64,000 bases of DNA, taken from assembly GCF_017751145.1 (NCBI RefSeq), contig NZ_CP046640.1:1282137-1346136 (forward strand), read 5' to 3'. The DNA comes from Iocasia fonsfrigidae. Its GTDB lineage: Bacteria; Bacillota; Halanaerobiia; Halanaerobiales; DTU029. Below are positions 1 through 64,000 of the stretch, piece by piece. Under the pieces are notes generated by a model, which searched no databases, was not told the DNA's origin, and was given only the letters and a program-made list of their open reading frames with translations. The position numbers were made by a program, and so were the translations under genes. Position 1 is the first letter of the stretch. Every line of letters begins with the position of its first letter.

Positions 1-26
1 TTATTTGGAAAAGGGGATGATTAAAA

Positions 27-539
27 ATGAAAGCAGGGGAACGGCGCAAAAAATTGATTTCAATGCTAAAAAATAGTAGTGAGCCTATTATAGGCTCAGA
101 TTTGGCCGAAAAGTTTGCTGTTAGTAGACAGGTAATTGTGCAGGATATTGCCCTTCTCAGGGCAGAGGGAGAAAAAATTCTAGCTACATCCCAGGGTTAT
201 CTTATTCCCGGTAATCAGTTAAACACTATAAAAAGGACTATTGCTTGTAGACACGATAATGAAGAGGTAGAAGATGAGTTGATGACCATTGTAAGTCATG
301 GGGCTAAGGTCAATGATGTAATAGTTGAACACCCTATTTATGGTGAGATAAGAGGGATTTTGATGATTCAATCTCCCTTTGATGTAGAAAAATTTATGCT
401 TAAATATAGAGAAAAAGAGGCAGCCCTACTGGCCTCTTTGACTGATGGAGTACATTTACACACAATAGAAGCTATTAATGAGAGTGTTATAAAACGTCTT
501 AAGAATGAACTCAGGGTAAAGGGTTATCTCTTAGAATAG
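27..539 (+). CDS. niaR: NiaR-type transcriptional repressor (HTH + 3H domain)
   Basis: A 170-residue DNA-binding repressor of the NiaR/YrxA family, which in Firmicutes senses niacin and represses NAD synthesis or niacin uptake genes. Residues 1-60 form an HTH_11 winged helix (RRKKLISMLK, then SDLAEKFAVSRQVIVQDI as recognition region). Residues about 70-168 are a 3H domain with the histidines H76, H91, H102 and the late pair H143/H145 (GVHLHTIEA) that bind metal in the family. The ATG at 27 has a clear ribosome binding site (aaggggatga). Length matches the family. An inverted repeat over a strong promoter 57 bp downstream of its stop suggests that the next two genes are its targets. Family assignment is firm; niacin as ligand is by family. 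Confidence 0.88.
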   Translation: MKAGERRKKLISMLKNSSEPIIGSDLAEKFAVSRQVIVQDIALLRAEGEKILATSQGYLIPGNQLNTIKRTIACRHDNEEVEDELMTIVSHGAKVNDVIVEHPIYGEIRGILMIQSPFDVEKFMLKYREKEAALLASLTDGVHLHTIEAINESVIKRLKNELRVKGYLLE

Positions 540-595
540 GATTAAACTGGTGCTGGACTGTAAAATTATTTGATATTTATTAAGTTATTTTTTAT

Positions 596-619
596 TGTCA
601 TGTGTAAAGACACTTGACA
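596..619. promoter_or_regulatory. Probable NiaR operator (inverted repeat)
   Basis: Two 10-bp arms, TGTCATGTGT and ACACTTGACA, flank a 4-bp spacer (aaag). Nine of ten positions are complementary. The right arm contains the -35 hexamer of the promoter that follows, so a bound repressor would exclude RNA polymerase. The adjacent upstream gene encodes a NiaR-type repressor, making it the natural binder. Assignment to NiaR is inferred from position and symmetry. Confidence 0.7.
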
Positions 620-642
620 TTACATACATAATTAAATATAAT
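614..642 (+). promoter_or_regulatory. Sigma-A promoter of the symporter operon
   Basis: TTGACA (614-619), a 17-bp spacer and TATAAT (637-642): both hexamers match the consensus perfectly. The 79-residue membrane protein gene starts 28 bp downstream of the -10 box. A promoter this strong would need repression, in line with the overlapping palindrome. Confidence 0.85.
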
Positions 643-669
643 TATTTTAAATAAATAGGAGGTGATTTT

Positions 670-909
670 ATGTCAGGTAAAAATAATAATACGAGGGTAT
701 CATCCAGGTCAAAGAGAAAAAGTCGCTTATCACATAAAAGATGGTTCTGGTTTATTTGTTTAAGTATATTAATTTTATCTGCTTATATTGTTCCTTATGT
801 TTTCCTGGGGGATATTGCCAGGATTACTGCTTCATTTTTGTACTGGACTTTGTTTGCTGTACTGGCAATCTTTTTTACTATTAGAATAATAAAAAATTGG
901 AGTGATTAA
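670..909 (+). CDS. Small membrane protein preceding symporter
   Basis: 79 residues with a basic, Ser/Arg-rich N-terminus (about 1-24) and two predicted membrane helices (about 25-47 and 50-72). Short two-helix proteins of the DUF3311 type often sit directly before sodium:solute symporters and are thought to be accessory subunits. The layout fits here: only 1 bp separates its stop from the symporter ATG at 911. The start has the ribosome binding site aggaggtgat. I infer the family from size, topology and context, not from a diagnostic motif. Confidence 0.7.
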   Translation: MSGKNNNTRVSSRSKRKSRLSHKRWFWFICLSILILSAYIVPYVFLGDIARITASFLYWTLFAVLAIFFTIRIIKNWSD

Positions 910-910
910 A

Positions 911-2389
911 ATGTCAGCAAGATATGTCTATCTGGCTATGTTTATTTATATTGTAATTGGCTGCTGGCTTGCATATGCTGCCCGTGTCGATATGAAAAAA
1001 GATATTATGGATTATTTTCTAGGTGGGAGATCTACCGGGGGGATTGTTGCTGCACTATCATACAGTGCAACTACTTATAGTGCTTTTATGATGGTTGGAC
1101 TGGTGGGTTTTACATATTCAGGTGGTGTTGGAGCTCTGGGGTTTGAGCTTGTTTATCTGGCTGGCTTATCATTAGTAGCCTTTTTTGGGCCCAGATTCTG
1201 GCTCCTGGGGAAAAAATACAGTTATATTTCACCGTATGAAATGTTAGCTGATCGGTATAATAATAAATGGATTTCTATTATATCTTCTTTCACTGCTTGT
1301 ATCTTTTTAATTCCTTATCTTTCGGTACAGCTAATGGGGGTTGGTTATTTAATGAACGGTCTATCAGATGGGGAAATTCCTTTTATGATTGGAGTACTGA
1401 TAGCAACTGTTTTGGCGATTGTCTGGGCCCTTGTTGCTGGTCTGCGTTCAGTAACCTGGACAGACTCATTACAATCTTTAATTATGATTATAGTTAGTGT
1501 TTTAGTCTTATTGTTTATTGTTTACAGCAGATTAGGCGGTTTTCTTAATTTTTTTGCTATACTTGAAAAAGATTTTCCAGAGTTTTTGTCTGTTCCTGGT
1601 CCTGGTTTTTTTAATTTCAAGACATTTCTTGGACTTACTCTACCCTGGTTTTTCTTTTCAATTTCGAATCCCCAGGTTAGTCAACGGCTATTTATTCCCG
1701 ATTCTTTGAGATCAATGAGGACTATGATTAAAGGTTTTCTGGTTTTTGGCTTTATTTATACCATGGTTTCAGTTTTCTGGGGTTTTACTGCTTTGATATT
1801 ACTGCCAGGTCTAGAGAGTGCAGATATGGCTACCCCTGTTTTACTGGGTTCCACTTATGTACCAGTAACGCTCGCCTTGTTCGCTATGGTTGGTATTACT
1901 GCAGCGGCTATTTCTACAATTGATTCTATTATGCTAACCTTGTCTTCCCTGGTATTGCGGGACTTATATCCAAAAAAGAATAGGGATCAAAAAAACAACC
2001 TGGATTTAGTAACTCCCAGGGTGATCATTATTTTAATAGCATTTCTAGGGTTTTTATTTGCCAGTCAGCAGTTTGATTTGATAGCAGCCCTGTCAGTGGC
2101 TTCTTCAGTAGGTTTACTGATAGTAGTTCCGACTATATTTGGTGCTTTTTTCTGGCGTAAATCTACTGCAGCAGGTTCTATTACCAGTCTTTTAAGTGGT
2201 TGTTTTACTGCCGTTTATCTACAGTTTACAGGATGGAGTCCCTGGGGTTATCCAGCAGGTGTCTGGACTTTAGTAATTAGTTCACTGACTTTTATAATTG
2301 TAAGTTTGCTGACAATTCCACCAGAGGAAAAGGCTGATGAACTACTAGATTATCTAGATAAAGAATTAAGCAAGCGGAATATACTATAA
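911..2389 (+). CDS. Sodium:solute symporter (SSS family), candidate niacin transporter
   Basis: An SSS-family secondary transporter of about 492 residues with roughly 13 hydrophobic segments, in the pantothenate/proline symporter-like branch (DYFLGGRSTGG in the first loop, QVSQRLF and the Ser/Thr-rich segment ISTIDSIMLTLSS typical of the family). I chose ATG 911 over the upstream GTG 902 because GGAG at 899-902 lies 8 nt before it. It forms an operon with the 79-residue protein, under the promoter whose -35 box is covered by the putative NiaR operator. The substrate cannot be read from sequence; nicotinate or a related vitamin is an inference from that regulation. Confidence 0.85.
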   Translation: MSARYVYLAMFIYIVIGCWLAYAARVDMKKDIMDYFLGGRSTGGIVAALSYSATTYSAFMMVGLVGFTYSGGVGALGFELVYLAGLSLVAFFGPRFWLLGKKYSYISPYEMLADRYNNKWISIISSFTACIFLIPYLSVQLMGVGYLMNGLSDGEIPFMIGVLIATVLAIVWALVAGLRSVTWTDSLQSLIMIIVSVLVLLFIVYSRLGGFLNFFAILEKDFPEFLSVPGPGFFNFKTFLGLTLPWFFFSISNPQVSQRLFIPDSLRSMRTMIKGFLVFGFIYTMVSVFWGFTALILLPGLESADMATPVLLGSTYVPVTLALFAMVGITAAAISTIDSIMLTLSSLVLRDLYPKKNRDQKNNLDLVTPRVIIILIAFLGFLFASQQFDLIAALSVASSVGLLIVVPTIFGAFFWRKSTAAGSITSLLSGCFTAVYLQFTGWSPWGYPAGVWTLVISSLTFIIVSLLTIPPEEKADELLDYLDKELSKRNIL

Positions 2390-2479
2390 ACCAGGTAATT
2401 GATTTGTTTTTTTTATAAATTTATGCAGGATTTTTTTTATAAAAGTTGAAGGTAATATATGGGTTTAAGTTAAATTGCA

Positions 2480-2728
2480 ATGTATTCTGGAATTTATAGA
2501 GGAGGGAGTTATATCAAGAAGATAGGTCAGGTAATACTGGGATTGAGTATCTTTTTATTGATTGGCACTGGGCTGTATTATTCCTTAAGTAGTATTTTTC
2601 AGGATTCTTCAATGCCGGTAGTGGTCAGGGTTGGAATAATAGGTGTAATACTGGGGCTGATTATTCTTCTTTATAGTTTAATAAAAGAAAGGATGGAGGA
2701 TCTTAAAGATGATAATAGTGAATACTAG
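2480..2728 (+). CDS. Small two-helix membrane protein
   Basis: Up to 82 residues with two hydrophobic stretches (about residues 16-36 and 47-66) and a charged C-terminus. I do not recognise a family. The ATG at 2480 lacks a convincing ribosome binding site, while a strong gaggaggg at about 2500 is not followed by an ATG, GTG or TTG at normal spacing; the true start is uncertain and may be a rare codon near 2513. Its last 20 bases overlap the next gene, so the two are probably translated together. Confidence 0.5.
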   Translation: MYSGIYRGGSYIKKIGQVILGLSIFLLIGTGLYYSLSSIFQDSSMPVVVRVGIIGVILGLIILLYSLIKERMEDLKDDNSEY

Positions 2729-3023
2729 TCAAATTGCTGGTAAAGAAATAAGTGAAGTCCTTGGTCTGGTCAGAGGAAATACTATTAGGGCACGTCATGT
2801 TGGGCAGGATATTATGGCAGGTCTAAGAAATATTGTAGGCGGTGAAGTAAAAGAATATACCCAGATGATTAGTGAGGCCAGGGAAGAAGCCCTGAAAAGG
2901 ATGGTATCTGAAGCTGAGAAATTAGAGGCAGATGCTGTTATTAATATTCGTTTTACTACTTCCCAGGTTATGGGTGGTGCAGCTGAAATACTTGCCTATG
3001 GCACAGCTGTCAAAATAGGTTGA
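2709..3023 (+). CDS. YbjQ/UPF0145 family heavy-metal-binding-like protein
   Basis: A 104-residue protein of the YbjQ (UPF0145) family: N-terminal TSQIAGKEISEVLGLVRGNT, central amphipathic helix with EAREEALKRM, and the closing pattern DAVINIRFTTSQVMGGAAEI...GTAVK. Members form pentameric barrels of unsettled function; some were named heavy-metal binding, but without biochemical proof. The ribosome binding site ggaggatc precedes ATG 2709. It overlaps the upstream small membrane protein gene, suggesting a functional pair, perhaps a membrane-tethered assembly. Confidence 0.85.
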   Translation: MIIVNTSQIAGKEISEVLGLVRGNTIRARHVGQDIMAGLRNIVGGEVKEYTQMISEAREEALKRMVSEAEKLEADAVINIRFTTSQVMGGAAEILAYGTAVKIG

Positions 3024-3029
3024 TTATTA

Positions 3030-3059
3030 ATTAAGTCTGGGTGGCGTAGCCATTTTGTT
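3030..3059. repeat. Short dispersed repeat unit, copy 1
   Basis: About 28 bp with the core TCTGGGTGGCGTAGCCA, containing the small inverted repeat TGGC/GCCA. A near copy occurs at 3411-3440 and a diverged one at 43806-43836. It flanks the larger palindromic element at 3106-3348. Confidence 0.65.
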
Positions 3060-3105
3060 CAAGTTTAGGAAACTATGCAATTTTTAAATTGTGGATAAAT
3101 TTAAA

Positions 3106-3348
3106 GGCCGACAAATATATTTGTTTCCCTTGTCGTGCACCACAGGTACTCCGTATTTAACTAGACCATACAAGAACAGTTTGAGGTTGCGCTACAGCGT
3201 CCTGCTTACGCTTACTGTCGAGAAATTGTCTTCCGGTTCACTGACTCTTCTTTTATTACGCATAGTTGAGTCAGCATCAGGCCATCGAGGCCAAGTTCCG
3301 TACCTCCAGCCAATTTCTAGAGTCGTACAACAAATATATTTGTCTGGC
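3106..3348. repeat. Structured dispersed repeat element, long copy
   Basis: A 243-bp non-coding element bounded by inverted ends (GGCCGACAAATATATTTGTT at the left; the right end, 3329-3348, reads as its near complement). Inside are the blocks TTGTCGTGCAC, CTTACTGTCGAGAAATTG and CAATTTCTAGAGTCGT, the last two forming a stem, plus an inner stem CTGACTC/GAGTCAG. The same blocks in the same order occur in a shorter element at 43661-43790. Composition is GC-richer than the surroundings. It behaves as a mobile, MITE- or REP-like repeat. An 86-codon open frame inside it is not a credible gene. Confidence 0.75.
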
Positions 3349-3410
3349 TAATAGTTTGTTGATTAACTATGTGTAATAAATAGTTGACTTAAGAAAGCTG
3401 ATATATTTGA

Positions 3411-3440
3411 TTAAGTTTGGGTGGCGAAGCCAATTTGTTG
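3411..3440. repeat. Short dispersed repeat unit, copy 2
   Basis: Near copy of the unit at 3030-3059 (core TTTGGGTGGCGAAGCCA), in direct orientation on the other side of the 243-bp structured repeat, so that the large element is bracketed by direct repeats. Confidence 0.65.
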
Positions 3441-3517
3441 ATCCTAAAGTTACTTATATCAGATAAATAATAAATACATATTAAGACACTTATAAAATAT
3501 AGAGGAGGTAATTAATT

Positions 3518-4156
3518 GTGTTAAAGTCCAAAAAAGAATATTACCGGATTAAGGGGAATGAGCTGATTAAGAATTTTAAGAAGAGGAATATAGAGGGCTA
3601 CTATTGTTCTACAGGAGAAGAAGCCGTCAAAAAGGCTCTGGAATTAATAAAAGAGGGTTCTACAGTATCCTGGGGTGGTTCAATGACTTTAGAGCAAATT
3701 GGTTTATTGGAGAAATTAAAGGAATCTAATCTAAAATTGTTGGATAGGAGTACTGCTGAAAATGCTGATGAAAGGGCAGAGATATATTATAAAACCTTTA
3801 ATTGCGATTATTTCTTAATGAGTTCAAATGCAATTACCCAGGATGGCAAATTAGTAAATATTGATGGGAATGGTAATAGGATAGCTGCCCTTATATATGG
3901 GCCCAAAAATGTTATTGTGATAGCAGGTATGAATAAAGTTACTAAAGATGAAGAGAGTGCAATGAAGCGTATAAGAAATTGTGCTTCACCGATAAATGCC
4001 ATCAGGCTGGAACAGAATACACCTTGTACTCAAACTGGTCACTGTCATGAGTGTTTAACAGAGGATTGTATTTGCTGTCAAATGCTGGTGACTAGAAAAT
4101 CAAGACATGACGGTCGTATAAAGGTAATACTTGTAGGTGAAGAACTGGGCTTTTAA
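3518..4156 (+). CDS. LUD-domain (LutC/YkgG-like) protein
   Basis: A 212-residue protein with a LUD (DUF162) fold related to LutC and the C-terminal domain of LutB of lactate utilisation. Visible signatures are the early VSWGGSMTLEQIGLLEKL region, the NIDGNGNRIAALIYGP segment and IVIAGMNKVTKDEESAMKRIR. The C-terminus has a Cys-rich stretch (CTQTGHCHECLTEDCICC) that could bind iron or zinc, common in stand-alone clostridial members. The GTG start at 3518 is preceded by gaggagg. No lutAB partners are nearby, so lactate oxidation cannot be claimed. A terminator follows directly. Confidence 0.85.
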   Translation: MLKSKKEYYRIKGNELIKNFKKRNIEGYYCSTGEEAVKKALELIKEGSTVSWGGSMTLEQIGLLEKLKESNLKLLDRSTAENADERAEIYYKTFNCDYFLMSSNAITQDGKLVNIDGNGNRIAALIYGPKNVIVIAGMNKVTKDEESAMKRIRNCASPINAIRLEQNTPCTQTGHCHECLTEDCICCQMLVTRKSRHDGRIKVILVGEELGF

Positions 4157-4175
4157 AAAACATATATTTTATAGT

Positions 4176-4208
4176 TCCCCGAAATGAGCAATTAGGCGGG
4201 GATTTTTT
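4176..4208 (+). terminator. Rho-independent terminator
   Basis: Stem TCCCCG/CGGGGA with a 15-nt loop followed by six T residues, 19 bp after the LUD-domain gene stop. Confidence 0.85.
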
Positions 4209-4267
4209 ATATATTATTATATGAAAGTTAAAATAAAAGAATTATTAAATAAGGCTCTTTCATAATA

Positions 4268-4445
4268 ACACTTTTGCATACTTGAATTGTTATCCAGACG
4301 ATTAAAACGGAGCAGAATTTAGTAAAGACAATTATGAAAAAGGCTGTTTTCCTGTTTGACCGTAGGGAGTTTAAAACAGCCCATAATTGGCTGGTACTAA
4401 ATTCGTTGCGGAGTTTTTGTGTGGGAACAATCAATTATGCAAGAC
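4268..4445 (+). ncRNA. Long bubble-containing hairpin, candidate 6S RNA
   Basis: About 178 nt folding into one long rod. The outer stem pairs 4271-4290 with 4429-4443 (ttgcata/tatgcaa and aattgtt/aacaat). Then comes a poorly paired central region (4294-4311 against 4409-4425), and an inner stem GAATTTAGTA (4315-4324) with TACTAAATTC (4395-4404), then ACAATTATG/CATAATTG and GGCTGTTTT (4342-4350)/AAAACAGCC (4374-4382). Size and closing stem, central bubble, apical stem order match bacterial 6S RNA. I could not find a strong promoter, and strand is uncertain because the rod is symmetrical. A MITE-type palindrome is the alternative. Confidence 0.45.
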
Positions 4446-4514
4446 GCTTAAATAAGTATTTCTTTAATTTAATAAATCAATAAAAAAAATTATAGGATCA
4501 TTTTTCTTTTTCTA

Positions 4515-4543
4515 TTGACATAATAATCTTTTTTTTGTAAAAT
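4515..4543 (+). promoter_or_regulatory. Promoter of the tetR-dehydratase operon
   Basis: TTGACA (4515-4520), 17-bp spacer, TAAAAT (4538-4543). It lies 83 bp upstream of the TetR-family gene start, and no other promoter is evident before the three downstream genes. Confidence 0.7.
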
Positions 4544-4625
4544 AAAAACTGAAAACACTAAATTGGTTTCCTTAATGAAGATGAACTTCTGTTCTGCTGT
4601 TTTTGCTGAGGAGGGGAAAATAATC

Positions 4626-5210
4626 ATGGGCGGCAAGACCAATAGAGAAAGAGAGCGAATTTTAGCAAAAGCCAGGGATTTATTTTTCTCTTATGGTTAT
4701 TCAAAGATAACGATGGATGAATTAGCTGCTGAGCTAAAGATGAGTAAAAAAACCATTTACAATATTTTTGCCAGTAAAAGGGACTTATTAGATGAGGTAA
4801 TAAGAAATCATTTTAAGGATATCAAGGAGGAAATAGAAACACAGTTAAATAAAGAAATGTCTTTTCAGGGGATGCTGAAAAGATTATTATTAATTATTAA
4901 TCAAAAGACATCATTAATTAATATTAGAGCACTTGATGATATTAAAAAAAACAGTCCTGATTCCTGGAAAATGATTAATAAATATCGGGAATCATTTTTA
5001 CAGACCCGTTTAAAAGAAATATTTCAAAAAGGGATTAAGGAAGGGGTTATTAAGGAGGGTATTCCACTTGAATTAATAGTACTGGTGACTATGAATTTAA
5101 TTCGCAATATTACACCACCTGAACTAATGGGTTTTCCATATTCTTTTGATCAGGTTTTAGAAATGATTATAGAAATAATTATTGAAGGTATTATTGTTAG
5201 AGAGGAGTAA
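4626..5210 (+). CDS. TetR/AcrR family transcriptional regulator
   Basis: A 194-residue regulator. The TetR_N helix-turn-helix spans about residues 9-55 (ILAKARDLFFSYGYSKITMDE, then AAELKMSKKTIYNIFASKRDLL), and the rest is an all-helical ligand domain with no recognisable specificity. The ATG at 4626 is preferred over upstream in-frame starts because GAGGAGGGG precedes it. It stops 5 bp before the dehydratase-like gene, so it is first in that operon and probably autoregulates it. Ligand unknown; an acyl-CoA or fatty acid would fit the neighbours but is inference. Confidence 0.9.
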   Translation: MGGKTNRERERILAKARDLFFSYGYSKITMDELAAELKMSKKTIYNIFASKRDLLDEVIRNHFKDIKEEIETQLNKEMSFQGMLKRLLLIINQKTSLINIRALDDIKKNSPDSWKMINKYRESFLQTRLKEIFQKGIKEGVIKEGIPLELIVLVTMNLIRNITPPELMGFPYSFDQVLEMIIEIIIEGIIVREE

Positions 5211-5215
5211 TATAT

Positions 5216-6196
5216 ATGAAGATAGGAGTACCACGGGCCTTGCTATATTATTATTATTTTCCCTTCTGGGAATCTTTTTTTAATAATCTTGGCTGTGAGC
5301 TAGTAGTTTCTGATAAAACGTCAGAAGTGTTGATTAATAGAGGGATAAAGAACTCTGTTTCTGAAATATGCGTGCCTATTAAGGTATATATCGGTCATGT
5401 ATTTAATTTACTTGATAAAGGTGTGGATTATATTTATGTTCCGAGGTTTATCAGTATTAAGAAAAATATAACCTTCTGTCCAAAATTTTTAGGTCTGCCT
5501 GATATGATTAGAAATTCACTCCAAGGAGTAGAGGGAAAGATTTTAAGTAATTATATTGAAGCCAGGAGTGATGATATTTCTAATTATAAAAATTATCTTG
5601 GTTTTATGGATAAGTTAGGGGTATCCCGTTCGACACTGAAAAATGCTGCTAAAAAAGCCCGTAAGGTCTGGCTGAATTTTCGTGAGAAAAGCAGGCAGGG
5701 TTTATTTATAGACCAGATTTTAAATGATAGAATAATTACTGGGGCAAGTAATAATGAGATTACAATAGGTGTTGTAGGTTATGTCTATAATGTCTATGAC
5801 CAGTTTATTAGTATGGATTTTATTGATCGACTAAGAGAGATGAAAGTAAATGTTTTGACTTTTGAAATGCTTGAGACTAAAAAGATTGAAGAGCAAGTGG
5901 GTAAATTTGCTAAAAAGATGTTCTGGGAGTTTACCAATAAATTACTTGGTGCGGGTTATCACTTTATCCATTCCCCTCAAGTAGATGGTATTATTCATAT
6001 AACTGCCTTTGGTTGTGGGCCAGATTCTATTTTAGGACCATTTCTGGATACAGAAGCCGAAGCCTTTAATAAACCTTTAATGAGACTGCGGATCGATGAG
6101 CAAACAGGTGAAAGTCATTTGATTACCAGAATAGAGGCCTTTACAGATATGATTAGGGCCAAAAAAGAAGAAGAGGAAGGGGGGAGTTTCAGGTGA
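5216..6196 (+). CDS. 2-hydroxyacyl-CoA dehydratase-like (DUF2229) subunit A
   Basis: A 326-residue protein opening with MKIGVPRALLYYYYFPFW, the start pattern of the DUF2229/HgdB-like proteins related to 2-hydroxyglutaryl-CoA dehydratase. Conserved cysteines that could hold an iron-sulfur cluster appear as SEICVP (Cys about 58), ITFCPK and AFGCGPDS (near 270). The closing RIDEQTGESHLITRIEAFTDMI is typical. It overlaps the next gene by 4 bp (GTGA). With the following dehydratase-like protein and activase it forms a split version of the large fused activase/dehydratase proteins widespread in anaerobes, whose substrate is not established. Confidence 0.8.
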   Translation: MKIGVPRALLYYYYFPFWESFFNNLGCELVVSDKTSEVLINRGIKNSVSEICVPIKVYIGHVFNLLDKGVDYIYVPRFISIKKNITFCPKFLGLPDMIRNSLQGVEGKILSNYIEARSDDISNYKNYLGFMDKLGVSRSTLKNAAKKARKVWLNFREKSRQGLFIDQILNDRIITGASNNEITIGVVGYVYNVYDQFISMDFIDRLREMKVNVLTFEMLETKKIEEQVGKFAKKMFWEFTNKLLGAGYHFIHSPQVDGIIHITAFGCGPDSILGPFLDTEAEAFNKPLMRLRIDEQTGESHLITRIEAFTDMIRAKKEEEEGGSFR

Positions 6197-7302
6197 AAAT
6201 AACTTTTCCACATATGGGGTCACCGTTAATTTATACTAAATTATTTGAATTACTTGGTCATGAGGTTATTGTTCCTCCCAAGCCTACCCAAAAAACTATC
6301 AATCTGGGGGTGAAATACAGCCCTGAATTTGCTTGTTTCCCTTTAAAGGTATTACTCGGTACCTATCTGGAAGCAATTGAGATGGGTGCAGATACTATTG
6401 TTTCCAGTGGTGGGAATGGCCCCTGTAGGGCCGGTTACTATGGGGAAGTACATCAAAGATTAATAAGGAATATGGGTTTAGATATTGATTTTATCATTTT
6501 TGATGAACTAAAGAGGGATTATAAAGGATTTATTAATAAATTAAAGAAGTTAAAGGGTCAACATTCCTGGTTTGACTTATATAAAATTGTAAAGACTGCG
6601 TATAAAATGGCTGTCTCAACTGATAAGGTAAAAAAGTTTATTGAACACAAACGGCCTTATATAAGTGATAAAAAGAAATTAAACAAGGTTAAACTTGCTA
6701 TTGAGGATCAATACAGGGAAATAAAGACAGAGCAAGATATAGTCAGGGTTGAAGAATATGCCTTTAAAATACTGAAAGGTCTCGATATTGAGGAAAAAAC
6801 AGGAGCTGAGAAATTAAAGATAGGTATAGTGGGAGAGATTTATGTTGTTATGGAATCAGGTATCAATTTTAACCTGGCTGAGTTGTTAAATGATTTTGGG
6901 GTTGAAGTAGAGATGTCCCATTATATTTCAGAATGGATACAGGAGAATTTAATTCCCTTTGTTTCCCATGAAAAAGAGATTATGAAAAAAGCTGAAGACT
7001 ATATTGAAACAATTATTGGCGGACATGCCAAACAGAATGTTGGTCATATTGTTGATTATAAAGAACGGGGATTTGATGGTATAGTTCATTTGAAACCATT
7101 TGGCTGTCTACCGGAACTGGTTACCCAGAGTATCTTAGATAAAATCTCTGATGACCTGGATTTACCTATTTTATCCCTTTCTATAGACGAGCAGATGGCA
7201 ACTGCTAATGTTATGACAAGGATTGAGGCCTTTATAGATATGATTAAACAAAAAAAATACAAAAGGAGTAGTGACCATGAAAGACATGTATTTGGGTATT
7301 GA
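6193..7302 (+). CDS. 2-hydroxyacyl-CoA dehydratase-like (DUF2229) subunit B
   Basis: A 369-residue paralogue of the upstream protein. It starts with MKITFPHMGSPLIYTKLFELLGH on a GTG overlapping the upstream stop. Candidate cluster ligands are PEFACFP, GNGPCRAGYYGE and KPFGCLPEL; the C-terminus again has SIDEQMATANVMTRIEAFIDMI, the mark shared with its partner. The two proteins probably form a heterodimer like HgdA/HgdB that accepts an electron from the activase encoded next. A redox or dehydratase role is inferred from family; the true substrate is unknown. Confidence 0.8.
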   Translation: MKITFPHMGSPLIYTKLFELLGHEVIVPPKPTQKTINLGVKYSPEFACFPLKVLLGTYLEAIEMGADTIVSSGGNGPCRAGYYGEVHQRLIRNMGLDIDFIIFDELKRDYKGFINKLKKLKGQHSWFDLYKIVKTAYKMAVSTDKVKKFIEHKRPYISDKKKLNKVKLAIEDQYREIKTEQDIVRVEEYAFKILKGLDIEEKTGAEKLKIGIVGEIYVVMESGINFNLAELLNDFGVEVEMSHYISEWIQENLIPFVSHEKEIMKKAEDYIETIIGGHAKQNVGHIVDYKERGFDGIVHLKPFGCLPELVTQSILDKISDDLDLPILSLSIDEQMATANVMTRIEAFIDMIKQKKYKRSSDHERHVFGY

Positions 7303-8275
7303 CATAGGTTCTGTAAGTATCAATGTTATAGCAATAGATTCAAAAAATGAGATTCTTTTTAAGTCTTACTGCCGTAATTCAGGTGAGCCTGTGGAAATAG
7401 TAAAAGAGGTCTTAACAGACCTTCAGGAAAAGGTTAAAAACAGATACAATGTTAAAGGAGTAGGAGTGACCGGAAGCGGCAGGCAGTTAATTGGCTACAT
7501 ACTGGGGGCAGATGTTGTTAAAAATGAAATTACTGCCCATGCAACAGCTACAATTTATTATCACCCTGATGTCAGTACTATCTTTGAAATAGGTGGGCAG
7601 GATTCAAAACTCATAATAGTCAAGGATAGGATAGTAACTGATTTTGCTATGAATACTGTCTGTGCTGCTGGGACAGGTTCTTTTCTTGATCATCAGGCCC
7701 AGCGTTTAGGGGTAAAGATCGAGGAGTTTGGAGAACTGGCCCTGACAGCTGAGAGGGATGTCAGAATAGCTGGTAGGTGTACTGTTTTCGCTGAGTCAGA
7801 TATGATCTCTAAACAGCAGTATGGTTTTACCAAGGCGGAAATAATAAAGGGTTTATCAGAGGCCCTGGTCAGGAACTATATTAATAATATAGTCAGGGGT
7901 AAAAAGATTAAACCAGTATATGTCTTCCAGGGTGGGGTAGCTGCTAATGTTGGTATCAAAGCTGCCTTTGAGAAAGAGATCGGCAGTGAGGTTATTATAC
8001 CGGAGCATTTTAATGTTATGGGGGCAATTGGTATAGCAATAATTGCCCGTAATTACATCCTTAAAAATGAGACAGATACAAATTTTAAAGGTTTTGCAGT
8101 GACCAGGGATAGTTTTAATACAAGTACCTTTACCTGTAGTGGTTGTCCGAATATGTGTGAAGTTATTAAAATCCAGGCAAATGGGACAACTATTGCTATG
8201 ACAGGGGATAGGTGTGGTAAATGGTCAAATTCACTTAAGAGCAGTGAGGATCTTCTGGATACTACTACAGCCTAA
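7277..8275 (+). CDS. CoA-substrate-specific enzyme activase (BadF/BadG/HgdC-like ATPase)
   Basis: A 332-residue ASKHA-fold ATPase of the HgdC/BcrA-BadF family, which uses ATP to fire a low-potential electron into a dehydratase or reductase. Seen: phosphate loop LGIDIGSVSINVIAID at the N-terminus, EIGGQDSKLI, the hallmark NTVCAAGTGSFLDHQAQRLG, and AGRCTVFAESDM, whose cysteines bridge a 4Fe-4S cluster between two activase monomers. An extra C-terminal tail carries CSGCPNMCEV and DRCGKW, more cysteines than HgdC has and typical of the fused-type activases. ATG 7277 has aggag at 7263-7267; it overlaps the upstream gene by 26 bp. Confidence 0.88.
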   Translation: MKDMYLGIDIGSVSINVIAIDSKNEILFKSYCRNSGEPVEIVKEVLTDLQEKVKNRYNVKGVGVTGSGRQLIGYILGADVVKNEITAHATATIYYHPDVSTIFEIGGQDSKLIIVKDRIVTDFAMNTVCAAGTGSFLDHQAQRLGVKIEEFGELALTAERDVRIAGRCTVFAESDMISKQQYGFTKAEIIKGLSEALVRNYINNIVRGKKIKPVYVFQGGVAANVGIKAAFEKEIGSEVIIPEHFNVMGAIGIAIIARNYILKNETDTNFKGFAVTRDSFNTSTFTCSGCPNMCEVIKIQANGTTIAMTGDRCGKWSNSLKSSEDLLDTTTA

Positions 8276-8284
8276 TAATATAAG

Positions 8285-8310
8285 AGGAAGTACTCAAATG
8301 AGTACTTCCT
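8285..8310. terminator. Bidirectional hairpin between convergent genes
   Basis: Perfect 11-bp stem AGGAAGTACTC/GAGTACTTCCT with a 4-nt loop, between the convergent activase gene and the small gene downstream of hydG. There is no long T run on the plus side; on the minus strand it is followed by an AT-rich tail. Confidence 0.6.
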
Positions 8311-8317
8311 GGTTAAG

Positions 8318-8650
8318 TCATTTAATTTCCATAATTGACAACATGAATTCCTCCAGGTTTTTTATCTCAGATGAAGGTAGTTCCTGGTGGCTCTCAATAA
8401 ACAGTAAGTAATTATCTGTCAGTGGTATTTTAACTGCTTTTACATAAAGCTCTTTACCGGCTCCGGTCAGATATGAGATTCGTTTGCCTAGCATCTCGGC
8501 TATATATATTTTCCTTTTGGGAAAGTAATCTACATATTTTTTACAGAGGGTTTTAAAGATTTGTTTTAATGTCTGCTGGTTTTCTTCGGCGATTTTCTTC
8601 TGGACATCAGTAAAAAATTCTTTCAATTTATTTTTATTATACGAAGACAT
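8318..8650 (-). CDS. Uncharacterised protein coupled to hydG
   Basis: About 110 residues starting MSSYNKNKLKEFF. I recognise no family. It is a mixed alpha/beta protein with a highly charged N-terminal helix, two cysteines-poor strands and an acidic C-terminus (LPSSEIKNLEEFMLSIMEI). I chose the ATG at 8650 because it overlaps the hydG stop by 14 bp with gaagg upstream; an in-frame ATG exists at 8668. The overlap makes it the last gene of the hydrogenase maturation operon and suggests translational coupling to HydG. A role in hydrogenase assembly or sensing is guilt by association only. Confidence 0.65.
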   Translation of the reverse strand: MSSYNKNKLKEFFTDVQKKIAEENQQTLKQIFKTLCKKYVDYFPKRKIYIAEMLGKRISYLTGAGKELYVKAVKIPLTDNYLLFIESHQELPSSEIKNLEEFMLSIMEIK

Positions 8651-10037
8651 CACGTTTACCTTCTTCAATTAAAGCGAGTTTTTCTACAATCATTTCCTTC
8701 CTTGCCTGATCTTTTACAGCCATTTCCTTTAGATTTTCTGCAATTAATTTTTCGCCTGCTTTAATTGTTTCAGGGGAGGCATAATCAAGTAGGTATTCCT
8801 TAAAAGTAAGGATAGCATTTGGCATACAAAATTTATGTACTAAACCAGGTTTGGCAAAGGACATGAAGTGTTCGCCTGTCCTGCCGCATCTGTATCCTGC
8901 TGTACAAAATGAGGGTACAAAGCCCAGTTCACATGCTTCAGCTATAACCTCATCAAGGGAACGGATATCTCCTAGATGGAATTGTTCTTTTTCAGGGATA
9001 TAGCCTTCTTCACTCTGTTTATACCCACCAATCCCTATTCTGGAACCAGCATCAATCTGGGTTACCCCCAGAGGTATCATTTCTTTTCTAATTTTAGCAC
9101 TTTCCCGGGCAGTTAAGATTAAGCCAGTATAAGGGACTGATAAGCGGATAATGGCAATAATTTTTTTGAAATCTTCATCTGAGACATGATATTTTTTATT
9201 ATTGTAAAAGGGGGTATTAATTGCTGGTTCAATCCTGGGGATTGAAATAGTATGTGGCCCAACACCAAATTTTTCTTCCAGGTGGATAGTATGATAAAGC
9301 AGCCCCATTACTTCAAACTTCCAGTCATATAGACCGAAAAGGGCCCCAATACCCAGGTCATCGATACCTGCCTCCATAGCTCTATCAAGACCATAGAGCC
9401 TCCACTGATAGTCACTTTTTTGATCACCTTTGGGGTGAATTAGTGAATATGTCTGGTGGTGATATGTTTCTTGAAATATCTGGAAGGTACCAATCCCTGT
9501 ATCATGTAGTTTCCTGTATTCATCAACTTCCAGTGGGGCAGCATTAATATTAACCCGGCGTATTTCCCCCTGTTCTGTTTTAGTGTCATAGGCCTTTCTT
9601 ATTGTTTTACAGATAAAATCTGCATTATAATCAGGATGTTCTCCATAAACAAGGATAAGCCTTTTCTGACCCTTGTTTTCCAGGATTAAGACCTCTTCTT
9701 CTAATTCATCCATGGTCAGGGTTTTTCTTTCGACAGCTTCATTATCTCGCCTGAAGGCACAGTATAAACAATTATTTATACATCTGTTTCCAATATATAG
9801 TGGTGCAAAGAAAACAATTCTATTGCCATATACAGATTGCTTTACCTGACCAGCCAGTTGATAAATTTCTTCTAGCAAATCTGTGTCATTGACCTGTAGT
9901 AATTTGGCTGTTTCTTCTGGGTTAAGCCTGTTTTTTTCTTTAGATTTAGCCATAATCTCTCTTATTTCAAGGGGATCAGGTTCTTTAGAACTTTCCAGTA
10001 AATTATGAATCTCTCTGTCGTTAATAAAATCCTTCAT
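8637..10037 (-). CDS. hydG: [FeFe]-hydrogenase maturase HydG
   Basis: A 466-residue radical-SAM tyrosine lyase that makes the CO and cyanide ligands of the hydrogenase H-cluster. The SAM cluster motif is C86-X3-C90-X2-C93 (CINNCLYC). The C-terminal region has the second, auxiliary cluster site seen in HydG (CTAGYRCGRTGEHFM, then HKFCMPNAILTFKEYL). The N-terminal DFINDREIHNLLE is also typical, and the length is normal. It lies 18 bp downstream of hydE in a regulator-hydE-hydG operon. hydF is not in this window. Confidence 0.96.
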   Translation of the reverse strand: MKDFINDREIHNLLESSKEPDPLEIREIMAKSKEKNRLNPEETAKLLQVNDTDLLEEIYQLAGQVKQSVYGNRIVFFAPLYIGNRCINNCLYCAFRRDNEAVERKTLTMDELEEEVLILENKGQKRLILVYGEHPDYNADFICKTIRKAYDTKTEQGEIRRVNINAAPLEVDEYRKLHDTGIGTFQIFQETYHHQTYSLIHPKGDQKSDYQWRLYGLDRAMEAGIDDLGIGALFGLYDWKFEVMGLLYHTIHLEEKFGVGPHTISIPRIEPAINTPFYNNKKYHVSDEDFKKIIAIIRLSVPYTGLILTARESAKIRKEMIPLGVTQIDAGSRIGIGGYKQSEEGYIPEKEQFHLGDIRSLDEVIAEACELGFVPSFCTAGYRCGRTGEHFMSFAKPGLVHKFCMPNAILTFKEYLLDYASPETIKAGEKLIAENLKEMAVKDQARKEMIVEKLALIEEGKRDVFV

Positions 10038-10055
10038 AATATTAAAACCCTCCTA

Positions 10056-11120
10056 TTAATAATTATTTAGCTTTGTTTTTAAACACTTAAGACTATCTCC
10101 TCTGGACATATCTATCTTAAAACCTGACCTTTCAACCCTTTTTTTTATTTCACTTAAGTTAGAGACATCTGTATTACCTTTATTTTGATAGATTTCATAT
10201 TTACCCCTGCTTATAGCAGGTGAGATTACAGGCATAATAACATTGGCACCGGCTTTTAATCCTTTTTCCCAGCCTTTTTTATCAAGGGTATTGACAGCGG
10301 TAGTTACCGGCAGTAGTGTTTCTGGTAATAAAAGACGTATAAGTGATAAGAGCAGAAGAGTTTTATCAACAGAACCAGTTTGGCTTCCAGCTAAAGGGGT
10401 TTTCGGATGTGGTATCAAAGGTCCTATACCGACCATGTCTGGATTTAGTTTCTTTAAAAATAGTAATTCTTCAGTCAGTATTTTATTTGTCTGGCCAGGT
10501 AGACCTACTATAAACCCTGCTCCAACCTGATAGCCAATTTTTTTTAAGTTTTTAAGACATTGTAGCCTTCTGCTATAACTCATATCTGGATGATATTTCT
10601 TATATAGCTCTTTTGAAATACTTTCATGTCTTAAAAGAAATCTATCTGCCCCTGCCTGGTAAAATCTCTGGTAGCTTTTATAGGGGTATTCACCTATCGA
10701 GAGAGTTATTGCTGCCTCAGGGTGGTTTGATTTTAGCCTTTGCAGTAGTTTGATTAGTATATCTTCTTTGAAAAAATCGTCCTCACCACTTTGCAGGACA
10801 AATGTTCTATAACCGTGCTGATAGGCCAGCAGGCAACATTTAATTATTTTTTTTACTGAAAGCCGATAGCGCTTTATCTCCCTATTATTATTTCTGATTC
10901 CGCAGTAATAGCAATTGTTTCTACAGTAGTTTGAGAATTCCAGTAATGCTCGCAGATAAACTTTTTTCTGATATGTTTTTAAAACAGTCTTTTCTGCATA
11001 ATTAAAAAGGATCTCTTTATTGCTGTCGTCAACCTTATTTAAGATGTAGAGGATGTCTTTAGATGCCAGTTGGTTTTCTAGATATAACTGTCTTAATAAA
11101 TCCCTTAATCTGCTGTCCAT
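10056..11120 (-). CDS. hydE: [FeFe]-hydrogenase maturase HydE
   Basis: A 354-residue radical-SAM protein of the HydE/BioB-like class, needed for the dithiomethylamine-bridged diiron unit of [FeFe]-hydrogenase. The cluster motif is C66-X3-C70-X2-C73 (CRNNCYYCGIR). Other family marks are LQSGEDDFF, GEYPYKSYQRFYQAGADRFLLRHE, GFIVGLPGQTN and MVGIGPLIPHP. Its start lies 1 bp after the stop of the small regulator and its end 18 bp before hydG, so the three are one operon. Confidence 0.95.
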   Translation of the reverse strand: MDSRLRDLLRQLYLENQLASKDILYILNKVDDSNKEILFNYAEKTVLKTYQKKVYLRALLEFSNYCRNNCYYCGIRNNNREIKRYRLSVKKIIKCCLLAYQHGYRTFVLQSGEDDFFKEDILIKLLQRLKSNHPEAAITLSIGEYPYKSYQRFYQAGADRFLLRHESISKELYKKYHPDMSYSRRLQCLKNLKKIGYQVGAGFIVGLPGQTNKILTEELLFLKKLNPDMVGIGPLIPHPKTPLAGSQTGSVDKTLLLLSLIRLLLPETLLPVTTAVNTLDKKGWEKGLKAGANVIMPVISPAISRGKYEIYQNKGNTDVSNLSEIKKRVERSGFKIDMSRGDSLKCLKTKLNNY

Positions 11121-11121
11121 A

Positions 11122-11376
11122 TTATATTTCCTTTTTAGAAATAGATATTTTCACATTTACACCTTCAATATTACCAAGTTTACCTGTTAGGCTATTAATA
11201 TTATCAATACTGCCGACGACGATTATAGATATAGCAGCAACCCCTTTATCAGGAAGGGGTAATCCCAGCCGTCCCCTGATTAAATCTTTAAATTCCGCAA
11301 TAGTACTATTAAATTTGTGCTGAGATTTGGCTGGATTATCTAGAACTGCTGCAACAACTGCTATTTTTTCCTCCAT
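11122..11376 (-). CDS. TM1266-family iron-only hydrogenase system regulator
   Basis: An 84-residue ACT/ferredoxin-like protein of the TM1266 family, usually encoded with hydE, hydF or hydG and annotated as putative iron-only hydrogenase system regulator. Signature parts are VAAVLDNPAKSQHKFN, the IRGRLGLPLPDKGVAAISIIVVG block and NSLTGKLGNIEGVNVKIS. It has no DNA-binding domain, and its regulatory role is presumed from context in the literature. The start is well marked by gaaggagg. The leader upstream contains an attenuator-like structure. Confidence 0.9.
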   Translation of the reverse strand: MEEKIAVVAAVLDNPAKSQHKFNSTIAEFKDLIRGRLGLPLPDKGVAAISIIVVGSIDNINSLTGKLGNIEGVNVKISISKKEI

Positions 11377-11404
11377 ATTCTTAACCCTCCTTCGTATTTC
11401 TGGC

Positions 11405-11435
11405 TAAAAAAGAAAAAATCCCCAATGAAAGGGGA
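11405..11435 (-). terminator. Leader terminator (attenuator) upstream of the hyd operon
   Basis: On the minus strand, TCCCC, a short loop, TGGGGA and a T-rich tail (11405-11418 is almost all A on the plus strand) form a terminator only about 30 nt before the ATG of the first hyd gene. No minus-strand gene lies upstream that would need it, so it must act on the leader of this operon. Its 5' arm overlaps an alternative stem (see the leader entry). Confidence 0.75.
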
Positions 11436-11550
11436 GTGGAATATATTTATTCCAGTTCCTTTCAGGTTAGATTCAGCTATCTTTCCTGTCAGGTCTTAGA
11501 TAGATTATATTTCAGTCAATTTAAGGGAACATCCCTCAAAAAGACTGAAA
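11405..11550 (-). promoter_or_regulatory. Structured 5' leader of hydE-hydG operon
   Basis: Reading the minus strand 5' to 3': stem TTTCAGTC (11543-11550) with GACTGAAA (11510-11517) enclosing an AGGGA/TCCCT hairpin; stem CTATCT/AGATAG (11498-11503 with 11477-11482); then TGAAAGG (11458-11464) able to pair with CCTTTCA (11426-11432), which contains loop and stem bases of the terminator at 11405-11435. That is a classic terminator/antiterminator switch. It does not match the riboswitch or T-box consensus patterns I know. A TTGACA-like box lies at 11606-11611 on the minus strand, with a poor -10 region. Confidence 0.6.
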
Positions 11551-11723
11551 CGTTTTGTGAAGTAAAGAACAACCTTATAATAAGTTTATATCATTTACTT
11601 AAGTATGTCAATAATAAAAATGTTCTGTTTGTAGACTATACTAATATAATTATTGATTATTAGATATAATAGTGGTATACTATTAATGGGCATATGTTCA
11701 AAAAAAGAAAGGGGTGATTTTGA

Positions 11724-11909
11724 ATGCCAGCTGGAAATGGAACAGGACCTCAAGGAACTGGTCCAATGACTGGTAGGGGACTGGGCACTTGTACTGAAGC
11801 AGCTAATGAAGATAGAATTAAAACAGCAGCGGGGCCTCGTAGATATATGGCTTACCGTAGAGGAAATAGAACTGGTAGAAAAAGAGGCAGTGGTCGAAAC
11901 CTATCATAA
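11724..11909 (+). CDS. DUF5320 family small protein
   Basis: 61 residues, Gly-, Arg- and Thr-rich, beginning MPAGNGTGPQGTGPMTGRGLG with a single Cys right after (GTC). This N-terminal GTGPQGxGPMTGRGxGxC pattern defines DUF5320 proteins, which in anaerobes cluster with NifX/NifB-like dinitrogenase Fe-Mo cofactor proteins and Mrp/NBP35 ATPases. The remnant of a NifX-like gene 1.1 kb downstream fits. Strong ribosome binding site aaaggggtgat. Function unknown; involvement in iron-sulfur or metallocofactor handling is inferred. Confidence 0.85.
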   Translation: MPAGNGTGPQGTGPMTGRGLGTCTEAANEDRIKTAAGPRRYMAYRRGNRTGRKRGSGRNLS

Positions 11910-11953
11910 GTAATTAATTTGTGCTTGATATTATTTGAAATCTGGTTAAAGGT

Positions 11954-11991
11954 ATTCCCCTTCAGGTTTTTGTAATAATCTGAAGGGGAAT
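11954..11991 (+). terminator. Strong hairpin after DUF5320 gene
   Basis: Perfect 12-bp stem ATTCCCCTTCAG/CTGAAGGGGAAT with a 14-nt loop, followed by a weakly T-rich stretch (gtcttt). It lies 45 bp after the DUF5320 stop and 34 bp before the flavin reductase start, so it may partly uncouple the two. Confidence 0.65.
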
Positions 11992-12025
11992 GTCTTTAAA
12001 ATAAAAACTGGAGGTAATAATTATT

Positions 12026-12511
12026 ATGAAAAGAGATGTAAAGGAATTTAAATCATGTTTAAAACCGTCACCTGATGTTGTTGTTTCTTGTCGTGGAGCG
12101 AATGGGCAAGACAATGCACTTGTAGTAGCATATGCCTGCAATTGCAGTTATGATCCCCCAATGGTTATGGTAGGTATAGTACCTAGTAGGTATTCGTATC
12201 ATATGGTAAAAGAAACGGGTGTTTTTGTAGTTAATTTGGTGGCAGAGAAAAATAAAGAGGCTTTTGACTATTTAGGGAGTCATAGCGGTAGGGATGAAAA
12301 TAAATTAGAAAAATTGTCGTTGAATTATAAAGAAGGGGTTAAGGTTGCAGCACCAGTATTGCTGGATTTTCCAGTTAATATTGAATGTGAAGTGGTTGAT
12401 TCTATAAAAACAGGCTCTCATGAGATGTTTGTAGGAAAAGTAGTATATATTCATGCAGATGAAGAACTAATTGATGATGAGGGTAGAATAGTTTTTTCAA
12501 GAATCAAATAA
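12026..12511 (+). CDS. Flavin reductase-like FMN-binding protein
   Basis: A 161-residue single-domain split-barrel flavoprotein of the flavin reductase/DIM6-NTAB family. The N-terminal PSPDVVVSCRGANGQDNALVVAY... and PPMVMVGIVPSRYSYHMVKETG...FVVNLV patterns match family members in anaerobes that bind FMN and accept electrons from rubredoxin or NAD(P)H. Ribosome binding site ggaggtaa precedes ATG 12026. It ends 41 bp before the Fur-family gene, so the two may share a transcript, perhaps for oxidative-stress response. Confidence 0.85.
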   Translation: MKRDVKEFKSCLKPSPDVVVSCRGANGQDNALVVAYACNCSYDPPMVMVGIVPSRYSYHMVKETGVFVVNLVAEKNKEAFDYLGSHSGRDENKLEKLSLNYKEGVKVAAPVLLDFPVNIECEVVDSIKTGSHEMFVGKVVYIHADEELIDDEGRIVFSRIK

Positions 12512-12552
12512 CTCATACATACCCTGTACAAATAGTGAAGAGGGGGGGAAAA

Positions 12553-13023
12553 ATGTCTAATGAGTATGAGAAAATAATAAACTGTATAGAAGGAAAGGGG
12601 GTTAGATTGACACCCCAGCGTAGGGCAGTTATTAATGTTTTTATTGAGAATAAGGATCAGCACCTGACAGCAGCTGATATATATGATCTCTTGAAAGTAA
12701 AGAATAGATCATTAGGTCTGGCTACAATATACAGAACATTAAACCTACTGGAGAATAAAGGTGTAGTAGTAAGAAGAAATTTTGATAGTGAGACCAGCAG
12801 TTACGAATTTATTATTAATCAGTCAGAACATAATCATTTAATTTGTAAAAGCTGTGGAAAGGTAATTGAAATACCTGACTTATTACCAGATAATTTCAAG
12901 GAAATTATTTTTGAACAGGAAAAGTTCCATTATATAGCACACAGTACTAAAGTTTATGGTTATTGTCAGGACTGTCAGAAAGAATTAAGGGAAGAAAAAA
13001 ATAATAATCAAGGAGTGAATTAA
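12553..13023 (+). CDS. Fur family metalloregulator (PerR/Fur/Zur type)
   Basis: A 156-residue winged-helix repressor. Seen: VRLTPQRRAVINVF and LGLATIYRTLNLLENKGVV (DNA-binding domain), the metal site around EHNHLICKSCGKVIE, and paired CXXC motifs (CKSCG and CQDCQ) that hold structural zinc. The sequence does not decide between PerR, Fur and Zur; the neighbouring flavin reductase would suit PerR. ATG 12553 is preferred over GTG 12535 because agagggggg sits directly before it. Its stop overlaps the start of the broken NifX-like gene (TAATG). Confidence 0.92.
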   Translation: MSNEYEKIINCIEGKGVRLTPQRRAVINVFIENKDQHLTAADIYDLLKVKNRSLGLATIYRTLNLLENKGVVVRRNFDSETSSYEFIINQSEHNHLICKSCGKVIEIPDLLPDNFKEIIFEQEKFHYIAHSTKVYGYCQDCQKELREEKNNNQGVN

Positions 13024-13189
13024 TGAAACTTTTAATCACTTGTGAAGATAATAATAATCAATTTAAGAGTAAATTTGATGCCAGGTTCGGTCGTGCTAAT
13101 TATTTTGCAATATAGAAACAGGTGAATTAGAATTTATAAAAAAGTTATTACAGACAAAAGTGGCAACTTATATGCAAGTTGCCGCTTAA
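13023..13189 (+). pseudogene. Truncated, frameshifted NifX-like cofactor-biosynthesis gene
   Basis: ATG 13023 overlaps the Fur stop (TAATG) and has ggag upstream. The frame reads MKLLITCEDNNNQFKSKFDARFGRANYFAI then stops at 13113-13115. In the +2 frame from 13112 the family sequence continues as IETGELEFIKK, the standard continuation after YFxIxD in dinitrogenase Fe-Mo cofactor biosynthesis (NifX/NafY-like) proteins, and then loses similarity. So the gene has lost one base near 13110 and most of its 3' end (the family is about 110-120 residues). Context with DUF5320 supports the family call. Confidence 0.8.
13158..13187. terminator. Hairpin at the end of the NifX-like remnant
   Basis: AAGTGGCAACTT/AAGTTGCCGCTT, 11 of 12 positions pairing, 6-nt loop, with no T tract. 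It lies at the point where the coding remnant ends. Confidence 0.5.
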
Positions 13190-13336
13190 CCTACGTTTAT
13201 TTGTGGAATGGAAGTGATTTAATATATTTTAGCTAAAATTAGTAAATTGTTTACGCCAAGTCCATGGATAATGGATTCCAAGAATAAAGTTTCGTGCCAG
13301 TACAATAGTATTGATTGTTCGTTTGCTTGCTGTGTG

Positions 13337-15460
13337 TCAGTCATTGTTTTTCTCAATTAAGTTGGTCAAATCCCCGGTATATGTAAGTGTTAAGCGGTGC
13401 ATTGCTCGAGTACAGGCAATATATAGTAGGCTACGGTCAAAATCCGTATAATAATTCTTTGTATTGGCTCCAGGAATCAACACCTCGTCAAATTCCAATC
13501 CTTTTGACATTCGAACAGAAGTAATAGTTATACCATTTGTGAATTTATCACTGTCTAAGGTAAGTAGTTGGATATCATATTCCTTGCTTAAAACATCAAA
13601 AAGGGATTGTGCCTCTTGATTTGTTTTTAAAATAATACCTAATGTCACAAACTTGTTTTTGAAGAAACGAATTATCTCCTCTTTAATTTTGGTAAGTTCA
13701 TCTTCCAAATCACAGCAAGTGATTATTTTGGGGACATCACCATGTCTTTCAATTGCTTTAAGATCCAATACATTCTGAATCCTTTTTGTAAAAGTAATGA
13801 TTTCAAAGGTAGAGCGGTAGCTTTTATTCAATTCCATAAATTCGGCATCTGGATAGATTGTGCGCAAGTCGTTGAGCGCATGTATATTGTTTGGGTTTAT
13901 ACTTTGCCCAAAATCACCGAGTATTGTTTTATTACACGGAAAGAGTTTATTTATCACGGTGTATTGTACAGGAGTATAATCCTGCATTTCATCGATAATA
14001 AGATGCCGGATGAGCCGGTTTTCTTTCAATCCTTCTAATGCAGCATGAAAATACATGAAGGGATAAACATCTGGCCATTCTAATACTCCTTTTTTATGCA
14101 ACACCAGCTTTTCCGGCATATTCATAACCTTAAAAAAGTCTTTATAGAGGGCTAAAGTGTTACTAAACTTAAGCATGGAAACCAGCTTTCTATAAATTAC
14201 CTTCTGCTTAGGTAACTCTTCACCACGGATGTTAGCAATTTTAAATTGTTCAAGAATATCTTCTGATACCCGATGCAACCGTTTTTTTATGGGATGTCTT
14301 TGATAAGCGTTATATCGCGTCAATATCCAATCCCGCGTTGCTTTGAAACGACCAAATTCATAATCACTGGGAACAAAATACTCCTTTGCGGCATATTCCA
14401 AATAATTGTCCATCATCATAACAAAATCGAGTGTAGACTTAAACTTTGCCCTTTCGTTCCATGCCGAGTCATTTATTTCAATGGGGTCACAATCTGGTTC
14501 ATAATTTATAACTTTATCCAGTTGAATATCCGCAATGTCAGCAAAGCTCATTTCCCCAATTGGTTCTTCACCTAGTTCGGGTAAAACATTGGAAATATAA
14601 TCTACAAACACCTTATTGGGAGAAAGTATAACCACATTATTTGCCGATAAGTCGTCTTTGTACCGATACAGTAAATATGCCACCCGGTGTAAGGCAATAG
14701 AAGTTTTTCCCGACCCTGCAACACCTTGAATAACCATGGTTCCCGCCTTTTCGTTTCTGATAATCTGGTTTTGTTCCCGTTGAATTGTGGCAATAATTGT
14801 TTTCATCTTTTTATCTGATGTATGACTTAACTCTCGCTGTAATACATCATCACGGATGTTTATAGCACTTTCCAAAACATATTCCATCAAACCATTTGAT
14901 ATTTTAAACTGCCGTTTACGAGTAAGCTCACCTTCAATCCTCCCCATCGGCGCTTCATATCCTGCACGTCCCAGCTCATAATCGTAAAACATGCTGGAAA
15001 TAGGTGCACGCCAATCATAAATAAGGATTTCAGATTTATCTGAAAAAGAAAACCGACCAATATAAAAAACATTAGCATTGTCATCACCATCATAAGTAAA
15101 ATCAATGCGTGCAAAATAAGGGGAATTGACTAGCTTTGCAAGCTTTTCCCGCAATTGTACTGCAAATATTCCCGAATTTTCAATTTGTTTCATAAGAAGT
15201 TCATTTTGACAAATTTCCCGCGGGTCTATCTCATGACGGTAGTCAGCAAGATAGAGTTTGGATTCCATATACTCTCTATCATATTGATTTACCCTTTCTT
15301 CCGCCTGTTCTAAAGCATTCTTTAGCCTTATTTTAATCTTTTCAAGGTTCTCAATTTCATCAGGAAATTTTGAAAGCACATCATCGTCATTTTCCACTGT
15401 ATGATCATGACGGTCAGATGTATTATCTGTCTTCCTGCCTTTTTGTCTTGATTTATTCAT
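13337..15460 (-). CDS. HelD-like superfamily 1 helicase / RNA polymerase recycling ATPase
   Basis: 707 residues of the UvrD-like HelD/HelR family, which removes stalled or drug-bound RNA polymerase from DNA rather than acting as a repair helicase. An N-terminal coiled coil (about 33-75) is followed by the HelD-typical block YIGRFSFSDKSEILIYDWRAPISSMFYDYE. Walker A is GVAGSGKTS (246-253), motif II LIIDEMQDYTPVQY, motif III GDFGQSINP, and the late motifs are LNKSYRSTFEI and SVRMSKGLEFDEVLIPG. The adjacent AraC-GNAT gene overlaps its start by 8 bp. Some HelR homologues give rifamycin resistance; whether this one does cannot be told. Confidence 0.88.
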   Translation of the reverse strand: MNKSRQKGRKTDNTSDRHDHTVENDDDVLSKFPDEIENLEKIKIRLKNALEQAEERVNQYDREYMESKLYLADYRHEIDPREICQNELLMKQIENSGIFAVQLREKLAKLVNSPYFARIDFTYDGDDNANVFYIGRFSFSDKSEILIYDWRAPISSMFYDYELGRAGYEAPMGRIEGELTRKRQFKISNGLMEYVLESAINIRDDVLQRELSHTSDKKMKTIIATIQREQNQIIRNEKAGTMVIQGVAGSGKTSIALHRVAYLLYRYKDDLSANNVVILSPNKVFVDYISNVLPELGEEPIGEMSFADIADIQLDKVINYEPDCDPIEINDSAWNERAKFKSTLDFVMMMDNYLEYAAKEYFVPSDYEFGRFKATRDWILTRYNAYQRHPIKKRLHRVSEDILEQFKIANIRGEELPKQKVIYRKLVSMLKFSNTLALYKDFFKVMNMPEKLVLHKKGVLEWPDVYPFMYFHAALEGLKENRLIRHLIIDEMQDYTPVQYTVINKLFPCNKTILGDFGQSINPNNIHALNDLRTIYPDAEFMELNKSYRSTFEIITFTKRIQNVLDLKAIERHGDVPKIITCCDLEDELTKIKEEIIRFFKNKFVTLGIILKTNQEAQSLFDVLSKEYDIQLLTLDSDKFTNGITITSVRMSKGLEFDEVLIPGANTKNYYTDFDRSLLYIACTRAMHRLTLTYTGDLTNLIEKNND

Positions 15461-16322
15461 TATCTATACACCCCTCCAATCCTTTTGGCAATATCATTTT
15501 TTGTGTTGGGTAACCAAATTCGGTCAACAATTCTGCCTCGGCAAAACCAAAATCCTTTAGGATTTTTCTATACCCCGTATCCGCTTTGTCTCCTTTACGG
15601 AATGTGGTTATACTGATTTGCTTATTTGTCAAAAGTTCACAAATCACCTTATCTAAAAACAATTGGGTAAGTCCCTGGTTTCGATAAAGTGGGTGAACTC
15701 CTAAGAAATCAATACTTCCTGTTTTAAAGGAAATCATCATAATTCCGATAACTATAGAGCCTTCTTTCATAATGAACGCACTATTTTTCTTGATGTAATG
15801 TTTTAGTACCTTGACATGCTTATCTTCTTTAAGCTTGGGAAACCCGTCAATAACAAGGCGTACTAAGTCCATCCAAAGTGGAATATCTGCCTTGGTAGCA
15901 AGCAGGATTTCGCGTTTTGCGTTCGGTTTTTCTTTTAGCAAATCAAGGTGATTGTCAAATTTATATTCAAGCTGTAATGGATAAAACACCTCATTTTTTC
16001 TAAATTGAAGTGGAGATTCTTTGTACATTGCTTTAAAAATAGTGGTAAAAGCCTGTTGGCTTTCATATCCTGCTTTTAAAGCAATATCTATTATTGGTTT
16101 TTCAGAAAACACCAGGAGTTTTGCTGCTTCAGTAATTTGTCGTCGTTGCACATAATCGTGTATTGTCAAGCCAACTGTATCTGTAAACATGCGATGCAGA
16201 TGATATTTTGAATAATTAACAGCGTTTGCAATTAGCTCTAAATCCAATTTTTCTGTAAGATGTTCTTCAATAAATTTAATGACCTCAATTACACTGTCAA
16301 CCCTGCTCAATTCGCAATTCAC
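15453..16322 (-). CDS. AraC-type regulator fused to GNAT acetyltransferase
   Basis: 289 residues. The first 100 form an AraC double helix-turn-helix (VIKFIEEHLTEKLDLELIA..., then AAKLLVFSEKPIIDIALKAGY and FTTIFKAMYKESPLQFRK). Residues about 135-275 look like a GNAT acetyltransferase: IGIMMISFKTGSIDFLGVHP, then the acetyl-CoA loop YRNQGLTQLFLDKV and GYRKILKDFGF. The gene overlaps helD, so the two are one operon and probably one function, for instance antibiotic sensing plus modification. The combination and the different codon flavour compared with neighbours suggest acquisition. Confidence 0.85.
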   Translation of the reverse strand: MNCELSRVDSVIEVIKFIEEHLTEKLDLELIANAVNYSKYHLHRMFTDTVGLTIHDYVQRRQITEAAKLLVFSEKPIIDIALKAGYESQQAFTTIFKAMYKESPLQFRKNEVFYPLQLEYKFDNHLDLLKEKPNAKREILLATKADIPLWMDLVRLVIDGFPKLKEDKHVKVLKHYIKKNSAFIMKEGSIVIGIMMISFKTGSIDFLGVHPLYRNQGLTQLFLDKVICELLTNKQISITTFRKGDKADTGYRKILKDFGFAEAELLTEFGYPTQKMILPKGLEGCIDNE

Positions 16323-16627
16323 CTCCCCGGCATATTAGTATAACAAATTCAAGCACTTCATGTTTTCATCATTCTTGCGCATTTGTGTAATCTTTTAAAT
16401 TGCCTTATCTAAATCTACAATTTTTTTGCTGATAACGCTTAAATTCAATATTTCTTCTATTATCTCCTTTTTAGAGATATAATTAACAGAAAAATATTTT
16501 TTAAAAGAGAAAAGAGAAAAAAATATAGAGAGGGGGCTACTTTATTCAAAGATTTTTCATACTTGTTTTAAAAGAAGGTAAATGATATAATTTTTGTTGG
16601 ATTATTGAAATAATAAATAAAAAGGAT
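16323..16627. other. Intergenic stretch without recognised features
   Basis: AT-rich region between the divergent AraC-GNAT gene and araR. I see no open frame, terminator or inverted repeat of note; it presumably holds the leftward promoter of the AraC-helD pair, which I could not place with confidence. Confidence 0.6.
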
Positions 16628-16656
16628 TTGATTATTTCAAACAAATATAGTATAAT
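16628..16656 (+). promoter_or_regulatory. araR promoter
   Basis: TTGATT (16628-16633), a 17-bp spacer, TATAAT (16651-16656). The AraR-type operator overlaps the -10 box and the start point. Confidence 0.8.
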
Positions 16657-16669
16657 AGTACGTACAAGT
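16654..16669. promoter_or_regulatory. AraR operator at araR (autoregulation)
   Basis: AATAGTACGTACAAGT matches the Bacillus AraR operator ATTTGTACGTACAAAT at 13 of 16 positions, with the symmetric core GTACGTAC intact. It covers the end of the -10 box, so AraR should repress its own gene. Confidence 0.8.
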
Positions 16670-16690
16670 TGTTTGAGGAGGAGCTTTAAA

Positions 16691-17767
16691 TTGGAGAATG
16701 CCAAAAACCTATCTAAGTATATTATTGCTAAGAACTTTTATTTAGATTATATAAATAAAAAAGATTTAACTGGTGGTGAATTACTTCCGTCAGAGTTAGA
16801 GGTATCAAAAAAATTAGAATTTAGCAGGGATACTGTCAGAAGGGCTCTTAATGAACTGGAAAAAGAGGGGTATATTAATAGAGAGAGAGGCAGAGGTACT
16901 TTCTATACCAGGCCGAAAAAACGTTTTGAAGAAAAAAGAGTTGCTATTTTAACTACTTATGTAAGGAACTATATCTTTCCATCGATTATATCGGGGATTG
17001 AAGAGGTAGTAAGTGCCAAACATTATACCCTTACTCTGGCCAATACAAATAATGACCCTGCTCTGGAAAGAGAACATCTACGTAAGATTATTGACTCTGG
17101 TGTTGATGGTTTGATTATCGAGCCTACTAAAAGTGTTGAAAATAAAAATAAGGATTTATATCAGGAAATCTTTAAGGCCGAAATACCCTTTATAATGATT
17201 AATGCTATGTATAAGGAATTAAATACAGCCTATGTGATTTTGGATGATTTGCAGGGTGGTTATATGTCCACAAAATATGTCTTACAGTTAGGACACAGGA
17301 AGATAGCTGGTATTTTCAAAAAGGATGACCTACAGGGAGTCTATCGTAAAAAGGGTTTTGTGAATGCCCTGGAGGAATATGGAATTAATCCTGATGAGAT
17401 TGATATTGGTGGATATTTGACTAATGAGGCTTCTTCATATTCATATTATTACGCAGATAAGATTATTAATAGTGATAAACGTCCGACTGCAATAGTATGT
17501 TATAATGATGAAATTGCGGTAAAAGTAATAGATGCTATTAATGACAATGGATTAAGTATACCAGAAGATATTTCAGTAGTTGGTTATGATGATTCAGTGC
17601 TGGCTACTACTGGTGGTATAAGATTGACCAGTATTAAACACCCGAAGGTAAAAATGGGTAAGAAGGCAGCCAGATTATTGTTTAATATGATTGAAATGGA
17701 TGTTGAACAACCTTCTTTTATTTATGAACCGGAGTTAATTGTTCGTTCATCGTGTAAAGAGATTTAA
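16691..17767 (+). CDS. araR: Arabinose operon repressor AraR
   Basis: 358 residues: an N-terminal GntR winged helix (about 5-70; DLTGGELLPSELEVSKKLEF, SRDTVRRALNELEKEGYI, ERGRGTFY) joined to a LacI/GalR-type sugar-binding domain (VAILTTYVRNYIFPSIISGIEE onward, with VDGLIIEPTKS and ISVVGYDDSVLA). This fusion is diagnostic of AraR. TTG 16691 is taken as start because gaggaggag (16675-16683) lies 7 nt before it. It heads the arabinose cluster and has an AraR-like operator over its own promoter and a second one just after its stop. Confidence 0.93.
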   Translation: MENAKNLSKYIIAKNFYLDYINKKDLTGGELLPSELEVSKKLEFSRDTVRRALNELEKEGYINRERGRGTFYTRPKKRFEEKRVAILTTYVRNYIFPSIISGIEEVVSAKHYTLTLANTNNDPALEREHLRKIIDSGVDGLIIEPTKSVENKNKDLYQEIFKAEIPFIMINAMYKELNTAYVILDDLQGGYMSTKYVLQLGHRKIAGIFKKDDLQGVYRKKGFVNALEEYGINPDEIDIGGYLTNEASSYSYYYADKIINSDKRPTAIVCYNDEIAVKVIDAINDNGLSIPEDISVVGYDDSVLATTGGIRLTSIKHPKVKMGKKAARLLFNMIEMDVEQPSFIYEPELIVRSSCKEI

Positions 17768-17784
17768 AGTATATTTTTGCTGAT

Positions 17785-17800
17785 GGTTGTACGAACAAAT
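17785..17800. promoter_or_regulatory. AraR operator before the arabinose ABC genes
   Basis: GGTTGTACGAACAAAT, 13 of 16 matches to the Bacillus AraR operator consensus, 80 bp upstream of the transporter ATPase gene. A TATATT box follows at 17804-17809, but no good -35 is seen. Control of the transporter operon by AraR is inferred. Confidence 0.75.
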
Positions 17801-17879
17801 AACTATATTTGTAGTTAAGATTGTTGTATATGGTTTCCTGAGTTAAAGTTAAAGACAAAAAAGGGGGTAATTTATTTTC

Positions 17880-19388
17880 ATGGAAAAAGGAAATCCACTT
17901 TTAAAAATTGATGGTATTAGTAAATCTTTTTATGGGACACAGGCCTTAAAAGATGTAAGCCTGGAGATTAGTTCTGGTGAGATTCATGCAATATGTGGTG
18001 AAAATGGTGCCGGAAAATCTACTTTGATGAACGTTATGACAGGGATTATACAGGCAGATTCTGGTGAAATGTATTTTGAAGGAGAAAAGCTGGTAGATTT
18101 GTCTCCCAGGTTATCTCAGGGAAAGGGAATTAGTATTGTTCATCAGGAGTTAAGTCTGTGTCAGCATATGAGTGTTGCTGAGAATATCTTTATGGGACGG
18201 GTTCCTACTAAAAAAAATGAAATCGTTGATTTTAAGAAAATGCGTCAGGATTCTGCTGGGATTTTAGAAAGATTGGCTACTGAGATTGACCCGGCAACAG
18301 CTGTCAGGGATTTGAGTCTATCTCAGCAGCAGATGGTTGAGATAGCTAAGGCATTATCGATTAATACTAAGATACTAATTCTGGATGAACCTACTTCTTC
18401 TTTAACAGATACAGAAGCCCAGACACTATTTAAAAACCTAAGACGTTTAAAAGAAGATGGTATTGCGATATTCTTTATCAGCCACCGCTTAAATGAAATT
18501 TTTGAGATCTGTGATACCTATACTGTTTTAAGGGATGGGGAATTAATAGAAAGTGGTTCTATAAAGGATGTTAGTCCTGATGATATTGTACGCTTAATGG
18601 TAGGGAGAGAATTAAGTAATGCCTATCCAGACAAGGGTACTACTGTGGGAAAGACTGTTTTGGAGGTTAAAAATATCTCTTGTGAGGACTTGTTCTCCAA
18701 TATAAGTTTTTCTGTAAAAGAAAAAGAAATTTTGGGAATATTCGGATTGGTTGGGGCAGGCCGAAGTGAGGTGGCTAGAGCAATTTTTGGAATTGCTCCT
18801 ATAGATGAAGGTGAATTAGTACTCTTTGATCAAGATATCACTTCCAGTGATGTAAATGAAAAAATTGCTGAAGGGCTAGTTTATATTACTGAAGATAGAA
18901 AGACCCAGGGGTTATTTTTAAATATGGATATACAGGCTAATATAATTGCAGCTGACCTTGAACAGGTTAGTAAAGGTAATCTTCTGGATAATAAATTAGA
19001 AAAAAGTTTAAGTAATAAATATGTGGAAGAGATGAATACTCGTTATAGTTCATTAAAGCAACCCGTTAAGAGCCTAAGTGGTGGTAATCAACAAAAGGTA
19101 TTACTGGGAAAATGGTTAGCTGTTAACCCTAGAGTGATTATTCTGGATGAGCCTACCCGGGGTATAGATGTTGGAGCAAAATTTGAGATACACTCTAAAC
19201 TCAGAGAACTATCAGAGAAGGGGCATGGCATAGTTGTTATTTCCTCTGAATTACCTGAAATATTAGGTATTAGTGATCGCATTTTAATAATGCATCAAGG
19301 AGAAATTGTGGGTGAACTCTCTGCAGAAGAGGCCACAGAGGAGAAAATCATGATGTATGCTTCTGGTAGAAAGAGAGAAAAAAACTAG
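17880..19388 (+). CDS. araG: Sugar ABC transporter ATPase, arabinose type
   Basis: 502 residues with two fused ABC domains, as in AraG, RbsA and MglA. The first has Walker [10 protein letters not shown] (about 40-48), signature LSLSQQQ and Walker B ILILDEPTSSL. The second has a degenerate Walker A (GLVGAGRSE), intact LSGGNQQKV and IILDEPTRGIDVGAK. The AraR operator upstream, and the araR/araD/araA context, make arabinose or arabino-oligosaccharide the likely substrate. The ribosome binding site (ggggg) is rather distant (about 12 nt). The permease gene starts 23 bp after its stop. Confidence 0.88.
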   Translation: MEKGNPLLKIDGISKSFYGTQALKDVSLEISSGEIHAICGENGAGKSTLMNVMTGIIQADSGEMYFEGEKLVDLSPRLSQGKGISIVHQELSLCQHMSVAENIFMGRVPTKKNEIVDFKKMRQDSAGILERLATEIDPATAVRDLSLSQQQMVEIAKALSINTKILILDEPTSSLTDTEAQTLFKNLRRLKEDGIAIFFISHRLNEIFEICDTYTVLRDGELIESGSIKDVSPDDIVRLMVGRELSNAYPDKGTTVGKTVLEVKNISCEDLFSNISFSVKEKEILGIFGLVGAGRSEVARAIFGIAPIDEGELVLFDQDITSSDVNEKIAEGLVYITEDRKTQGLFLNMDIQANIIAADLEQVSKGNLLDNKLEKSLSNKYVEEMNTRYSSLKQPVKSLSGGNQQKVLLGKWLAVNPRVIILDEPTRGIDVGAKFEIHSKLRELSEKGHGIVVISSELPEILGISDRILIMHQGEIVGELSAEEATEEKIMMYASGRKREKN

Positions 19389-19411
19389 AATAATAATTGG
19401 GAGGTATTAAA

Positions 19412-20380
19412 ATGGAGAAGGCGAATCAGAGTCTATTTAAAAAAATTATATCTTTTAGAGAAACTTCATTAACTTTAATTATTTTATGTCTTATGCTTAT
19501 CTTAACATTTGTTACCCCGGGTTTTTTAACCAAATATAATATTAATACTACATTAATTGGTTTATCAATGGATGGTATCATGGCTGTTGGTATGGTTCTG
19601 GTTTTGGTTTTAGGGGGGATTGATTTATCTGTTGGTTCTGTTATGGCTCTATCTAATGTTACAGCTGGTATTGTTGCTATGCACTATGGTTTAAATATCT
19701 GGCTTTCTGTTTTAATAGCGATGTTTATATCCATTCTAGCGGGTTTAACAATTGGAAAGCTGATAACCAAAATAAAACTAAATCCCTTTATCACGACTTT
19801 AAGTATGATGTCAATTGCCCGGGGTATAGCCTATATCTTTACTGAAGGGTCACCTGTTAGTTTGGGTGAAATTTCCGTGGTTTTTGATTGGATTGGTAGA
19901 GGGAAAATACTAGGCATACCTAACCCAGGTATAATTCTTTTGTTGATTGTTATTGTAATGGATTTTCTAATGAGGAAGTCTAAGACATTTCGGGAAATTT
20001 ATTATATAGGTTCAAATGAACAGGCTGCTGCATTTTCAGGGATTAATGTTAATAAAAGGAAATTGATGGTTTATATATTGTGTTCCTTTTTATCTGGTTT
20101 AGCAGGGGTTATTACTCTGGCACGTTTTGGTGTTGCTACTCCAACTGCAGGTGTTGGGGCTGAACTTCGTGCAATTGCGGGTGCAGTTATTGGTGGTGCA
20201 AGCCTGAATGGTGGAGAAGGTACTGTTCTGGGGGCATTACTGGGAATAATACTAGTGGCCTTGGTAAATAATGCCCTGGTTTTATTAAATGTATCAGTTT
20301 ACTGGCAGAGTCTTGTTACTGGCCTGGTATTACTAACAGCAGTTATCGTAGATATGAGGGTTCATAACAAGAAAAATTAG
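19412..20380 (+). CDS. araH: Sugar ABC transporter permease, arabinose type
   Basis: 322 residues of the BPD_transp_2 (RbsC/AraH) permease family with about nine membrane helices. Characteristic parts are VLVLGGIDLSVGSVMALSN, the EAA-like loop AAAFSGINVNKRKLMVYI and GAELRAIAGAVIGGASLNGGEGTVLGALLG. I chose ATG 19412 because gggagg lies 7 nt upstream, rather than the TTG at 19397 overlapping that site. It sits between the ATPase and binding-protein genes of the same operon. Confidence 0.9.
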   Translation: MEKANQSLFKKIISFRETSLTLIILCLMLILTFVTPGFLTKYNINTTLIGLSMDGIMAVGMVLVLVLGGIDLSVGSVMALSNVTAGIVAMHYGLNIWLSVLIAMFISILAGLTIGKLITKIKLNPFITTLSMMSIARGIAYIFTEGSPVSLGEISVVFDWIGRGKILGIPNPGIILLLIVIVMDFLMRKSKTFREIYYIGSNEQAAAFSGINVNKRKLMVYILCSFLSGLAGVITLARFGVATPTAGVGAELRAIAGAVIGGASLNGGEGTVLGALLGIILVALVNNALVLLNVSVYWQSLVTGLVLLTAVIVDMRVHNKKN

Positions 20381-20431
20381 GTTAAGGTGATGTGTAACAT
20401 CATTTTAATAAATAAAAAATGGAGGGATAGT

Positions 20432-21415
20432 ATGAAAAAGTATCTATTTTTATTATTGACTGTAGCAGTATTAAGTGTTGGCTTTAGTGGGGTTGTTGCG
20501 GCAAGTCCGTTGCAGGGAAGTGAAGATGATGTCTATTATATGGTTACCTTTGTCTCTGGTATTGAATACTGGAAACCAGCTTTTAAAGGTATGGAAGCAG
20601 CAGCTAAAAACCTTGGTGTTACTGTAAAATATACTGGTGCCAATGATTATGATATTAATCAGCAAGTAACAGTATTAGAACAAGTTATTGCCAAAAAACC
20701 GGCTGGTATACTTTTGACATGTATTAATCCAGATGCCCTTAAAAGACCAATTAATGGGGCTATTGAGCAAGGGATTCCTGTGGTGACCTTTGATGCAGAT
20801 TCACCAAAATCGGATCGTTATTCATTCCTGGCTACTTCAAACTATTCTGCTGGTGTAAAAGCTGCTAGATATCTGGCCGAATTAAATAATGAAAAGGGAG
20901 AAGTAGGACTGATAACAATTCCTGGTCAGTTAAATCATGAAGAAAGGGCTGCTGGATTTAAAGAAACTATTGCCAATGAATATCCTAATATGGAAGTAGC
21001 CTCTGTACAGGATGGCAAATCAGACCAGGCTGCTTCTGCTGCAGCTATGGGAGCTATGCTGCAGGCCCATCCTAATTTAGTAGGTGTCTTTACTACTGAG
21101 GCCTCTACTGGTGTTGGTGCGGCAACTGCTGTAAAAGAGGCTGACAAGGTTGGAGATGTTAACATTATTAGTTTTGATGTTGATAAGGGTACTCTGGATT
21201 TTGTAAAATCTGGTGTAATCGATGCAACAATTGCTCAGGGTACCTGGACAATGGGGTATTGGGGGGAAATGTTCCTTTTCCACCTGGCAAATGACCTTCT
21301 AACTCCAATTGATGGTGATTGGAAGACCGCCAAGGTTGCCCCACTACCTGCTTATGTAGATACTGGTGTTAGCATTGTAACAAAAGATAATGTTGAATAC
21401 TTCTATGGTAAATAA
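20432..21415 (+). CDS. Periplasmic sugar-binding protein, arabinose type
   Basis: 327 residues. A signal peptide (1-24, LFLLLTVAVLSVGFSGVVAA then SP) without a lipobox cysteine suggests a soluble periplasmic protein, unlike the lipoproteins of Gram-positive relatives and consistent with a diderm envelope. The rest is a Peripla_BP_4 fold: YYMVTFVSGIEYWKPAFKGMEAAA, PAGILLTCINPDALKRPIN, GIPVVTFDADSPKSDR. ATG 20432 has ggaggg upstream. It ends the transporter operon, with a strong terminator 16 bp after the stop. Confidence 0.88.
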   Translation: MKKYLFLLLTVAVLSVGFSGVVAASPLQGSEDDVYYMVTFVSGIEYWKPAFKGMEAAAKNLGVTVKYTGANDYDINQQVTVLEQVIAKKPAGILLTCINPDALKRPINGAIEQGIPVVTFDADSPKSDRYSFLATSNYSAGVKAARYLAELNNEKGEVGLITIPGQLNHEERAAGFKETIANEYPNMEVASVQDGKSDQAASAAAMGAMLQAHPNLVGVFTTEASTGVGAATAVKEADKVGDVNIISFDVDKGTLDFVKSGVIDATIAQGTWTMGYWGEMFLFHLANDLLTPIDGDWKTAKVAPLPAYVDTGVSIVTKDNVEYFYGK

Positions 21416-21431
21416 AATATGATAGGAATAA

Positions 21432-21477
21432 GTTTACCACCAATAGGAGTATACTCTTATTGGTGGTAAACTTTTAT
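21432..21477 (+). terminator. Terminator after the arabinose ABC operon
   Basis: Perfect 14-bp stem GTTTACCACCAATA/TATTGGTGGTAAAC (21432-21445 and 21458-21471) followed by TTTTATT. Confidence 0.9.
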
Positions 21478-21574
21478 TAAGTAATGTTTTGTAGATACTT
21501 TTATAATACTTAGTTTAGATGATATATCAGTTAAAAATTAATAAACAATGTAATTAATGGAGGTGTTTATTAAA

Positions 21575-22261
21575 GTGTTAGAAGAATTAAAAGAAATAGT
21601 ATTAGAGGCAAATTTAGAATTAAAACGTAAAAACCTTGTTATTTATACCTGGGGAAATGTAAGTGGAATTAGTCGTGAAGATGGTTTGATTGTAATTAAA
21701 CCCAGCGGAGTTGCTTATGATCAATTAACTGTCGATAAGATGGTAGTGGTTGACCTGGAGGGAAATATAGTAGAAGGCGATCTAAAACCATCTTCTGATA
21801 CTGCTACTCATCTTGTTCTTTATAAAAATTTCAAAGAAATTGGCGGTGTTGTACATACCCATTCTCCAATGGCAACAAGTTGGGCGCAGTCGGGTCGCGA
21901 TATACCCTGTTATGGAACAACCCATGCCGATTATTTTTATCAGGAAATCCCCTGTACAAGAATTATGACTGTCGAGGAAGTGGATAGTGCCTATGAAGTG
22001 TACACTGGTAAGGTTATAGTAGAAAGGTTTAGAGATAAAGATTATAATTATACACCGGGTGTTCTGGTGGCTGGCCATGGGCCTTTTACCTGGGGAATTG
22101 ATCCGGATAATGCTGTTCATAATGGTGTAGTACTGGAAGAGGTAGCTAAAATGGCGCTTAATACTTTTCTCTTAAATAAAACTAGCAAAGGTGTGCCTGA
22201 TTATGTAATGAATAAACATTTTTATCGAAAACATGGGAAAAATGCTTATTATGGACAATAA
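21575..22261 (+). CDS. araD: L-ribulose-5-phosphate 4-epimerase
   Basis: 228 residues, class II aldolase/adducin fold. It converts L-ribulose 5-phosphate to D-xylulose 5-phosphate, the last step of arabinose entry into the pentose phosphate pathway. Seen: [34 protein letters not shown], the metal motif [14 protein letters not shown] with paired His, and [11 protein letters not shown] 21575 is chosen because ggaggtg (21559-21565) overlaps the alternative ATG at 21557. It follows the transporter terminator, so it needs its own promoter; I see no AraR-like site near it. Confidence 0.93.
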
Positions 22262-22356
22262 TAGTTAAAATTTTGAATATTTAATATGAATCCTATAGTT
22301 ATAAAGATTAATGAGTTTGACAAATTATTAATAAACAATTAAGGGGGAAGATAGAT

Positions 22357-23847
22357 ATGGTTAGTGTAGATAATTATGAAGTTTGGTTTGTAACAGGTAG
22401 CCAACACTTATATGGTGAAGAGACTTTGCATCAGGTTGCAGAACATAGTAAAAAGATAGTGGAGTTTTTTGATGAAGGGGATAGAATTCCAGTAAAAGTT
22501 ATTTATAAACCAGTAATGACAAATGCAGAAGCAATCAGGGACCTTGTATTAGCAGCAAATGCTAAAAAATCTTGTATAGGTTTAATTACCTGGATGCATA
22601 CCTTTTCTCCAGCGAGAATATGGATACCGGGTTTAACCCTGCTGCAGAAACCTTTTGTTCATCTTCATACCCAGTTTAATAGGGATATACCCTGGTCAGA
22701 GATTGATATGGACTTTATGAATCTTAATCAATCTGCCCATGGTGGTCGGGAATTTGGTTTTATGGCTTCAAGATTACGTAAAAATCGGAAGGTAGTTGTC
22801 GGCTACTGGCAGGATGACACTGTTGTTAAACAACTGTCTGATTGGAGTTTGGTTGCTGCTGCCTGGCAGGATAGTCAAGGTGCCAAGATAGCGCGTTTTG
22901 GTGATAATATGCGGCAGGTAGCTGTTACAGAAGGTGATAAAGTTGAAGCTGAGATAAAATTAGGTTATAATGTTAATGGTTATGCCCTTGGTGATCTTGC
23001 TGCATATGTGAATCAGGTACAGGAGCAGGAGATTAATGATTTGATTGAAGTATATAAGGAAGAGTATAACATTGTTGAAGAATTACTGGTAAATGGCCAG
23101 TATTATGATTCTTTGAGGGAAGCTGCCCGGATTGAAGTAGGTATGAGGGCTTTTCTAGAAGATGGTGATTTTAAGGGGTTTACCACTAATTTTGAAAACC
23201 TCTATGGTTTAAAACAATTACCGGGTCTAGCTGTGCAGCGATTGATGGCTGATGGTTATGGCTTTGGAGCTGAGGGTGACTGGAAGACTGCGGCCTTACT
23301 GCGGGCGATGAAGGTAATGGCTTTAGGGAAAGAAACTGCTTTTATGGAAAATTATACTTATAATCTGCAACCTGGCAATATGCAAGAACTGGGAGCTCAT
23401 ATGTTAGAGGTTTGTCCTTCTATTGCTGCAGCTAAACCTACCGTAGAAATACATCCTTTATCTATTGGTGATAAGGCCGATCCGGTAAGGTTAGTTTTTA
23501 ATGTTGGTCCAGGAAAAGGTTTAAATGCTTCACTTATAGATATGGGTAATAGGTTCCGCCTTCTGGTGAATGAAGTAGAAGTAATTTCACCAGAACATGA
23601 TCTACCGAAGTTGCCAGTAGCCAGAGCCGTCTGGAAACCGCTACCTAATTTGAGGACTGCAGCAGCTGCCTGGATTTTAGCAGGGGGGGCTCATCATTCT
23701 GGTTTTAGTAAGGTGGTAACGGCCGAGATGTTGGAAGATTATGCTGAAATAGCGGATATAGAATTTTTAGTGATTGACTCAGCTACCAAAATAAGAGATT
23801 TCAAGAAAGAGATCAAATGGAACGATATTTACTATAAAATAAGATGA
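22357..23847 (+). CDS. araA: L-arabinose isomerase
   Basis: 496 residues, full length for AraA, interconverting L-arabinose and L-ribulose with Mn2+. Family marks: [16 protein letters not shown] at the N-terminus, [29 protein letters not shown], the metal-site acid in [32 protein letters not shown], and the late GGAHHSGFS with the metal-binding His. It starts 95 bp after araD with a good ribosome binding site (aaggggg). Confidence 0.97.
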
Positions 23848-24024
23848 ATTTAAAGTTATGATTATTAGAAATATACTGGATGATTTTAGTTATGTTATTG
23901 TCTGGTATAATTAATAGAATAAGAGGTAAACTTTATTAACACCTCGCTTATATAGAGTTTCCCCATTTTTTAACTAAAATATAAAATTAATAGCTAAAAT
24001 TATGGATAAATTGTCCTAAAAAGT

Positions 24025-24082
24025 GAAATGGCCTCCTGCTTTTGGTATAAATTTGTTTAACAACTCAAGAGGAGGCTATTTC
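24025..24082. repeat. Inverted repeat between araA and the kinase gene
   Basis: GAAATGGCCTCCT (24025-24037) pairs with AGGAGGCTATTTC (24070-24082) with one wobble; the loop is 32 nt. It lies in a 400-bp gap (23848-24248) that otherwise has only a weak GAGGT/ACCTC hairpin near 23930 and AT-rich sequence. It may be a terminator-like hairpin after araA, a relic of an insertion-sequence end, or a leader structure for the kinase gene. Confidence 0.5.
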
Positions 24083-24248
24083 CTCTATGATTAAATAGGC
24101 TAAACTTAAAATTCTACTAAATAGGGACTTGAAAATTAGTGACACTTACTATATAGTTATATTAAAATTGCAAAAATACTAAAAATACTTATGAATAATA
24201 ATATACAGAAAATTTTACTTATTATATTAATGACTAGGAGGGTAAATT

Positions 24249-25856
24249 ATGAGTCTTGAATTGAATGAAATTAGAAATGCCATTAATAATGGCCAAACAG
24301 CAATTGGGATTGAATTGGGTTCGACTCGTATTAAAACTGTTCTGATTGGTCCAGACAATACACCGCTTGCTTCTGGCAGTCATGATTGGGAAAATAATTA
24401 TGTCAATAATGTTTGGACATACAGCTTAGAGGATATCTGGGAGGGTGTACAGAATAGTTATCAAGATATGGTCAGCAATGTTAAGGAGCAATTTGGAGTG
24501 TCCATCCAAACCACAGGGGCAATTGGTTTTAGTGGCATGATGCATGGTTATATGGTTTTTGATCAAAACGATAATCTTTTAACACCTTTTCGTACCTGGC
24601 GAAACAATATAACTGGCCAGGCTTCTGAGGAATTGACCAAGTTGTTTAATTATCCTATCCCACAAAGGTGGACTATCGCTCATCTTTATCAAGCTATCTT
24701 AAATAAGGAAGAACATGTCTCAGATATTAGCTATCTAACAACACTGGCTGGTTATATACATTGGAAATTAACCGGACAGAAAGTTTTGGGAATAGGTGAA
24801 GCTTCAGGATATTTTCCTATTGATTTAGAAACGAAGGATTTTAATTCAAAAATGATTGGACAGTTCAATCAACTCATCAGTCCCTTAAATCTCTCATGGC
24901 AATTGGAGGACATTCTGCCAAATGTTTTAGTGGCTGGCACCAAAGCTGGAAAATTGACAGTAGAAGGAGCACGGCTTCTAGATATTACTGGTGAGTTGCA
25001 GTCGGGTATTCCCCTATGTCCGCCTGAAGGTGATGCTGGTACGGGTATGGTGGCTACAAATAGTGTGTCTGTTCGTACTGGTAATGTATCTGCTGGAACA
25101 TCTGTATTTGGAATGATTGTACTGGAAAGAGAATTATCGAAGGTATATTCAGAGATTGACCTGGTGACAACACCTGATGGTAAACTAGTGGCCATGTCTC
25201 ATTCCAATAATTGTACATCTGACCTGGATGCATGGATAGGTCTCTTTGACGAGGCTGCTCAGGCACTGGGTCTTAACTGTGACAAGTCGAAGCTTTATGA
25301 AACTTTTTATAATATGGCATTAGAGGGTGATCCAGATTGTGGTGGTTTATTATCTTATGGCTATATTTCAGGTGAACATATGACTCACTTTGAAGAAGGA
25401 CGTCCTTTGTTTGTACGTTCATCTAATAGTAATTTTAACTTGACTAATTTTATGAGAGTACATTTATTTACCGCCTTAGGTGCTTTGAAAACTGGCTTTA
25501 ATATTCTTTTTAAGAAGGAATCAGTTCGGGTAGATCAAATCCTGGGTCATGGCGGTTTGTTTAAAACAAAGGGAGTAGGCCAGAAGATAATGGCTGCTGC
25601 CCTTAATGTCCCTGTAGCTGTTATGGAAACTGCTGGAGAGGGTGGAGCCTGGGGTATTGCTTTGCTTGGTTCTTATATGATTAATCGAGAAGAAAACGAA
25701 TCATTGGTTGATTTCCTTAAAGAAAAGGTTTTTTCCGGGAAGATGGGAGAATCTATTACTCCTAATCCATCAGATGTTGCAGGTTTTAACGAATTCATGA
25801 AACGTTATAATCAAGGACTTGCTATTGAAAGAGCTGCAGTGGATAATCTGAAATAA
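24249..25856 (+). CDS. araB: FGGY carbohydrate kinase, probable L-ribulokinase
   Basis: 535 residues with the FGGY fold: the ATP phosphate-1 loop [15 protein letters not shown], the [14 protein letters not shown] segment, [14 protein letters not shown], the phosphate-2 block [24 protein letters not shown] and adenosine motif [20 protein letters not shown]. This branch matches the araB-type kinases of clostridia and Thermotogae rather than the enterobacterial AraB, and it supplies the step between araA and araD in this cluster. Xylulokinase or another ketose kinase is the alternative. ATG 24249 has aggaggg upstream. Confidence 0.82.
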
Positions 25857-26004
25857 GATTGTCAGAGTCAGTGGTAAATAAGTTTTTGCCATGGGTATTG
25901 GTGTTTAATTAATAATATAATGTATCGTGTTAACTCTTAATTGTTGATAACTAAGGGCTGTCTTAGAATTAAAAAACTGAGGCAGTTCAATTTTTTTAAA
26001 ACGG

Positions 26005-26032
26005 AAAAAACAACACAAAGGACTTGTTTTTT
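26005..26032 (+). terminator. A/T-rich hairpin upstream of truncated kinase
   Basis: AAAAAACAA/TTGTTTTTT, 9 bp, with the T run as part of the stem, immediately before the ribosome binding site of the next gene. It could terminate transcripts arriving from the arabinose genes or act as an attenuator. Confidence 0.5.
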
Positions 26033-26046
26033 GGAGATGATTTGTT

Positions 26047-27351
26047 ATGGAGAAAAATGTAATTCTAGAAATAAATTCTTTGTCTTTTTATAACAATGAT
26101 TGGACTAATCTTGAAGATGTTTTACTTAAAATATGTAAAGGAGAGATATTTGCATTAATAGGAGAAACTGGGTCTGGAAAAACAACACTAGTCAATATAC
26201 TGGCAGGGATAATTAATGATTATGAAGGTAGACTTCTCTATAAAGATTATTTGCTTGTTGATGAGGTAAGAAAAAGGGAATTTGGATTTTTATTTGAGAA
26301 TTCATCATTAATAAAGGAGTTAAGTGTAGCAGAAAATCTAGCTTTAATTAAATATCCTAGAAGGGGTATTTCTCCATTAATAAGTTGGAAAAAGGTTAAT
26401 AAACAAGCCGCTAAGGCCTTTGATAAATTCGGTTTAGAAATTGAACACCATAAAACAATTGGCGATCTTATGCCTGAGAAACAAAAGCTGGTAGAAATAA
26501 TTAAGCTAGTTTTGGCAGAACCAGAGATTTTAGTTTTACATGAACCTACTAATAATTTAAATGTTGATACAATTAATATCTTATATGATATAATAAATTA
26601 TTATACGGAAAAAGGTGGAACAGTAATTTATGTGACCAGGCAATGGGAAGAAGCTCTAAAAGTTGCCGATAATATAGCTGTATTAACTAAAGGAAAGATT
26701 GCTGGGGTTTTAAATGTCGATGATGCTAAAAAAAATCCGCAGAAGTTGATTAATTTGTATCTTGGTAATTCCAGCAATCAAGAAGCTGAAAAAGATGATA
26801 TGGGTGTAATTGATTCCATTTTTAAAGCTGCTGAATTTTTAGCGTCAGAATATGAATTGAAAGATATTTTGAATTTTTTTGCTGAGCGTGTTAGTGGAAT
26901 TATGGGGGCAAATAGTTGTATTATCGATTTGATCGATGAAAAGGCGAAAACAGTTATTAATAGAGTGTTGTATAATCATAATAATTTACCACAGTTAAAA
27001 TTAGATAAAAAGATTGAAATTATAAAAAATAACAAATTGTTTTATTTGACTGAACGGGATAAAGAATTTAAGTCTTTTTTTGAAGATGATCCAGTAGAAA
27101 CCAAAACCTTAATTTGTGCACCGGTATTGATGCGTTCTCAACTGGCTGGAATAATAGAACTTTATTATGAGAATATTTTTGTATATTCTGAAAAAGAATG
27201 GAAATACTTATCTACTCTGGCACGGCAAGCAGGAATTGCTGTAGAGGATACAAGATTGATGGGACGTTCAGCTCTTTTAAAGGAAAGTCATCATAGGATA
27301 AAAAACAATTTACAATCTATTATTAGTTTGATATCTATTCAAAGGAATTAG
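26047..27351 (+). pseudogene. Truncated ABC-GAF-histidine kinase fusion
   Basis: 434 residues, colinear with the first about 437 of the 620-residue kinase at 59953. ABC domain (1-240): Walker A GETGSGKT (39-46) intact, signature LMPEKQ, Walker B LVLHEP with His165 in place of Asp, and RQW instead of the H-loop His. GAF domain about 260-410. The phosphoacceptor segment ESHHRIKNNLQ (413-423) is present, but the frame ends at SLISIQRN, before the rest of the dimerisation helix and the whole ATP-binding domain. The next bases encode a piece of another gene, so the end is a deletion junction at about 27343-27350. Without a kinase core it cannot signal by phosphotransfer. Confidence 0.85.
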
Positions 27352-27440
27352 TGGAGGTAATCAACAAAAGGTGGTACTGGCAAAATGGTTAGGAACTGAT
27401 TGCAAGATACTAATATTTGATGAACCTACTCGTGGTATTG
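27345..27440 (+). pseudogene. Fragment of a sugar ABC transporter ATPase
   Basis: In one frame the bases encode [16 protein letters not shown], then [13 protein letters not shown]: the signature and Walker B of the second ABC domain of an AraG/RbsA-type ATPase. The sequence then switches abruptly to a dehydrogenase. Both ends are junctions with unrelated genes, so only about 32 codons remain. Confidence 0.85.
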
Positions 27441-27833
27441 CTTTGTATAAACCCTGTTGAAGAAGATGCTATTAAAAAGATTAAAGAGATGACTGATGGT
27501 TATGGTTGTGATGTTTATATTGAAGCTACAGGTTCACCTGTTGGTGTAACACAGGGTTTAGAGATGATTAGAAAATTAGGTCGTTTTGTTCAATTTAGTG
27601 TTTTTGGCAAGGAAACTACCACTGACTGGAGTGTGATTGGTGATAGGAAAGAACTTGATATTAGAGGTTCTCATTTGGGTCCATACACTTATCCAGTAGT
27701 TATTGATTTATTTGAAAGAGGTCTTCTTTCCGCTGAGGGTATTGTCACAACTACCTATCCTGTTGAGGATTTTGCAGAAGCCCTGGCTAAAGCACAGGAA
27801 AAAGACTCAATTAAAGTATTATTAAAACCATAG
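27440..27833 (+). pseudogene. C-terminal fragment of a zinc-type alcohol dehydrogenase
   Basis: About 130 codons from [21 protein letters not shown] onward match the C-terminal part of medium-chain sorbitol/threonine-type dehydrogenases: DVYIEATGSPVGVTQGLEMI, GRFVQFSVFGKETTTDW, KELDIRGSHLGPYTYP, TTYPVEDFAEALAKAQ. The N-terminal catalytic zinc domain and most of the Rossmann start are missing; the reading frame begins inside the ABC ATPase fragment in another frame, so the translated start (MMNLLVVL) is an artefact of the fusion. Confidence 0.85.
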
Positions 27834-27953
27834 TTTAGCTTTTTAAGTTTTGAACGATGGTGTAGATGTCCTGGTAGCTACTATTAGTGCTGGGGCTTTT
27901 ACTATGTCAGGAATAATATGAAAGCAATTAATAGAATTAATTAAAACTAATCT

Positions 27954-28059
27954 ATGATTATACTGTGAAAAGTTTTTAAATATAAATTTAGGATTACTAT
28001 TATATTAGGAATCTTAAGTTAAAATGCTTGTAATTTGATAGTTTTCGCAGTATAATCAT
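27954..28059. repeat. Terminal-inverted-repeat element (MITE-like)
   Basis: ATGATTATACTGTGAAAA (27954-27971) and TTTTCGCAGTATAATCAT (28042-28059) are complementary at 17 of 18 positions and enclose 70 bp of AT-rich non-coding DNA. No target-site duplication is obvious. It lies between the decayed locus and the HAD gene. The 120 bp before it (27834-27950) contains a short frame reading DGVDVLVATISAGAFTMSG that may be another gene remnant. Confidence 0.6.
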
Positions 28060-28098
28060 GAAAGATATATAATCATTATTTTTGAGGTGGTATTATAA

Positions 28099-28881
28099 AT
28101 GTCATATAAAATGGTGGCAATAGACCTGGATGGAACATTATTAAGTAATCGTAATATTATTACTAAAAAAAATGAAACGATTATCAAAGAACTTAAGAAG
28201 AGAGGGATATTGTTTACTATAGCCAGTGGTAGACCCTATCAATCAGTTGAACCATATGCTAAACAGTTAAAGATCGAGCTGCCATTAATTACAACGAATG
28301 GTGCTTTGGTAAAATATCTGACTGGTGATACAATTTATGAATTACTTGTTGCTAAAGACTATGTTAATAAATTAGTAGATTTTGGATTAAAAAATAATCT
28401 TGGTGTTGTTCTTTATTATAAAGATAAATTTGAGACATTTAATAAAAGTACGGCCGAAAAACAATGGCAATTAGAGAAAATAGAAGTGGAAGTTATTAAA
28501 GAATATGATAAGATTAAAGACCCACTCAAAATTGTTTATTGTGGTAATGAAGAAAAAATAAATCAAGTATATTCGGAAGTAAATTTATTATTTAAAAAAG
28601 ATTTATATATTACCCAATCAGATAAAATATATTTGGAGTTTATGAACAGTTCTGTTTCCAAAGGGATTGCTCTAAAGAAAATTATGGAAAGGTATAATTT
28701 TAAGAGAGAAGAAGTTATAGCTATTGGTAATAATCATAATGATCTATCAATGTTTGAAGAGGCTGGTACAGCCGTAGCTATGGGGAATTCTCCTTTTGAA
28801 ATAAAGAAGATGGCAGATTTGATTACTGATTCAAATAATGATAACGGGGTTTTTAATATATTACATAAATTATTTTTCTAA
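28099..28881 (+). CDS. Cof-type HAD-IIB phosphatase
   Basis: 260 residues of the Cof/YkrA subfamily, which dephosphorylates sugar phosphates and other small phosphometabolites. Motif I is DLDGTLL with the nucleophile and acid Asp, motif II Thr/Ser in FTIASGRPY, motif III Lys in SKGIALKKI, motif IV GNNHNDLSMFEEAG (here GNN rather than the usual GDN, so one motif IV Asp is replaced by Asn). The cap domain lies between. Ribosome binding site gaggtgg precedes the ATG. It is a solo gene. A second Cof-type protein lies at 48312. Confidence 0.9.
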   Translation: MSYKMVAIDLDGTLLSNRNIITKKNETIIKELKKRGILFTIASGRPYQSVEPYAKQLKIELPLITTNGALVKYLTGDTIYELLVAKDYVNKLVDFGLKNNLGVVLYYKDKFETFNKSTAEKQWQLEKIEVEVIKEYDKIKDPLKIVYCGNEEKINQVYSEVNLLFKKDLYITQSDKIYLEFMNSSVSKGIALKKIMERYNFKREEVIAIGNNHNDLSMFEEAGTAVAMGNSPFEIKKMADLITDSNNDNGVFNILHKLFF

Positions 28882-28964
28882 ATGGGAACCTAGGTTCAGT
28901 GAAAGAAAAACAAAAATGAATAAACCAGCAGCACAACTGCTAGAAGATTTATTATAATTCTGGT

Positions 28965-28994
28965 ATATTATTATTGAATTTTCAATAATAATAT
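28965..28994. terminator. AT-rich perfect palindrome after HAD gene
   Basis: Arms of 14 bp (28965-28978 and 28981-28994) pair perfectly around a 2-nt loop. It lies 84 bp after the HAD stop. The right arm overlaps a possible promoter (TTGAAT 28975-28980, TAATAT 28999-29004) for the cobalamin riboswitch transcript. Confidence 0.5.
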
Positions 28995-29027
28995 GAAATA
29001 ATATAACTAAGAATAGAATATAGACTT

Positions 29028-29180
29028 GATCAGGTGTCCAGTAAATACTGGATGAAAAGGGAAAGCGGTTAGATTCCGCTGCAGCCCCCGCTACTGTATT
29101 TGGGATTTTCGACTAATTTGCCACTGGCAACGGGAAGGCGGTCGAAAAGATGACCATGAGCCAGGAGACCTGCCTGTTAA
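29028..29180 (+). promoter_or_regulatory. Cobalamin (B12) riboswitch
   Basis: The conserved cobalamin aptamer is plain: aaaagggaaagcggt, then gattccgctgcagcccccgc and tactgt, a long arm with cgggaaggcggtcgaaa, and the B12 box gagccaggagacctgcc near 29157-29175. It lies about 200 bp upstream of a TonB-dependent receptor gene with a terminator in between, the usual set-up for shutting off B12 uptake when cobalamin is plentiful. Confidence 0.95.
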
Positions 29181-29267
29181 AGGAGTAATTTCCTCCGGAG
29201 GGGAGGTAGATTTATTTCTTTATATAGAGTTTTAGTATAATTCTATATGTATTGATTATGAGTAATT

Positions 29268-29306
29268 AACCCCCTTTTCCGGTCTGGAAAGGGGGTTTAA
29301 TTTTTG
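29268..29306 (+). terminator. Terminator of the cobalamin riboswitch
   Basis: AACCCCCTTTTCC/GGAAAGGGGGTT (one bulged T), 5-nt loop, followed by taattttt, 88 bp after the B12 box and 71 bp before btuB. It is the presumed expression platform; the region at 29180-29210 (aggag...cctccggagg) could mediate the switch. Confidence 0.85.
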
Positions 29307-29376
29307 ATATCAGTATAAGTATTAATAAAATATGTAATTATGTATAAGACGTTTGAAATGAAAGGAGATTTTTGAT

Positions 29377-31200
29377 ATGAATAAAGGGATAAATTTAGCA
29401 CTTATTTTTTTAGTAATTTTTTTACTTATCACAGGGCAGCCCCTGATGGCAGATGAAGGACAGGATGAATTATTTGTTTTAGATGATATCGTGGTAACTG
29501 CTTCAAAATATTCTGAAAAGCTGTCAGATACGACTGTAAGTATGGATATTCTCACTCAGGAAGATATTCAAGAAAAAAATGCTCAGAATGTGGCTGAACT
29601 ATTAAGGGATCTTTCAGGAATATATATATCAGATTACGGTGGGGTTGCTGGTCAGAAATTGATTAGTATCAGGGGTTCGGAAAATAATCAGGTACTGGTG
29701 TTAATTGATGGACAGGTGATTAATAGCAGTCAGAATGGGCAAATAGATTTAAGCCAACTACCAGTTGAGCAAATTGAAAGGATTGAGGTTTTAAAAGGCC
29801 CTGCCTCTGCTTTATATGGGGCTAATGCCCTGGGAGGGGTAGTTAATATTATTACTAAGGGAGGTAGTAGAAAGCCCATCACTGAATTTAAGGTAAGATA
29901 TGGGTCATTTGAAACCCAGCAGACGGCTTTTAGCCACCGTGGTAATACAGGTAGAGTTGGCTATAATATAACAGCAGTTAAAAAAGATTCAGATGGTGAT
30001 AGGGAGAACAGCAGCTTAGAGCAGATGGTGTTTTTTTCAAGGTTTGATATTGAGATGGATCAATATAATGATATTATTATTTCATTTCAATATAATGATA
30101 GTGACAAGGGTGTTCCTGGTCCCCAAACATCTCCGAGTCCAAATGCTGAACAGGATGATCAGGATACCAACATAAATCTTAAATGGAGACAGAATAAGGA
30201 AGCCTATGATACAAATCTATTAATTTATCATAATAAACATGAACAGGTCTATGATAATCCAGATGAATGGGGTTATACAGAGGCAAGTAAACATAATACA
30301 GCTAGAACTGGAATAGAATTCAACAGAACTGATTACTTTAAATTACATAATCTAACATATGGTATAGAATTTAAAAGGAACAAAATAGATAGTAATGAAA
30401 ATGGTCAGCATGATAATCTAAATCAGGCCTTATTTGTCCAGGACAAGTGGCAGGTAATAGAGCCACTGGAGATTAGTATTGGTACCCGTTTTGATGACCA
30501 TGAAGTATTTGGGTCTGAATTTAGCCCAAGATTTGGGGCTGTATATTCAATTAATGATGATCTCAATGTATTTGTTTCAGCTGCTAAAGCTTATCGCACT
30601 CCTACATTTAATGATCTCTACTGGCCGGCAGATGCCTATACAGAGGGCAATCCTGACCTTGAACCAGAAACTGCTCTAGCCTATGAAACAGGAATTAGGT
30701 ATTTTAAACAAGATATGAAACTTGAGTTGAATTATTTTACTAGAGATGTTGAGGATCTGATTAACTGGGCTGCAGGGACTGATTATATTTTCAGACCTTA
30801 CAATGTTGATGAAGCTCGTACTAAAGGTACTGAATTAATGTTTAGCAAACGATATAATATGGGAGTGACTGTTGGTTTTAATTATACTTATCTAGATTCC
30901 CGGGATAAGGAGACAGATGATAGATTAGCCCCCATTCATAATGCTAACCTGGATTTAAGCTATAAAAAGGGGGATATAAGTAGCAGTCTGATCTGCCGTA
31001 GTGTAAAGGACAGACCTGATGAACTAGATGATTATACAGTAGTTGATGTAAAGTTAGCCAAGGTTTTTTTCTTTGATGAAGGGGAAAGTGAGCTGTATTT
31101 TAAGGTAAATAATTTATTAAATAATAAGGATTATGAAGTCCGTGAGGGGTATCCTATGCCAGAACGCAATTATACTCTGGGACTTAGTACAAAATTTTAG
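29377..31200 (+). CDS. btuB: TonB-dependent cobalamin receptor BtuB
   Basis: 607 residues. A signal peptide (about 1-25, ending LMADEG), the TonB box region DDIVVTASKYSEK, a plug domain (ELLRDLSGIYISDYGG, ISIRGSENNQVLVLIDG, IERIEVLKGPASALYGANALGG) and a 22-strand beta barrel ending in the aromatic YTLGLSTKF, with C-terminal Phe as outer-membrane beta-barrel assembly requires. Cobalamin is the predicted substrate because a cobalamin riboswitch controls the gene. It starts a btuB-tonB-exbB-exbD operon. An outer-membrane receptor in a Firmicute genome marks a diderm lineage. Confidence 0.93.
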   Translation: MNKGINLALIFLVIFLLITGQPLMADEGQDELFVLDDIVVTASKYSEKLSDTTVSMDILTQEDIQEKNAQNVAELLRDLSGIYISDYGGVAGQKLISIRGSENNQVLVLIDGQVINSSQNGQIDLSQLPVEQIERIEVLKGPASALYGANALGGVVNIITKGGSRKPITEFKVRYGSFETQQTAFSHRGNTGRVGYNITAVKKDSDGDRENSSLEQMVFFSRFDIEMDQYNDIIISFQYNDSDKGVPGPQTSPSPNAEQDDQDTNINLKWRQNKEAYDTNLLIYHNKHEQVYDNPDEWGYTEASKHNTARTGIEFNRTDYFKLHNLTYGIEFKRNKIDSNENGQHDNLNQALFVQDKWQVIEPLEISIGTRFDDHEVFGSEFSPRFGAVYSINDDLNVFVSAAKAYRTPTFNDLYWPADAYTEGNPDLEPETALAYETGIRYFKQDMKLELNYFTRDVEDLINWAAGTDYIFRPYNVDEARTKGTELMFSKRYNMGVTVGFNYTYLDSRDKETDDRLAPIHNANLDLSYKKGDISSSLICRSVKDRPDELDDYTVVDVKLAKVFFFDEGESELYFKVNNLLNNKDYEVREGYPMPERNYTLGLSTKF

Positions 31201-31252
31201 GCTGTGTTTGAAAAAGGGTAAAAGTTAAAGACCTGAATCAGGGGTGATAATT

Positions 31253-32449
31253 ATGAGTTTCAAAGGAAATTTAAATAGGTTTATTAGCAGGGCATTCACC
31301 CCTGTAAGGGTCTCTTTTGTACTGGCAGGTATATTGCATCTCCTTTTACTGAGCTCTATAAGTGGATTATTTGCTTTTAATGATCTTCCGGAGGAGGAAA
31401 CATTATCACCAGTTAAACTGAACTTTAGAGTGGTTCAAACACCCTCTGAAGAGAAAGAAGCAGAAAAAACAGGTGAACTACCCCCTGTTGAACAGCTTGT
31501 TGCCAATAGTGAGGTGGTAGAGGAAAGGAAGACTGTAAGCACCCAGCAAGGTATTGAAGGAGTAGGGAATAATCAAAAACCATCTGTAGAGGAAGTTGAC
31601 AGGGAAACTGAGGTAGAAAATATTGTTCAGGAGATTGAAAATGAACCTGAAGATGATGAAAAAGATATTGATCAAGGCCAAGAAGAGTCACTAAAAGATA
31701 ATATTAAAGATGACAATAAAGATAGTAGGGATGATAGTATAGAAAAGTTCAGTAATGCTGATAGTATAGCAAAAGAGAGGGATGAGCAGAGCCTAGAAGT
31801 AGAGAACATCAATAATTCAATAGATCAATTTCCACCTGGGATTGGGAGACCCTGGGATGAAAGTAATCAGGAAATAGAAGTCAGTAGAAAAGAAAAACAA
31901 CCTGAAGAGAGTAGAAATGTCCAGAAGGATGAAATTAAGTCCATTGATAAGCCAGGAGAAAATCAGGAATTCATTTTAACTAATGAGGAGATAGATAGTA
32001 CTAATAAAGTGACAGCAGAGCAGGGTGGCGATGACCTGACTAAAAATAAGGGTTTTTCTTATAAGCAGGAAGCTGGAGCCGGCAGTGAAGGTGATAAAAA
32101 TAAAGTTAAGCAGAAAGATATTGAAGAAACTGGTGATGGTGAAATAATTGATTTAACATCTGGCAAGACAGCTGAGGGGGTTGTCTTACCTAAGCTCAGC
32201 AATTATAAAAAACCGGTTTACCCGGAAGATATGAGAAAAAGAGGGATTGAAGGTAGGGTAATTCTGGAAATGATGATTAGTAATCAAGGAAAGGTAGTAA
32301 AAGTAGAAGTGAAGGATTCTTCGGGATATAAGAATTTTGATGAATCAGCTAAAGATGTTGTCAAGGAATGGTTGTTTACGCCGGCTGGCAGAGGGGGAGA
32401 AAATCTGGCCTGCCGGGTATTAGTACCAGTTGAATTCAGATTAAATTAA
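31253..32449 (+). CDS. tonB: TonB energy transducer
   Basis: 398 residues: a short cytoplasmic N-terminus, one membrane helix (about 16-38), a very long acidic, Glu/Asp/Lys-rich spacer (about 50-310) in place of the usual Pro-rich one, and a C-terminal TonB domain with YPEDMRKRGIEGRVILEMMI, GKVVKVEVKDSSGYKNFD and VKEWLFTPA. ATG 31253 is preferred to GTG 31244 because aggggtg lies upstream. The spacer would span the periplasm to reach BtuB. It lies 52 bp after btuB and 12 bp before exbB. Confidence 0.9.
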   Translation: MSFKGNLNRFISRAFTPVRVSFVLAGILHLLLLSSISGLFAFNDLPEEETLSPVKLNFRVVQTPSEEKEAEKTGELPPVEQLVANSEVVEERKTVSTQQGIEGVGNNQKPSVEEVDRETEVENIVQEIENEPEDDEKDIDQGQEESLKDNIKDDNKDSRDDSIEKFSNADSIAKERDEQSLEVENINNSIDQFPPGIGRPWDESNQEIEVSRKEKQPEESRNVQKDEIKSIDKPGENQEFILTNEEIDSTNKVTAEQGGDDLTKNKGFSYKQEAGAGSEGDKNKVKQKDIEETGDGEIIDLTSGKTAEGVVLPKLSNYKKPVYPEDMRKRGIEGRVILEMMISNQGKVVKVEVKDSSGYKNFDESAKDVVKEWLFTPAGRGGENLACRVLVPVEFRLN

Positions 32450-32461
32450 TGGGGTGATCAT

Positions 32462-33118
32462 GTGGAGTATTTACTCAGCAGAGGTGGTATTATCATCTAC
32501 CCTTTGTTAATATCTTCTCTAGTAGCGCTGACAATTATTATTGAAAGATTTTATCAGTTTATCAGGATTCCCAGACAGTTACCTGACAAGCTGATGGAAG
32601 TGATAAAAGAAAACATTGCTTTAAAGAAATATAAGGAGGCAGCTAGTTTGTGTGAGGGTAAGGGGCCGACTGCTAGGATTCTGAAGCGAGGTATTATTAA
32701 TGCCCATAAAGACCCAGAAGATATTGAGAAATTAATGGAAGAGCTTAAATGGGATGAGTTTCCGCGCCTGGAAAAACACTTAGAGGGGTTGAATTTTGTT
32801 GGTAAGATAAGTCCATCATTAGGGTTGTTGGGTACAGTAACAGGGATGATCAAGACATTTCAGGCCCTATCTTTAAATGGTGAGCCTCAGCAGTTAGCAG
32901 CTGGCATTTCTGAAGCCTTAATTACTACTGCAGTGGGGTTGATCATTTCTATTCCTACTCTTGCTGCTTATTATTATTTTATTAATAAAATTAAACAGAT
33001 GATAAACCATACTGAGAAGAGGGAGATAGAGCTTCTTAATTTTATTTCTGAGCATAGGATAGTAAATGATACTGAGATATACTCTGTAGGGAGGGAAAGA
33101 AGTGAAGTACAGGCTTGA
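32462..33118 (+). CDS. exbB: ExbB proton-channel subunit
   Basis: 218 residues of the MotA/TolQ/ExbB family with three membrane helices (about 10-30, 120-140, 155-180). Typical are GGIIIYPLLISSLVALTIIIER, FVGKISPSLGLLGTVTGMI and ISEALITTAVGLIISIPTLAAYYYF. With ExbD it forms the proton-driven motor that energises TonB. The GTG start is preceded by ggggtg and overlaps an ATG in another frame. The 3' end overlaps exbD by 17 bp. Confidence 0.93.
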   Translation: MEYLLSRGGIIIYPLLISSLVALTIIIERFYQFIRIPRQLPDKLMEVIKENIALKKYKEAASLCEGKGPTARILKRGIINAHKDPEDIEKLMEELKWDEFPRLEKHLEGLNFVGKISPSLGLLGTVTGMIKTFQALSLNGEPQQLAAGISEALITTAVGLIISIPTLAAYYYFINKIKQMINHTEKREIELLNFISEHRIVNDTEIYSVGRERSEVQA

Positions 33119-33506
33119 TAAACCTCAAATCAACCTTAATCTTGCTCCGATGATAGATGTTGTCTTTCTTTTATTAATCTTTTTTATCACTGCTTCAAGT
33201 CTTAGAGTGAGTGAGGTAGAAACAAATATAAATCTTGCAGAAACAGGGGTTGAAAAAGAAAGCAGAGATAGTACTATTGTAATTGCTGTTACAGAAGAAG
33301 GAAAGATTTATGTCGGTGAAAAAGAGCTGGAGATAAATGAATTAGAGGGGTTCTTAAAACTGTCTTTAGAAGAACACAATAGTGAGGTATCTGTTTATGC
33401 TGACAGGGAAGTTGCCTTTCAGGAGGTAGTCAGGGTAATGGATATTGTAAAGAAATCAGGGGTTGAGAATCTGAGTTTTGTGCTCAACAGGAAAGATAAA
33501 GATTAA
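33102..33506 (+). CDS. exbD: ExbD/TolR motor subunit
   Basis: 134 residues, single membrane helix (about 15-36) with the essential Asp in LAPMIDVVFLLLIFFITAS, then a periplasmic ExbD/TolR domain (IVIAVTEEGKIYVGEKEL, VSVYADREVAFQEVVRVMDIVKKSG). The GTG start lies inside the end of exbB, implying translational coupling. It closes the btuB operon. Confidence 0.93.
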   Translation: MKYRLDKPQINLNLAPMIDVVFLLLIFFITASSLRVSEVETNINLAETGVEKESRDSTIVIAVTEEGKIYVGEKELEINELEGFLKLSLEEHNSEVSVYADREVAFQEVVRVMDIVKKSGVENLSFVLNRKDKD

Positions 33507-33562
33507 TATGACTACAAAGGATATCTATCAACTCAATATTATGATATATCTGGTTGATTGAA

Positions 33563-33600
33563 CCACCTTTTCCTTCCTGTTCAGGGGGGGATTTTTTATT
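33563..33600 (+). terminator. Possible terminator after exbD
   Basis: C/T-rich ccaccttttcc can pair, partly by G-T wobble, with the seven-G run at 33584-33590, which is followed by atttttt. The nearby TTCCTGT/ACAGGAA pair (about 33575 and 33609) may add to it. Confidence 0.5.
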
Positions 33601-33689
33601 TTCAGACAGGAAAAAGATAATAAATCGAGAAGATATGGATAAGGGGTTATGATATAATATCCTGATAATCTTTATTAGGGGTGAGTGAA

Positions 33690-34841
33690 TTGGGATTAAA
33701 GATATTACATACTGCTGACCTGCATCTGGGGATGAAGTTTAGTAATTATCCAGCATATATTAGGGAGGATTTAATTGAGGCCAGATTTAATACCCTGGAA
33801 AACCTGGTTTCTACTGCCAATCAGGAAGAATGCAATTTGTTTGTAATAGCTGGGGACCTTTTTGATAAGCTTAATATACCATTAAGGGATATTAAGCGGG
33901 TAATAGGGATACTAAATAACTTTGCCGGGGATTGTGTACTTGTTATGCCTGGTAATCACGATTATGACAATGGAATGGTTGAACTGTGGCAGTGCTTTCA
34001 GGATAATATTTCAGATAGACTAATATTATTAAATAAAGCAAAACCGTATAAGTTGACTCATTTTGACCTGGATCTTACAGTTTATCCGGCCTATTGTGAT
34101 AGAAAACACTCTGCTGCAAACAAACTGGACTGGATTAAGGATTATTATCAGGGTTTAGATGATGGGGGTAAATGTCCTGGGACCTATCAGCTGGGTATTG
34201 CTCATGGTGCCCTTAATGGTCTTTCACCTGATATGTCGGACAGGTATTTTAATATGAGTGAAGAGGAATTACTGGAACTGCCTGTAGATTTATGGCTTCT
34301 GGGTCATACCCATATCCCTTATCCAGCCAATAGGGAGCTTAATAATAGAAGGATTTTCAATGCAGGTACAGCTGAACCAGACGGCCTTGACTGCAGTCAT
34401 AATGGTACTGCCTGGTTAATAGAGATATCTAGAGAGCAAGAGGGCAGTACTGAGGTTTCAGCTACTCTGCTGGAGACCGGGTTTTATCGTTTTAAAGACC
34501 TATCATATACTATTGAGGTAAGGGCAGACCTGCTTAGAATAAAAGAGGAACTGTTAAGTGATAATCCAGAACAGAGTTTGCTCAGGCTGAAACTTAGTGG
34601 AAGGGTAGATGAGGATCTTTATAATAACAAGGAGGCTGTTTATCAGGAACTCAGGGACAGACTGGCCTATCTTGAGATAGACGATAGTAGTCTTAAGCTT
34701 AGGATTACAGAGGAAGTAATTGATAGGGAGTTTTCCAGGAGTTCTTTTCCTTATCTGGTTTTAAAAGAATTGGCAGCAAGTAAAGAAGATGAGGATGCCT
34801 TACAACTTGCCTATGAATTAATAAAAGAGGTGAGAGAATGA
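33690..34841 (+). CDS. sbcD: SbcD/YhaO-type DNA exonuclease subunit
   Basis: 383-residue metallophosphoesterase of the SbcD/Mre11 family. Metal-binding motifs in order: TADLHLG, AGDLFD, PGNHDYD, and GHTHIPYP, with IAHGALNG between. TTG 33690 follows aggggtg by 6 nt and is preferred to the GTG inside that site. The start of the next gene overlaps its stop (ATGA). With the SMC-like ATPase that follows it should form an Mre11/Rad50-like complex that opens hairpin or blocked DNA ends. The branch resembles YhaO/YhaN as much as classical SbcD. Confidence 0.85.
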   Translation: MGLKILHTADLHLGMKFSNYPAYIREDLIEARFNTLENLVSTANQEECNLFVIAGDLFDKLNIPLRDIKRVIGILNNFAGDCVLVMPGNHDYDNGMVELWQCFQDNISDRLILLNKAKPYKLTHFDLDLTVYPAYCDRKHSAANKLDWIKDYYQGLDDGGKCPGTYQLGIAHGALNGLSPDMSDRYFNMSEEELLELPVDLWLLGHTHIPYPANRELNNRRIFNAGTAEPDGLDCSHNGTAWLIEISREQEGSTEVSATLLETGFYRFKDLSYTIEVRADLLRIKEELLSDNPEQSLLRLKLSGRVDEDLYNNKEAVYQELRDRLAYLEIDDSSLKLRITEEVIDREFSRSSFPYLVLKELAASKEDEDALQLAYELIKEVRE

Positions 34842-37267
34842 GATTAAGCAGTTTCAAGACTGATGTTTTTGCAGGGATAAGTAAGCGGCAGGTAGAATTT
34901 GATAAGGGCTTAAATGTGATTATTGGTCCCAATGAAGCCGGGAAAAGCACCCTTATTGAGGCTATCTATGCTACTATCTTCCAGGAGGCTAGACTACGGA
35001 TGAATTTAGGGGTAGATAAGGACTTTAAGGCCCGCTTTATGCCCTATCCGACTGGTGAGTATATCAATGGTATACTGGAGTTTATTATAGATGGAGAGAA
35101 ATATAAGCTGAAAAAAGAATGGGGTAAGGAACACTCTACTGTCCTGGAACTGCCTGATGGACAGATTCTCAAGAACAGTGACCGTATAAAAAGAAAACTC
35201 AAGGATTTATTTGTTTTTGGCCGGGCCAGCTATGGTAATATTGTCTTTGCCCGGCAGCGTGATGTTAAACAGGCGGTTGAAAGGATAATTGGTAACGATG
35301 ACATTGTCCATACGGTTAGTTCTTTTCTGCGGAAGGCAGTAATGGAACTGGATGGTATATCAGTTGAACATTTGCGCAGCAGGCTTGGAGAGGAAATAGA
35401 TAATCTTGTTAAAAGATGGGATTTAAATAATGATAGGCCGGATAATCCCAACAGGGATATAAATAACCCCTATAAAGTGGGGTATGGTGAGATTTATGAG
35501 GCCTATATTAATAAAGTAAGTATTGAACGTAAAATGAAAAAGGCTCTCGAAATGGAGGAACAGCTGGCCGGTCTGAGCAGGGAATTACAGGCTCTGGAAG
35601 AAGAGCGGCAGGGTCTTAAAACAGAGATTGAGCAGATGGCCGAGATAGAGAATGATGTTGTTAAAAGGGCCAGTCTGGAGCCTGAAATTAAGCGTCTAAA
35701 GGAAAAAACCGGTACCTTAAAAAGGTTAAACAGGGAATGGCCGGTCAGAGCAGATGAGTTAGTCAGGAAAAAAGAGGAATTAAACAACTTGGATAAGAGT
35801 CTAAAAGAGTTGAGTAGGGAAAAGAGTAGGGCCAGAGAAAAGGCCAGACTTAATGAAAGTAGGTCTATCTTAGAAAAGATTAACAGGCTTAAAAAAGAGA
35901 TGCAGGAAAAGTATCAGGAAAGGCAGGAAATAAAGCAGATTACGATAGAAGACATTAAAGAAATGGAATCATATCAGGATATTATTAAAAGAAATAAGGC
36001 AGCTATGGAGGCCGGTACCTTGCTGGGTGTGATAAACAGTGCCTGTGATCAGGTGATACTCACCAGAGGACTGGCAGAGCAGGAAGAAATAGAGGCAGGA
36101 GTGGAATTTAAGGCAGATGGTTATCTACATCTGGTAATTGAGGGAATAGTAGATGTAGAAATAAAATCAGGTGAGATAGATTTTGACAGCCTCCGCCGGG
36201 AATATCAGTTGGCCCAGAGTAAATTTGATAAACTATTAAGTAATTTGGGTGTTGAGAGTATTAATGAGGCCAGGCGTAAAAGAGAGGATTATAATAGATT
36301 AACCAGTGAATTAAATAATCTTAATCAGCAGATTAAAGGGCTATTGGATGGCCGTAAATATGAAGACCTGCAGGAAGAGGCAGGCAAACTTAATGAAATG
36401 GAATTTGTCAGGGATGAAGGGACTGTTGAAAAAGAACTGGATAGGGTAAATAAAGAAAGGAGTAAACTCCTGGCAGAGATAAAGTCCCTGGAGGATAGGA
36501 TTAATAGCTGGCAGGAAGAGTATGGTGATGTAGATAAACTCTTTGAATTAATGGTTAGTATAGGGACTGAACTTAAAGCTATCAAAGGACAGCTGACAGG
36601 GCTGGCAGAACTGCCAGATCAATATGATACAGCAGAGGGGTTTAATAGTTCTCTGACGAGGTTGAGGAAAAAGAAAGAAGAGTTAGACGACAGGTTTACT
36701 AGTAAGAGAGAGGAATTACGGGATATAATGGCTGCTATGCCTGAAGAATCCTATGAAGAACTGCTGGTATCCCGGCAGGACTATCGGAAGCGTTTTGATA
36801 GATTACAGAAGAAGGCCAGGGATTTGATTAAGATAAGGGCTGTTCTGCATAGAAAACTGGCTGAAATGGATAATAATAGTTTTGACCCACTGGTTGATTT
36901 GTTCAGCCGGTATTTATCTATTTTAACAGCCGGAAATTATCAGATTGGGGATGTTAATAATAATTTTCAGTTAAAAATAGTAAATGAAAAAAATAGTTCG
37001 CTGCCTGTAGATATAAATCTACTTTCCTTTGGTACCTATGATGGGGTAGCGCTGGCTTTTAGATTAGCTCTGCTAGAACAGTTATTTAAAGATAGAGAAG
37101 GGTTTATTATCCTGGACGACTGTCTGGTTAACCTTGACCCGGCAAGAAAAAAAGAGGCTGTTACTTTGATAAATAAATTTGCGGAAAAATACCAGGTTAT
37201 TTTCACTACCTGCAATCCGGACACAGCAGATAGTCTGGGCGGCAGGGTGATTGAGTTTACTGCATAA
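34838..37267 (+). CDS. SbcC/YhaN-type Rad50-like ATPase
   Basis: 809 residues: Walker A GPNEAGKST (30-38), then two long coiled-coil arms (about 190-300 and 450-690, rich in Lys/Glu heptads) around a middle domain, and a C-terminal half-site with LLSFGTYDGVALAFRLALLE (signature-like) and Walker B EGFIILDDCLVNLDPARKKEAV. It is shorter than E. coli SbcC and nearer the YhaN/AAA_27 branch. No clear zinc-hook CXXC is visible at the arm tip. It is coupled to the nuclease gene by a 4-bp overlap. Confidence 0.85.
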   Translation: MRLSSFKTDVFAGISKRQVEFDKGLNVIIGPNEAGKSTLIEAIYATIFQEARLRMNLGVDKDFKARFMPYPTGEYINGILEFIIDGEKYKLKKEWGKEHSTVLELPDGQILKNSDRIKRKLKDLFVFGRASYGNIVFARQRDVKQAVERIIGNDDIVHTVSSFLRKAVMELDGISVEHLRSRLGEEIDNLVKRWDLNNDRPDNPNRDINNPYKVGYGEIYEAYINKVSIERKMKKALEMEEQLAGLSRELQALEEERQGLKTEIEQMAEIENDVVKRASLEPEIKRLKEKTGTLKRLNREWPVRADELVRKKEELNNLDKSLKELSREKSRAREKARLNESRSILEKINRLKKEMQEKYQERQEIKQITIEDIKEMESYQDIIKRNKAAMEAGTLLGVINSACDQVILTRGLAEQEEIEAGVEFKADGYLHLVIEGIVDVEIKSGEIDFDSLRREYQLAQSKFDKLLSNLGVESINEARRKREDYNRLTSELNNLNQQIKGLLDGRKYEDLQEEAGKLNEMEFVRDEGTVEKELDRVNKERSKLLAEIKSLEDRINSWQEEYGDVDKLFELMVSIGTELKAIKGQLTGLAELPDQYDTAEGFNSSLTRLRKKKEELDDRFTSKREELRDIMAAMPEESYEELLVSRQDYRKRFDRLQKKARDLIKIRAVLHRKLAEMDNNSFDPLVDLFSRYLSILTAGNYQIGDVNNNFQLKIVNEKNSSLPVDINLLSFGTYDGVALAFRLALLEQLFKDREGFIILDDCLVNLDPARKKEAVTLINKFAEKYQVIFTTCNPDTADSLGGRVIEFTA

Positions 37268-37306
37268 AGGAAAGAATTATATGCCAGGAAGTGAGGTTAA
37301 AGATTT

Positions 37307-39928
37307 ATGAAATTTAGCTATCTGGATTATCAGGAAGACCTTCTTGCCAGGGCTGTCAGTAGTGAAAGCCCCGGGGTTTATGTCTTTGATAACTTTAATA
37401 ATCTATTAACTGCCCGGAGGTATTATCAGCGGCCTTTTCTGCAGGAAGAGAGCATTTTTTTGACTATGGATGACTTAAAAGAGAAATTATTTCCGACAGA
37501 TAGGCTTATTTTGAAAGAGGAAAAACGCAGTATTTTCTTTTATAATTTACTTACTGCTGAAGAAAAAGAAAGACTAAGAATAGATAATTACTTTGATGTG
37601 ATTGACCTGGCAGCTGATTTCTTTAAACTATATGATGAATTCAATGAATATAGCATATCGGAAATAGAAGAAAAAATCAAACTACAGGATTGGCAGTTAG
37701 AAAAATATAGAATCCTGCGGCAATTGCGGGAACGTTATTTATCTAAAATGGAAGACTCTAATTATACTGACCAGACACTTGTTTTTGACTTTCAGAATTT
37801 TGATCCAGCCTATTTTACTGCTTACAGGGAGTTTATCTTGGTCAATATTATTAATTTTACTCCTGTAGAAAAAAGGCTACTAGCAGAACTGGAAGCTGCT
37901 GGTAAGTCTGTTCACCTGTATTTACAGATCAAGTGGGAGGATTATAATGAAGAGAATTTACAGCTCAATAAACTAAGCCTTCCTGAAGAAATAGAGACAG
38001 AAGTAAAACTTTACCATAGTGAGGAAGGCCTACTACAAGTGGCCAACCTTTTATGCTATAGAGAGTTAGCTTATCACGGGACTCAGTCCTTAACTGTGCT
38101 GGATGCTGCTTATAATGACAGTGATTACCAGCGTTTACTATCTTCAAATAGGGTTAAGGTAAAGAGAGAGATTAGTTTTATTGAAACCAAGATCTATAAA
38201 TTCCTGGAATCACTTTATAGTATCCTGTCAGCAGCTGATCTCAGTCATGGTTTCTTAAAATTAGAGATAAAGGAATTATTGGAGGCCTGTTATTTTCCGG
38301 AGTTTTGTGCTCACTATCGAATTGATAGTAACTCTCTTGCTGCTTTAAAGGGGCTTGCTGCTGAGGATTATGTTTATCTGACAGAGGATTTAATCGAAAG
38401 CAACTATCATGAAGACCTGGCTGTCTTTAAACTTATCTTTGCCGAAATGAGGAAAATTTTTACAGTAAAAGGCCTTAGGGAGTTATGCAGCATCCTGGAG
38501 GAGATAGATTTCAGCATATTAGATGATGAATTATTCACTGATAATATTACTCAATATTTTGATGGGCTTTTAGAACTTAGTTCTATTGAAGAAATTGGGC
38601 TAGTTGATTCCTGGGTAAATTACTTTAATAGTATTCCCCAGGGCCTTTTTCTTCTGACTATAAATTACCTGAAGTTTAAGAAAGTAATATTGCTGGATAA
38701 TAAAGAAAAACCCTTGCTGGAGATTGAAGACCTGCTGTCAGCTTCACACAGCAGGAGGGAAGAACTAATTATTACTAATGCCTCCCGAGGAATTATTCCT
38801 TCCCGGACAGGGGGCGGGTTTCTTCTTACTGAGAAACAGCGGGCAGAACTCGGTCTGCCGACTAATGAAGAAAGGGCTTTAAGGGATAAATATTATTTCT
38901 TCCGCCATCTTTTTAGCAGTCAAAGAGCTGTGATTTATAGTCTGCAGAATCAGGACACTAATCTAACGACCAGCTCTTTTATTGAAGAGATAAGGCTGGC
39001 TTATGGTCTGGAAATCAATAATTTACCTATTACAGCCTGGGATTATCCCACTCTTATCAGGAGTATTTTTATTAATGAAGATGATGTTTTGCTTAAAAAG
39101 CTGTCAGCCAGGAACAGGGAAAGGGATAAATTATTGATAGAAGAGGTGGACTTTCCAGATGATAGTTATTATCTAAGTTATTATAAATATCAGGTTTTAA
39201 AGGATTGCTTTTATAAATTCTATCTCAGCTGTATTGCTCAACTGGAGGATGAACAGTTTGTATTCAAGAAAGAACTGAGTCCCAGGTTACTGGGTATAAT
39301 TGTACATGAGGTATTTGACAAGCTAATTACTGCCAGCAGTTTAGCTAATCCACCAGCCATTAAAGAGATTAGAGGAATTATTGAAGAGAAGATGGCCATA
39401 TATGATCTAAAGATTAATGATTACTATAAAAAATACTATGAAAAAATACTGGTAGGGAAAATTCAGGACTCTATCATTTATTTTTTTAAGGTTATGGGAA
39501 GAAGGGTTAATAGTAATATCAGGAATATAAAAACAGAATGGCAGATTGGCGGTTCTAAGAACACCCCTTTTTTCCAGGGTGATAGTTTTAGCCTTTATCT
39601 CAGAGGGAGAATAGACCTTCTACTTGAGTTTGATGACAGAAAACAGATTATTGATTTTAAAACCGGTGGTAGTAGTTTAGATCAGCTTGATTTCTATTCA
39701 CTACTGCTAGATGAGCAATCAGGGTCACAGGTTCAAGTAGAAAAAGGGATTTATTCACTTATGGATGAAAGATACCTGCGAGGTTATCCTGGTGGTGAAA
39801 TGGAACTGGCAGATGAAATTACCAATAATGCTAAAAATTTGACTGTCAGTGAGGAATATAAAGCCAGTTATAAAGCAAGATGTAAGGATTGTATCTATCT
39901 GGATATCTGTAGGGTGGTGATCAGATGA
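37307..39928 (+). CDS. addB: AddB-like helicase-nuclease subunit
   Basis: 873 residues resembling the AddB (RexB) subunit of the AddAB end-resection complex. The N-terminal helicase-like half lacks a real Walker A, as in many AddB relatives. The C-terminus has a PD-(D/E)XK nuclease of RecB type: LLGIIVHEVFDKL, GRIDLLLEFDDRKQIIDFKTGG (catalytic Asp, Asp/Lys). Cysteines CFYKFYLSC before the nuclease and CKDCIYLDIC at the very end are placed to hold the 4Fe-4S pin known for AddB. It overlaps addA by 4 bp. It is shorter than the Bacillus protein (about 1160). Confidence 0.8.
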   Translation: MKFSYLDYQEDLLARAVSSESPGVYVFDNFNNLLTARRYYQRPFLQEESIFLTMDDLKEKLFPTDRLILKEEKRSIFFYNLLTAEEKERLRIDNYFDVIDLAADFFKLYDEFNEYSISEIEEKIKLQDWQLEKYRILRQLRERYLSKMEDSNYTDQTLVFDFQNFDPAYFTAYREFILVNIINFTPVEKRLLAELEAAGKSVHLYLQIKWEDYNEENLQLNKLSLPEEIETEVKLYHSEEGLLQVANLLCYRELAYHGTQSLTVLDAAYNDSDYQRLLSSNRVKVKREISFIETKIYKFLESLYSILSAADLSHGFLKLEIKELLEACYFPEFCAHYRIDSNSLAALKGLAAEDYVYLTEDLIESNYHEDLAVFKLIFAEMRKIFTVKGLRELCSILEEIDFSILDDELFTDNITQYFDGLLELSSIEEIGLVDSWVNYFNSIPQGLFLLTINYLKFKKVILLDNKEKPLLEIEDLLSASHSRREELIITNASRGIIPSRTGGGFLLTEKQRAELGLPTNEERALRDKYYFFRHLFSSQRAVIYSLQNQDTNLTTSSFIEEIRLAYGLEINNLPITAWDYPTLIRSIFINEDDVLLKKLSARNRERDKLLIEEVDFPDDSYYLSYYKYQVLKDCFYKFYLSCIAQLEDEQFVFKKELSPRLLGIIVHEVFDKLITASSLANPPAIKEIRGIIEEKMAIYDLKINDYYKKYYEKILVGKIQDSIIYFFKVMGRRVNSNIRNIKTEWQIGGSKNTPFFQGDSFSLYLRGRIDLLLEFDDRKQIIDFKTGGSSLDQLDFYSLLLDEQSGSQVQVEKGIYSLMDERYLRGYPGGEMELADEITNNAKNLTVSEEYKASYKARCKDCIYLDICRVVIR

Positions 39929-42900
39929 ATAAAATTCTTAAGGCCAGTGCTGGGACAGGGAAGACCTATCGGCTATCATTAGAATATATTGCTGCCCTAC
40001 TGGAGGGGGAGTATTTTAAAGAAATTGTAGTGATGACCTTTACCAGGAAGGCCACTGCTGAGATTAGAGAAAGGATTATTGAGCAGATCGAGGATATTCT
40101 TGCTAAGGGTGATAATAGTGATGTTTTTCTCAATCTAAAAGGAATATACCCTCAAATTTCCCTGGATATAGATGGTCTTCAGGAGATCTACCGGGAAATG
40201 CTGGTCAATAAAGATGAGATTAATATTTTTACAATCGACAGTTTTATCAATAAAATTTTCAGGGAGACTGTTGCCCCTTATCTGGGTGTGTATGATTATC
40301 AGATTATTGATAACCAGCAGAATCAGGAGTTTATTGAAGGTGTTTTTAAGCAAATACTTGATAATCCTGAAGATTTTGCGGTGATGGAAAAATTTTTATC
40401 TGCTAACACAGAAAGGTTTATTGAACCATATCTCTCTTTAATTACGCAAATTCTAAATAATAGATGGAAGTTTTTGTTAATTAATTATCAAAGCCGGGGC
40501 AATAAAAGCTTAGGTAGTCTGACTGATAGTCTGGATGACTGTCTGGATATTCTAAATAATATAGCCCGGGAAAAGGATAAAGAGCTTTCCGAGGATTTTT
40601 ATGTAAAGGATTTTAAAAATCTAATGGAAGACTACGGCAGGGAGGAACTGGCTGTTAAAAAGGAGTTGATCATTAAAAACCAGAACTTATTTTTTAATAA
40701 AAGTTTCTGGAATGGTAGTAAGGTACGCGGCAAAAAGGTTGCTGATTTGAAAGAGTCCCTTGAACTGGGCTATGAGCAATTCCGTCAGCAGCTGGCAGCC
40801 TATATCTATAATAAAGAGATGCTACCTTATGAAGAAGAGGTTTTTAGTTTTTCCCGACGTATCTTTAAGATCTATGACCAGCTTAAATTTAAAGAGGGTG
40901 CATTTACCCATGCAGATATTAGTAATTATACCTACAAATATTTCGGACAGGAGGAGTTGGGGCTAATTGCTAATGGTGAAATTAGTGATTATTTCTATGA
41001 GGTTTCAGGTATGAAAGTGAAGAGTCTTTTTATCGATGAATTTCAGGATACCAGTATTCTGCAGTGGAAGATAATTAAACCCCTCTTAGATAGGGCTGAT
41101 AAAGTTATTACAGTTGGAGATGAAAAACAGTCTATTTACGGCTGGCGTGGCGGAGAAAAAGAGCTGTTTTCTCGTCTGGATAGGATACTTGATAGTGAGA
41201 GTGAGTCCCTGAAAACCTGCTACCGCAGTGAAAGAGAGATAGTCGACTTTATTAACCGTTTTTTCCTTAATCTACCTGTTGACTGGGATTATCAGGGGGT
41301 AGATTATCTACCTTTTAAAAACGGCGGTTTTCTTGAGGTGCTAATTGGGGGTGAGAATACCTTAATAAATACGGAGACAAAGACTTTTCAGAAATTTAGC
41401 CAGGAAAAACAGGCTGCAGCTCGGGAACTTAACCAGCTAATCAGGGTCGATTTGAAAAGGGAGATAGCAGAGAGGATTGCAGAGCTGCCTTCATACAGTA
41501 AAGTTGGTATCTTATGCCGCTCGAATACTGACCTGGTTGATATTGCTGCTGAACTGGATAGGGCAGGTATTCCCTATGTACTGGAGAGTAAGGATAGTAT
41601 TATTGAACACGTGGCAGTTAAAGCACTTTATTTTCTTTTGAACTACCTGCTTTATAATGATTATTTTCAATTACTTAGGTTTTTACGTAGTGATCTGGCT
41701 GGTATAAATAATAGGATTTTAAAGTATTTATTACAAAATAGGGATAAAATTGAATCTTTCATGAATGGTGATGATATTGTTCTGGAGTATGAAGACTTGG
41801 GAGAGCTGCTTAAAGAAATCAGGTTGATGAAAACCCTTCCCTATCAGGTGCTGACAAATATGATTATAGAGAAGACGGGTGTTATTAAGTACTATGGTGA
41901 TAATAGTGCTGCCCTGCGAAATATTTACTATTTCTTCGAATTAATGCGCGGCTTTAATTCTTTAGTGGATTTTATGACTTATTTAGAAGAAAATAAAGAT
42001 AGTGATGAATTAAAACAGTTAGGGGTGAAGGGTGAAAATGTTGTCAGTCTGATGACTATCCATAAAGCTAAAGGATTATCCTTTGAGACAGAATTTTTCT
42101 ACTGGTCTCCCGGGGGGAACCGAGGTGGCAGTTCCAGCAGTCTGGAGTTTTATATAAGTTTTGATCAGGATTTTGAAGAAATAGAGGATTATCTCCTAAC
42201 AGATACCAAATATGAGAAGATCTTTGCTTATCTGGGGATTAATTTTGCTGAAGAATACGCTGAACGTGAACTTATGGAGGAGATTAACAATCTATATGTT
42301 GCTCTCAGCAGGCCAGAAAGGAATCTTTTTTTCTATATTGAAGGTCCCCGCAAACTTACAGTAGATGCTCAGGGCAGGTGTTGGGGAAATAGTAGTTATG
42401 AATTCTATGAAGGGGCCTTACTGGCAGCTGTTAAACTCCCTTCACTCTGTGAACTGGCAGAGAGAAAGCAGTTTGGTAAATTAATAGTAAGTGAGGACCT
42501 AAGAGATCTTGTAGATAATAAAATCCCTGATTTGAGTCAATATTTTAGGCCACTGGAGTTGACAGGGGAGATAGTAGAGGAAACGGCTGAACAAAAGGAT
42601 TATAAGATGACCCTGGCAAAAGAGATTGATCGGATTGAGGGGTTGGCTGTTCATTACTACCTGGAACATATTACTTATGCAAATAGTGTTGAAAAGGATT
42701 ATGCCGCTAAAATAACCAAAGCCAGATACGGTAATATTATGGGTTTTAAGAGGATAGAAGGTCTTATAAGAAGAATAGAGGAGTTTATTGAGAATAACCC
42801 CCTATATTTTGCTGAACACTGGACAGTTTTTACAGAATATGAATTAAGTGATGGCGAGAGGACATACCGTATTGATAGGCTTTTACTAGATGAAAAAGCA

Positions 42901-43032
42901 GGGGAAATAATGATACTGGATTATAAAAGCGGTATCAGCAGGGAACAATCACAGTTAGATAAATATAAGGAATTGGTTGCCAGTAAAACTGAGGGAAGTT
43001 ATGTTATTAAGACAGAATTTCTACTTATTTAA
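39925..43032 (+). CDS. addA: AddA-like helicase-nuclease subunit
   Basis: 1035 residues, a superfamily 1 UvrD-like helicase with nuclease tail. Walker A ASAGTGKT (7-14), motif Ia VVMTFTRKATAEIRERI, motif II LFIDEFQDTSILQW, motif III TVGDEKQSIYGWRGGE, motif IV TCYRSEREI, motif V VVSLMTIHKAKGLSFE, motif VI NNLYVALSRPERNLF. The C-terminal RecB-type nuclease is seen at YRIDRLLLDEKAGEIMILDYKSG. Together with AddB it processes double-strand breaks for RecA loading. It ends overlapping, tail to tail, with an unknown minus-strand gene by 8 bp. Confidence 0.9.
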   Translation: MNKILKASAGTGKTYRLSLEYIAALLEGEYFKEIVVMTFTRKATAEIRERIIEQIEDILAKGDNSDVFLNLKGIYPQISLDIDGLQEIYREMLVNKDEINIFTIDSFINKIFRETVAPYLGVYDYQIIDNQQNQEFIEGVFKQILDNPEDFAVMEKFLSANTERFIEPYLSLITQILNNRWKFLLINYQSRGNKSLGSLTDSLDDCLDILNNIAREKDKELSEDFYVKDFKNLMEDYGREELAVKKELIIKNQNLFFNKSFWNGSKVRGKKVADLKESLELGYEQFRQQLAAYIYNKEMLPYEEEVFSFSRRIFKIYDQLKFKEGAFTHADISNYTYKYFGQEELGLIANGEISDYFYEVSGMKVKSLFIDEFQDTSILQWKIIKPLLDRADKVITVGDEKQSIYGWRGGEKELFSRLDRILDSESESLKTCYRSEREIVDFINRFFLNLPVDWDYQGVDYLPFKNGGFLEVLIGGENTLINTETKTFQKFSQEKQAAARELNQLIRVDLKREIAERIAELPSYSKVGILCRSNTDLVDIAAELDRAGIPYVLESKDSIIEHVAVKALYFLLNYLLYNDYFQLLRFLRSDLAGINNRILKYLLQNRDKIESFMNGDDIVLEYEDLGELLKEIRLMKTLPYQVLTNMIIEKTGVIKYYGDNSAALRNIYYFFELMRGFNSLVDFMTYLEENKDSDELKQLGVKGENVVSLMTIHKAKGLSFETEFFYWSPGGNRGGSSSSLEFYISFDQDFEEIEDYLLTDTKYEKIFAYLGINFAEEYAERELMEEINNLYVALSRPERNLFFYIEGPRKLTVDAQGRCWGNSSYEFYEGALLAAVKLPSLCELAERKQFGKLIVSEDLRDLVDNKIPDLSQYFRPLELTGEIVEETAEQKDYKMTLAKEIDRIEGLAVHYYLEHITYANSVEKDYAAKITKARYGNIMGFKRIEGLIRRIEEFIENNPLYFAEHWTVFTEYELSDGERTYRIDRLLLDEKAGEIMILDYKSGISREQSQLDKYKELVASKTEGSYVIKTEFLLI

Positions 43033-43597
43033 AGAGTTCTCTTAAATTATCAGCTGTTAGCTGTCTGGAATTTATCCCCATCTGTTTTAGCTGGGTAACC
43101 CCCGGGTCAAAGATAATAAGGCTGAAATAATCCAGGAGTTCGTCATCCATCAACTGCTGCATATTTTTTAAAGTATCTTTTTCATCTTTACTTTTATTTC
43201 TTATATAATAACGGGCACCGGGTATGGGCATTAAGGATTTAAAACTGGTAGACTGCCATATTTTATTTGCTAAATAAAATAAAACTTCATGGGCAGTTCT
43301 ATCTTTTTTAAAGAGACTGGTAAAGATTGACTGGCTGCTGTTATCGGGTACTTTTTGATAATTGTAGGCCAGCTTATTTTCCCTTAGAAAATTGAGTATT
43401 TTTTTGGTATATTCTGTAGGGTTGTTTACTGTATTGGAGAAACGAGAGCTGTTAATTTCGATAACCATATCCTTATCTCCAATCAAGGTATTAAGTATCT
43501 TATAGTTAAGACCTCTGTCTTTACCCTGATAGGTCAGGGTATATTGTGCTGAGTCAAGTGAGGGTTCCTGCTTATTTTCTTTAATTTTGATTTTCAT
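43025..43597 (-). CDS. Uncharacterised protein convergent with addA
   Basis: 190 residues with no motif I recognise. The N-terminus is Lys/Glu-rich; the middle (IEINSSRFSNTVNNPTEYTKKILNFLREN) looks like a small mixed fold; the C-terminus has DDELLDYFSLIIFDPGVTQLKQMGI. No signal peptide, no membrane helix, no cysteines. Its stop overlaps the addA stop by 8 bp on the other strand, and a structured repeat element lies just upstream. It has a Lys-rich start preceded by aggt. I cannot assign a function. Confidence 0.6.
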   Translation of the reverse strand: MKIKIKENKQEPSLDSAQYTLTYQGKDRGLNYKILNTLIGDKDMVIEINSSRFSNTVNNPTEYTKKILNFLRENKLAYNYQKVPDNSSQSIFTSLFKKDRTAHEVLFYLANKIWQSTSFKSLMPIPGARYYIRNKSKDEKDTLKNMQQLMDDELLDYFSLIIFDPGVTQLKQMGINSRQLTADNLRELFK

Positions 43598-43660
43598 TTG
43601 AAAAACCTACCTTTTTTATGCTTAAATTATGATTTTTAGGCTTATGAATGACATTGAAGA

Positions 43661-43790
43661 CCGACAAATATATTTACTTACCTTGTCGTGCACTACGGCG
43701 TCCTGCCTTCGTTTACTGTCGAGAAATTGTCTTCCAGCGTCCATGCCTCCAGACAATTTCTAGAGTCGTTCAGTAAATATATTTATCTAG
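43661..43790. repeat. Structured dispersed repeat element, short copy
   Basis: 130 bp with the same ordered blocks as the 243-bp element at 3106-3348: CCGACAAATATATTT, TTGTCGTGCACTAC, GCGTCCTGC, TTTACTGTCGAGAAATTGTC, CAATTTCTAGAGTCGT and an inverted end TAAATATATTTATCTAG. The inner stem AGAAATTGTCT/AGACAATTTCT is perfect over 11 bp here, while the long copy has extra sequence between the arms. Non-coding. Confidence 0.75.
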
Positions 43791-43805
43791 TTTATAATAA
43801 TTATT

Positions 43806-43836
43806 GATTAAGTCTGGATAGCCGTTTAGCCACTTT
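43806..43836. repeat. Short dispersed repeat unit, copy 3
   Basis: GATTAAGTCTGGATAGCCGTTTAGCCA, a diverged copy of the units at 3030 and 3411, again next to the palindromic repeat element. Confidence 0.55.
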
Positions 43837-43881
43837 GATCTTCTAAATATATCTTAGCATATTTAAAAGTAGACTACAAGG

Positions 43882-43920
43882 AAAAAACCACTCTTTGGGG
43901 GGTACCAAAGGTGGTTTTTT
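43882..43920. terminator. Terminator, symmetrical
   Basis: AAAAAACCAC/GTGGTTTTTT outer arms with an inner TTTGG/CCAAA and a 6-nt loop, so it could work in either direction. The region from here to the MATE promoter at 44144 shows nothing else. Confidence 0.75.
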
Positions 43921-44143
43921 AAGTGAAAAAGTTATTGTGGTTATTATATAATAATTGTCTCTTCATGTAAACAGAAAAAGCGAAATTAATTGAATTTGTA
44001 ATGTTTTTTATGAGTTTAATTATATATTAGTACTGAAAGTAATCAAAAGTTAATGTATTTAATAAAAGATAAGTAGCAAAGTCTAAATTTGTTTTCTTAA
44101 TAATATAATAAGAGAATGAATTATATTTTTAATTAATTTGTTG

Positions 44144-44172
44144 TTGACTTAGTAAGCAGATACTGCTAGAAT
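44144..44172 (+). promoter_or_regulatory. Promoter of MATE transporter gene
   Basis: TTGACT (44144-44149), 17-bp spacer, TAGAAT (44167-44172), 70 bp before the start codon. Confidence 0.65.
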
Positions 44173-44241
44173 GAATAAAGTATTTAATATATTGGTAAAT
44201 TTTATAGGTATAAAGAGTTGTTGAAGGTAGGTGAATATATT

Positions 44242-45573
44242 ATGGAAGAAAGGAAAAAACTACATCAATTGGCGATACCGATTTTTATCGAGACATTATT
44301 ATTTATGTTACTTGGAGTGGCGGATATTTTTATGCTCAGCCAATTTGATGATAAGGCTGCTGGAGCTATTGGAGCGGCTAATCAGGTTATTAATATCCTT
44401 AATCTAATATTTGTCATAATCTCAGCGGGAACAGCAGTGCTGGTAGCCCAGAATGTAGGGGCAAAAAGGAGAGAGGATGTCGAAAGAGTTAGTTCGGTTT
44501 CACTGGTTATGAATTTAGCAATCGGTCTACTGGTAAGTGTTATTATGATTTTTATGGGAAGGATAATCTTGCTTAAGGTGGGGGTTACCCCCGACTTAAT
44601 GAAGTATGCCTCAGCATATATAAAGATAGTAGGTGGTGCTTTATTTGTTCAGGCTGTTTTAAATACTGTTACTGCAATTATCAGGAGTCATGGTTATACT
44701 AAAGAGAGTATGTTGATAACTGTTGGTATGAATATTTTAAATGTAATTGGTGATGCTGCTTTTATCTTTGGTCTTTTTGGTTTGCCAGTCCTGGGTGCCA
44801 GTGGTGTGGCAATAGCGACTACTTTTAGTAGAGTACTGGCGACTATTGTGGCCTTGATATTCCTGTTCAGAGTAGTGCTTCCCATTGAGATGTTTTCTTA
44901 TCTTAAAAATAAGCCAATGCTGGCCCTTAAAAAATTGATTAAGATTGGTTTTCCTTCAGCTATGGAGAATATGTCCTATAACTTAGCTCAGACAGTGCTG
45001 ATGAGTATTATCTTGATTAATCTGGGGGAAATGGCCTATATTACCAGGACATATGTCTGGACATTAACCTGGTTTGTAATGATATTTTCTATTTCTATCG
45101 GGCAGGCTAACCAGATTATGATTGGACATTTGATAGGTGCTGGTCAAATAGATGAGGCCTATCATACTGGACTTAAAAACTTCAAAATAGCTATGTTTTT
45201 CTCTATGCTGGGTGGTGTAGTATTATTTCTCTTTGGTAGGATATTTATGGGTTTTTATACAGATAATCAGGAGATCATACTCCTGGGGGCGGCTACCCTG
45301 GCAGTAGATGCCTTTCTGGAGCCCGGCAGAACCTTCAATATTATCCTGATTTACGGTTTAAGGGGTGCTGGTGATGTAATCTTTCCTGTTGTAATGGCAG
45401 TTATTAGTATGTGGGGTATTGGTGTTCTGTCTGCTTATATCTTTGGGGTTGTTCTTGGCTATGGTCTGCCTGGTATCTGGCTGGGGATCTTACTGGATGA
45501 ATGGTTCAGGGGTGTTTCTATGCTCCACAGATGGAATAGTAAAAAATGGGCAAATAAAGCCATGATAGGATAA
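44242..45573 (+). CDS. MATE family multidrug/organic cation efflux transporter
   Basis: 443 residues with 12 predicted membrane helices in the MATE (NorM/DinF-like) fold: AIPIFIETLLFMLLGVADIFMLSQ at the N-terminus, VLVAQNVGAKRREDVE, the repeat half starting KLIKIGFPSAMENMSYNLAQ, and IGQANQIMIGHLIGAG. MATE proteins exchange Na+ or H+ for drugs or metabolites; the substrate here is unknown. ATG 44242 follows aggtgaa by about 8 nt; in-frame TTG codons exist at 44218 and 44221. Solo gene. Confidence 0.9.
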   Translation: MEERKKLHQLAIPIFIETLLFMLLGVADIFMLSQFDDKAAGAIGAANQVINILNLIFVIISAGTAVLVAQNVGAKRREDVERVSSVSLVMNLAIGLLVSVIMIFMGRIILLKVGVTPDLMKYASAYIKIVGGALFVQAVLNTVTAIIRSHGYTKESMLITVGMNILNVIGDAAFIFGLFGLPVLGASGVAIATTFSRVLATIVALIFLFRVVLPIEMFSYLKNKPMLALKKLIKIGFPSAMENMSYNLAQTVLMSIILINLGEMAYITRTYVWTLTWFVMIFSISIGQANQIMIGHLIGAGQIDEAYHTGLKNFKIAMFFSMLGGVVLFLFGRIFMGFYTDNQEIILLGAATLAVDAFLEPGRTFNIILIYGLRGAGDVIFPVVMAVISMWGIGVLSAYIFGVVLGYGLPGIWLGILLDEWFRGVSMLHRWNSKKWANKAMIG

Positions 45574-45659
45574 AAAACCCTTGTAAAATAAAGGTATTCA
45601 TGAATTTATCTTTAATATAATATATATATAGTATTATAGATTAAGGGGGTTTTGTCAAA

Positions 45660-45920
45660 ATGGAAGTATTGAAGGTAGCAACACAATCAAATCCAAACAA
45701 AGTGGCAGGTGCACTTGCCGGTGTTTTAAGGGAAAGGGGAAGGGCTGAGATGCAGGCCATTGGTGCTGGTGCTGTAAATCAGACTATCAAGGCAATAGCC
45801 ATTGCCAGGGGATTTGTGGCTCCCAGTGGGATTGACCTGATTTGTATACCGGCTTTTACTGACCTTGAAATTGAAGGTGAAGAGAGAACAGCGATTAAAA
45901 TAATTGTGGAACCAAGGTAA
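45660..45920 (+). CDS. spoVS: Stage V sporulation protein S
   Basis: 86 residues, full-length SpoVS: MEVLKVATQSNPNKVAGALAG, RGRAEMQAIGAGAVNQTIKAIAIARGF and the closing ERTAIKIIVEPR. SpoVS is a small Alba-like, probably nucleic-acid-binding protein that affects septation and spore coat formation in Bacillus; it is also kept by some lineages that do not sporulate. Strong ribosome binding site agggggt. Solo gene with its own terminator. Confidence 0.97.
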   Translation: MEVLKVATQSNPNKVAGALAGVLRERGRAEMQAIGAGAVNQTIKAIAIARGFVAPSGIDLICIPAFTDLEIEGEERTAIKIIVEPR

Positions 45921-45947
45921 GCTAGTTTTATAATTTTACTATGTAAT

Positions 45948-45990
45948 CCCCTATCTTAAGAGAGATTTAACCCTGGAGATAGGGTTTTTC
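45948..45990 (+). terminator. Terminator of spoVS
   Basis: CCCTATCT/AGATAGGG stem with a loop of about 20 nt, followed by TTTTTC. Confidence 0.8.
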
Positions 45991-45995
45991 TTATT

Positions 45996-46029
45996 AAAAA
46001 AACAGCCCCTGAAACAAAGGCTGTTTTTT
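45996..46029 (-). terminator. Terminator of the aminotransferase gene
   Basis: AAAAAACAGCC/GGCTGTTTTTT with an 11-nt loop, 7 bp beyond the stop of the minus-strand aminotransferase gene; symmetrical, so it can also back up the spoVS terminator. Confidence 0.85.
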
Positions 46030-46035
46030 AGAGGG

Positions 46036-47307
46036 TTATTTGAGAATTTTGTCCAGTGTTGCTTTTTCTATACAGACAGTAACAATATTAATGGCTTTTT
46101 CAAGTTCTTTGATAGGGGGCAAGGTAGGTGCAATACGGATATTAGTGTCTGCAGGGTCTTTGCCGTAGGGGTAAGTAGCCCCTGCTTTGGTAAGGGTAAC
46201 ACCAGCTTCTTTTGCCAGTTGAACTACTCTACCTGCACACCCCTCCATAACATCGAGATTAATAAAATAGCCTCCCTTGGGATTACTCCAACGGGCAATA
46301 TTTTTGTCTGCCAGTTCCTTTTCCATTATTTCCAGGACTAAATCAAATTTAGGCTTGATAATAGCTGCATGTTTTTTCATGTGTTCCAGGATACCATCAA
46401 CTGTCTTAAAAAATCTGGTATGGAGTAATTGATTTATCTTATTGGGACCAATAGTTTGTTTAGAGATTAAGCTGACTATATAATCGATATTTTTTTTGCT
46501 AGAGGCAAAAACACCTAAACCTGCCCCTGCAAAAGTGATCTTGGATGTAGAAACATAGATATAGACCCTGTCTGGGTTTTTATATTCCCGGCAGGCATGT
46601 AAGATATTTTTCAACCGGGGTGGATTATCTGTCAGGTGGTGTACAATATAGGCATTATCCCAGAAGATACGGAAATCATTAGCCTTTGTTTCCATAGCAG
46701 CCAATCTATTTACTACTTCATCAGTATAGACAACCCCTGTAGGATTACTATATTTGGGTACACACCAGATACCTTTAATAGATTCATCTTCTTTGACCAG
46801 TTCCTCAATCCTATCCATATCTGGTCCATTATTCTGCATGGGTATATTAATCATTTCAATACCAAATAGTTCGCAAATGGCAAAGTGGCGATCATAACCT
46901 GGGCTGGGACAGAGGAATTTGACTTTTTCTAATTTACTCCAGGGAGTGCTTTTTTCATCTACACCGTGATTAAAAGCCCTGGCTAGGTTATCATACATAA
47001 TATTCAGGCTGGAATTTCCTCCGATAATTAATTCTTCAACCTTAACATTAAGTAGGTCAGCAAATAATTTCCTTGTTTCAGGGAGTCCTTCAACACCACC
47101 GTAGTTTCGACAATCAGTACCATTTTCATCAATTAGGGTTTTAATGTCATTATATAGGCCATTTGATAAATCAAGTTGTTCTGGACATGGTTTTCCCCGG
47201 GCCATATTTAAATTAAGGTTTTCAGCCTGATATTTTTCGTATTTTTCGTTTGCTTTCTGCTGGAATCTACGTAATTCTTCCTCTGTAGCTCCTTGATATA
47301 CATTCAT
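46036..47307 (-). CDS. Class I aminotransferase, aspartate aminotransferase-like
   Basis: 423 residues of the PLP fold-type I group related to the Corynebacterium/MocR-tail aspartate aminotransferases (AspT branch), longer at the N-terminus than AspC. Seen: NLNMARGKPCPEQLDLS, NYGGVEGLPETRKLF, GGNSSLNIMYD, CPSPGYDRH, WCVPKYSNPTGVVY with the Asn that contacts PLP, and the Schiff-base Lys in STSKITFAGAGLG. The substrate is probably aspartate or another small acidic amino acid, by family only. Ribosome binding site caggaggt precedes it. Confidence 0.88.
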   Translation of the reverse strand: MNVYQGATEEELRRFQQKANEKYEKYQAENLNLNMARGKPCPEQLDLSNGLYNDIKTLIDENGTDCRNYGGVEGLPETRKLFADLLNVKVEELIIGGNSSLNIMYDNLARAFNHGVDEKSTPWSKLEKVKFLCPSPGYDRHFAICELFGIEMINIPMQNNGPDMDRIEELVKEDESIKGIWCVPKYSNPTGVVYTDEVVNRLAAMETKANDFRIFWDNAYIVHHLTDNPPRLKNILHACREYKNPDRVYIYVSTSKITFAGAGLGVFASSKKNIDYIVSLISKQTIGPNKINQLLHTRFFKTVDGILEHMKKHAAIIKPKFDLVLEIMEKELADKNIARWSNPKGGYFINLDVMEGCAGRVVQLAKEAGVTLTKAGATYPYGKDPADTNIRIAPTLPPIKELEKAINIVTVCIEKATLDKILK

Positions 47308-47469
47308 ATTGACTACCTCCTGCTTTCTTTTCTTCTATTTTAATATATCGTGGGGAAAATGGCAATGTAATTAAAGATCATTTAGCAATTATTTAAATTA
47401 ATATGCTATAATTAAATAGTGTATCCACAATATAAATAGAAGTTTGTGGAGAAGAAGGGAATGAGATAA

Positions 47470-48195
47470 ATGAGTCAAAAAGAAAAAATCGGTGGCAGGG
47501 CCTATAAAAATGGTGTAAGATTGATAAATAGTAGCTTTTCTGCTAAAGCATATTATGATGAAAATGGTAAATTACAGGTAAAGCTTAGTAGTGTAAAAAG
47601 GTCTAAATACTATAAGTTGATCAAAAAAATTCCCATATTAAGAGGGATAGTAAGTCTCTTAATGGCTATCTGGATGTTTTTAAAAGAGGGTATTAATAAT
47701 CCTAAAAAATACTGGGCTATTTTATTAATATTACTGTTGGATTTGCTATATATCTTTATACCAGGATCAGAAAGTCAGGTCACTAACAATATTTTAAATT
47801 TGATATATTTTGGTTTCCCTGTTCTATTACTATTATTATTCAGGAAAACTATTTCTGAAGTTTTAAAATATCACGGTGCTGAGCATAAGGTGGTTCATTA
47901 TTATGAAAATGATTGTCAGGGGGATATTCAGTCATATTCCCGGCTTCATAAAAGGTGTGGTAGTAATATAGTGTTTTATTATCTATTAATAACCTGTACA
48001 ATAGGTTTATTTGTCTATATCCCGTTAAACCCCTTACTTTTAGAATTATTGTTTTTGGGGATAGCCTATGAATTAATCAGGTATACCCCTGAGCAGCTTC
48101 TTTTTCTGCCTTATCTCTTTCAACGGTTAGTAACAAAGGAACCAGAAGAAAAACATATCAGGGCGGCTAAAGCTGCTTTAGAGCTTTTAAGGTAA
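47470..48195 (+). CDS. DUF1385 family membrane protein
   Basis: 241 residues with four to five hydrophobic segments (about 53-75, 84-100, 113-130, 172-196). The family marks are the start GGRAYKNGVRLIN and the motif KYHGAEHKVVHYYEN followed by HKRCGSNIVFYYLLI, with conserved His and Glu that could bind metal within the membrane. DUF1385 proteins are widespread in Firmicutes, sometimes next to prfA and rpmE, and remain uncharacterised. Here it stands alone. Confidence 0.9.
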   Translation: MSQKEKIGGRAYKNGVRLINSSFSAKAYYDENGKLQVKLSSVKRSKYYKLIKKIPILRGIVSLLMAIWMFLKEGINNPKKYWAILLILLLDLLYIFIPGSESQVTNNILNLIYFGFPVLLLLLFRKTISEVLKYHGAEHKVVHYYENDCQGDIQSYSRLHKRCGSNIVFYYLLITCTIGLFVYIPLNPLLLELLFLGIAYELIRYTPEQLLFLPYLFQRLVTKEPEEKHIRAAKAALELLR

Positions 48196-48311
48196 ACGAT
48201 TGGTTAAAATATTATGATAAAATAGCTATAATATATTATCATAATAGCTATTAAAGTAAATAATGAATGACATTTTTCACAAATTTAAGGTATAATAGGA
48301 GGATGTGATTT

Positions 48312-49121
48312 ATGAGTTATAAAATGCTTTGTCTGGATATTGACGGTACTCTACTAAACTCAAATCATAAGATATCTTCTAAAACTAGAGAAGCAGTACG
48401 GCTTGTTTCTGGCAGAATACCAGTAATACTTGTATCAGCCCGTATGCCTGCCGGGATTTTTCCATATCAAAAGGAATTAGGGCTTAATAAAGCTGTTATT
48501 TCGTATAGTGGTGCTTTGATTCTGGATGAGCAAAGAAATGTTCTTTTAAATAAAACTATTTCAAGCTCAGTAGTAGAATTAATTTATGATAATTTTATGG
48601 GACAGGTTCATCTTAGTATCTATTGTAATAATGATTGGTATATAGAGAATAAAGATTGCTGGGCCAGGCAGGAGAAAGAAATTACTGGACTTACACCCTT
48701 GGAAGTTAATTATACAAAATTAATTGACAGCTGGTATAGAAACTCAGGAGGGGCAAATAAATTATTATGTATGGGAGAAAAAGAAGATATCACTGTTTTA
48801 TATCATCAACTACAAAAGATGACAGCAAGGGTGACAGCTAGTATTGCTTTTTACCGTTCAAAACCCAGCTATTTAGAGATTATGGATAAGGCGGTTTCTA
48901 AAGCAGCAGCTATTGAAAAACTGGCAGCTAGTTATGGTGTGGAAAGAAATGAAATAATTGCTATAGGTGATAATTATAATGACCTTAATATGATTGAATA
49001 TGCAGGCCTGGGGGTAGCTATGGGAAATGCCCCTGAACCTGTAAAAGAACAGGCTGATGAAATTACCAGCAGCAATGATAATGATGGGGTTGCCAGGATT
49101 ATCTATAAGTATTTTAACTAG
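48312..49121 (+). CDS. Cof-type HAD-IIB phosphatase
   Basis: 269 residues. Motif I DIDGTLLNS, motif II ILVSARMP, motif III SKAAAIEKLAAS, motif IV IGDNYNDLNMIEYAGLGVAMGN, with the usual large cap in between. Similar in plan to the HAD protein at 28099, but with intact GDN in motif IV. It probably hydrolyses sugar phosphates or a flavin/PLP phosphate. It ends 10 bp from the convergent OFA carrier gene. Confidence 0.92.
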   Translation: MSYKMLCLDIDGTLLNSNHKISSKTREAVRLVSGRIPVILVSARMPAGIFPYQKELGLNKAVISYSGALILDEQRNVLLNKTISSSVVELIYDNFMGQVHLSIYCNNDWYIENKDCWARQEKEITGLTPLEVNYTKLIDSWYRNSGGANKLLCMGEKEDITVLYHQLQKMTARVTASIAFYRSKPSYLEIMDKAVSKAAAIEKLAASYGVERNEIIAIGDNYNDLNMIEYAGLGVAMGNAPEPVKEQADEITSSNDNDGVARIIYKYFN

Positions 49122-49131
49122 CTGCCTTTGT

Positions 49132-50274
49132 TTATTTAGTTTTTTCAAGTTGATATAAACTGATTGCACCCAGTAGGGTAATAAATAATAAAGTGTAAAT
49201 TGCCATTTTATAAGTACCTGTCTGGTCATAAGTCCACCCACCAAGGGCAGGGCCAAGTATAGCTGATATTCCATAGGCTAGAAAGACAAAAGGGTATAAT
49301 TTGCCTGCCAGGTCTCCAAAGTGTTCAACAATTCTAAGAAAGTATAGGACAAAACAACCTCCAAAAGCAATTCCGGTCATAATGGCTGCTAGATTAAAAA
49401 TAATTGCTGAATTTGATAACATTAACAGGGCAGAGCATCCTAATAGAACCAGGGATATGGGAATTGATATTTTGCCAACTCTATCGAAAATAGCACCCCA
49501 TAATATACGGCCCAGGGCATTTCCGACGGCAAATAAACTGATAGCTAATACGGCATACTGTTCAATAAGATGGTTAGAAAGACCTATTTGTTTAATATTG
49601 CTAACAACCATTAAACCACCAAAAGTCCCGCTAAACATCCCTATTATCATGGCAATGGTTATTTTGTTCCTCAATAATACTGTCATTTTTTGTTTGTTAT
49701 TTTTCTCTCTATCATTTTCTGGGGGGTTACTAAGAAATAGGGCTGCTATAATAGCAGGTAATCCTGTATAAATAGCAATATTTCTAAAAATTAATAAAGT
49801 ATCTAGACCGTTGTTCTGTAAGATAGAAACAAATCTAGTTAAGATAATGGCTCCACCACCAAAACCAGCAACAGCTAATCCGGTTATTAATCCCTTTCTT
49901 TCAGGAAACCACTTAATACAGGTGGTTAATGGACATACATAACCAAAACCTATCCCTGCTCCTGTAATTAAGCCAATAGCAAGCAATATAATAGGATATG
50001 CTCCCTTTGAAAATGAAGCAATTAAGTAACCCAAGGTATATAACAGTCCACCTATAAAAGCGGTGAAACGCGGTCCTTTTATTGATAATACTCTCCCTGC
50101 ATATATCATGTTGAGTGTGAATGCCAGTATTGTAACACCAAAAATAAAGCTGCTCTGACTAATACTAATATGATAAGTCTCCTTTAATGAAGGGCCAAAA
50201 ACACTCCAGGCGTATATCCCACCTAAGATAATCTGTAAAATGATTGATGCTGTGAGTATAAACCATCGTTTCAT
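49132..50274 (-). CDS. OFA-type major facilitator (oxalate/formate antiporter family)
   Basis: 380 residues, 12 predicted helices. The N-terminus (RWFILTASIILQIILGGIYAWSVF) and the loop IGFGYVCPLTTCIKWFPERKGLITGLAVAGFGGGA are the hallmarks of the oxalate:formate antiporter family of the MFS, most of whose members carry monocarboxylates such as lactate, formate or pyruvate. True oxalate exchange cannot be claimed: no oxalate genes are near. Solo gene. Confidence 0.9.
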   Translation of the reverse strand: MKRWFILTASIILQIILGGIYAWSVFGPSLKETYHISISQSSFIFGVTILAFTLNMIYAGRVLSIKGPRFTAFIGGLLYTLGYLIASFSKGAYPIILLAIGLITGAGIGFGYVCPLTTCIKWFPERKGLITGLAVAGFGGGAIILTRFVSILQNNGLDTLLIFRNIAIYTGLPAIIAALFLSNPPENDREKNNKQKMTVLLRNKITIAMIIGMFSGTFGGLMVVSNIKQIGLSNHLIEQYAVLAISLFAVGNALGRILWGAIFDRVGKISIPISLVLLGCSALLMLSNSAIIFNLAAIMTGIAFGGCFVLYFLRIVEHFGDLAGKLYPFVFLAYGISAILGPALGGWTYDQTGTYKMAIYTLLFITLLGAISLYQLEKTK

Positions 50275-50426
50275 TGTTGAATTTCACTCCCCTATTGTAA
50301 TGTTCATGGTCTTAACTTAGAATCTCCTTTCAAATAAGCGTCTTAAATAAATAAGAATTTATAATAACTAATTCTTTTTAAATGAATAGATTCCTCTTTT
50401 TAGTGTAGATAAGAGTTATAAAAGTG

Positions 50427-50454
50427 TTGACAATATAAATTAGTATGTTATAAT
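50427..50454 (+). promoter_or_regulatory. Promoter of the 41-residue protein / ABC exporter
   Basis: TTGACA (50427-50432), 16-bp spacer, TATAAT (50449-50454). It lies 57 bp before the small GTG-started gene, and could serve the ABC genes after it if the hairpin at 50646 is leaky. Confidence 0.8.
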
Positions 50455-50510
50455 TTAATTAAACAACTACTTAATCAGATTGGTGTTCTAGAGAAAGGAG
50501 GGAATGATTT

Positions 50511-50636
50511 GTGGCTGAAAAGAGATGTGAACATCCCGATAGATTAAATGGTAAGAAACCTGGAGAATGTAGTCCTGAACAGATTAAGGAATGTCATGGA
50601 GATGAAAAAGAACATTCCTGTGCAAGAGATAAATAG
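50511..50636 (+). CDS. Small Cys/His-rich protein
   Basis: 41 residues, beginning MAEKRCEHPDRLNGKKP and going on with GECSPEQIKECHGDEKEHSC. Four cysteines and three histidines in the pattern C-E-H, C-S-P-E-Q-I, C-H-G-D, H-x-C are suited to binding a metal ion. I know this type from unannotated small proteins of anaerobic Firmicutes and methanogens (consensus roughly CSPEQIxxCHGD). GTG 50511 has an excellent aaaggagg 9 nt upstream, plus a consensus promoter. Function unknown. Confidence 0.75.
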   Translation: MAEKRCEHPDRLNGKKPGECSPEQIKECHGDEKEHSCARDK

Positions 50637-50645
50637 GACTTTATT

Positions 50646-50665
50646 AGGGGTGTTTAAACACCCCT
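50646..50665 (+). terminator. Palindromic hairpin after small protein gene
   Basis: AGGGGTGTTTAAACACCCCT, a perfect palindrome, 9 bp after the stop, followed by gaaactattctt. The tail is not a good T tract, so read-through into the ABC genes is possible. Confidence 0.6.
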
Positions 50666-50705
50666 GAAACTATTCTTAAAGATGGTAAAGGAGTGCTTTT
50701 ATAAG

Positions 50706-51680
50706 ATGAACAATTCTCAAGAGATTAGGGCTGCAATTGAAGTAGAAAATTTAAGTAAACGATATGAGGAAGTAGATGCTGTAGATAAGATATCTTTTAC
50801 TGTGCAAAGGGGAGAGATTTTCGGCTTTCTGGGGCCAAATGGGGCGGGTAAAACAACAACAATCAATATGCTGACAGGCCTAAATAGAATAAGTTCAGGA
50901 CAGGTCAAAATTAATGGTCAAACAGAGATTAAAAAGGTACAGGAGGCTATCGGGATTGTCCCCAGTGAAAGCAATTTGTATCCAGAGCTTGATGGCTTTG
51001 AAAATCTCTGTTTTTGTGCTTCACTCTATGGTTTAAAAAAAGGGGTGCGGGAAAGAGAGGCAAGGTATTTATTAGAAAAATTCAATCTGGCTGAGGTAGG
51101 CGGCAGGACGTTTGGGGCTTATTCCAAAGGCATGAAGAGAAAATTGACTATAGCAGCTGGTATTATACATAAACCTGAAATTCTTTTTCTGGATGAACCG
51201 ACTACGGGGATTGATGTAGCCAGTGCCCGACAGATCCGAAGATTAATTATTGATTTAAATAGAGCAGGGACTACTATCTTTTTAACTACCCATTATATTG
51301 AAGAAGCCGAGCGTCTTTGTGATAGGGTAGCCTTTATTGTTCAGGGGAAGATTAAACACCTGGATACAACGGAAAACTTACTTGATAATGTCCGGCAGGA
51401 TAATATCATAGAATTTTTAAGTGATAAAAAATCTCTTCAGGATAAAGAGACTATTCTTAAAAAACTATCAGCTTATCAGGTAGAACTGTTTGGAGAAAAA
51501 ATCAGGATTCATATTGATAGAAAAACTACGATAAATAAATTTATTAATATTTTTAATGAGATTGACTGTAATATTTATGAAGCCAGGCTGATGAGGCCGT
51601 CACTGGAGGATGTTTTTGTCAAGATTACAGGTATTGAAGTAGATGAAATGGAAAAAGATAAAGCAAAGGGAGGCAGATAA
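50706..51680 (+). CDS. ABC-2 type exporter ATPase
   Basis: 324 residues of the DrrA/CcmA-like class. Walker A GPNGAGKTTT, Q-loop region at about 80-90 (AIGIVPSESNLY), signature YSKGMKRKL, a slightly unusual variant of LSGGQ, Walker B ILFLDEPTTGID and H-loop TTHYIEEAERL; a C-terminal DUF4162-like extension follows. ATG 50706 has aaaggag (50687-50693) some 12 nt before it; an in-frame ATG at 50682 lacks a site. It ends 1 bp before the permease start. Substrate unknown: drug, lipid or polysaccharide export are all possible. Confidence 0.9.
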   Translation: MNNSQEIRAAIEVENLSKRYEEVDAVDKISFTVQRGEIFGFLGPNGAGKTTTINMLTGLNRISSGQVKINGQTEIKKVQEAIGIVPSESNLYPELDGFENLCFCASLYGLKKGVREREARYLLEKFNLAEVGGRTFGAYSKGMKRKLTIAAGIIHKPEILFLDEPTTGIDVASARQIRRLIIDLNRAGTTIFLTTHYIEEAERLCDRVAFIVQGKIKHLDTTENLLDNVRQDNIIEFLSDKKSLQDKETILKKLSAYQVELFGEKIRIHIDRKTTINKFINIFNEIDCNIYEARLMRPSLEDVFVKITGIEVDEMEKDKAKGGR

Positions 51681-51681
51681 A

Positions 51682-52416
51682 ATGACAACCTGGATTGCTT
51701 TTAAAAGTATATTACTTAAGGATATCAAAACATATTATTTAAAACCACCTAATATCAGCTGGGGGCTGCTTTTTCCTATTTCCTGGACTTTAATGTTTTT
51801 CTTGAGAACAGAGGCTCCAGTTGATATTCCGGGTTTTTTACCAGGTTTGATATCTTTGTCAATTCTTTTTGGAACAACTTCAATGCTTGCTGTTACTATA
51901 ACCTTTGAAAAAAAACAGGCCTCCTTTAACCGACTCTTACTGGCTCCTATAGATTTAAATACTTTGATGTTTGCTAAAACCAGTGGGGCCATAATCTTTG
52001 GTGTCTTTAATGCCCTTGTACCCCTGTTTTTTGCAGTACTTTTAACGGACCTCTCAGAAATCAGCTGGCTACCTGCTATAGTTAGTATTTTTTTAATTTC
52101 TATTACCTCTACTTTTTTAGGTTTATTTATTGCTGTTTCAGTTAAAGAGGTTTTTGAGGCCCAGACCTTTTCTAATTTTTTTAGATTTCCCATGATTTTT
52201 TTATGTGGTTTATTTATACCCCTGCAAAATTTGCCCAAATTAATCAGGCCTTTATCATATTGTCTGCCTTTGACATATGGTGCTGATATTTTAAAATATG
52301 CTATTAATGGTGATAATATCATGAATCCAGGATTAAACTTTTTATTAATACTTTTTTTTGCTGTAGTTTTATTTGTTATTAGCATCAAGAATATTAAAAA
52401 AAAGTGGATTAAGTAA
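51682..52416 (+). CDS. ABC-2 type exporter permease
   Basis: 244 residues with six hydrophobic segments, ABC-2 membrane family (GLLFPISWTLMFFLRTEAP, PGLISLSILFGTTSM, FFRFPMIFLCGLFIPLQNLPKLIRPLSYCLPLTYGADIL). The last block is the conserved late motif of this family. ATG 51682 has gggagg upstream and lies 1 bp after the ATPase gene stop. One permease gene with one ATPase suggests a homodimeric exporter. Confidence 0.88.
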   Translation: MTTWIAFKSILLKDIKTYYLKPPNISWGLLFPISWTLMFFLRTEAPVDIPGFLPGLISLSILFGTTSMLAVTITFEKKQASFNRLLLAPIDLNTLMFAKTSGAIIFGVFNALVPLFFAVLLTDLSEISWLPAIVSIFLISITSTFLGLFIAVSVKEVFEAQTFSNFFRFPMIFLCGLFIPLQNLPKLIRPLSYCLPLTYGADILKYAINGDNIMNPGLNFLLILFFAVVLFVISIKNIKKKWIK

Positions 52417-52637
52417 ATTCTCTGTGAACACTGCTATTAAGTTTTCCCCCTTTATTTTTTTATAATATGACAAAGGCCAGGTTGATGTTACCAGCTGTGA
52501 AAGATGGGAGATAAATTATATACTGAATATTGTTATTTTTATTCTTCTTGAAGGGAATATATAGTATATGTAGAAGAAATTAATATATAAAATATAACAA
52601 ATTACGACACAAAGTGAGCAAAGGAGAGGTAGTTAAT

Positions 52638-53720
52638 ATGTCAATTCAGGATTTGTTGGCGGCTTTAGGGGTTGTCTTAAATGGGATTCCCCAGGGTTTA
52701 CTGGCTTTGAGTTTTGGGTTTGCGGCTTTACCAACTGCACTTGCTTTTGTTGTTGGGATGATTGGGGCAGGTTTTTTTCAGAGTGTTGCAGTAATATCCT
52801 TTCAGGCAGAAACAATAACACTTGCAGGTAGATTGAGTAAAAAGAAAAGAGAGGTTTTATCAGCTATTTTCTTTGGTGGTCTGGGTATGGCTTTGATAGG
52901 TATTTTGGGTTTGTTGGAAAAAATAGTGGCTTTAGTAGGTCCAGAGATCACCAATGCCATGATGGCAGGGGTAGGAATTATGCTGGCTTATGTAGCTATT
53001 GATATGGGGCTTAAGGAGAAAGCAATTGGTGCTACTTCAGTAGTTGTAGCCTTGATTGTCTGGATTATATCTGCCAGTTTGGTACATACCATTGTCTGGT
53101 CAGTTTTAATCAGTTGTATTGTTGCGCAATTCACCAGCTTTGAGCCTGTAGAACATAATGAAACAAACGAAAGGCTTAAGATTCAACCCCTTGTCTGGAA
53201 ATTCTGGACTAATCCCAGGGTTGTCAGGGGTGCTCTGGCCTTAATTACTTTGAATATTGGTGCAAATATTTCTTTTGGTAAATTAACAGGACAGATAGCC
53301 GGGAGAAGTGTGAATATTGATCATTTAGCAATTTATTCATCACTCTCTGATATGGCTTCCTCATTATTTGGCGGTTCACCAGTTGAGAGTATTATCTCTG
53401 CTACAGCTGATGCCCCACATCCAGTTCTGGCAGGGATTTTAATGATGGGTATCTTTGCGGTGATATTATTTGCCAAACTTTTACCTAAAATCGGGCGCTA
53501 TGTTCCCAGTTCTTCGATAGCTGGTTTCTTATTGGTTCTTGGTGCGATAGTAACCCTGCCCACTAATGCTCAGCTGGCTTTTCAAAATGTTGCTTTAAAT
53601 TCATCTATGGCAGCTGTATTGGGGGTTGTTATAGTTTCAACTGCGCGTTTTGATCCCTTTGTTGGTATGATGTCTGGTGTAGTATTAAGATTTTTATTTC
53701 AATTAACAGGTGTGATGTAA
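52638..53720 (+). CDS. NCS2-type nucleobase permease
   Basis: 360 residues, about 11-12 membrane helices, related to the AzgA/xanthine-uracil permease superfamily. Visible signs: IGAGFFQSVAVISFQAETITLAGR near the N-terminus, MMAGVGIMLAYVAIDMG, and SLFGGSPVESIISATADAPHP, which corresponds to the substrate/QTTG-like region of AzgA. It is shorter than AzgA (about 430). ATG 52638 has aaggagaggt upstream. The stop abuts the phosphoribosyltransferase ATG with no gap, so uptake and salvage are coupled. A purine base is the probable cargo; no purine riboswitch is visible in the 221-bp leader. Confidence 0.85.
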   Translation: MSIQDLLAALGVVLNGIPQGLLALSFGFAALPTALAFVVGMIGAGFFQSVAVISFQAETITLAGRLSKKKREVLSAIFFGGLGMALIGILGLLEKIVALVGPEITNAMMAGVGIMLAYVAIDMGLKEKAIGATSVVVALIVWIISASLVHTIVWSVLISCIVAQFTSFEPVEHNETNERLKIQPLVWKFWTNPRVVRGALALITLNIGANISFGKLTGQIAGRSVNIDHLAIYSSLSDMASSLFGGSPVESIISATADAPHPVLAGILMMGIFAVILFAKLLPKIGRYVPSSSIAGFLLVLGAIVTLPTNAQLAFQNVALNSSMAAVLGVVIVSTARFDPFVGMMSGVVLRFLFQLTGVM

Positions 53721-54284
53721 ATGGAGTTAAAGTATGAAGGTCAGAAATATTATGACCTGGAGATAAGTGGTTTTCACCGCAAATTACCGATAGTACAGCT
53801 TAATGATGAGCTCTGGATTGCTTCTTTTGTTATGCTGGGTGATGTTACACTGGTTAACTTTTGTGCTGGTGCCCTGGCGACAAAGTTAGCTGGACTTAAG
53901 TTTGATTATCTGGTAGGGCCTGAGGCTAAAGTAATACCACTACTTCATGCCATGGGGACTTTTCTGGGTCATAATAGTTATATAATTTGTCGGAAACAGG
54001 TTAAGGCCTATGCTGAAAATCCTGTAGTACTGGATGTTGCCTCAATAACAACAAGGGAGAAACAGCAGTTGGTATTAAACGGTCTGGATGCAGAAAAAAT
54101 CAGAGGGAAGAAGGTTGTACTACTTGATGATGTAGTATCAACTGGGGGTACTTTTAAGTCTCTGGAAAAATTAATGGACATGGCCGAGGCGGAGGTTGTC
54201 GGCAGGGCAGCAGTGCTAAAGGAAGGGGATAATTATGATGGTGAGGTAATCTATTTACAGGACCTACCATTGTTTAGGAAGTAA
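53721..54284 (+). CDS. Purine phosphoribosyltransferase (adenine/xanthine-like)
   Basis: 187 residues of the type I PRTase fold. The PRPP-binding motif is VVLLDDVVSTGGT, preceded by DYLVGPEAKVIPLLHAMG and a flexible loop region (VKAYAENPVVLDVASITTREKQQ). The sequence is nearer adenine and xanthine PRTases than hypoxanthine-guanine ones, but base specificity cannot be decided. It begins directly after the permease stop and presumably traps the imported base as nucleotide. Confidence 0.85.
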   Translation: MELKYEGQKYYDLEISGFHRKLPIVQLNDELWIASFVMLGDVTLVNFCAGALATKLAGLKFDYLVGPEAKVIPLLHAMGTFLGHNSYIICRKQVKAYAENPVVLDVASITTREKQQLVLNGLDAEKIRGKKVVLLDDVVSTGGTFKSLEKLMDMAEAEVVGRAAVLKEGDNYDGEVIYLQDLPLFRK

Positions 54285-54640
54285 TATATTGTTTAAATAT
54301 TATTTGAAAACATGGTCTGAAGGGGTAGGCTGTGTTTTGGATGTGAGAATGATTTTAATTTCTTGAAACACCAGAATCTTTGTGATAAAATAATAGTCGT
54401 GTCGTTAAGAACTGAATAATATTATAAAGTAGCTTATTAGAATAGTTTGGCTTATCAGCTTTGATATGTTCCAAATACTAAAAGAATAGTATGTGAATAG
54501 ATTTAAGTAAATTTGCCAGAGAAAAATGAAATAATAAGTGAAAAATTATTTTTAGAACTGAGGTTTGCACAGGTCCTAAAAGGAAATGTGTTATATTATA
54601 TTTTAATATGATATAAAGTGAGTCTAAATAGGCGAAACTT
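54285..54640. other. Long non-coding stretch before BCCT gene
   Basis: No credible open frame. AT-rich, with an imperfect palindrome near 54590-54617 (tatattatattttaatatgatata) that could hold a promoter -10. A short leader of about 30 nt (gtgagtctaaataggcgaaac) precedes the terminator at 54641. I cannot identify a known RNA family. Confidence 0.5.
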
Positions 54641-54679
54641 AAACACTCTAACTCTATATATAGGGTTAGAGTGTTTTTT
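54641..54679 (+). terminator. Leader terminator upstream of BCCT gene
   Basis: Perfect 12-bp stem AAACACTCTAAC/GTTAGAGTGTTT with a 12-nt loop and TTT after it, only 45 bp before the start codon. The nearest upstream gene ends 357 bp away, so it may be a transcription attenuator of the carrier gene rather than a plain terminator. Confidence 0.8.
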
Positions 54680-54723
54680 GTTGTGCGCAAAATTTATTTT
54701 AAGATAGAAAGGTGTTTTTACTT

Positions 54724-56376
54724 TTGAAAAACAAACAGAAACAGACAATTATGGAAGAAAAACTTCATAGTAGGAATTTTAAAAGATGGGGTCTGGATAT
54801 GAATCCAGTTGTATCTTTAGGAGCTGGTATAATTGTATTATTATTTTCCGCTTTTGCATTTTTTAATTTGGAACAGGCCAATAAAATCTTTGAACTTGTT
54901 AATAGTGTGATCGTTACAAATTTTGATTGGTTGTTTATATTGTCCAGTAGTTTGTTTATTGGAATTTGTTTGTATCTTGCCTTTTCCCGTCTGGGTTCAG
55001 TTCGTATTGGGGGAGTTAAAGCAGAGCCTGAGTTTAGTAATTTTGCCTGGTATTCAATGTTGATTTCGGCAGGCATGGGTATTGGACTTATGTTTTGGGC
55101 AGTTGGGGAACCATTGTATCATGAGGAGTTGATGCCCCCGATTTTTACAGACGCAAATGGAGTAAACCAGGCATTAGCTACTACTTTTTTTCATTGGGGT
55201 TTTCATCCCTGGGGTATATATGCACTTATATCACTGGCTTTAGCTTTTTTTGCTTATAATAAGGGTTTGCCCCTTTCTTTACGATCAGTATTTTATCCTA
55301 TTTTAAAGGAAAAAATATTTGGCTTATGGGGAGACTTAATAGATATCTTAGCTGTAGTTGCTTGTTTATTTGGACTGGCTACATCACTGGGTCTTGGTGT
55401 CCAACAAATTAATAGCGGCTTAAATTATTTGTTTGGATTAAATATCAGTGTTATGATTCAAGTTTTATTAATAGCCTTGATTACAGCTATTGCTACCTTA
55501 AGTGTTATCTCTGGTATAGATAAAGGTGTAAAATTCTTATCTAAAATAAATATAAAAATGGTCCTGGTTTTTATGTTAGCAATACTTACTCTGGGGCCAA
55601 CTCTATTTATTCTTAAAACGTTCAGTAATTCTCTAGGATTATATTTAAACGATTTTTTAAAATCTTCATTTTTTATTTCGCTTAGTGAGAGCAGTTGGCA
55701 GGGTGATTGGTCTGTCTTTTATCTGGCCTGGTGGATTTCCTGGTCACCATTTGTAGGTATGTTTATTGCCCGTATTTCTAAGGGGAGGACTATTAAAGAA
55801 TTTGTAACAGCAATCCTTTTTGTACCATCTTTATTATCATTTATTTGGCTGTCTGTTTTTGGTGGAACAGCAATCTATATAAATCAATTATTTAATGGAC
55901 ATCTTTTTGCCACAGTGGAGAACAATTTGCCTGTTGCTCTTTTTGAGCTGATTCAATACCTGGATATTGCCTTATTACAAGGGGTTATTCGTATAGTTTT
56001 ATCGGTCTTAGGGACATTATTAGTAATATCTTTTTTTGTAACATCTAGTGACTCTGGTTCTTTAGTTGTTGATAATATTACCTCAGGGGGAAAACTTGAT
56101 TCTCCTGTACCACAACGTGTCTTCTGGGCTTGTATGGAAGGGTTGATAGCAATTGTTCTACTTCTTATTGGTGGTGAAGAGGCATTGTCAGCACTTCAAA
56201 CAGCAGTTATTAGTACAGGGTTGCCTTTTGCAATAATATTAACATTAATGGCTATTCTACTTGTTGGAAGTATCAGAAAAACCTATAAAAAACAAAAAGA
56301 TATCAAAGATAATGATCATTTTGAAAAGATGATAGAGACATTTGATGTTCAGCTAGATGAAGATGCTGTATCTTAA
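54724..56376 (+). CDS. BCCT family betaine/carnitine/choline transporter
   Basis: About 550 residues with 12 membrane helices. BCCT signatures: SMLISAGMGIGLMFWAVGEP, ATTFFHWGFHPWGIYALI with the Trp box, and WSVFYLAWWISWSPFVGMFIARISKGRTIKEF. This family imports glycine betaine and related osmolytes with Na+, which suits a salt-loving organism. TTG 54724 lies 10 nt after aaaggtg; ATG 54751 has no site. A leader terminator and a strong terminator frame this solo gene. Confidence 0.93.
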   Translation: MKNKQKQTIMEEKLHSRNFKRWGLDMNPVVSLGAGIIVLLFSAFAFFNLEQANKIFELVNSVIVTNFDWLFILSSSLFIGICLYLAFSRLGSVRIGGVKAEPEFSNFAWYSMLISAGMGIGLMFWAVGEPLYHEELMPPIFTDANGVNQALATTFFHWGFHPWGIYALISLALAFFAYNKGLPLSLRSVFYPILKEKIFGLWGDLIDILAVVACLFGLATSLGLGVQQINSGLNYLFGLNISVMIQVLLIALITAIATLSVISGIDKGVKFLSKINIKMVLVFMLAILTLGPTLFILKTFSNSLGLYLNDFLKSSFFISLSESSWQGDWSVFYLAWWISWSPFVGMFIARISKGRTIKEFVTAILFVPSLLSFIWLSVFGGTAIYINQLFNGHLFATVENNLPVALFELIQYLDIALLQGVIRIVLSVLGTLLVISFFVTSSDSGSLVVDNITSGGKLDSPVPQRVFWACMEGLIAIVLLLIGGEEALSALQTAVISTGLPFAIILTLMAILLVGSIRKTYKKQKDIKDNDHFEKMIETFDVQLDEDAVS

Positions 56377-56456
56377 TGTTTATTTCTTTTTAACAGTTGA
56401 ATATAATTCATATTATATACATTTGTAAGTCAGTAATTATAACAAAATATTATTTT

Positions 56457-56488
56457 AAAAAAGCTATGGTATTTCCCATAGCTTTTTG
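56457..56488 (+). terminator. Terminator after BCCT gene
   Basis: AAAAAGCTATGG/CCATAGCTTTTT, 12 bp, short loop. Confidence 0.9.
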
Positions 56489-56603
56489 TGGTGTTAGAGT
56501 AGGGTTTACTGAAGATATATTTCTTTTATTTTCTATTATAGCTTTTAATAATTAGTCAATATTGTTATAATAAACAATATAAAATAAATAATAGGTGATG
56601 GGT

Positions 56604-58409
56604 TTGAATAGAGAGCAATTTATGGTCATAGATAAAAAAGATATGGAACAGAGGGGCTGGGAGGAGCTTGATTTTATTATTATTTCTGGTGATGCTTATA
56701 TAGATCACCCTTCTTTTGGTACAGCAATTATTGCCCGTTTACTGGAAGATGCTGGTTTTAAAGTGGGGATTATTCCACAGCCGGACTGGAGGAGTACTAA
56801 TGATTTTAAGAAACTTGGTACTCCTCGTCTGGCTTTTCTGGTAACAGCCGGTAATATGGATTCAATGGTTAATCATTATACAGTAAATAAAAAAAGAAGA
56901 AGGGATGATGCCTATTCTCCGGGGGGCAGGAGTGGGAGGCGGCCTGATAGGGCAACAATAGTCTATTGTAATAGGCTAAAAGAGGTTTTTAAAGATACCC
57001 CGCTTATAATTGGAGGGATTGAAGCCAGTCTGCGCCGATTTGCCCATTATGATTACTGGGATAATAAGGTGAGGCGCTCTATTTTGTTTGACAGTAGGGC
57101 TGACTTATTAGTTTATGGTATGGGGGAAAGACAGGTTCTGGAGATAGCTGAGAATTTAGCTAGTGGTCTGGATATAAAGTATATCAGGCATATACCGGGT
57201 ACAGTCTATATTGTAGATGATATTAATGAACTATACGGTTATCAGGTGATAGATTCTTTTCAAGGGGTTAGCAATAGTAACGAGAAATATGCCCGCTCTT
57301 TTAAGAAACAGTATGATGAGCAGGACCCGATCAGGGGGAATATACTGGTACAGAGTTATGATAATCGATATCTGGTGCAAAATCCCCCGGCTAAGCCCCT
57401 GGACAGGAAGATGATGGACCTGGTTTATTCCTTACCTTATCAGCGTAATTATCACCCGATTTATGAAAAACAGGGTGGGGTGCCGGCTATTAAAGAAGTA
57501 AAATATAGTATTACGAGCTCAAGGGGGTGTTTTGGTTCCTGTTCCTTCTGTGCCCTGTCCTTTCATCAGGGTAGGTCAGTAGTTAGTCGGAGTAAGGAGT
57601 CTATCCTTAATGAGGCCCGGGAAATTATAGCTGACAGTGACTTTAAGGGATATATCCATGATGTCGGCGGCCCAACTGCAAATTTTCGAAACCCGGCCTG
57701 TAGCCGCCAATTAACTAAGGGATCCTGTCTAAACCGGCAGTGTCTTTTCCCTTCGCCGTGTCAGAATATGAAAATAGACCATAGTGAGTATCTTGATATT
57801 TTGCGTACCCTACGGGATTTAGAAGGGGTCAAAAAGGTTTTTATCAGGTCTGGCCTAAGGTTTGATTATATTATGGCTGATGGTGATGATAGTTTTTTCA
57901 GGGAACTATGTCAACACCATATTAGTGGCCTGTTGAAGGTAGCACCTGAGCATATTGCCAGTGATGTTCTAGAACTGATGGGAAAACCAGCTAATGCAGT
58001 TTTTGAGGGTTTTCGTAAAAAGTTTTATAGGATTAATAAGGGGATTGGTAAAGAACAGTATCTAATTCCATATCTTATATCAAGCCATCCTGGCAGTACC
58101 CTGGAATCTGCTGTTGAACTGGCAGAATACTTAAGAAATATTAACCATCATCCTGAACAGGTACAGGATTTTTATCCTACCCCTGGTACACTTTCTACAA
58201 CTATGTATTATACAGGGTATGACCCCAGAACAATGAAAAGTGTTTATGTTCCCAGGTCCAATGAGGAGAGGAAGATGCAGCGGGCATTACTTCAGTATCA
58301 TTATCCCCGGAATTATCAGCTGGTTTATAAGGCTTTAAAATTAACAGGCCGGCAGGATCTAATTGGTTATCATCAAAAGGCTTTAATCAGGCCTAAAAAA
58401 GGTAAATGA
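56604..58409 (+). CDS. YgiQ family radical SAM protein (UPF0313)
   Basis: About 601 residues, full length for YgiQ/UPF0313. An N-terminal B12-binding-like Rossmann region ([26 protein letters not shown]), [32 protein letters not shown], and the radical-SAM cluster in [20 protein letters not shown] (CX3CX2C). A further Cys-rich block ([21 protein letters not shown]) probably holds extra clusters. Reaction unknown. The start is ambiguous: GTG 56595, ATG 56598 or TTG 56604; aggtgat just before the TTG favours the last. Confidence 0.9.
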
Positions 58410-58515
58410 CCGGTTTTTGAGAGGATTATTCTCATTATTTGGGTATAATAAATAGTATTAATAATCCAAGCAATATAGTTTGCATGTAATTATAAGCCAG
58501 AAGGGGTCTATAATC

Positions 58516-58992
58516 TTGAATGATAAAGTTTTACTTAGATGGTTAAACTGGTTCTATACTTTAGAGATGGGACAAATTGACCTGTATGTTAATCAAGCCA
58601 AACAGAGTAATGATGATTATATTAAACATGTCCTCTTAAAAATAGCAGAAATAGAGTTGAACCATGCTCGGATGTTTAAAGATATTATCATCAGATTAGG
58701 GAGTAAACCCTTAAAAATTGATAGTCTGCTCTCATATATAACAGGATTACTACCTGGCAAGCTTACCCCACTCTTTGGTACGGTAAACTTTTTTTATTAT
58801 AATTATGTAATTGAAACTATGGCCATCTATGATTATAAGAAGCTAATAAAAAAAATAGAACCTGATTCTGTACTGCATTGTGATCTGCTGGATATTTTAA
58901 CAAATAATCTGGTTGAAGAGGATATTCATCGCAGCTGGTTTAAAGATAGAAGGGAATCTTTACAGAGGATAAAAAAGAAACAAAAAAAATAA
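58516..58992 (+). CDS. Ferritin-like (rubrerythrin/COQ7-type) diiron protein
   Basis: 158 residues, all-helical. Potential diiron ligands: an early Glu in FYTLEMGQIDLY, EIELNHARMFKDI (E-x-x-H), a second Glu in NYVIETMAIYDYKKLI and the late EEDIHRSWF (E-x-x-H). This spacing matches ferritin-like four-helix bundles. No rubredoxin domain follows. TTG 58516 has agaagggg upstream. It precedes, by 20 bp, a small CXXC protein which could be its partner. An oxidative-stress or metal role is inferred. Confidence 0.7.
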   Translation: MNDKVLLRWLNWFYTLEMGQIDLYVNQAKQSNDDYIKHVLLKIAEIELNHARMFKDIIIRLGSKPLKIDSLLSYITGLLPGKLTPLFGTVNFFYYNYVIETMAIYDYKKLIKKIEPDSVLHCDLLDILTNNLVEEDIHRSWFKDRRESLQRIKKKQKK

Positions 58993-59012
58993 AGAAACAG
59001 GTGATTTATAAA

Positions 59013-59234
59013 ATGGTAGATTGTTTAAATTGTAATGCCTCATGTCAGGCAAAGGAAATCTTAACAAAGGTATATTTTAACCTTGATAAGGAATCTGATT
59101 ATACAGAGAAAAAAGAAACACTACTGGATATTTCCGGGGTTGAAGATGTGAAATTAACACAGGAAACAATGATTGTTTTATTTGATGACCGGCTTATTGC
59201 CCCAGAAAAAATAGTAGGTTTTATTGAAGAATAG
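59013..59234 (+). CDS. Small HMA-like protein with Cys motif
   Basis: 73 residues, MVDCLNCNASCQAKEILTKV at the start, then a strand-helix-strand pattern ending in TMIVLFDDRLIAPEKIVGFIEE. The overall layout resembles heavy-metal-associated (HMA) domains, although the cysteines (C-X2-C-X3-C) lie earlier than in classical GMTCxxC. Start ATG 59013 follows aggtgat. It probably shares a transcript with the ferritin-like gene just upstream. Function unknown. Confidence 0.6.
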   Translation: MVDCLNCNASCQAKEILTKVYFNLDKESDYTEKKETLLDISGVEDVKLTQETMIVLFDDRLIAPEKIVGFIEE

Positions 59235-59363
59235 TTTTATTGGCTAGTGAGATATTAATTTGAAAAATGCCTCTAAAAAGCAGGAATATGGAAATATATT
59301 TAGAAAATGTATTATATAGATTTAATATAGTTCCATCTAATCTTTATAAGGGGGAATTAAATA

Positions 59364-59738
59364 ATGGATTATAAGTTTGTTCATTCATGTATCAGGGTGA
59401 TGGATTTAGAAGCATCTATTGAATTTTATCAAAATGCCTTGGGGTTAAAGGAATCCAGGAGAAAAGAGTTTAGTGATTTTACCCTGGTTTATCTTAAGGC
59501 AGATGAAGGTGACTTTGAATTAGAGCTTACCTATAATCATGACCAGAAAGAACCCTATATAATAGGTAATGGGTATAGTCATATAGCTTTAACAGTTGAT
59601 GATTTACAGAAATCATATAAGAAGCATCAGGATATGGGTTATAAAGTAGGGGAAATTACAAGTCTTAGTGAGGGTTCAAATGCTTATTACTTTATAAGTG
59701 ACCCAGATGGTTATGATATTGAAATTATTCAGGGTTGA
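59364..59738 (+). CDS. gloA: Glyoxalase I-like protein (VOC family)
   Basis: 124 residues, two betaalphabetabetabeta repeats. Likely metal ligands: His7 (KFVHSCIRV), Glu in FELELTYN, His in GYSHIALTVDD and Glu in GYDIEIIQG. RVMDLEASIEFYQNALGLKE is the usual N-terminal repeat. Short bacterial lactoylglutathione lyases and dioxygenase relatives share this plan; methylglyoxal detoxification is likely but not certain. A terminator follows at once. Confidence 0.88.
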   Translation: MDYKFVHSCIRVMDLEASIEFYQNALGLKESRRKEFSDFTLVYLKADEGDFELELTYNHDQKEPYIIGNGYSHIALTVDDLQKSYKKHQDMGYKVGEITSLSEGSNAYYFISDPDGYDIEIIQG

Positions 59739-59742
59739 GTTT

Positions 59743-59779
59743 AAAATCCTCCGGGTTAAAAATGCCGGGGGATTTTTTG
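59743..59779 (+). terminator. Terminator after glyoxalase gene
   Basis: AATCCTCCGG/CCGGGGGATT with one wobble, 10-nt loop, then TTTT. Confidence 0.9.
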
Positions 59780-59952
59780 CACTATTTGACACTCTTTAGG
59801 CTAGTAATTTAATTGATTATATGATATTATAATTTTTTAAAGTAATATATCATATTTTGTATTTTTATGTAGAAATGTGTAAATGGGCTATTCATTTTTA
59901 TTAATTCTTTTGTTTAAATTTTCTTATTTGTAGTACAAATAGGAGTGAGTTT

Positions 59953-61815
59953 ATGAATCAAATTATATTTGAGATAAAGGGTTTATCAGGAACAAATCAG
60001 GATGGTTACTCACTAAAAAAAATAGATTTTGACCTAGTGAAAGGGGAAGTACATGCTTTAGTTGGAGAAAAAGGTATGGGTAAAAAAGCCTTTTATGAAC
60101 TTTTGTTGGGCTCCGGTGATTATGAACAGGGTCAGATTTATATTAAAAATAAAAATATTACCTTACATTTAAATGAAGTGAAGAATAATAAGATATCTTA
60201 TTTAAGTGATGATGTAGGATTAATTGATAATTTTACTGTAGCAGAAAATTTATTTTTGTTAAACTACCCTTCAAAAAAGTATTCTCCTTCAATCGATTGG
60301 AAAAAAATCAATAGAATGGCTAAGCAGCTATTTGACGAACTTAATGTGAAAATAGACTATAATAAAAAGGTTTATGAATTATCTAATGAAGAACAGAAAA
60401 TAGTGGCTATTGCTAAGTTATATCTAATCAAACCTGAAGTTATCATAATGCATGAACCTACAGATAATTTAGGGGCTAAATCAATTATCTTATTATATAA
60501 AATAATTAATAAAATGAAAAAAAGAGGAGCCAGTATTATTTATGTAACCAATGAATGGGAAGAGGCCTTGAAAATTGCTGATAGAATATCGGTCCTATCT
60601 AGAGGGATTATTGTTGGGACAATGGAAAGTAGTGAAGCTAAAGCCAATCCCCGAAAACTACTAAACTTAATCTCCGGCTGGAATAGAATGGAGAGTAAAA
60701 ATGAAGACGTTGATCATTATAGTTTAGAGGTATTAAACGTTGTATTTAAAGCAGCAGAATTTCTCACTTCAAATTATGAGTTAGAGGATGTACTTAAATT
60801 TTTAGTCAATCATATAACTAAGGTTATGAACTCTGATAATTGTATAATATATTTAATAGATGAAGAAACAGATTCTGTAATAGATTATGTTGATTATAAC
60901 AAATCTAAGGATATTGATGCCAAACTAAAAAGAAATGTTGTTATTGATATAATTAAAGAAAATGAGTCATACTATACAACTGATAATGATAGGGAATTTA
61001 AGGCCTATTTTACCAACCTCAAAAATATAAAGACAATTATTTGTGTTCCTGTCTTAATAAGGTCGCATATAACGGGGTTAATACAAATTTCTTACCGGGA
61101 CTACTATGCCCATTCAGAAAAAGAGATAATGTATCTATCGACCTTTGCCAGACAGGTTGCTATTGCTATCGAAGATACCAGATTGATGGGTAATTCAGCC
61201 CTTCTGCAGGAAAGTCATCATCGTATAAAAAATAATTTACAGACTATTATAAGTCTTATAAAGTTACAGAAAAAATTTACAAAAAAAGATTCCTCAAAAA
61301 CAATAGATGATATAATAAATGATATTATTTCCAGGATAAAGAGTATTGCTGCAGTACATGACCTCCTTTCTAGAGAAAAGCAGGGAAGAAGTATTATAAA
61401 CTTCAAAGAGATAATAAAGATAATCACTAAATTTTATAATAATAACGAAAAAGTTAATATTAAATTAATATTAGATGATATTTTTATCCCCTATAATAAG
61501 GCTACAGCTATAGCATTAATAATAAATGAATTAATTAATAACTGTTATAAACATGCCTTTAAAAACCAAAATAAAGGGATTGTAAGGGTAAGCTGTAAAA
61601 ATCAAAACAATAATATTGTTCTGCTTGTTAGTGATAATGGGCATGGATTACCAGAATCGTTTGATATAGATAATTTAAATAGTCTTGGAATTTCAATTGT
61701 CCAGTCAATTATTTTGAATGAATTTGAGGGTCAGATTGACTTCAAAAATAATAAGGGTACTGTAGTTGAGATTATACTACCAGAGGATAAGCTGGCACTT
61801 ACTAAATGGGAATGA
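59953..61815 (+). CDS. ABC-domain / GAF / HisKA_2 histidine kinase fusion
   Basis: 620 residues. 1-240: an ABC ATPase domain of the sugar-transporter class, with degenerate Walker A GEKGMGKK (38-45), signature LSNEEQ (143-148), Walker B VIIMHEP where His167 replaces the Mg-binding Asp while Glu168 stays, and Asn200 in place of the H-loop His. 260-415: GAF domain. 420-470: HisKA_2 dimerisation helix with ESHHRIKNNLQ (H422/H423 phosphoacceptor). 515-610: HATPase with ELINNCYKHAF (N box) and DNGHGLP (G box). No membrane helix or signal peptide, so cytosolic. The next gene, 23 bp on, is a receiver-ANTAR protein, as in the GAF-kinase/ANTAR pairs PdtaS/PdtaR and EutW/EutV. The ABC part presumably docks on or senses a transporter; that is inference. 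Confidence 0.88.
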   Translation: MNQIIFEIKGLSGTNQDGYSLKKIDFDLVKGEVHALVGEKGMGKKAFYELLLGSGDYEQGQIYIKNKNITLHLNEVKNNKISYLSDDVGLIDNFTVAENLFLLNYPSKKYSPSIDWKKINRMAKQLFDELNVKIDYNKKVYELSNEEQKIVAIAKLYLIKPEVIIMHEPTDNLGAKSIILLYKIINKMKKRGASIIYVTNEWEEALKIADRISVLSRGIIVGTMESSEAKANPRKLLNLISGWNRMESKNEDVDHYSLEVLNVVFKAAEFLTSNYELEDVLKFLVNHITKVMNSDNCIIYLIDEETDSVIDYVDYNKSKDIDAKLKRNVVIDIIKENESYYTTDNDREFKAYFTNLKNIKTIICVPVLIRSHITGLIQISYRDYYAHSEKEIMYLSTFARQVAIAIEDTRLMGNSALLQESHHRIKNNLQTIISLIKLQKKFTKKDSSKTIDDIINDIISRIKSIAAVHDLLSREKQGRSIINFKEIIKIITKFYNNNEKVNIKLILDDIFIPYNKATAIALIINELINNCYKHAFKNQNKGIVRVSCKNQNNNIVLLVSDNGHGLPESFDIDNLNSLGISIVQSIILNEFEGQIDFKNNKGTVVEIILPEDKLALTKWE

Positions 61816-61838
61816 TATCATATTAGGGGGGACATTTT

Positions 61839-62438
61839 ATGAACAAAGATAATTATTTGAAAGTAGTAGTAGCAGAAGATGAATATATGGTTTTGATGGG
61901 TATTAAAGAAATGGTAGAGGAATTAGGACATGAAATTATTGGTGAGGCTACTAATGGGAAAAAAGCAGTTGAAATAACATTAAAGGAAAAACCGGATTTA
62001 TTAATTATAGATATTAATATGCCTGTTTTAGATGGTATAGATGCAATAAAAAAGATAAATGAGCTTTATCCCATGCCCAGTATTGTAGTAACCGGGTATT
62101 ATAATAAGGAATTAATAGATAGGGCTAAAAAAGCCGGGGCTTTTAGTTATCTTGTAAAACCAATAGACGAAAAAGACTTACAACCTGCTATCGAAATGGC
62201 TAGTGCCAGGTTTGAAGAATTTCTATCATTGAGAAAAGAATTACAGGAAACACAGGCAGCCTTTGAAGCTAGAAAATATATTGAAAAGGCGAAGGGCATT
62301 TTGATGGATAAATATAATATAAAGGAAAGTCAGGCAATGAAAACCTTACAGAAAAAAAGCAGAAATAATAATAAAAAGCTAGTTGTAACTGCAAAAGAAA
62401 TTATAAAAGCTGATAAATTATTGCAAATTGATGAATAA
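61839..62438 (+). CDS. Response regulator with ANTAR RNA-binding domain
   Basis: 199 residues. Receiver 8-125 with acidic pocket VVVAEDEYM, phosphoacceptor Asp58 (LLIIDINMP), Thr in SIVVTGYY and Lys in YLVKPID. A coiled linker (LRKELQETQAAFEARK) leads into a C-terminal three-helix ANTAR domain (IEKAKGILMDKYNIKESQAMKTLQKKSR). ANTAR proteins bind tandem RNA hairpins and stop terminator formation. It is co-transcribed with the kinase before it. Immediately downstream is a leader with two matching hairpins and a terminator, its probable target. Confidence 0.93.
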   Translation: MNKDNYLKVVVAEDEYMVLMGIKEMVEELGHEIIGEATNGKKAVEITLKEKPDLLIIDINMPVLDGIDAIKKINELYPMPSIVVTGYYNKELIDRAKKAGAFSYLVKPIDEKDLQPAIEMASARFEEFLSLRKELQETQAAFEARKYIEKAKGILMDKYNIKESQAMKTLQKKSRNNNKKLVVTAKEIIKADKLLQIDE

Positions 62439-62504
62439 AAACTCGTATTTATCTGCAAATAGGATATAATCAATTTTATTGCTTGATAATAGAGATACTG
62501 TTGT

Positions 62505-62533
62505 TTGATATATTGATTATTTTACGATATAAT
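62505..62533 (+). promoter_or_regulatory. Promoter of sugar transporter operon
   Basis: TTGATA (62505-62510), 17-bp spacer, TATAAT (62528-62533). Transcription would begin near 62540, 18 nt before the first hairpin of the ANTAR-type leader. Confidence 0.75.
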
Positions 62534-62557
62534 GATTTTATAAAATTTAATATTTTT

Positions 62558-62605
62558 CTATGCTCATGAACGGCATAGGCATAATTAAAAGGTCATGGAC
62601 GCCTT
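62558..62605 (+). promoter_or_regulatory. Tandem-hairpin ANTAR target
   Basis: Hairpin P1: CTATGC (62558-62563), loop TCATGAACG, GCATAG (62573-62578). Hairpin P2: AAGG (62589-62592), loop TCATGGACG, CCTT (62602-62605). The 9-nt loops differ at one base. P2's loop and 3' arm are the 5' arm of the terminator that follows, so P2 and terminator exclude each other. This is the arrangement bound by EutV- and NasR-type ANTAR proteins; a hexaloop ATGGAC in P2 has the expected A1 and G4, while P1 has A at position 4. Confidence 0.72.
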
Positions 62606-62643
62606 GTATTCTATTTTAATGAATACTGGGTGTCCATTTTTAA
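62595..62643 (+). terminator. Terminator in the ANTAR leader
   Basis: 17-bp imperfect stem: ATGGACGCCTTGTATTC (62595-62611) pairs with GAATACTGGGTGTCCAT (62621-62637) with two wobbles and one mismatch, then a T-rich tail. It lies 180 bp before the binding-protein gene and overlaps hairpin P2. Confidence 0.85.
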
Positions 62644-62725
62644 TTTATAACAAATTTTACCAAAAAAATTGCCTATAATTAATATAAGAATATAAAGGGG
62701 GAAACTTTAAAAAATTGGAGGTGAT

Positions 62726-62764
62726 ATGGAAAAAGTTATAGGGGAAGCCCTATATGTTCTGTGA
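62726..62764 (+). CDS. Possible 12-codon leader peptide
   Basis: ATG 62726 directly follows a perfect ggaggtgat and encodes MEKVIGEALYVL before TGA. Such a strong site ahead of a tiny frame, between the leader terminator and the binding-protein gene, suggests either a leader peptide or the relic 5' end of a lost gene. Low certainty. Confidence 0.35.
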   Translation: MEKVIGEALYVL

Positions 62765-62822
62765 TATTTTATTGGAAAAGTAATAAGCGGTTAAAACTCA
62801 AATTTTAAAAGGAGTGATTTTT

Positions 62823-63791
62823 TTGTTAAAAAGCAAACGGTTTATTATTATCTTAGGAGTTATTTTAACTACGATATTTATTTCCACTTCAATTTTGGCA
62901 GCTGGGTTTAATCAGGAAGATTTATTAGAACCAGTAGATAAGACCCTTAAATTTGTCTTTATCCCTAAAGTTGTTCATCCCTGGTATGATGTTGTTAGAG
63001 CTGGTGCTGAAAAAGCCATCGAAGAGTTTGCAGACCAGGGGATCAAAATTGATCTGAAATGGGATGCACCACCAACTGCAGAAATAACTGCTCATATGAA
63101 AAAAATAGAAGCAAATATTAGTGCCCGTCCAGATGGAATGGCAATAGCAGTCTTAGACCCTGCCACTAATACTCAGGTTATTAATGATGCAGTAAATGCA
63201 GGATTAAATGTGGTTACTTTTGATACAGATGCACCTGATAGTCTAAGGGCTTGTTATATTGGACATGACAAAAATTTTGAAGATGGCTATGTACTTGGAG
63301 AATTTTTGGCCAAAAAAATAAATTATAAGGGTGAAGTAGCTATCCTGAGTGGTACATTAAGTGCACCAAATCATGTGGGGCGTGTAAATGGTTTTAAAGC
63401 TGCAATTGAACAGTATCCATATATAAAAATTGTAACTGAAAGACCTGATAATGATTCACTACAAAAGGCTATGGAATTAACTGAAAATATAATTCAAGCC
63501 TTCCCTAATATAGATGGTTTCTTTGGTTGTAATGCTACAAATCCTATAGGGGCAGCACGTGCTGTGGAAAATGCAGGTTTAGTAGGGAAAGTTCACATTG
63601 TTGGTATGGATGATCTAGATGAAACAATTCAATATGTCCAAAAAGGTGTTATTGATGCTGTTAAAATTCAACGTCAATGGGAAATTGGTTACTGGACTGT
63701 AAAATATTTGGTGGCAATGAATCAAAACCATACTATACCAGAGGAACACCCTACTGGTTCAAAAGTAATTACTGGTAGTGATTTAAACTAA
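62823..63791 (+). CDS. Periplasmic sugar-binding protein of ABC transporter
   Basis: 322 residues. Signal peptide about 1-27 (IIILGVILTTIFISTSILAA) with no lipobox cysteine. The mature part is a ribose/galactose-type binding protein (Peripla_BP_4): FVFIPKVVHPWYDVVRAGAEKAIEEF, PDGMAIAVLDPATNTQVINDAVNAGLNVVTFDTDAP, FFGCNATNPIGAARAVENAG. TTG 62823 follows aaaggag by about 8 nt. It is the first gene after the ANTAR leader; the ATPase gene follows. The sugar is unknown and the protein differs clearly from the one at 20432. Confidence 0.88.
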   Translation: MLKSKRFIIILGVILTTIFISTSILAAGFNQEDLLEPVDKTLKFVFIPKVVHPWYDVVRAGAEKAIEEFADQGIKIDLKWDAPPTAEITAHMKKIEANISARPDGMAIAVLDPATNTQVINDAVNAGLNVVTFDTDAPDSLRACYIGHDKNFEDGYVLGEFLAKKINYKGEVAILSGTLSAPNHVGRVNGFKAAIEQYPYIKIVTERPDNDSLQKAMELTENIIQAFPNIDGFFGCNATNPIGAARAVENAGLVGKVHIVGMDDLDETIQYVQKGVIDAVKIQRQWEIGYWTVKYLVAMNQNHTIPEEHPTGSKVITGSDLN

Positions 63792-63802
63792 TTTTACTTT
63801 TA

Positions 63803-63834
63803 TCTCATACCGATCATATATGATCGGTATGAGA
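63803..63834. terminator. 32-bp perfect palindrome between transporter genes
   Basis: TCTCATACCGATCATA and its exact complement (63803-63818, 63819-63834), 11 bp after the binding-protein stop. No T tract follows. It probably stabilises the upstream mRNA or cuts down read-through so that binding protein is made in excess over ATPase; an operator is the alternative. Confidence 0.65.
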
Positions 63835-63854
63835 TTATTGTAAAGGGAAAGGAA

Positions 63855-64000
63855 GTGATTTCAATTAATAATGTAGTAATGGAAATCAAAAATATATCTA
63901 AATCTTTTCCAGGAGTTAAGGCTCTAAATAATGTAAGTATGACCCTTAAAAAAGGGGAGATACATGCTTTAATTGGTGAAAATGGAGCTGGTAAAAGCAC
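63855..64000 (+). CDS. Sugar ABC transporter ATPase, N-terminal part (runs off window)
   Basis: 48 codons visible: [19 protein letters not shown], then [20 protein letters not shown], the start of an RbsA/MglA-type ATPase up to Walker A. GTG 63855 (in ggaagtgatt) or ATG 63879 may be the start; the former leaves only a close aaagg upstream, the latter has no near site. It belongs to the transporter operon with the binding protein at 62823 and is cut by the window end. Confidence 0.9.

Follow-up and report, generated by a model that had tools for sequence, protein, structure and literature searches.

A soluble histidine kinase with an importer-type ATPase domain as the probable sensor of a self-regulating sugar-import module

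Introduction

Histidine kinases that take their cue from ABC transporters have been described in two settings. In the Bce modules (BceAB-BceS) the expression of an ABC transporter is controlled by a histidine kinase that reads this same transporter (PMC10314905, PMC6978683), and in the PstSCAB-PhoU-PhoR system an ABC importer does the sensing for a two-component pathway (PMC6978683). Neither of these precedents, BceS (PMC10314905) or PhoR (PMC6978683), is described there with an ABC domain. BceS is a membrane kinase which contacts the permease via its transmembrane helices and has no dedicated sensing domain, while BceAB is an antibiotic-resistance transporter. The Pst system acts through an adaptor, PhoU, and PhoR has no ABC domain.

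A second group of relatives consists of the EutW/EutV and PdtaS/PdtaR pairs, in which a cytoplasmic HisKA_2 kinase is likewise coupled to a receiver-ANTAR regulator (PMC3369931, PMC8131098). The RNA target of EutV is a twin hairpin that overlaps a terminator, with hexanucleotide loops carrying A1 and G4 (PMC3369931). Here we describe a kinase from Iocasia fonsfrigidae that, unlike these pairs as described, carries an ABC domain. It is encoded near the end of the window, by which we mean the whole 64,000-nucleotide stretch analysed (NZ_CP046640.1, positions 1,282,137 to 1,346,136). The HisKA_2-ANTAR two-component system is known; the importer-derived sensor domain is what is new here. Our search of open-licence papers found no description of an ABC-kinase fusion, and among the 60 best sequence matches in the PDB, none spans both the ABC and the kinase parts in its best stretch. 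What, then, is the motor domain of a sugar importer doing at the head of a histidine kinase?

Domain organization of the kinase

The gene (59953..61815, + strand) is a single intact reading frame of 620 codons without internal stop, and its ATG start has GGAG upstream. The protein begins with an ABC domain of the RbsA N-half type that has lost catalytic residues (residues 1-245, 59953..60687), followed on the same strand by a GAF domain (residues 276-407, 60778..61173), a HisKA_2 domain carrying the HHRIKNNLQ motif (residues 420-493, 61210..61431) and an HATPase_c domain (residues 517-612, 61501..61788). All four Pfam domains exceed their curated cut-offs (for example ABC_tran over residues 21-170 at 6e-20, GAF over residues 276-406, and HisKA_2 over residues 420-493 at 8e-17). 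With its phospho-acceptor histidine and HATPase domain the protein has the make-up of a HisKA_2-type kinase, and HHRIKNNLQ is identical in all 21 aligned copies. There is no membrane-span-like stretch (the top 19-residue Kyte-Doolittle mean is 1.58), so that a Bce-type membrane kinase touching its permease by transmembrane helices does not fit. The preliminary description, which saw the four domains fused in one soluble protein, is borne out by the intact frame and the Pfam matches. A PdtaS-type HisKA_2 kinase that lacks an ABC domain (L049, 1784-3223) is encoded in the same genome and offers a natural outgroup.

Distribution of the fusion

The fusion kinase occurs in 13 of the 59 genomes of the host's class (its own counted), with 45-53% full-length identity to the window copy, and a second intact copy lies in the same genome (G000:C1:3639800-3641629). 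A 398-genome sample of the phylum added G138, G059, G350 and G401, while class-level searches added G449 and G457, making 20 copies beyond the window kinase and extending the family to three other classes. The plasmid search gave no match to the fusion kinase, and a scan of genome contigs returned two distant ABC ATPase matches and nothing more. Including the window copy, the alignment holds 21 sequences: 18 are unbroken, L021 has an in-frame TAG, L003 (at window position 26047) is truncated and L067 is cut by a contig end. They divide into 17 core copies, which have lost both the Walker B aspartate and the H-loop histidine, and four distant ones. The preliminary description had looked to homologues with the same fusion elsewhere, and these exist; the sequencing error or joined frames that it named as a danger are ruled out by the single frame and the 20 further copies. 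The view that the fusion is a one-off accident, or an artefact of annotation or sequencing, could call on the broken copies at 26047 and L021, but it is refuted by eighteen unbroken copies in many genomes and deserves practically no credence.

The copy at 26047 needs separate mention. By comparison with the intact kinase of L042 (G025), it is a truncated remnant (26047..27351, + strand), with window positions 26062-27348 aligning to residues 8-438. It runs into 33 codons of RbsA (27341..27439, +, residues 398-430 of the L042 protein) and then into the last third of a dehydrogenase (27441..27830, +, residues 229-358), and the whole region reads as the scar that deletions have left of a third module, which is located behind the arabinose operon. 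Its candidacy as a working, supporting paralogue was therefore rejected. From this copy it had been argued that the motif changes of the ABC domain are conserved and not decay: the conclusion is right, on the strength of the other copies, but the argument was weak, since a truncated remnant cannot by itself prove conservation.

Two further observations concern single loci. In L037 (G006:C22) the kinase gene (7566-9419) is interrupted at codon 150 by a TAG in frame, and a frame break splits the RbsC gene beside it (12924-13927), the marks of a decaying module. The kinase genes of L029 and L030 are nearly identical in their GAF and kinase parts (dS 0.38 and 0.14) but have diverged in the ABC part (dS 0.95), a pattern suggestive of recombination within the gene, among its parts.

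Loss of catalytic residues in the importer-type ATPase domain

In a tree the ABC domain clusters with the N-halves of RbsA-type ATPases, apart from the C-halves, and its best NCBIfam matches are YtfR, AlsA, MglA, the xylose ATPase, RbsA and AraG. An RbsA-type N-half as the origin of the domain is thereby supported, and the same two lines of evidence rule out an RbsA C-half or a non-sugar ATPase as the source. Though of the same N-half type as the CUT2 ATPases RbsA, MglA and AraG, the domain differs from them in being a single half where they have two fused halves per chain, in its fusion to a kinase and in its lost catalytic residues; the operon encodes an RbsA as well.

The changes in the window kinase are as they had been described. 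Its Walker A position reads GEKGMGKK (residues 38-45, 60064..60087, +), with the Ser/Thr alone lost, its Walker B reads IIMHEP with histidine for aspartate (residue 167, 60451..60453, +), and its H-loop reads VTNEW with asparagine for histidine (residue 200, 60550..60552, +), leaving it without the complete motifs of a CUT2 N-half. The Walker B aspartate and the H-loop histidine are present in all 29 RbsA N-halves and in none of the 17 core kinases, which retain the Walker A lysine in 76% of copies and the catalytic glutamate in all. Among the kinases, L022 and L026-L028 have an intact Walker A and L023-L025 and L054 a destroyed one, with GSGKK as an intermediate form. The four distant copies, which the preliminary description did not include, retain Walker A and the Walker B aspartate, and one of them, L060, the H-loop histidine too; since they do, the simplest reading of the sequences is that fusion came first and catalytic loss after. 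Loss of the LSGGQ signature was also considered as a kinase-specific feature and was ruled out, RbsA N-halves lacking it too (e.g., LSVAEQQ, LSIAQKQ).

The kinase ABC domain remains under purifying selection. In two groups of close relatives its dN/dS is 0.09-0.25, as compared with 0.06-0.09 for RbsA N-halves, and these low values, found even where Walker A is gone, argue that a non-catalytic role has been retained. The AlphaFold model of the window kinase, of middling confidence as a whole (mean pLDDT 71.5), shows the ABC fold in full, matching 1ji0 over 224 residues with a VIA-align Z of 25.0 and an rmsd of 2.8, and the domain is whole in every unbroken copy. Five residues invariant in and specific to the kinases (K149, T199, W202, L206 and K207) group around the signature and H-loop stretches. 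Importers take up the coupling helix of the permease beside the stretch following the Q-loop, and in the kinases that stretch retains L90, E98 and N99.

What could such a domain do other than contact the importer? One answer would make it a nucleotide or energy-state sensor, in which binding of ATP or ADP by the ABC domains of the kinase dimer sets kinase activity with no importer contact. The lysine and glutamate kept in the core copies, together with the Walker A and B of the distant ones, speak for it, but the Walker B aspartate is gone from every core copy, and L023-L025 and L054 have lost their Walker A even though purifying selection persists in the pairs tested (L023-L025). Because some copies do without Walker A, and because a nucleotide sensor leaves the constant tie to one importer type unexplained, we regard this answer as unlikely. 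Alternatively, the domain could be the vestige of a gene fusion within the operon, now a spacer or an aid to dimerization, the sensing of an internal metabolite being left to the GAF domain. GAF domains often bind small ligands. In PdtaS, for one, it is the GAF domain that detects Cu and NO (PMC8131098). Moreover, no part of the kinase changes faster than the ABC domain (mean distance 1.31 vs 0.81 for the catalytic part). Purifying selection, the complete predicted fold, its integrity in every unbroken copy and the kinase-specific invariant residues all weigh against a vestige, which makes this quite improbable. We favour docking on the importer, and on its permease in particular, as the best explanation of the sequences, since a constrained and catalytically dead importer ATPase domain encoded beside an importer has few other likely uses.

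The importer operon

On the + strand the kinase gene adjoins that of a receiver-ANTAR response regulator (61839..62438; Pfam Response_reg 1.4e-25, ANTAR 1.8e-16), beyond which lie the genes for a sugar-binding protein (Peripla_BP_4, 62814..63791) and for the operon's own RbsA-type ATPase, whose start (63855..64000) continues past the window. Downstream of the window end come the rest of this two-half RbsA, then RbsC, then a transketolase split in two genes, a continuation that can be seen in L036 (992-5268). The regulator adjoins the kinase in 19 of 19 judgeable loci, and all 19 have genes for a CUT2 permease and/or RbsA in the same stretch. The tabulation of neighbours proposed in the preliminary description has thus returned an RbsC-type permease or RbsA gene every time. 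The catabolic neighbours vary: besides the split transketolase of the window there are an FGGY kinase with AraD and a dehydrogenase, a glycyl radical enzyme, GH32 with PTS genes, and galactose-type genes, these last named from translated starts only. In L043 a reading frame of ISIHAPAWGAT repeats (11958-12230) is possibly a CRISPR array.

Kinase and transport protein distances correlate across modules (Mantel, 0 of 1000 permutations as high). A mirror-tree test that corrects for the distances of kinase and regulator leaves no further association of the ABC domain with RbsC (partial correlation -0.05), which is a null outcome as regards specific docking, and its comparison with the RbsA N-half (0.14) holds nothing beyond co-inheritance. 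These figures bear on the reading that the ABC domain is a mock N-half which pairs with RbsA, and reads or modulates the true ATPase and not the permease. Its shared origin with the RbsA N-half would suit such pairing, as would the invariant residues near the signature and H-loop, and the partial correlation of 0.14, though small, is the highest of the four computed. But that value is not clearly different from zero, and the two halves of RbsA already pair within their own chain, for which reasons we consider pairing with RbsA rather unlikely.

The leader RNA

In nearly all loci the stretch between the regulator and transport genes has the same anatomy: two hairpins, P1 and P2, are separated by a short linker, and P2 shares sequence with the 5′ arm of the terminator that follows. 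In the window (+ strand) a promoter-like site, TTGATA-17-TATAAT, which matches the consensus at 11 of 12 positions and is named from that match only (62505..62533), is followed by P1 (62557..62579, loop CATGAAC), P2 (62589..62605, loop CATGGAC) and an intrinsic terminator with a T run that excludes P2 (62595..62641). The leader folds as P1 plus terminator (-33.1 kcal/mol, z -6.3). A simple terminator scan missed the latter because its loop exceeds the length allowed there. Leaders of L038, L039 and L040 have an additional copy of P1 upstream.

Double changes occur at 7 of the 12 pairs of the twin hairpin. Paired cells reach 91% as against 36-51% in slid controls, and double-change cells number 32 against 3-12, so that both the paired cells and the covariation score exceed all slid controls. 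A covariance model built from 15 leaders, run on 12 whole genomes, found one site per intact module and matched only at these leaders; in three genomes without the kinase it found no match. It also recovered an out-of-sample leader in G015, whose contig opens in the last part of an ANTAR regulator gene, with the leader, the binding protein, RbsA and RbsC following in that order. The match is weak in L061 and absent in L062. Rfam gave no match in nine kinase loci.

This is the plan of an EutV target, two hairpins with a short linker, the second overlapping an intrinsic terminator. The loops differ: they are mostly of seven nucleotides (N-A-W-G-R-N-N, with A at position 2 and G at 4), where those of EutV are hexanucleotides with A1 and G4. 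By analogy, and from adjacency and shared occurrence, the leader is a putative target of the ANTAR regulator. This RNA switch, like the distant members with near-intact motifs, is an addition to what had been described.

A self-regulating import module

From the fusion, its conservation, constraint without catalysis, the operon and the RNA anatomy, all of which can be read directly, we infer the remaining steps, namely importer docking, signal, phosphotransfer and RNA binding. It is rather probable that the kinase acts as sensor in a sugar-import module that regulates itself, the importer serving as receptor and the regulator antiterminating the importer operon. The ABC domain would tether the soluble kinase to the importer of its own module. 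The likeliest site, already suggested in the preliminary description, would be RbsC, the permease on which the true ATPase docks as well, with RbsA as the alternative. This contact would respond to sugar arriving with the binding protein, or to the importer's working cycle, and the linker and GAF domain would relay the change so as to alter kinase activity. The HisKA_2/HATPase part would then phosphorylate the adjoining receiver-ANTAR regulator, as family and adjacency suggest, and the regulator, on the precedent of EutV (PMC3369931), would bind the twin hairpin of the leader and block the terminator, allowing transcription of the genes for the binding protein, RbsA, RbsC and the catabolic enzymes. 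With antitermination of the importer by kinase and regulator the circuit would close, and the cell would probably be reading the importer itself to set its amount. A bolder version, which we advance only tentatively, is that the two dead ATPase domains of a kinase dimer replace RbsA on the RbsC dimer. Binding protein and permease would then form a transmembrane sugar receptor, and the permease would come in two forms: transporter when paired with RbsA, receptor when paired with the kinase.

Significance

If true, this would be a soluble kinase that senses sugar outside the cell by carrying a copy of its importer's motor domain as an adaptor. The members of the family, which range from near-intact to dead ATPase domains, suggest how a part of a transport machine may become a sensor. 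As modules of the same plan stand beside different catabolic genes, the rules of docking and the swapping of sensors are testable, and the leader RNA offers a ready read-out of the module.
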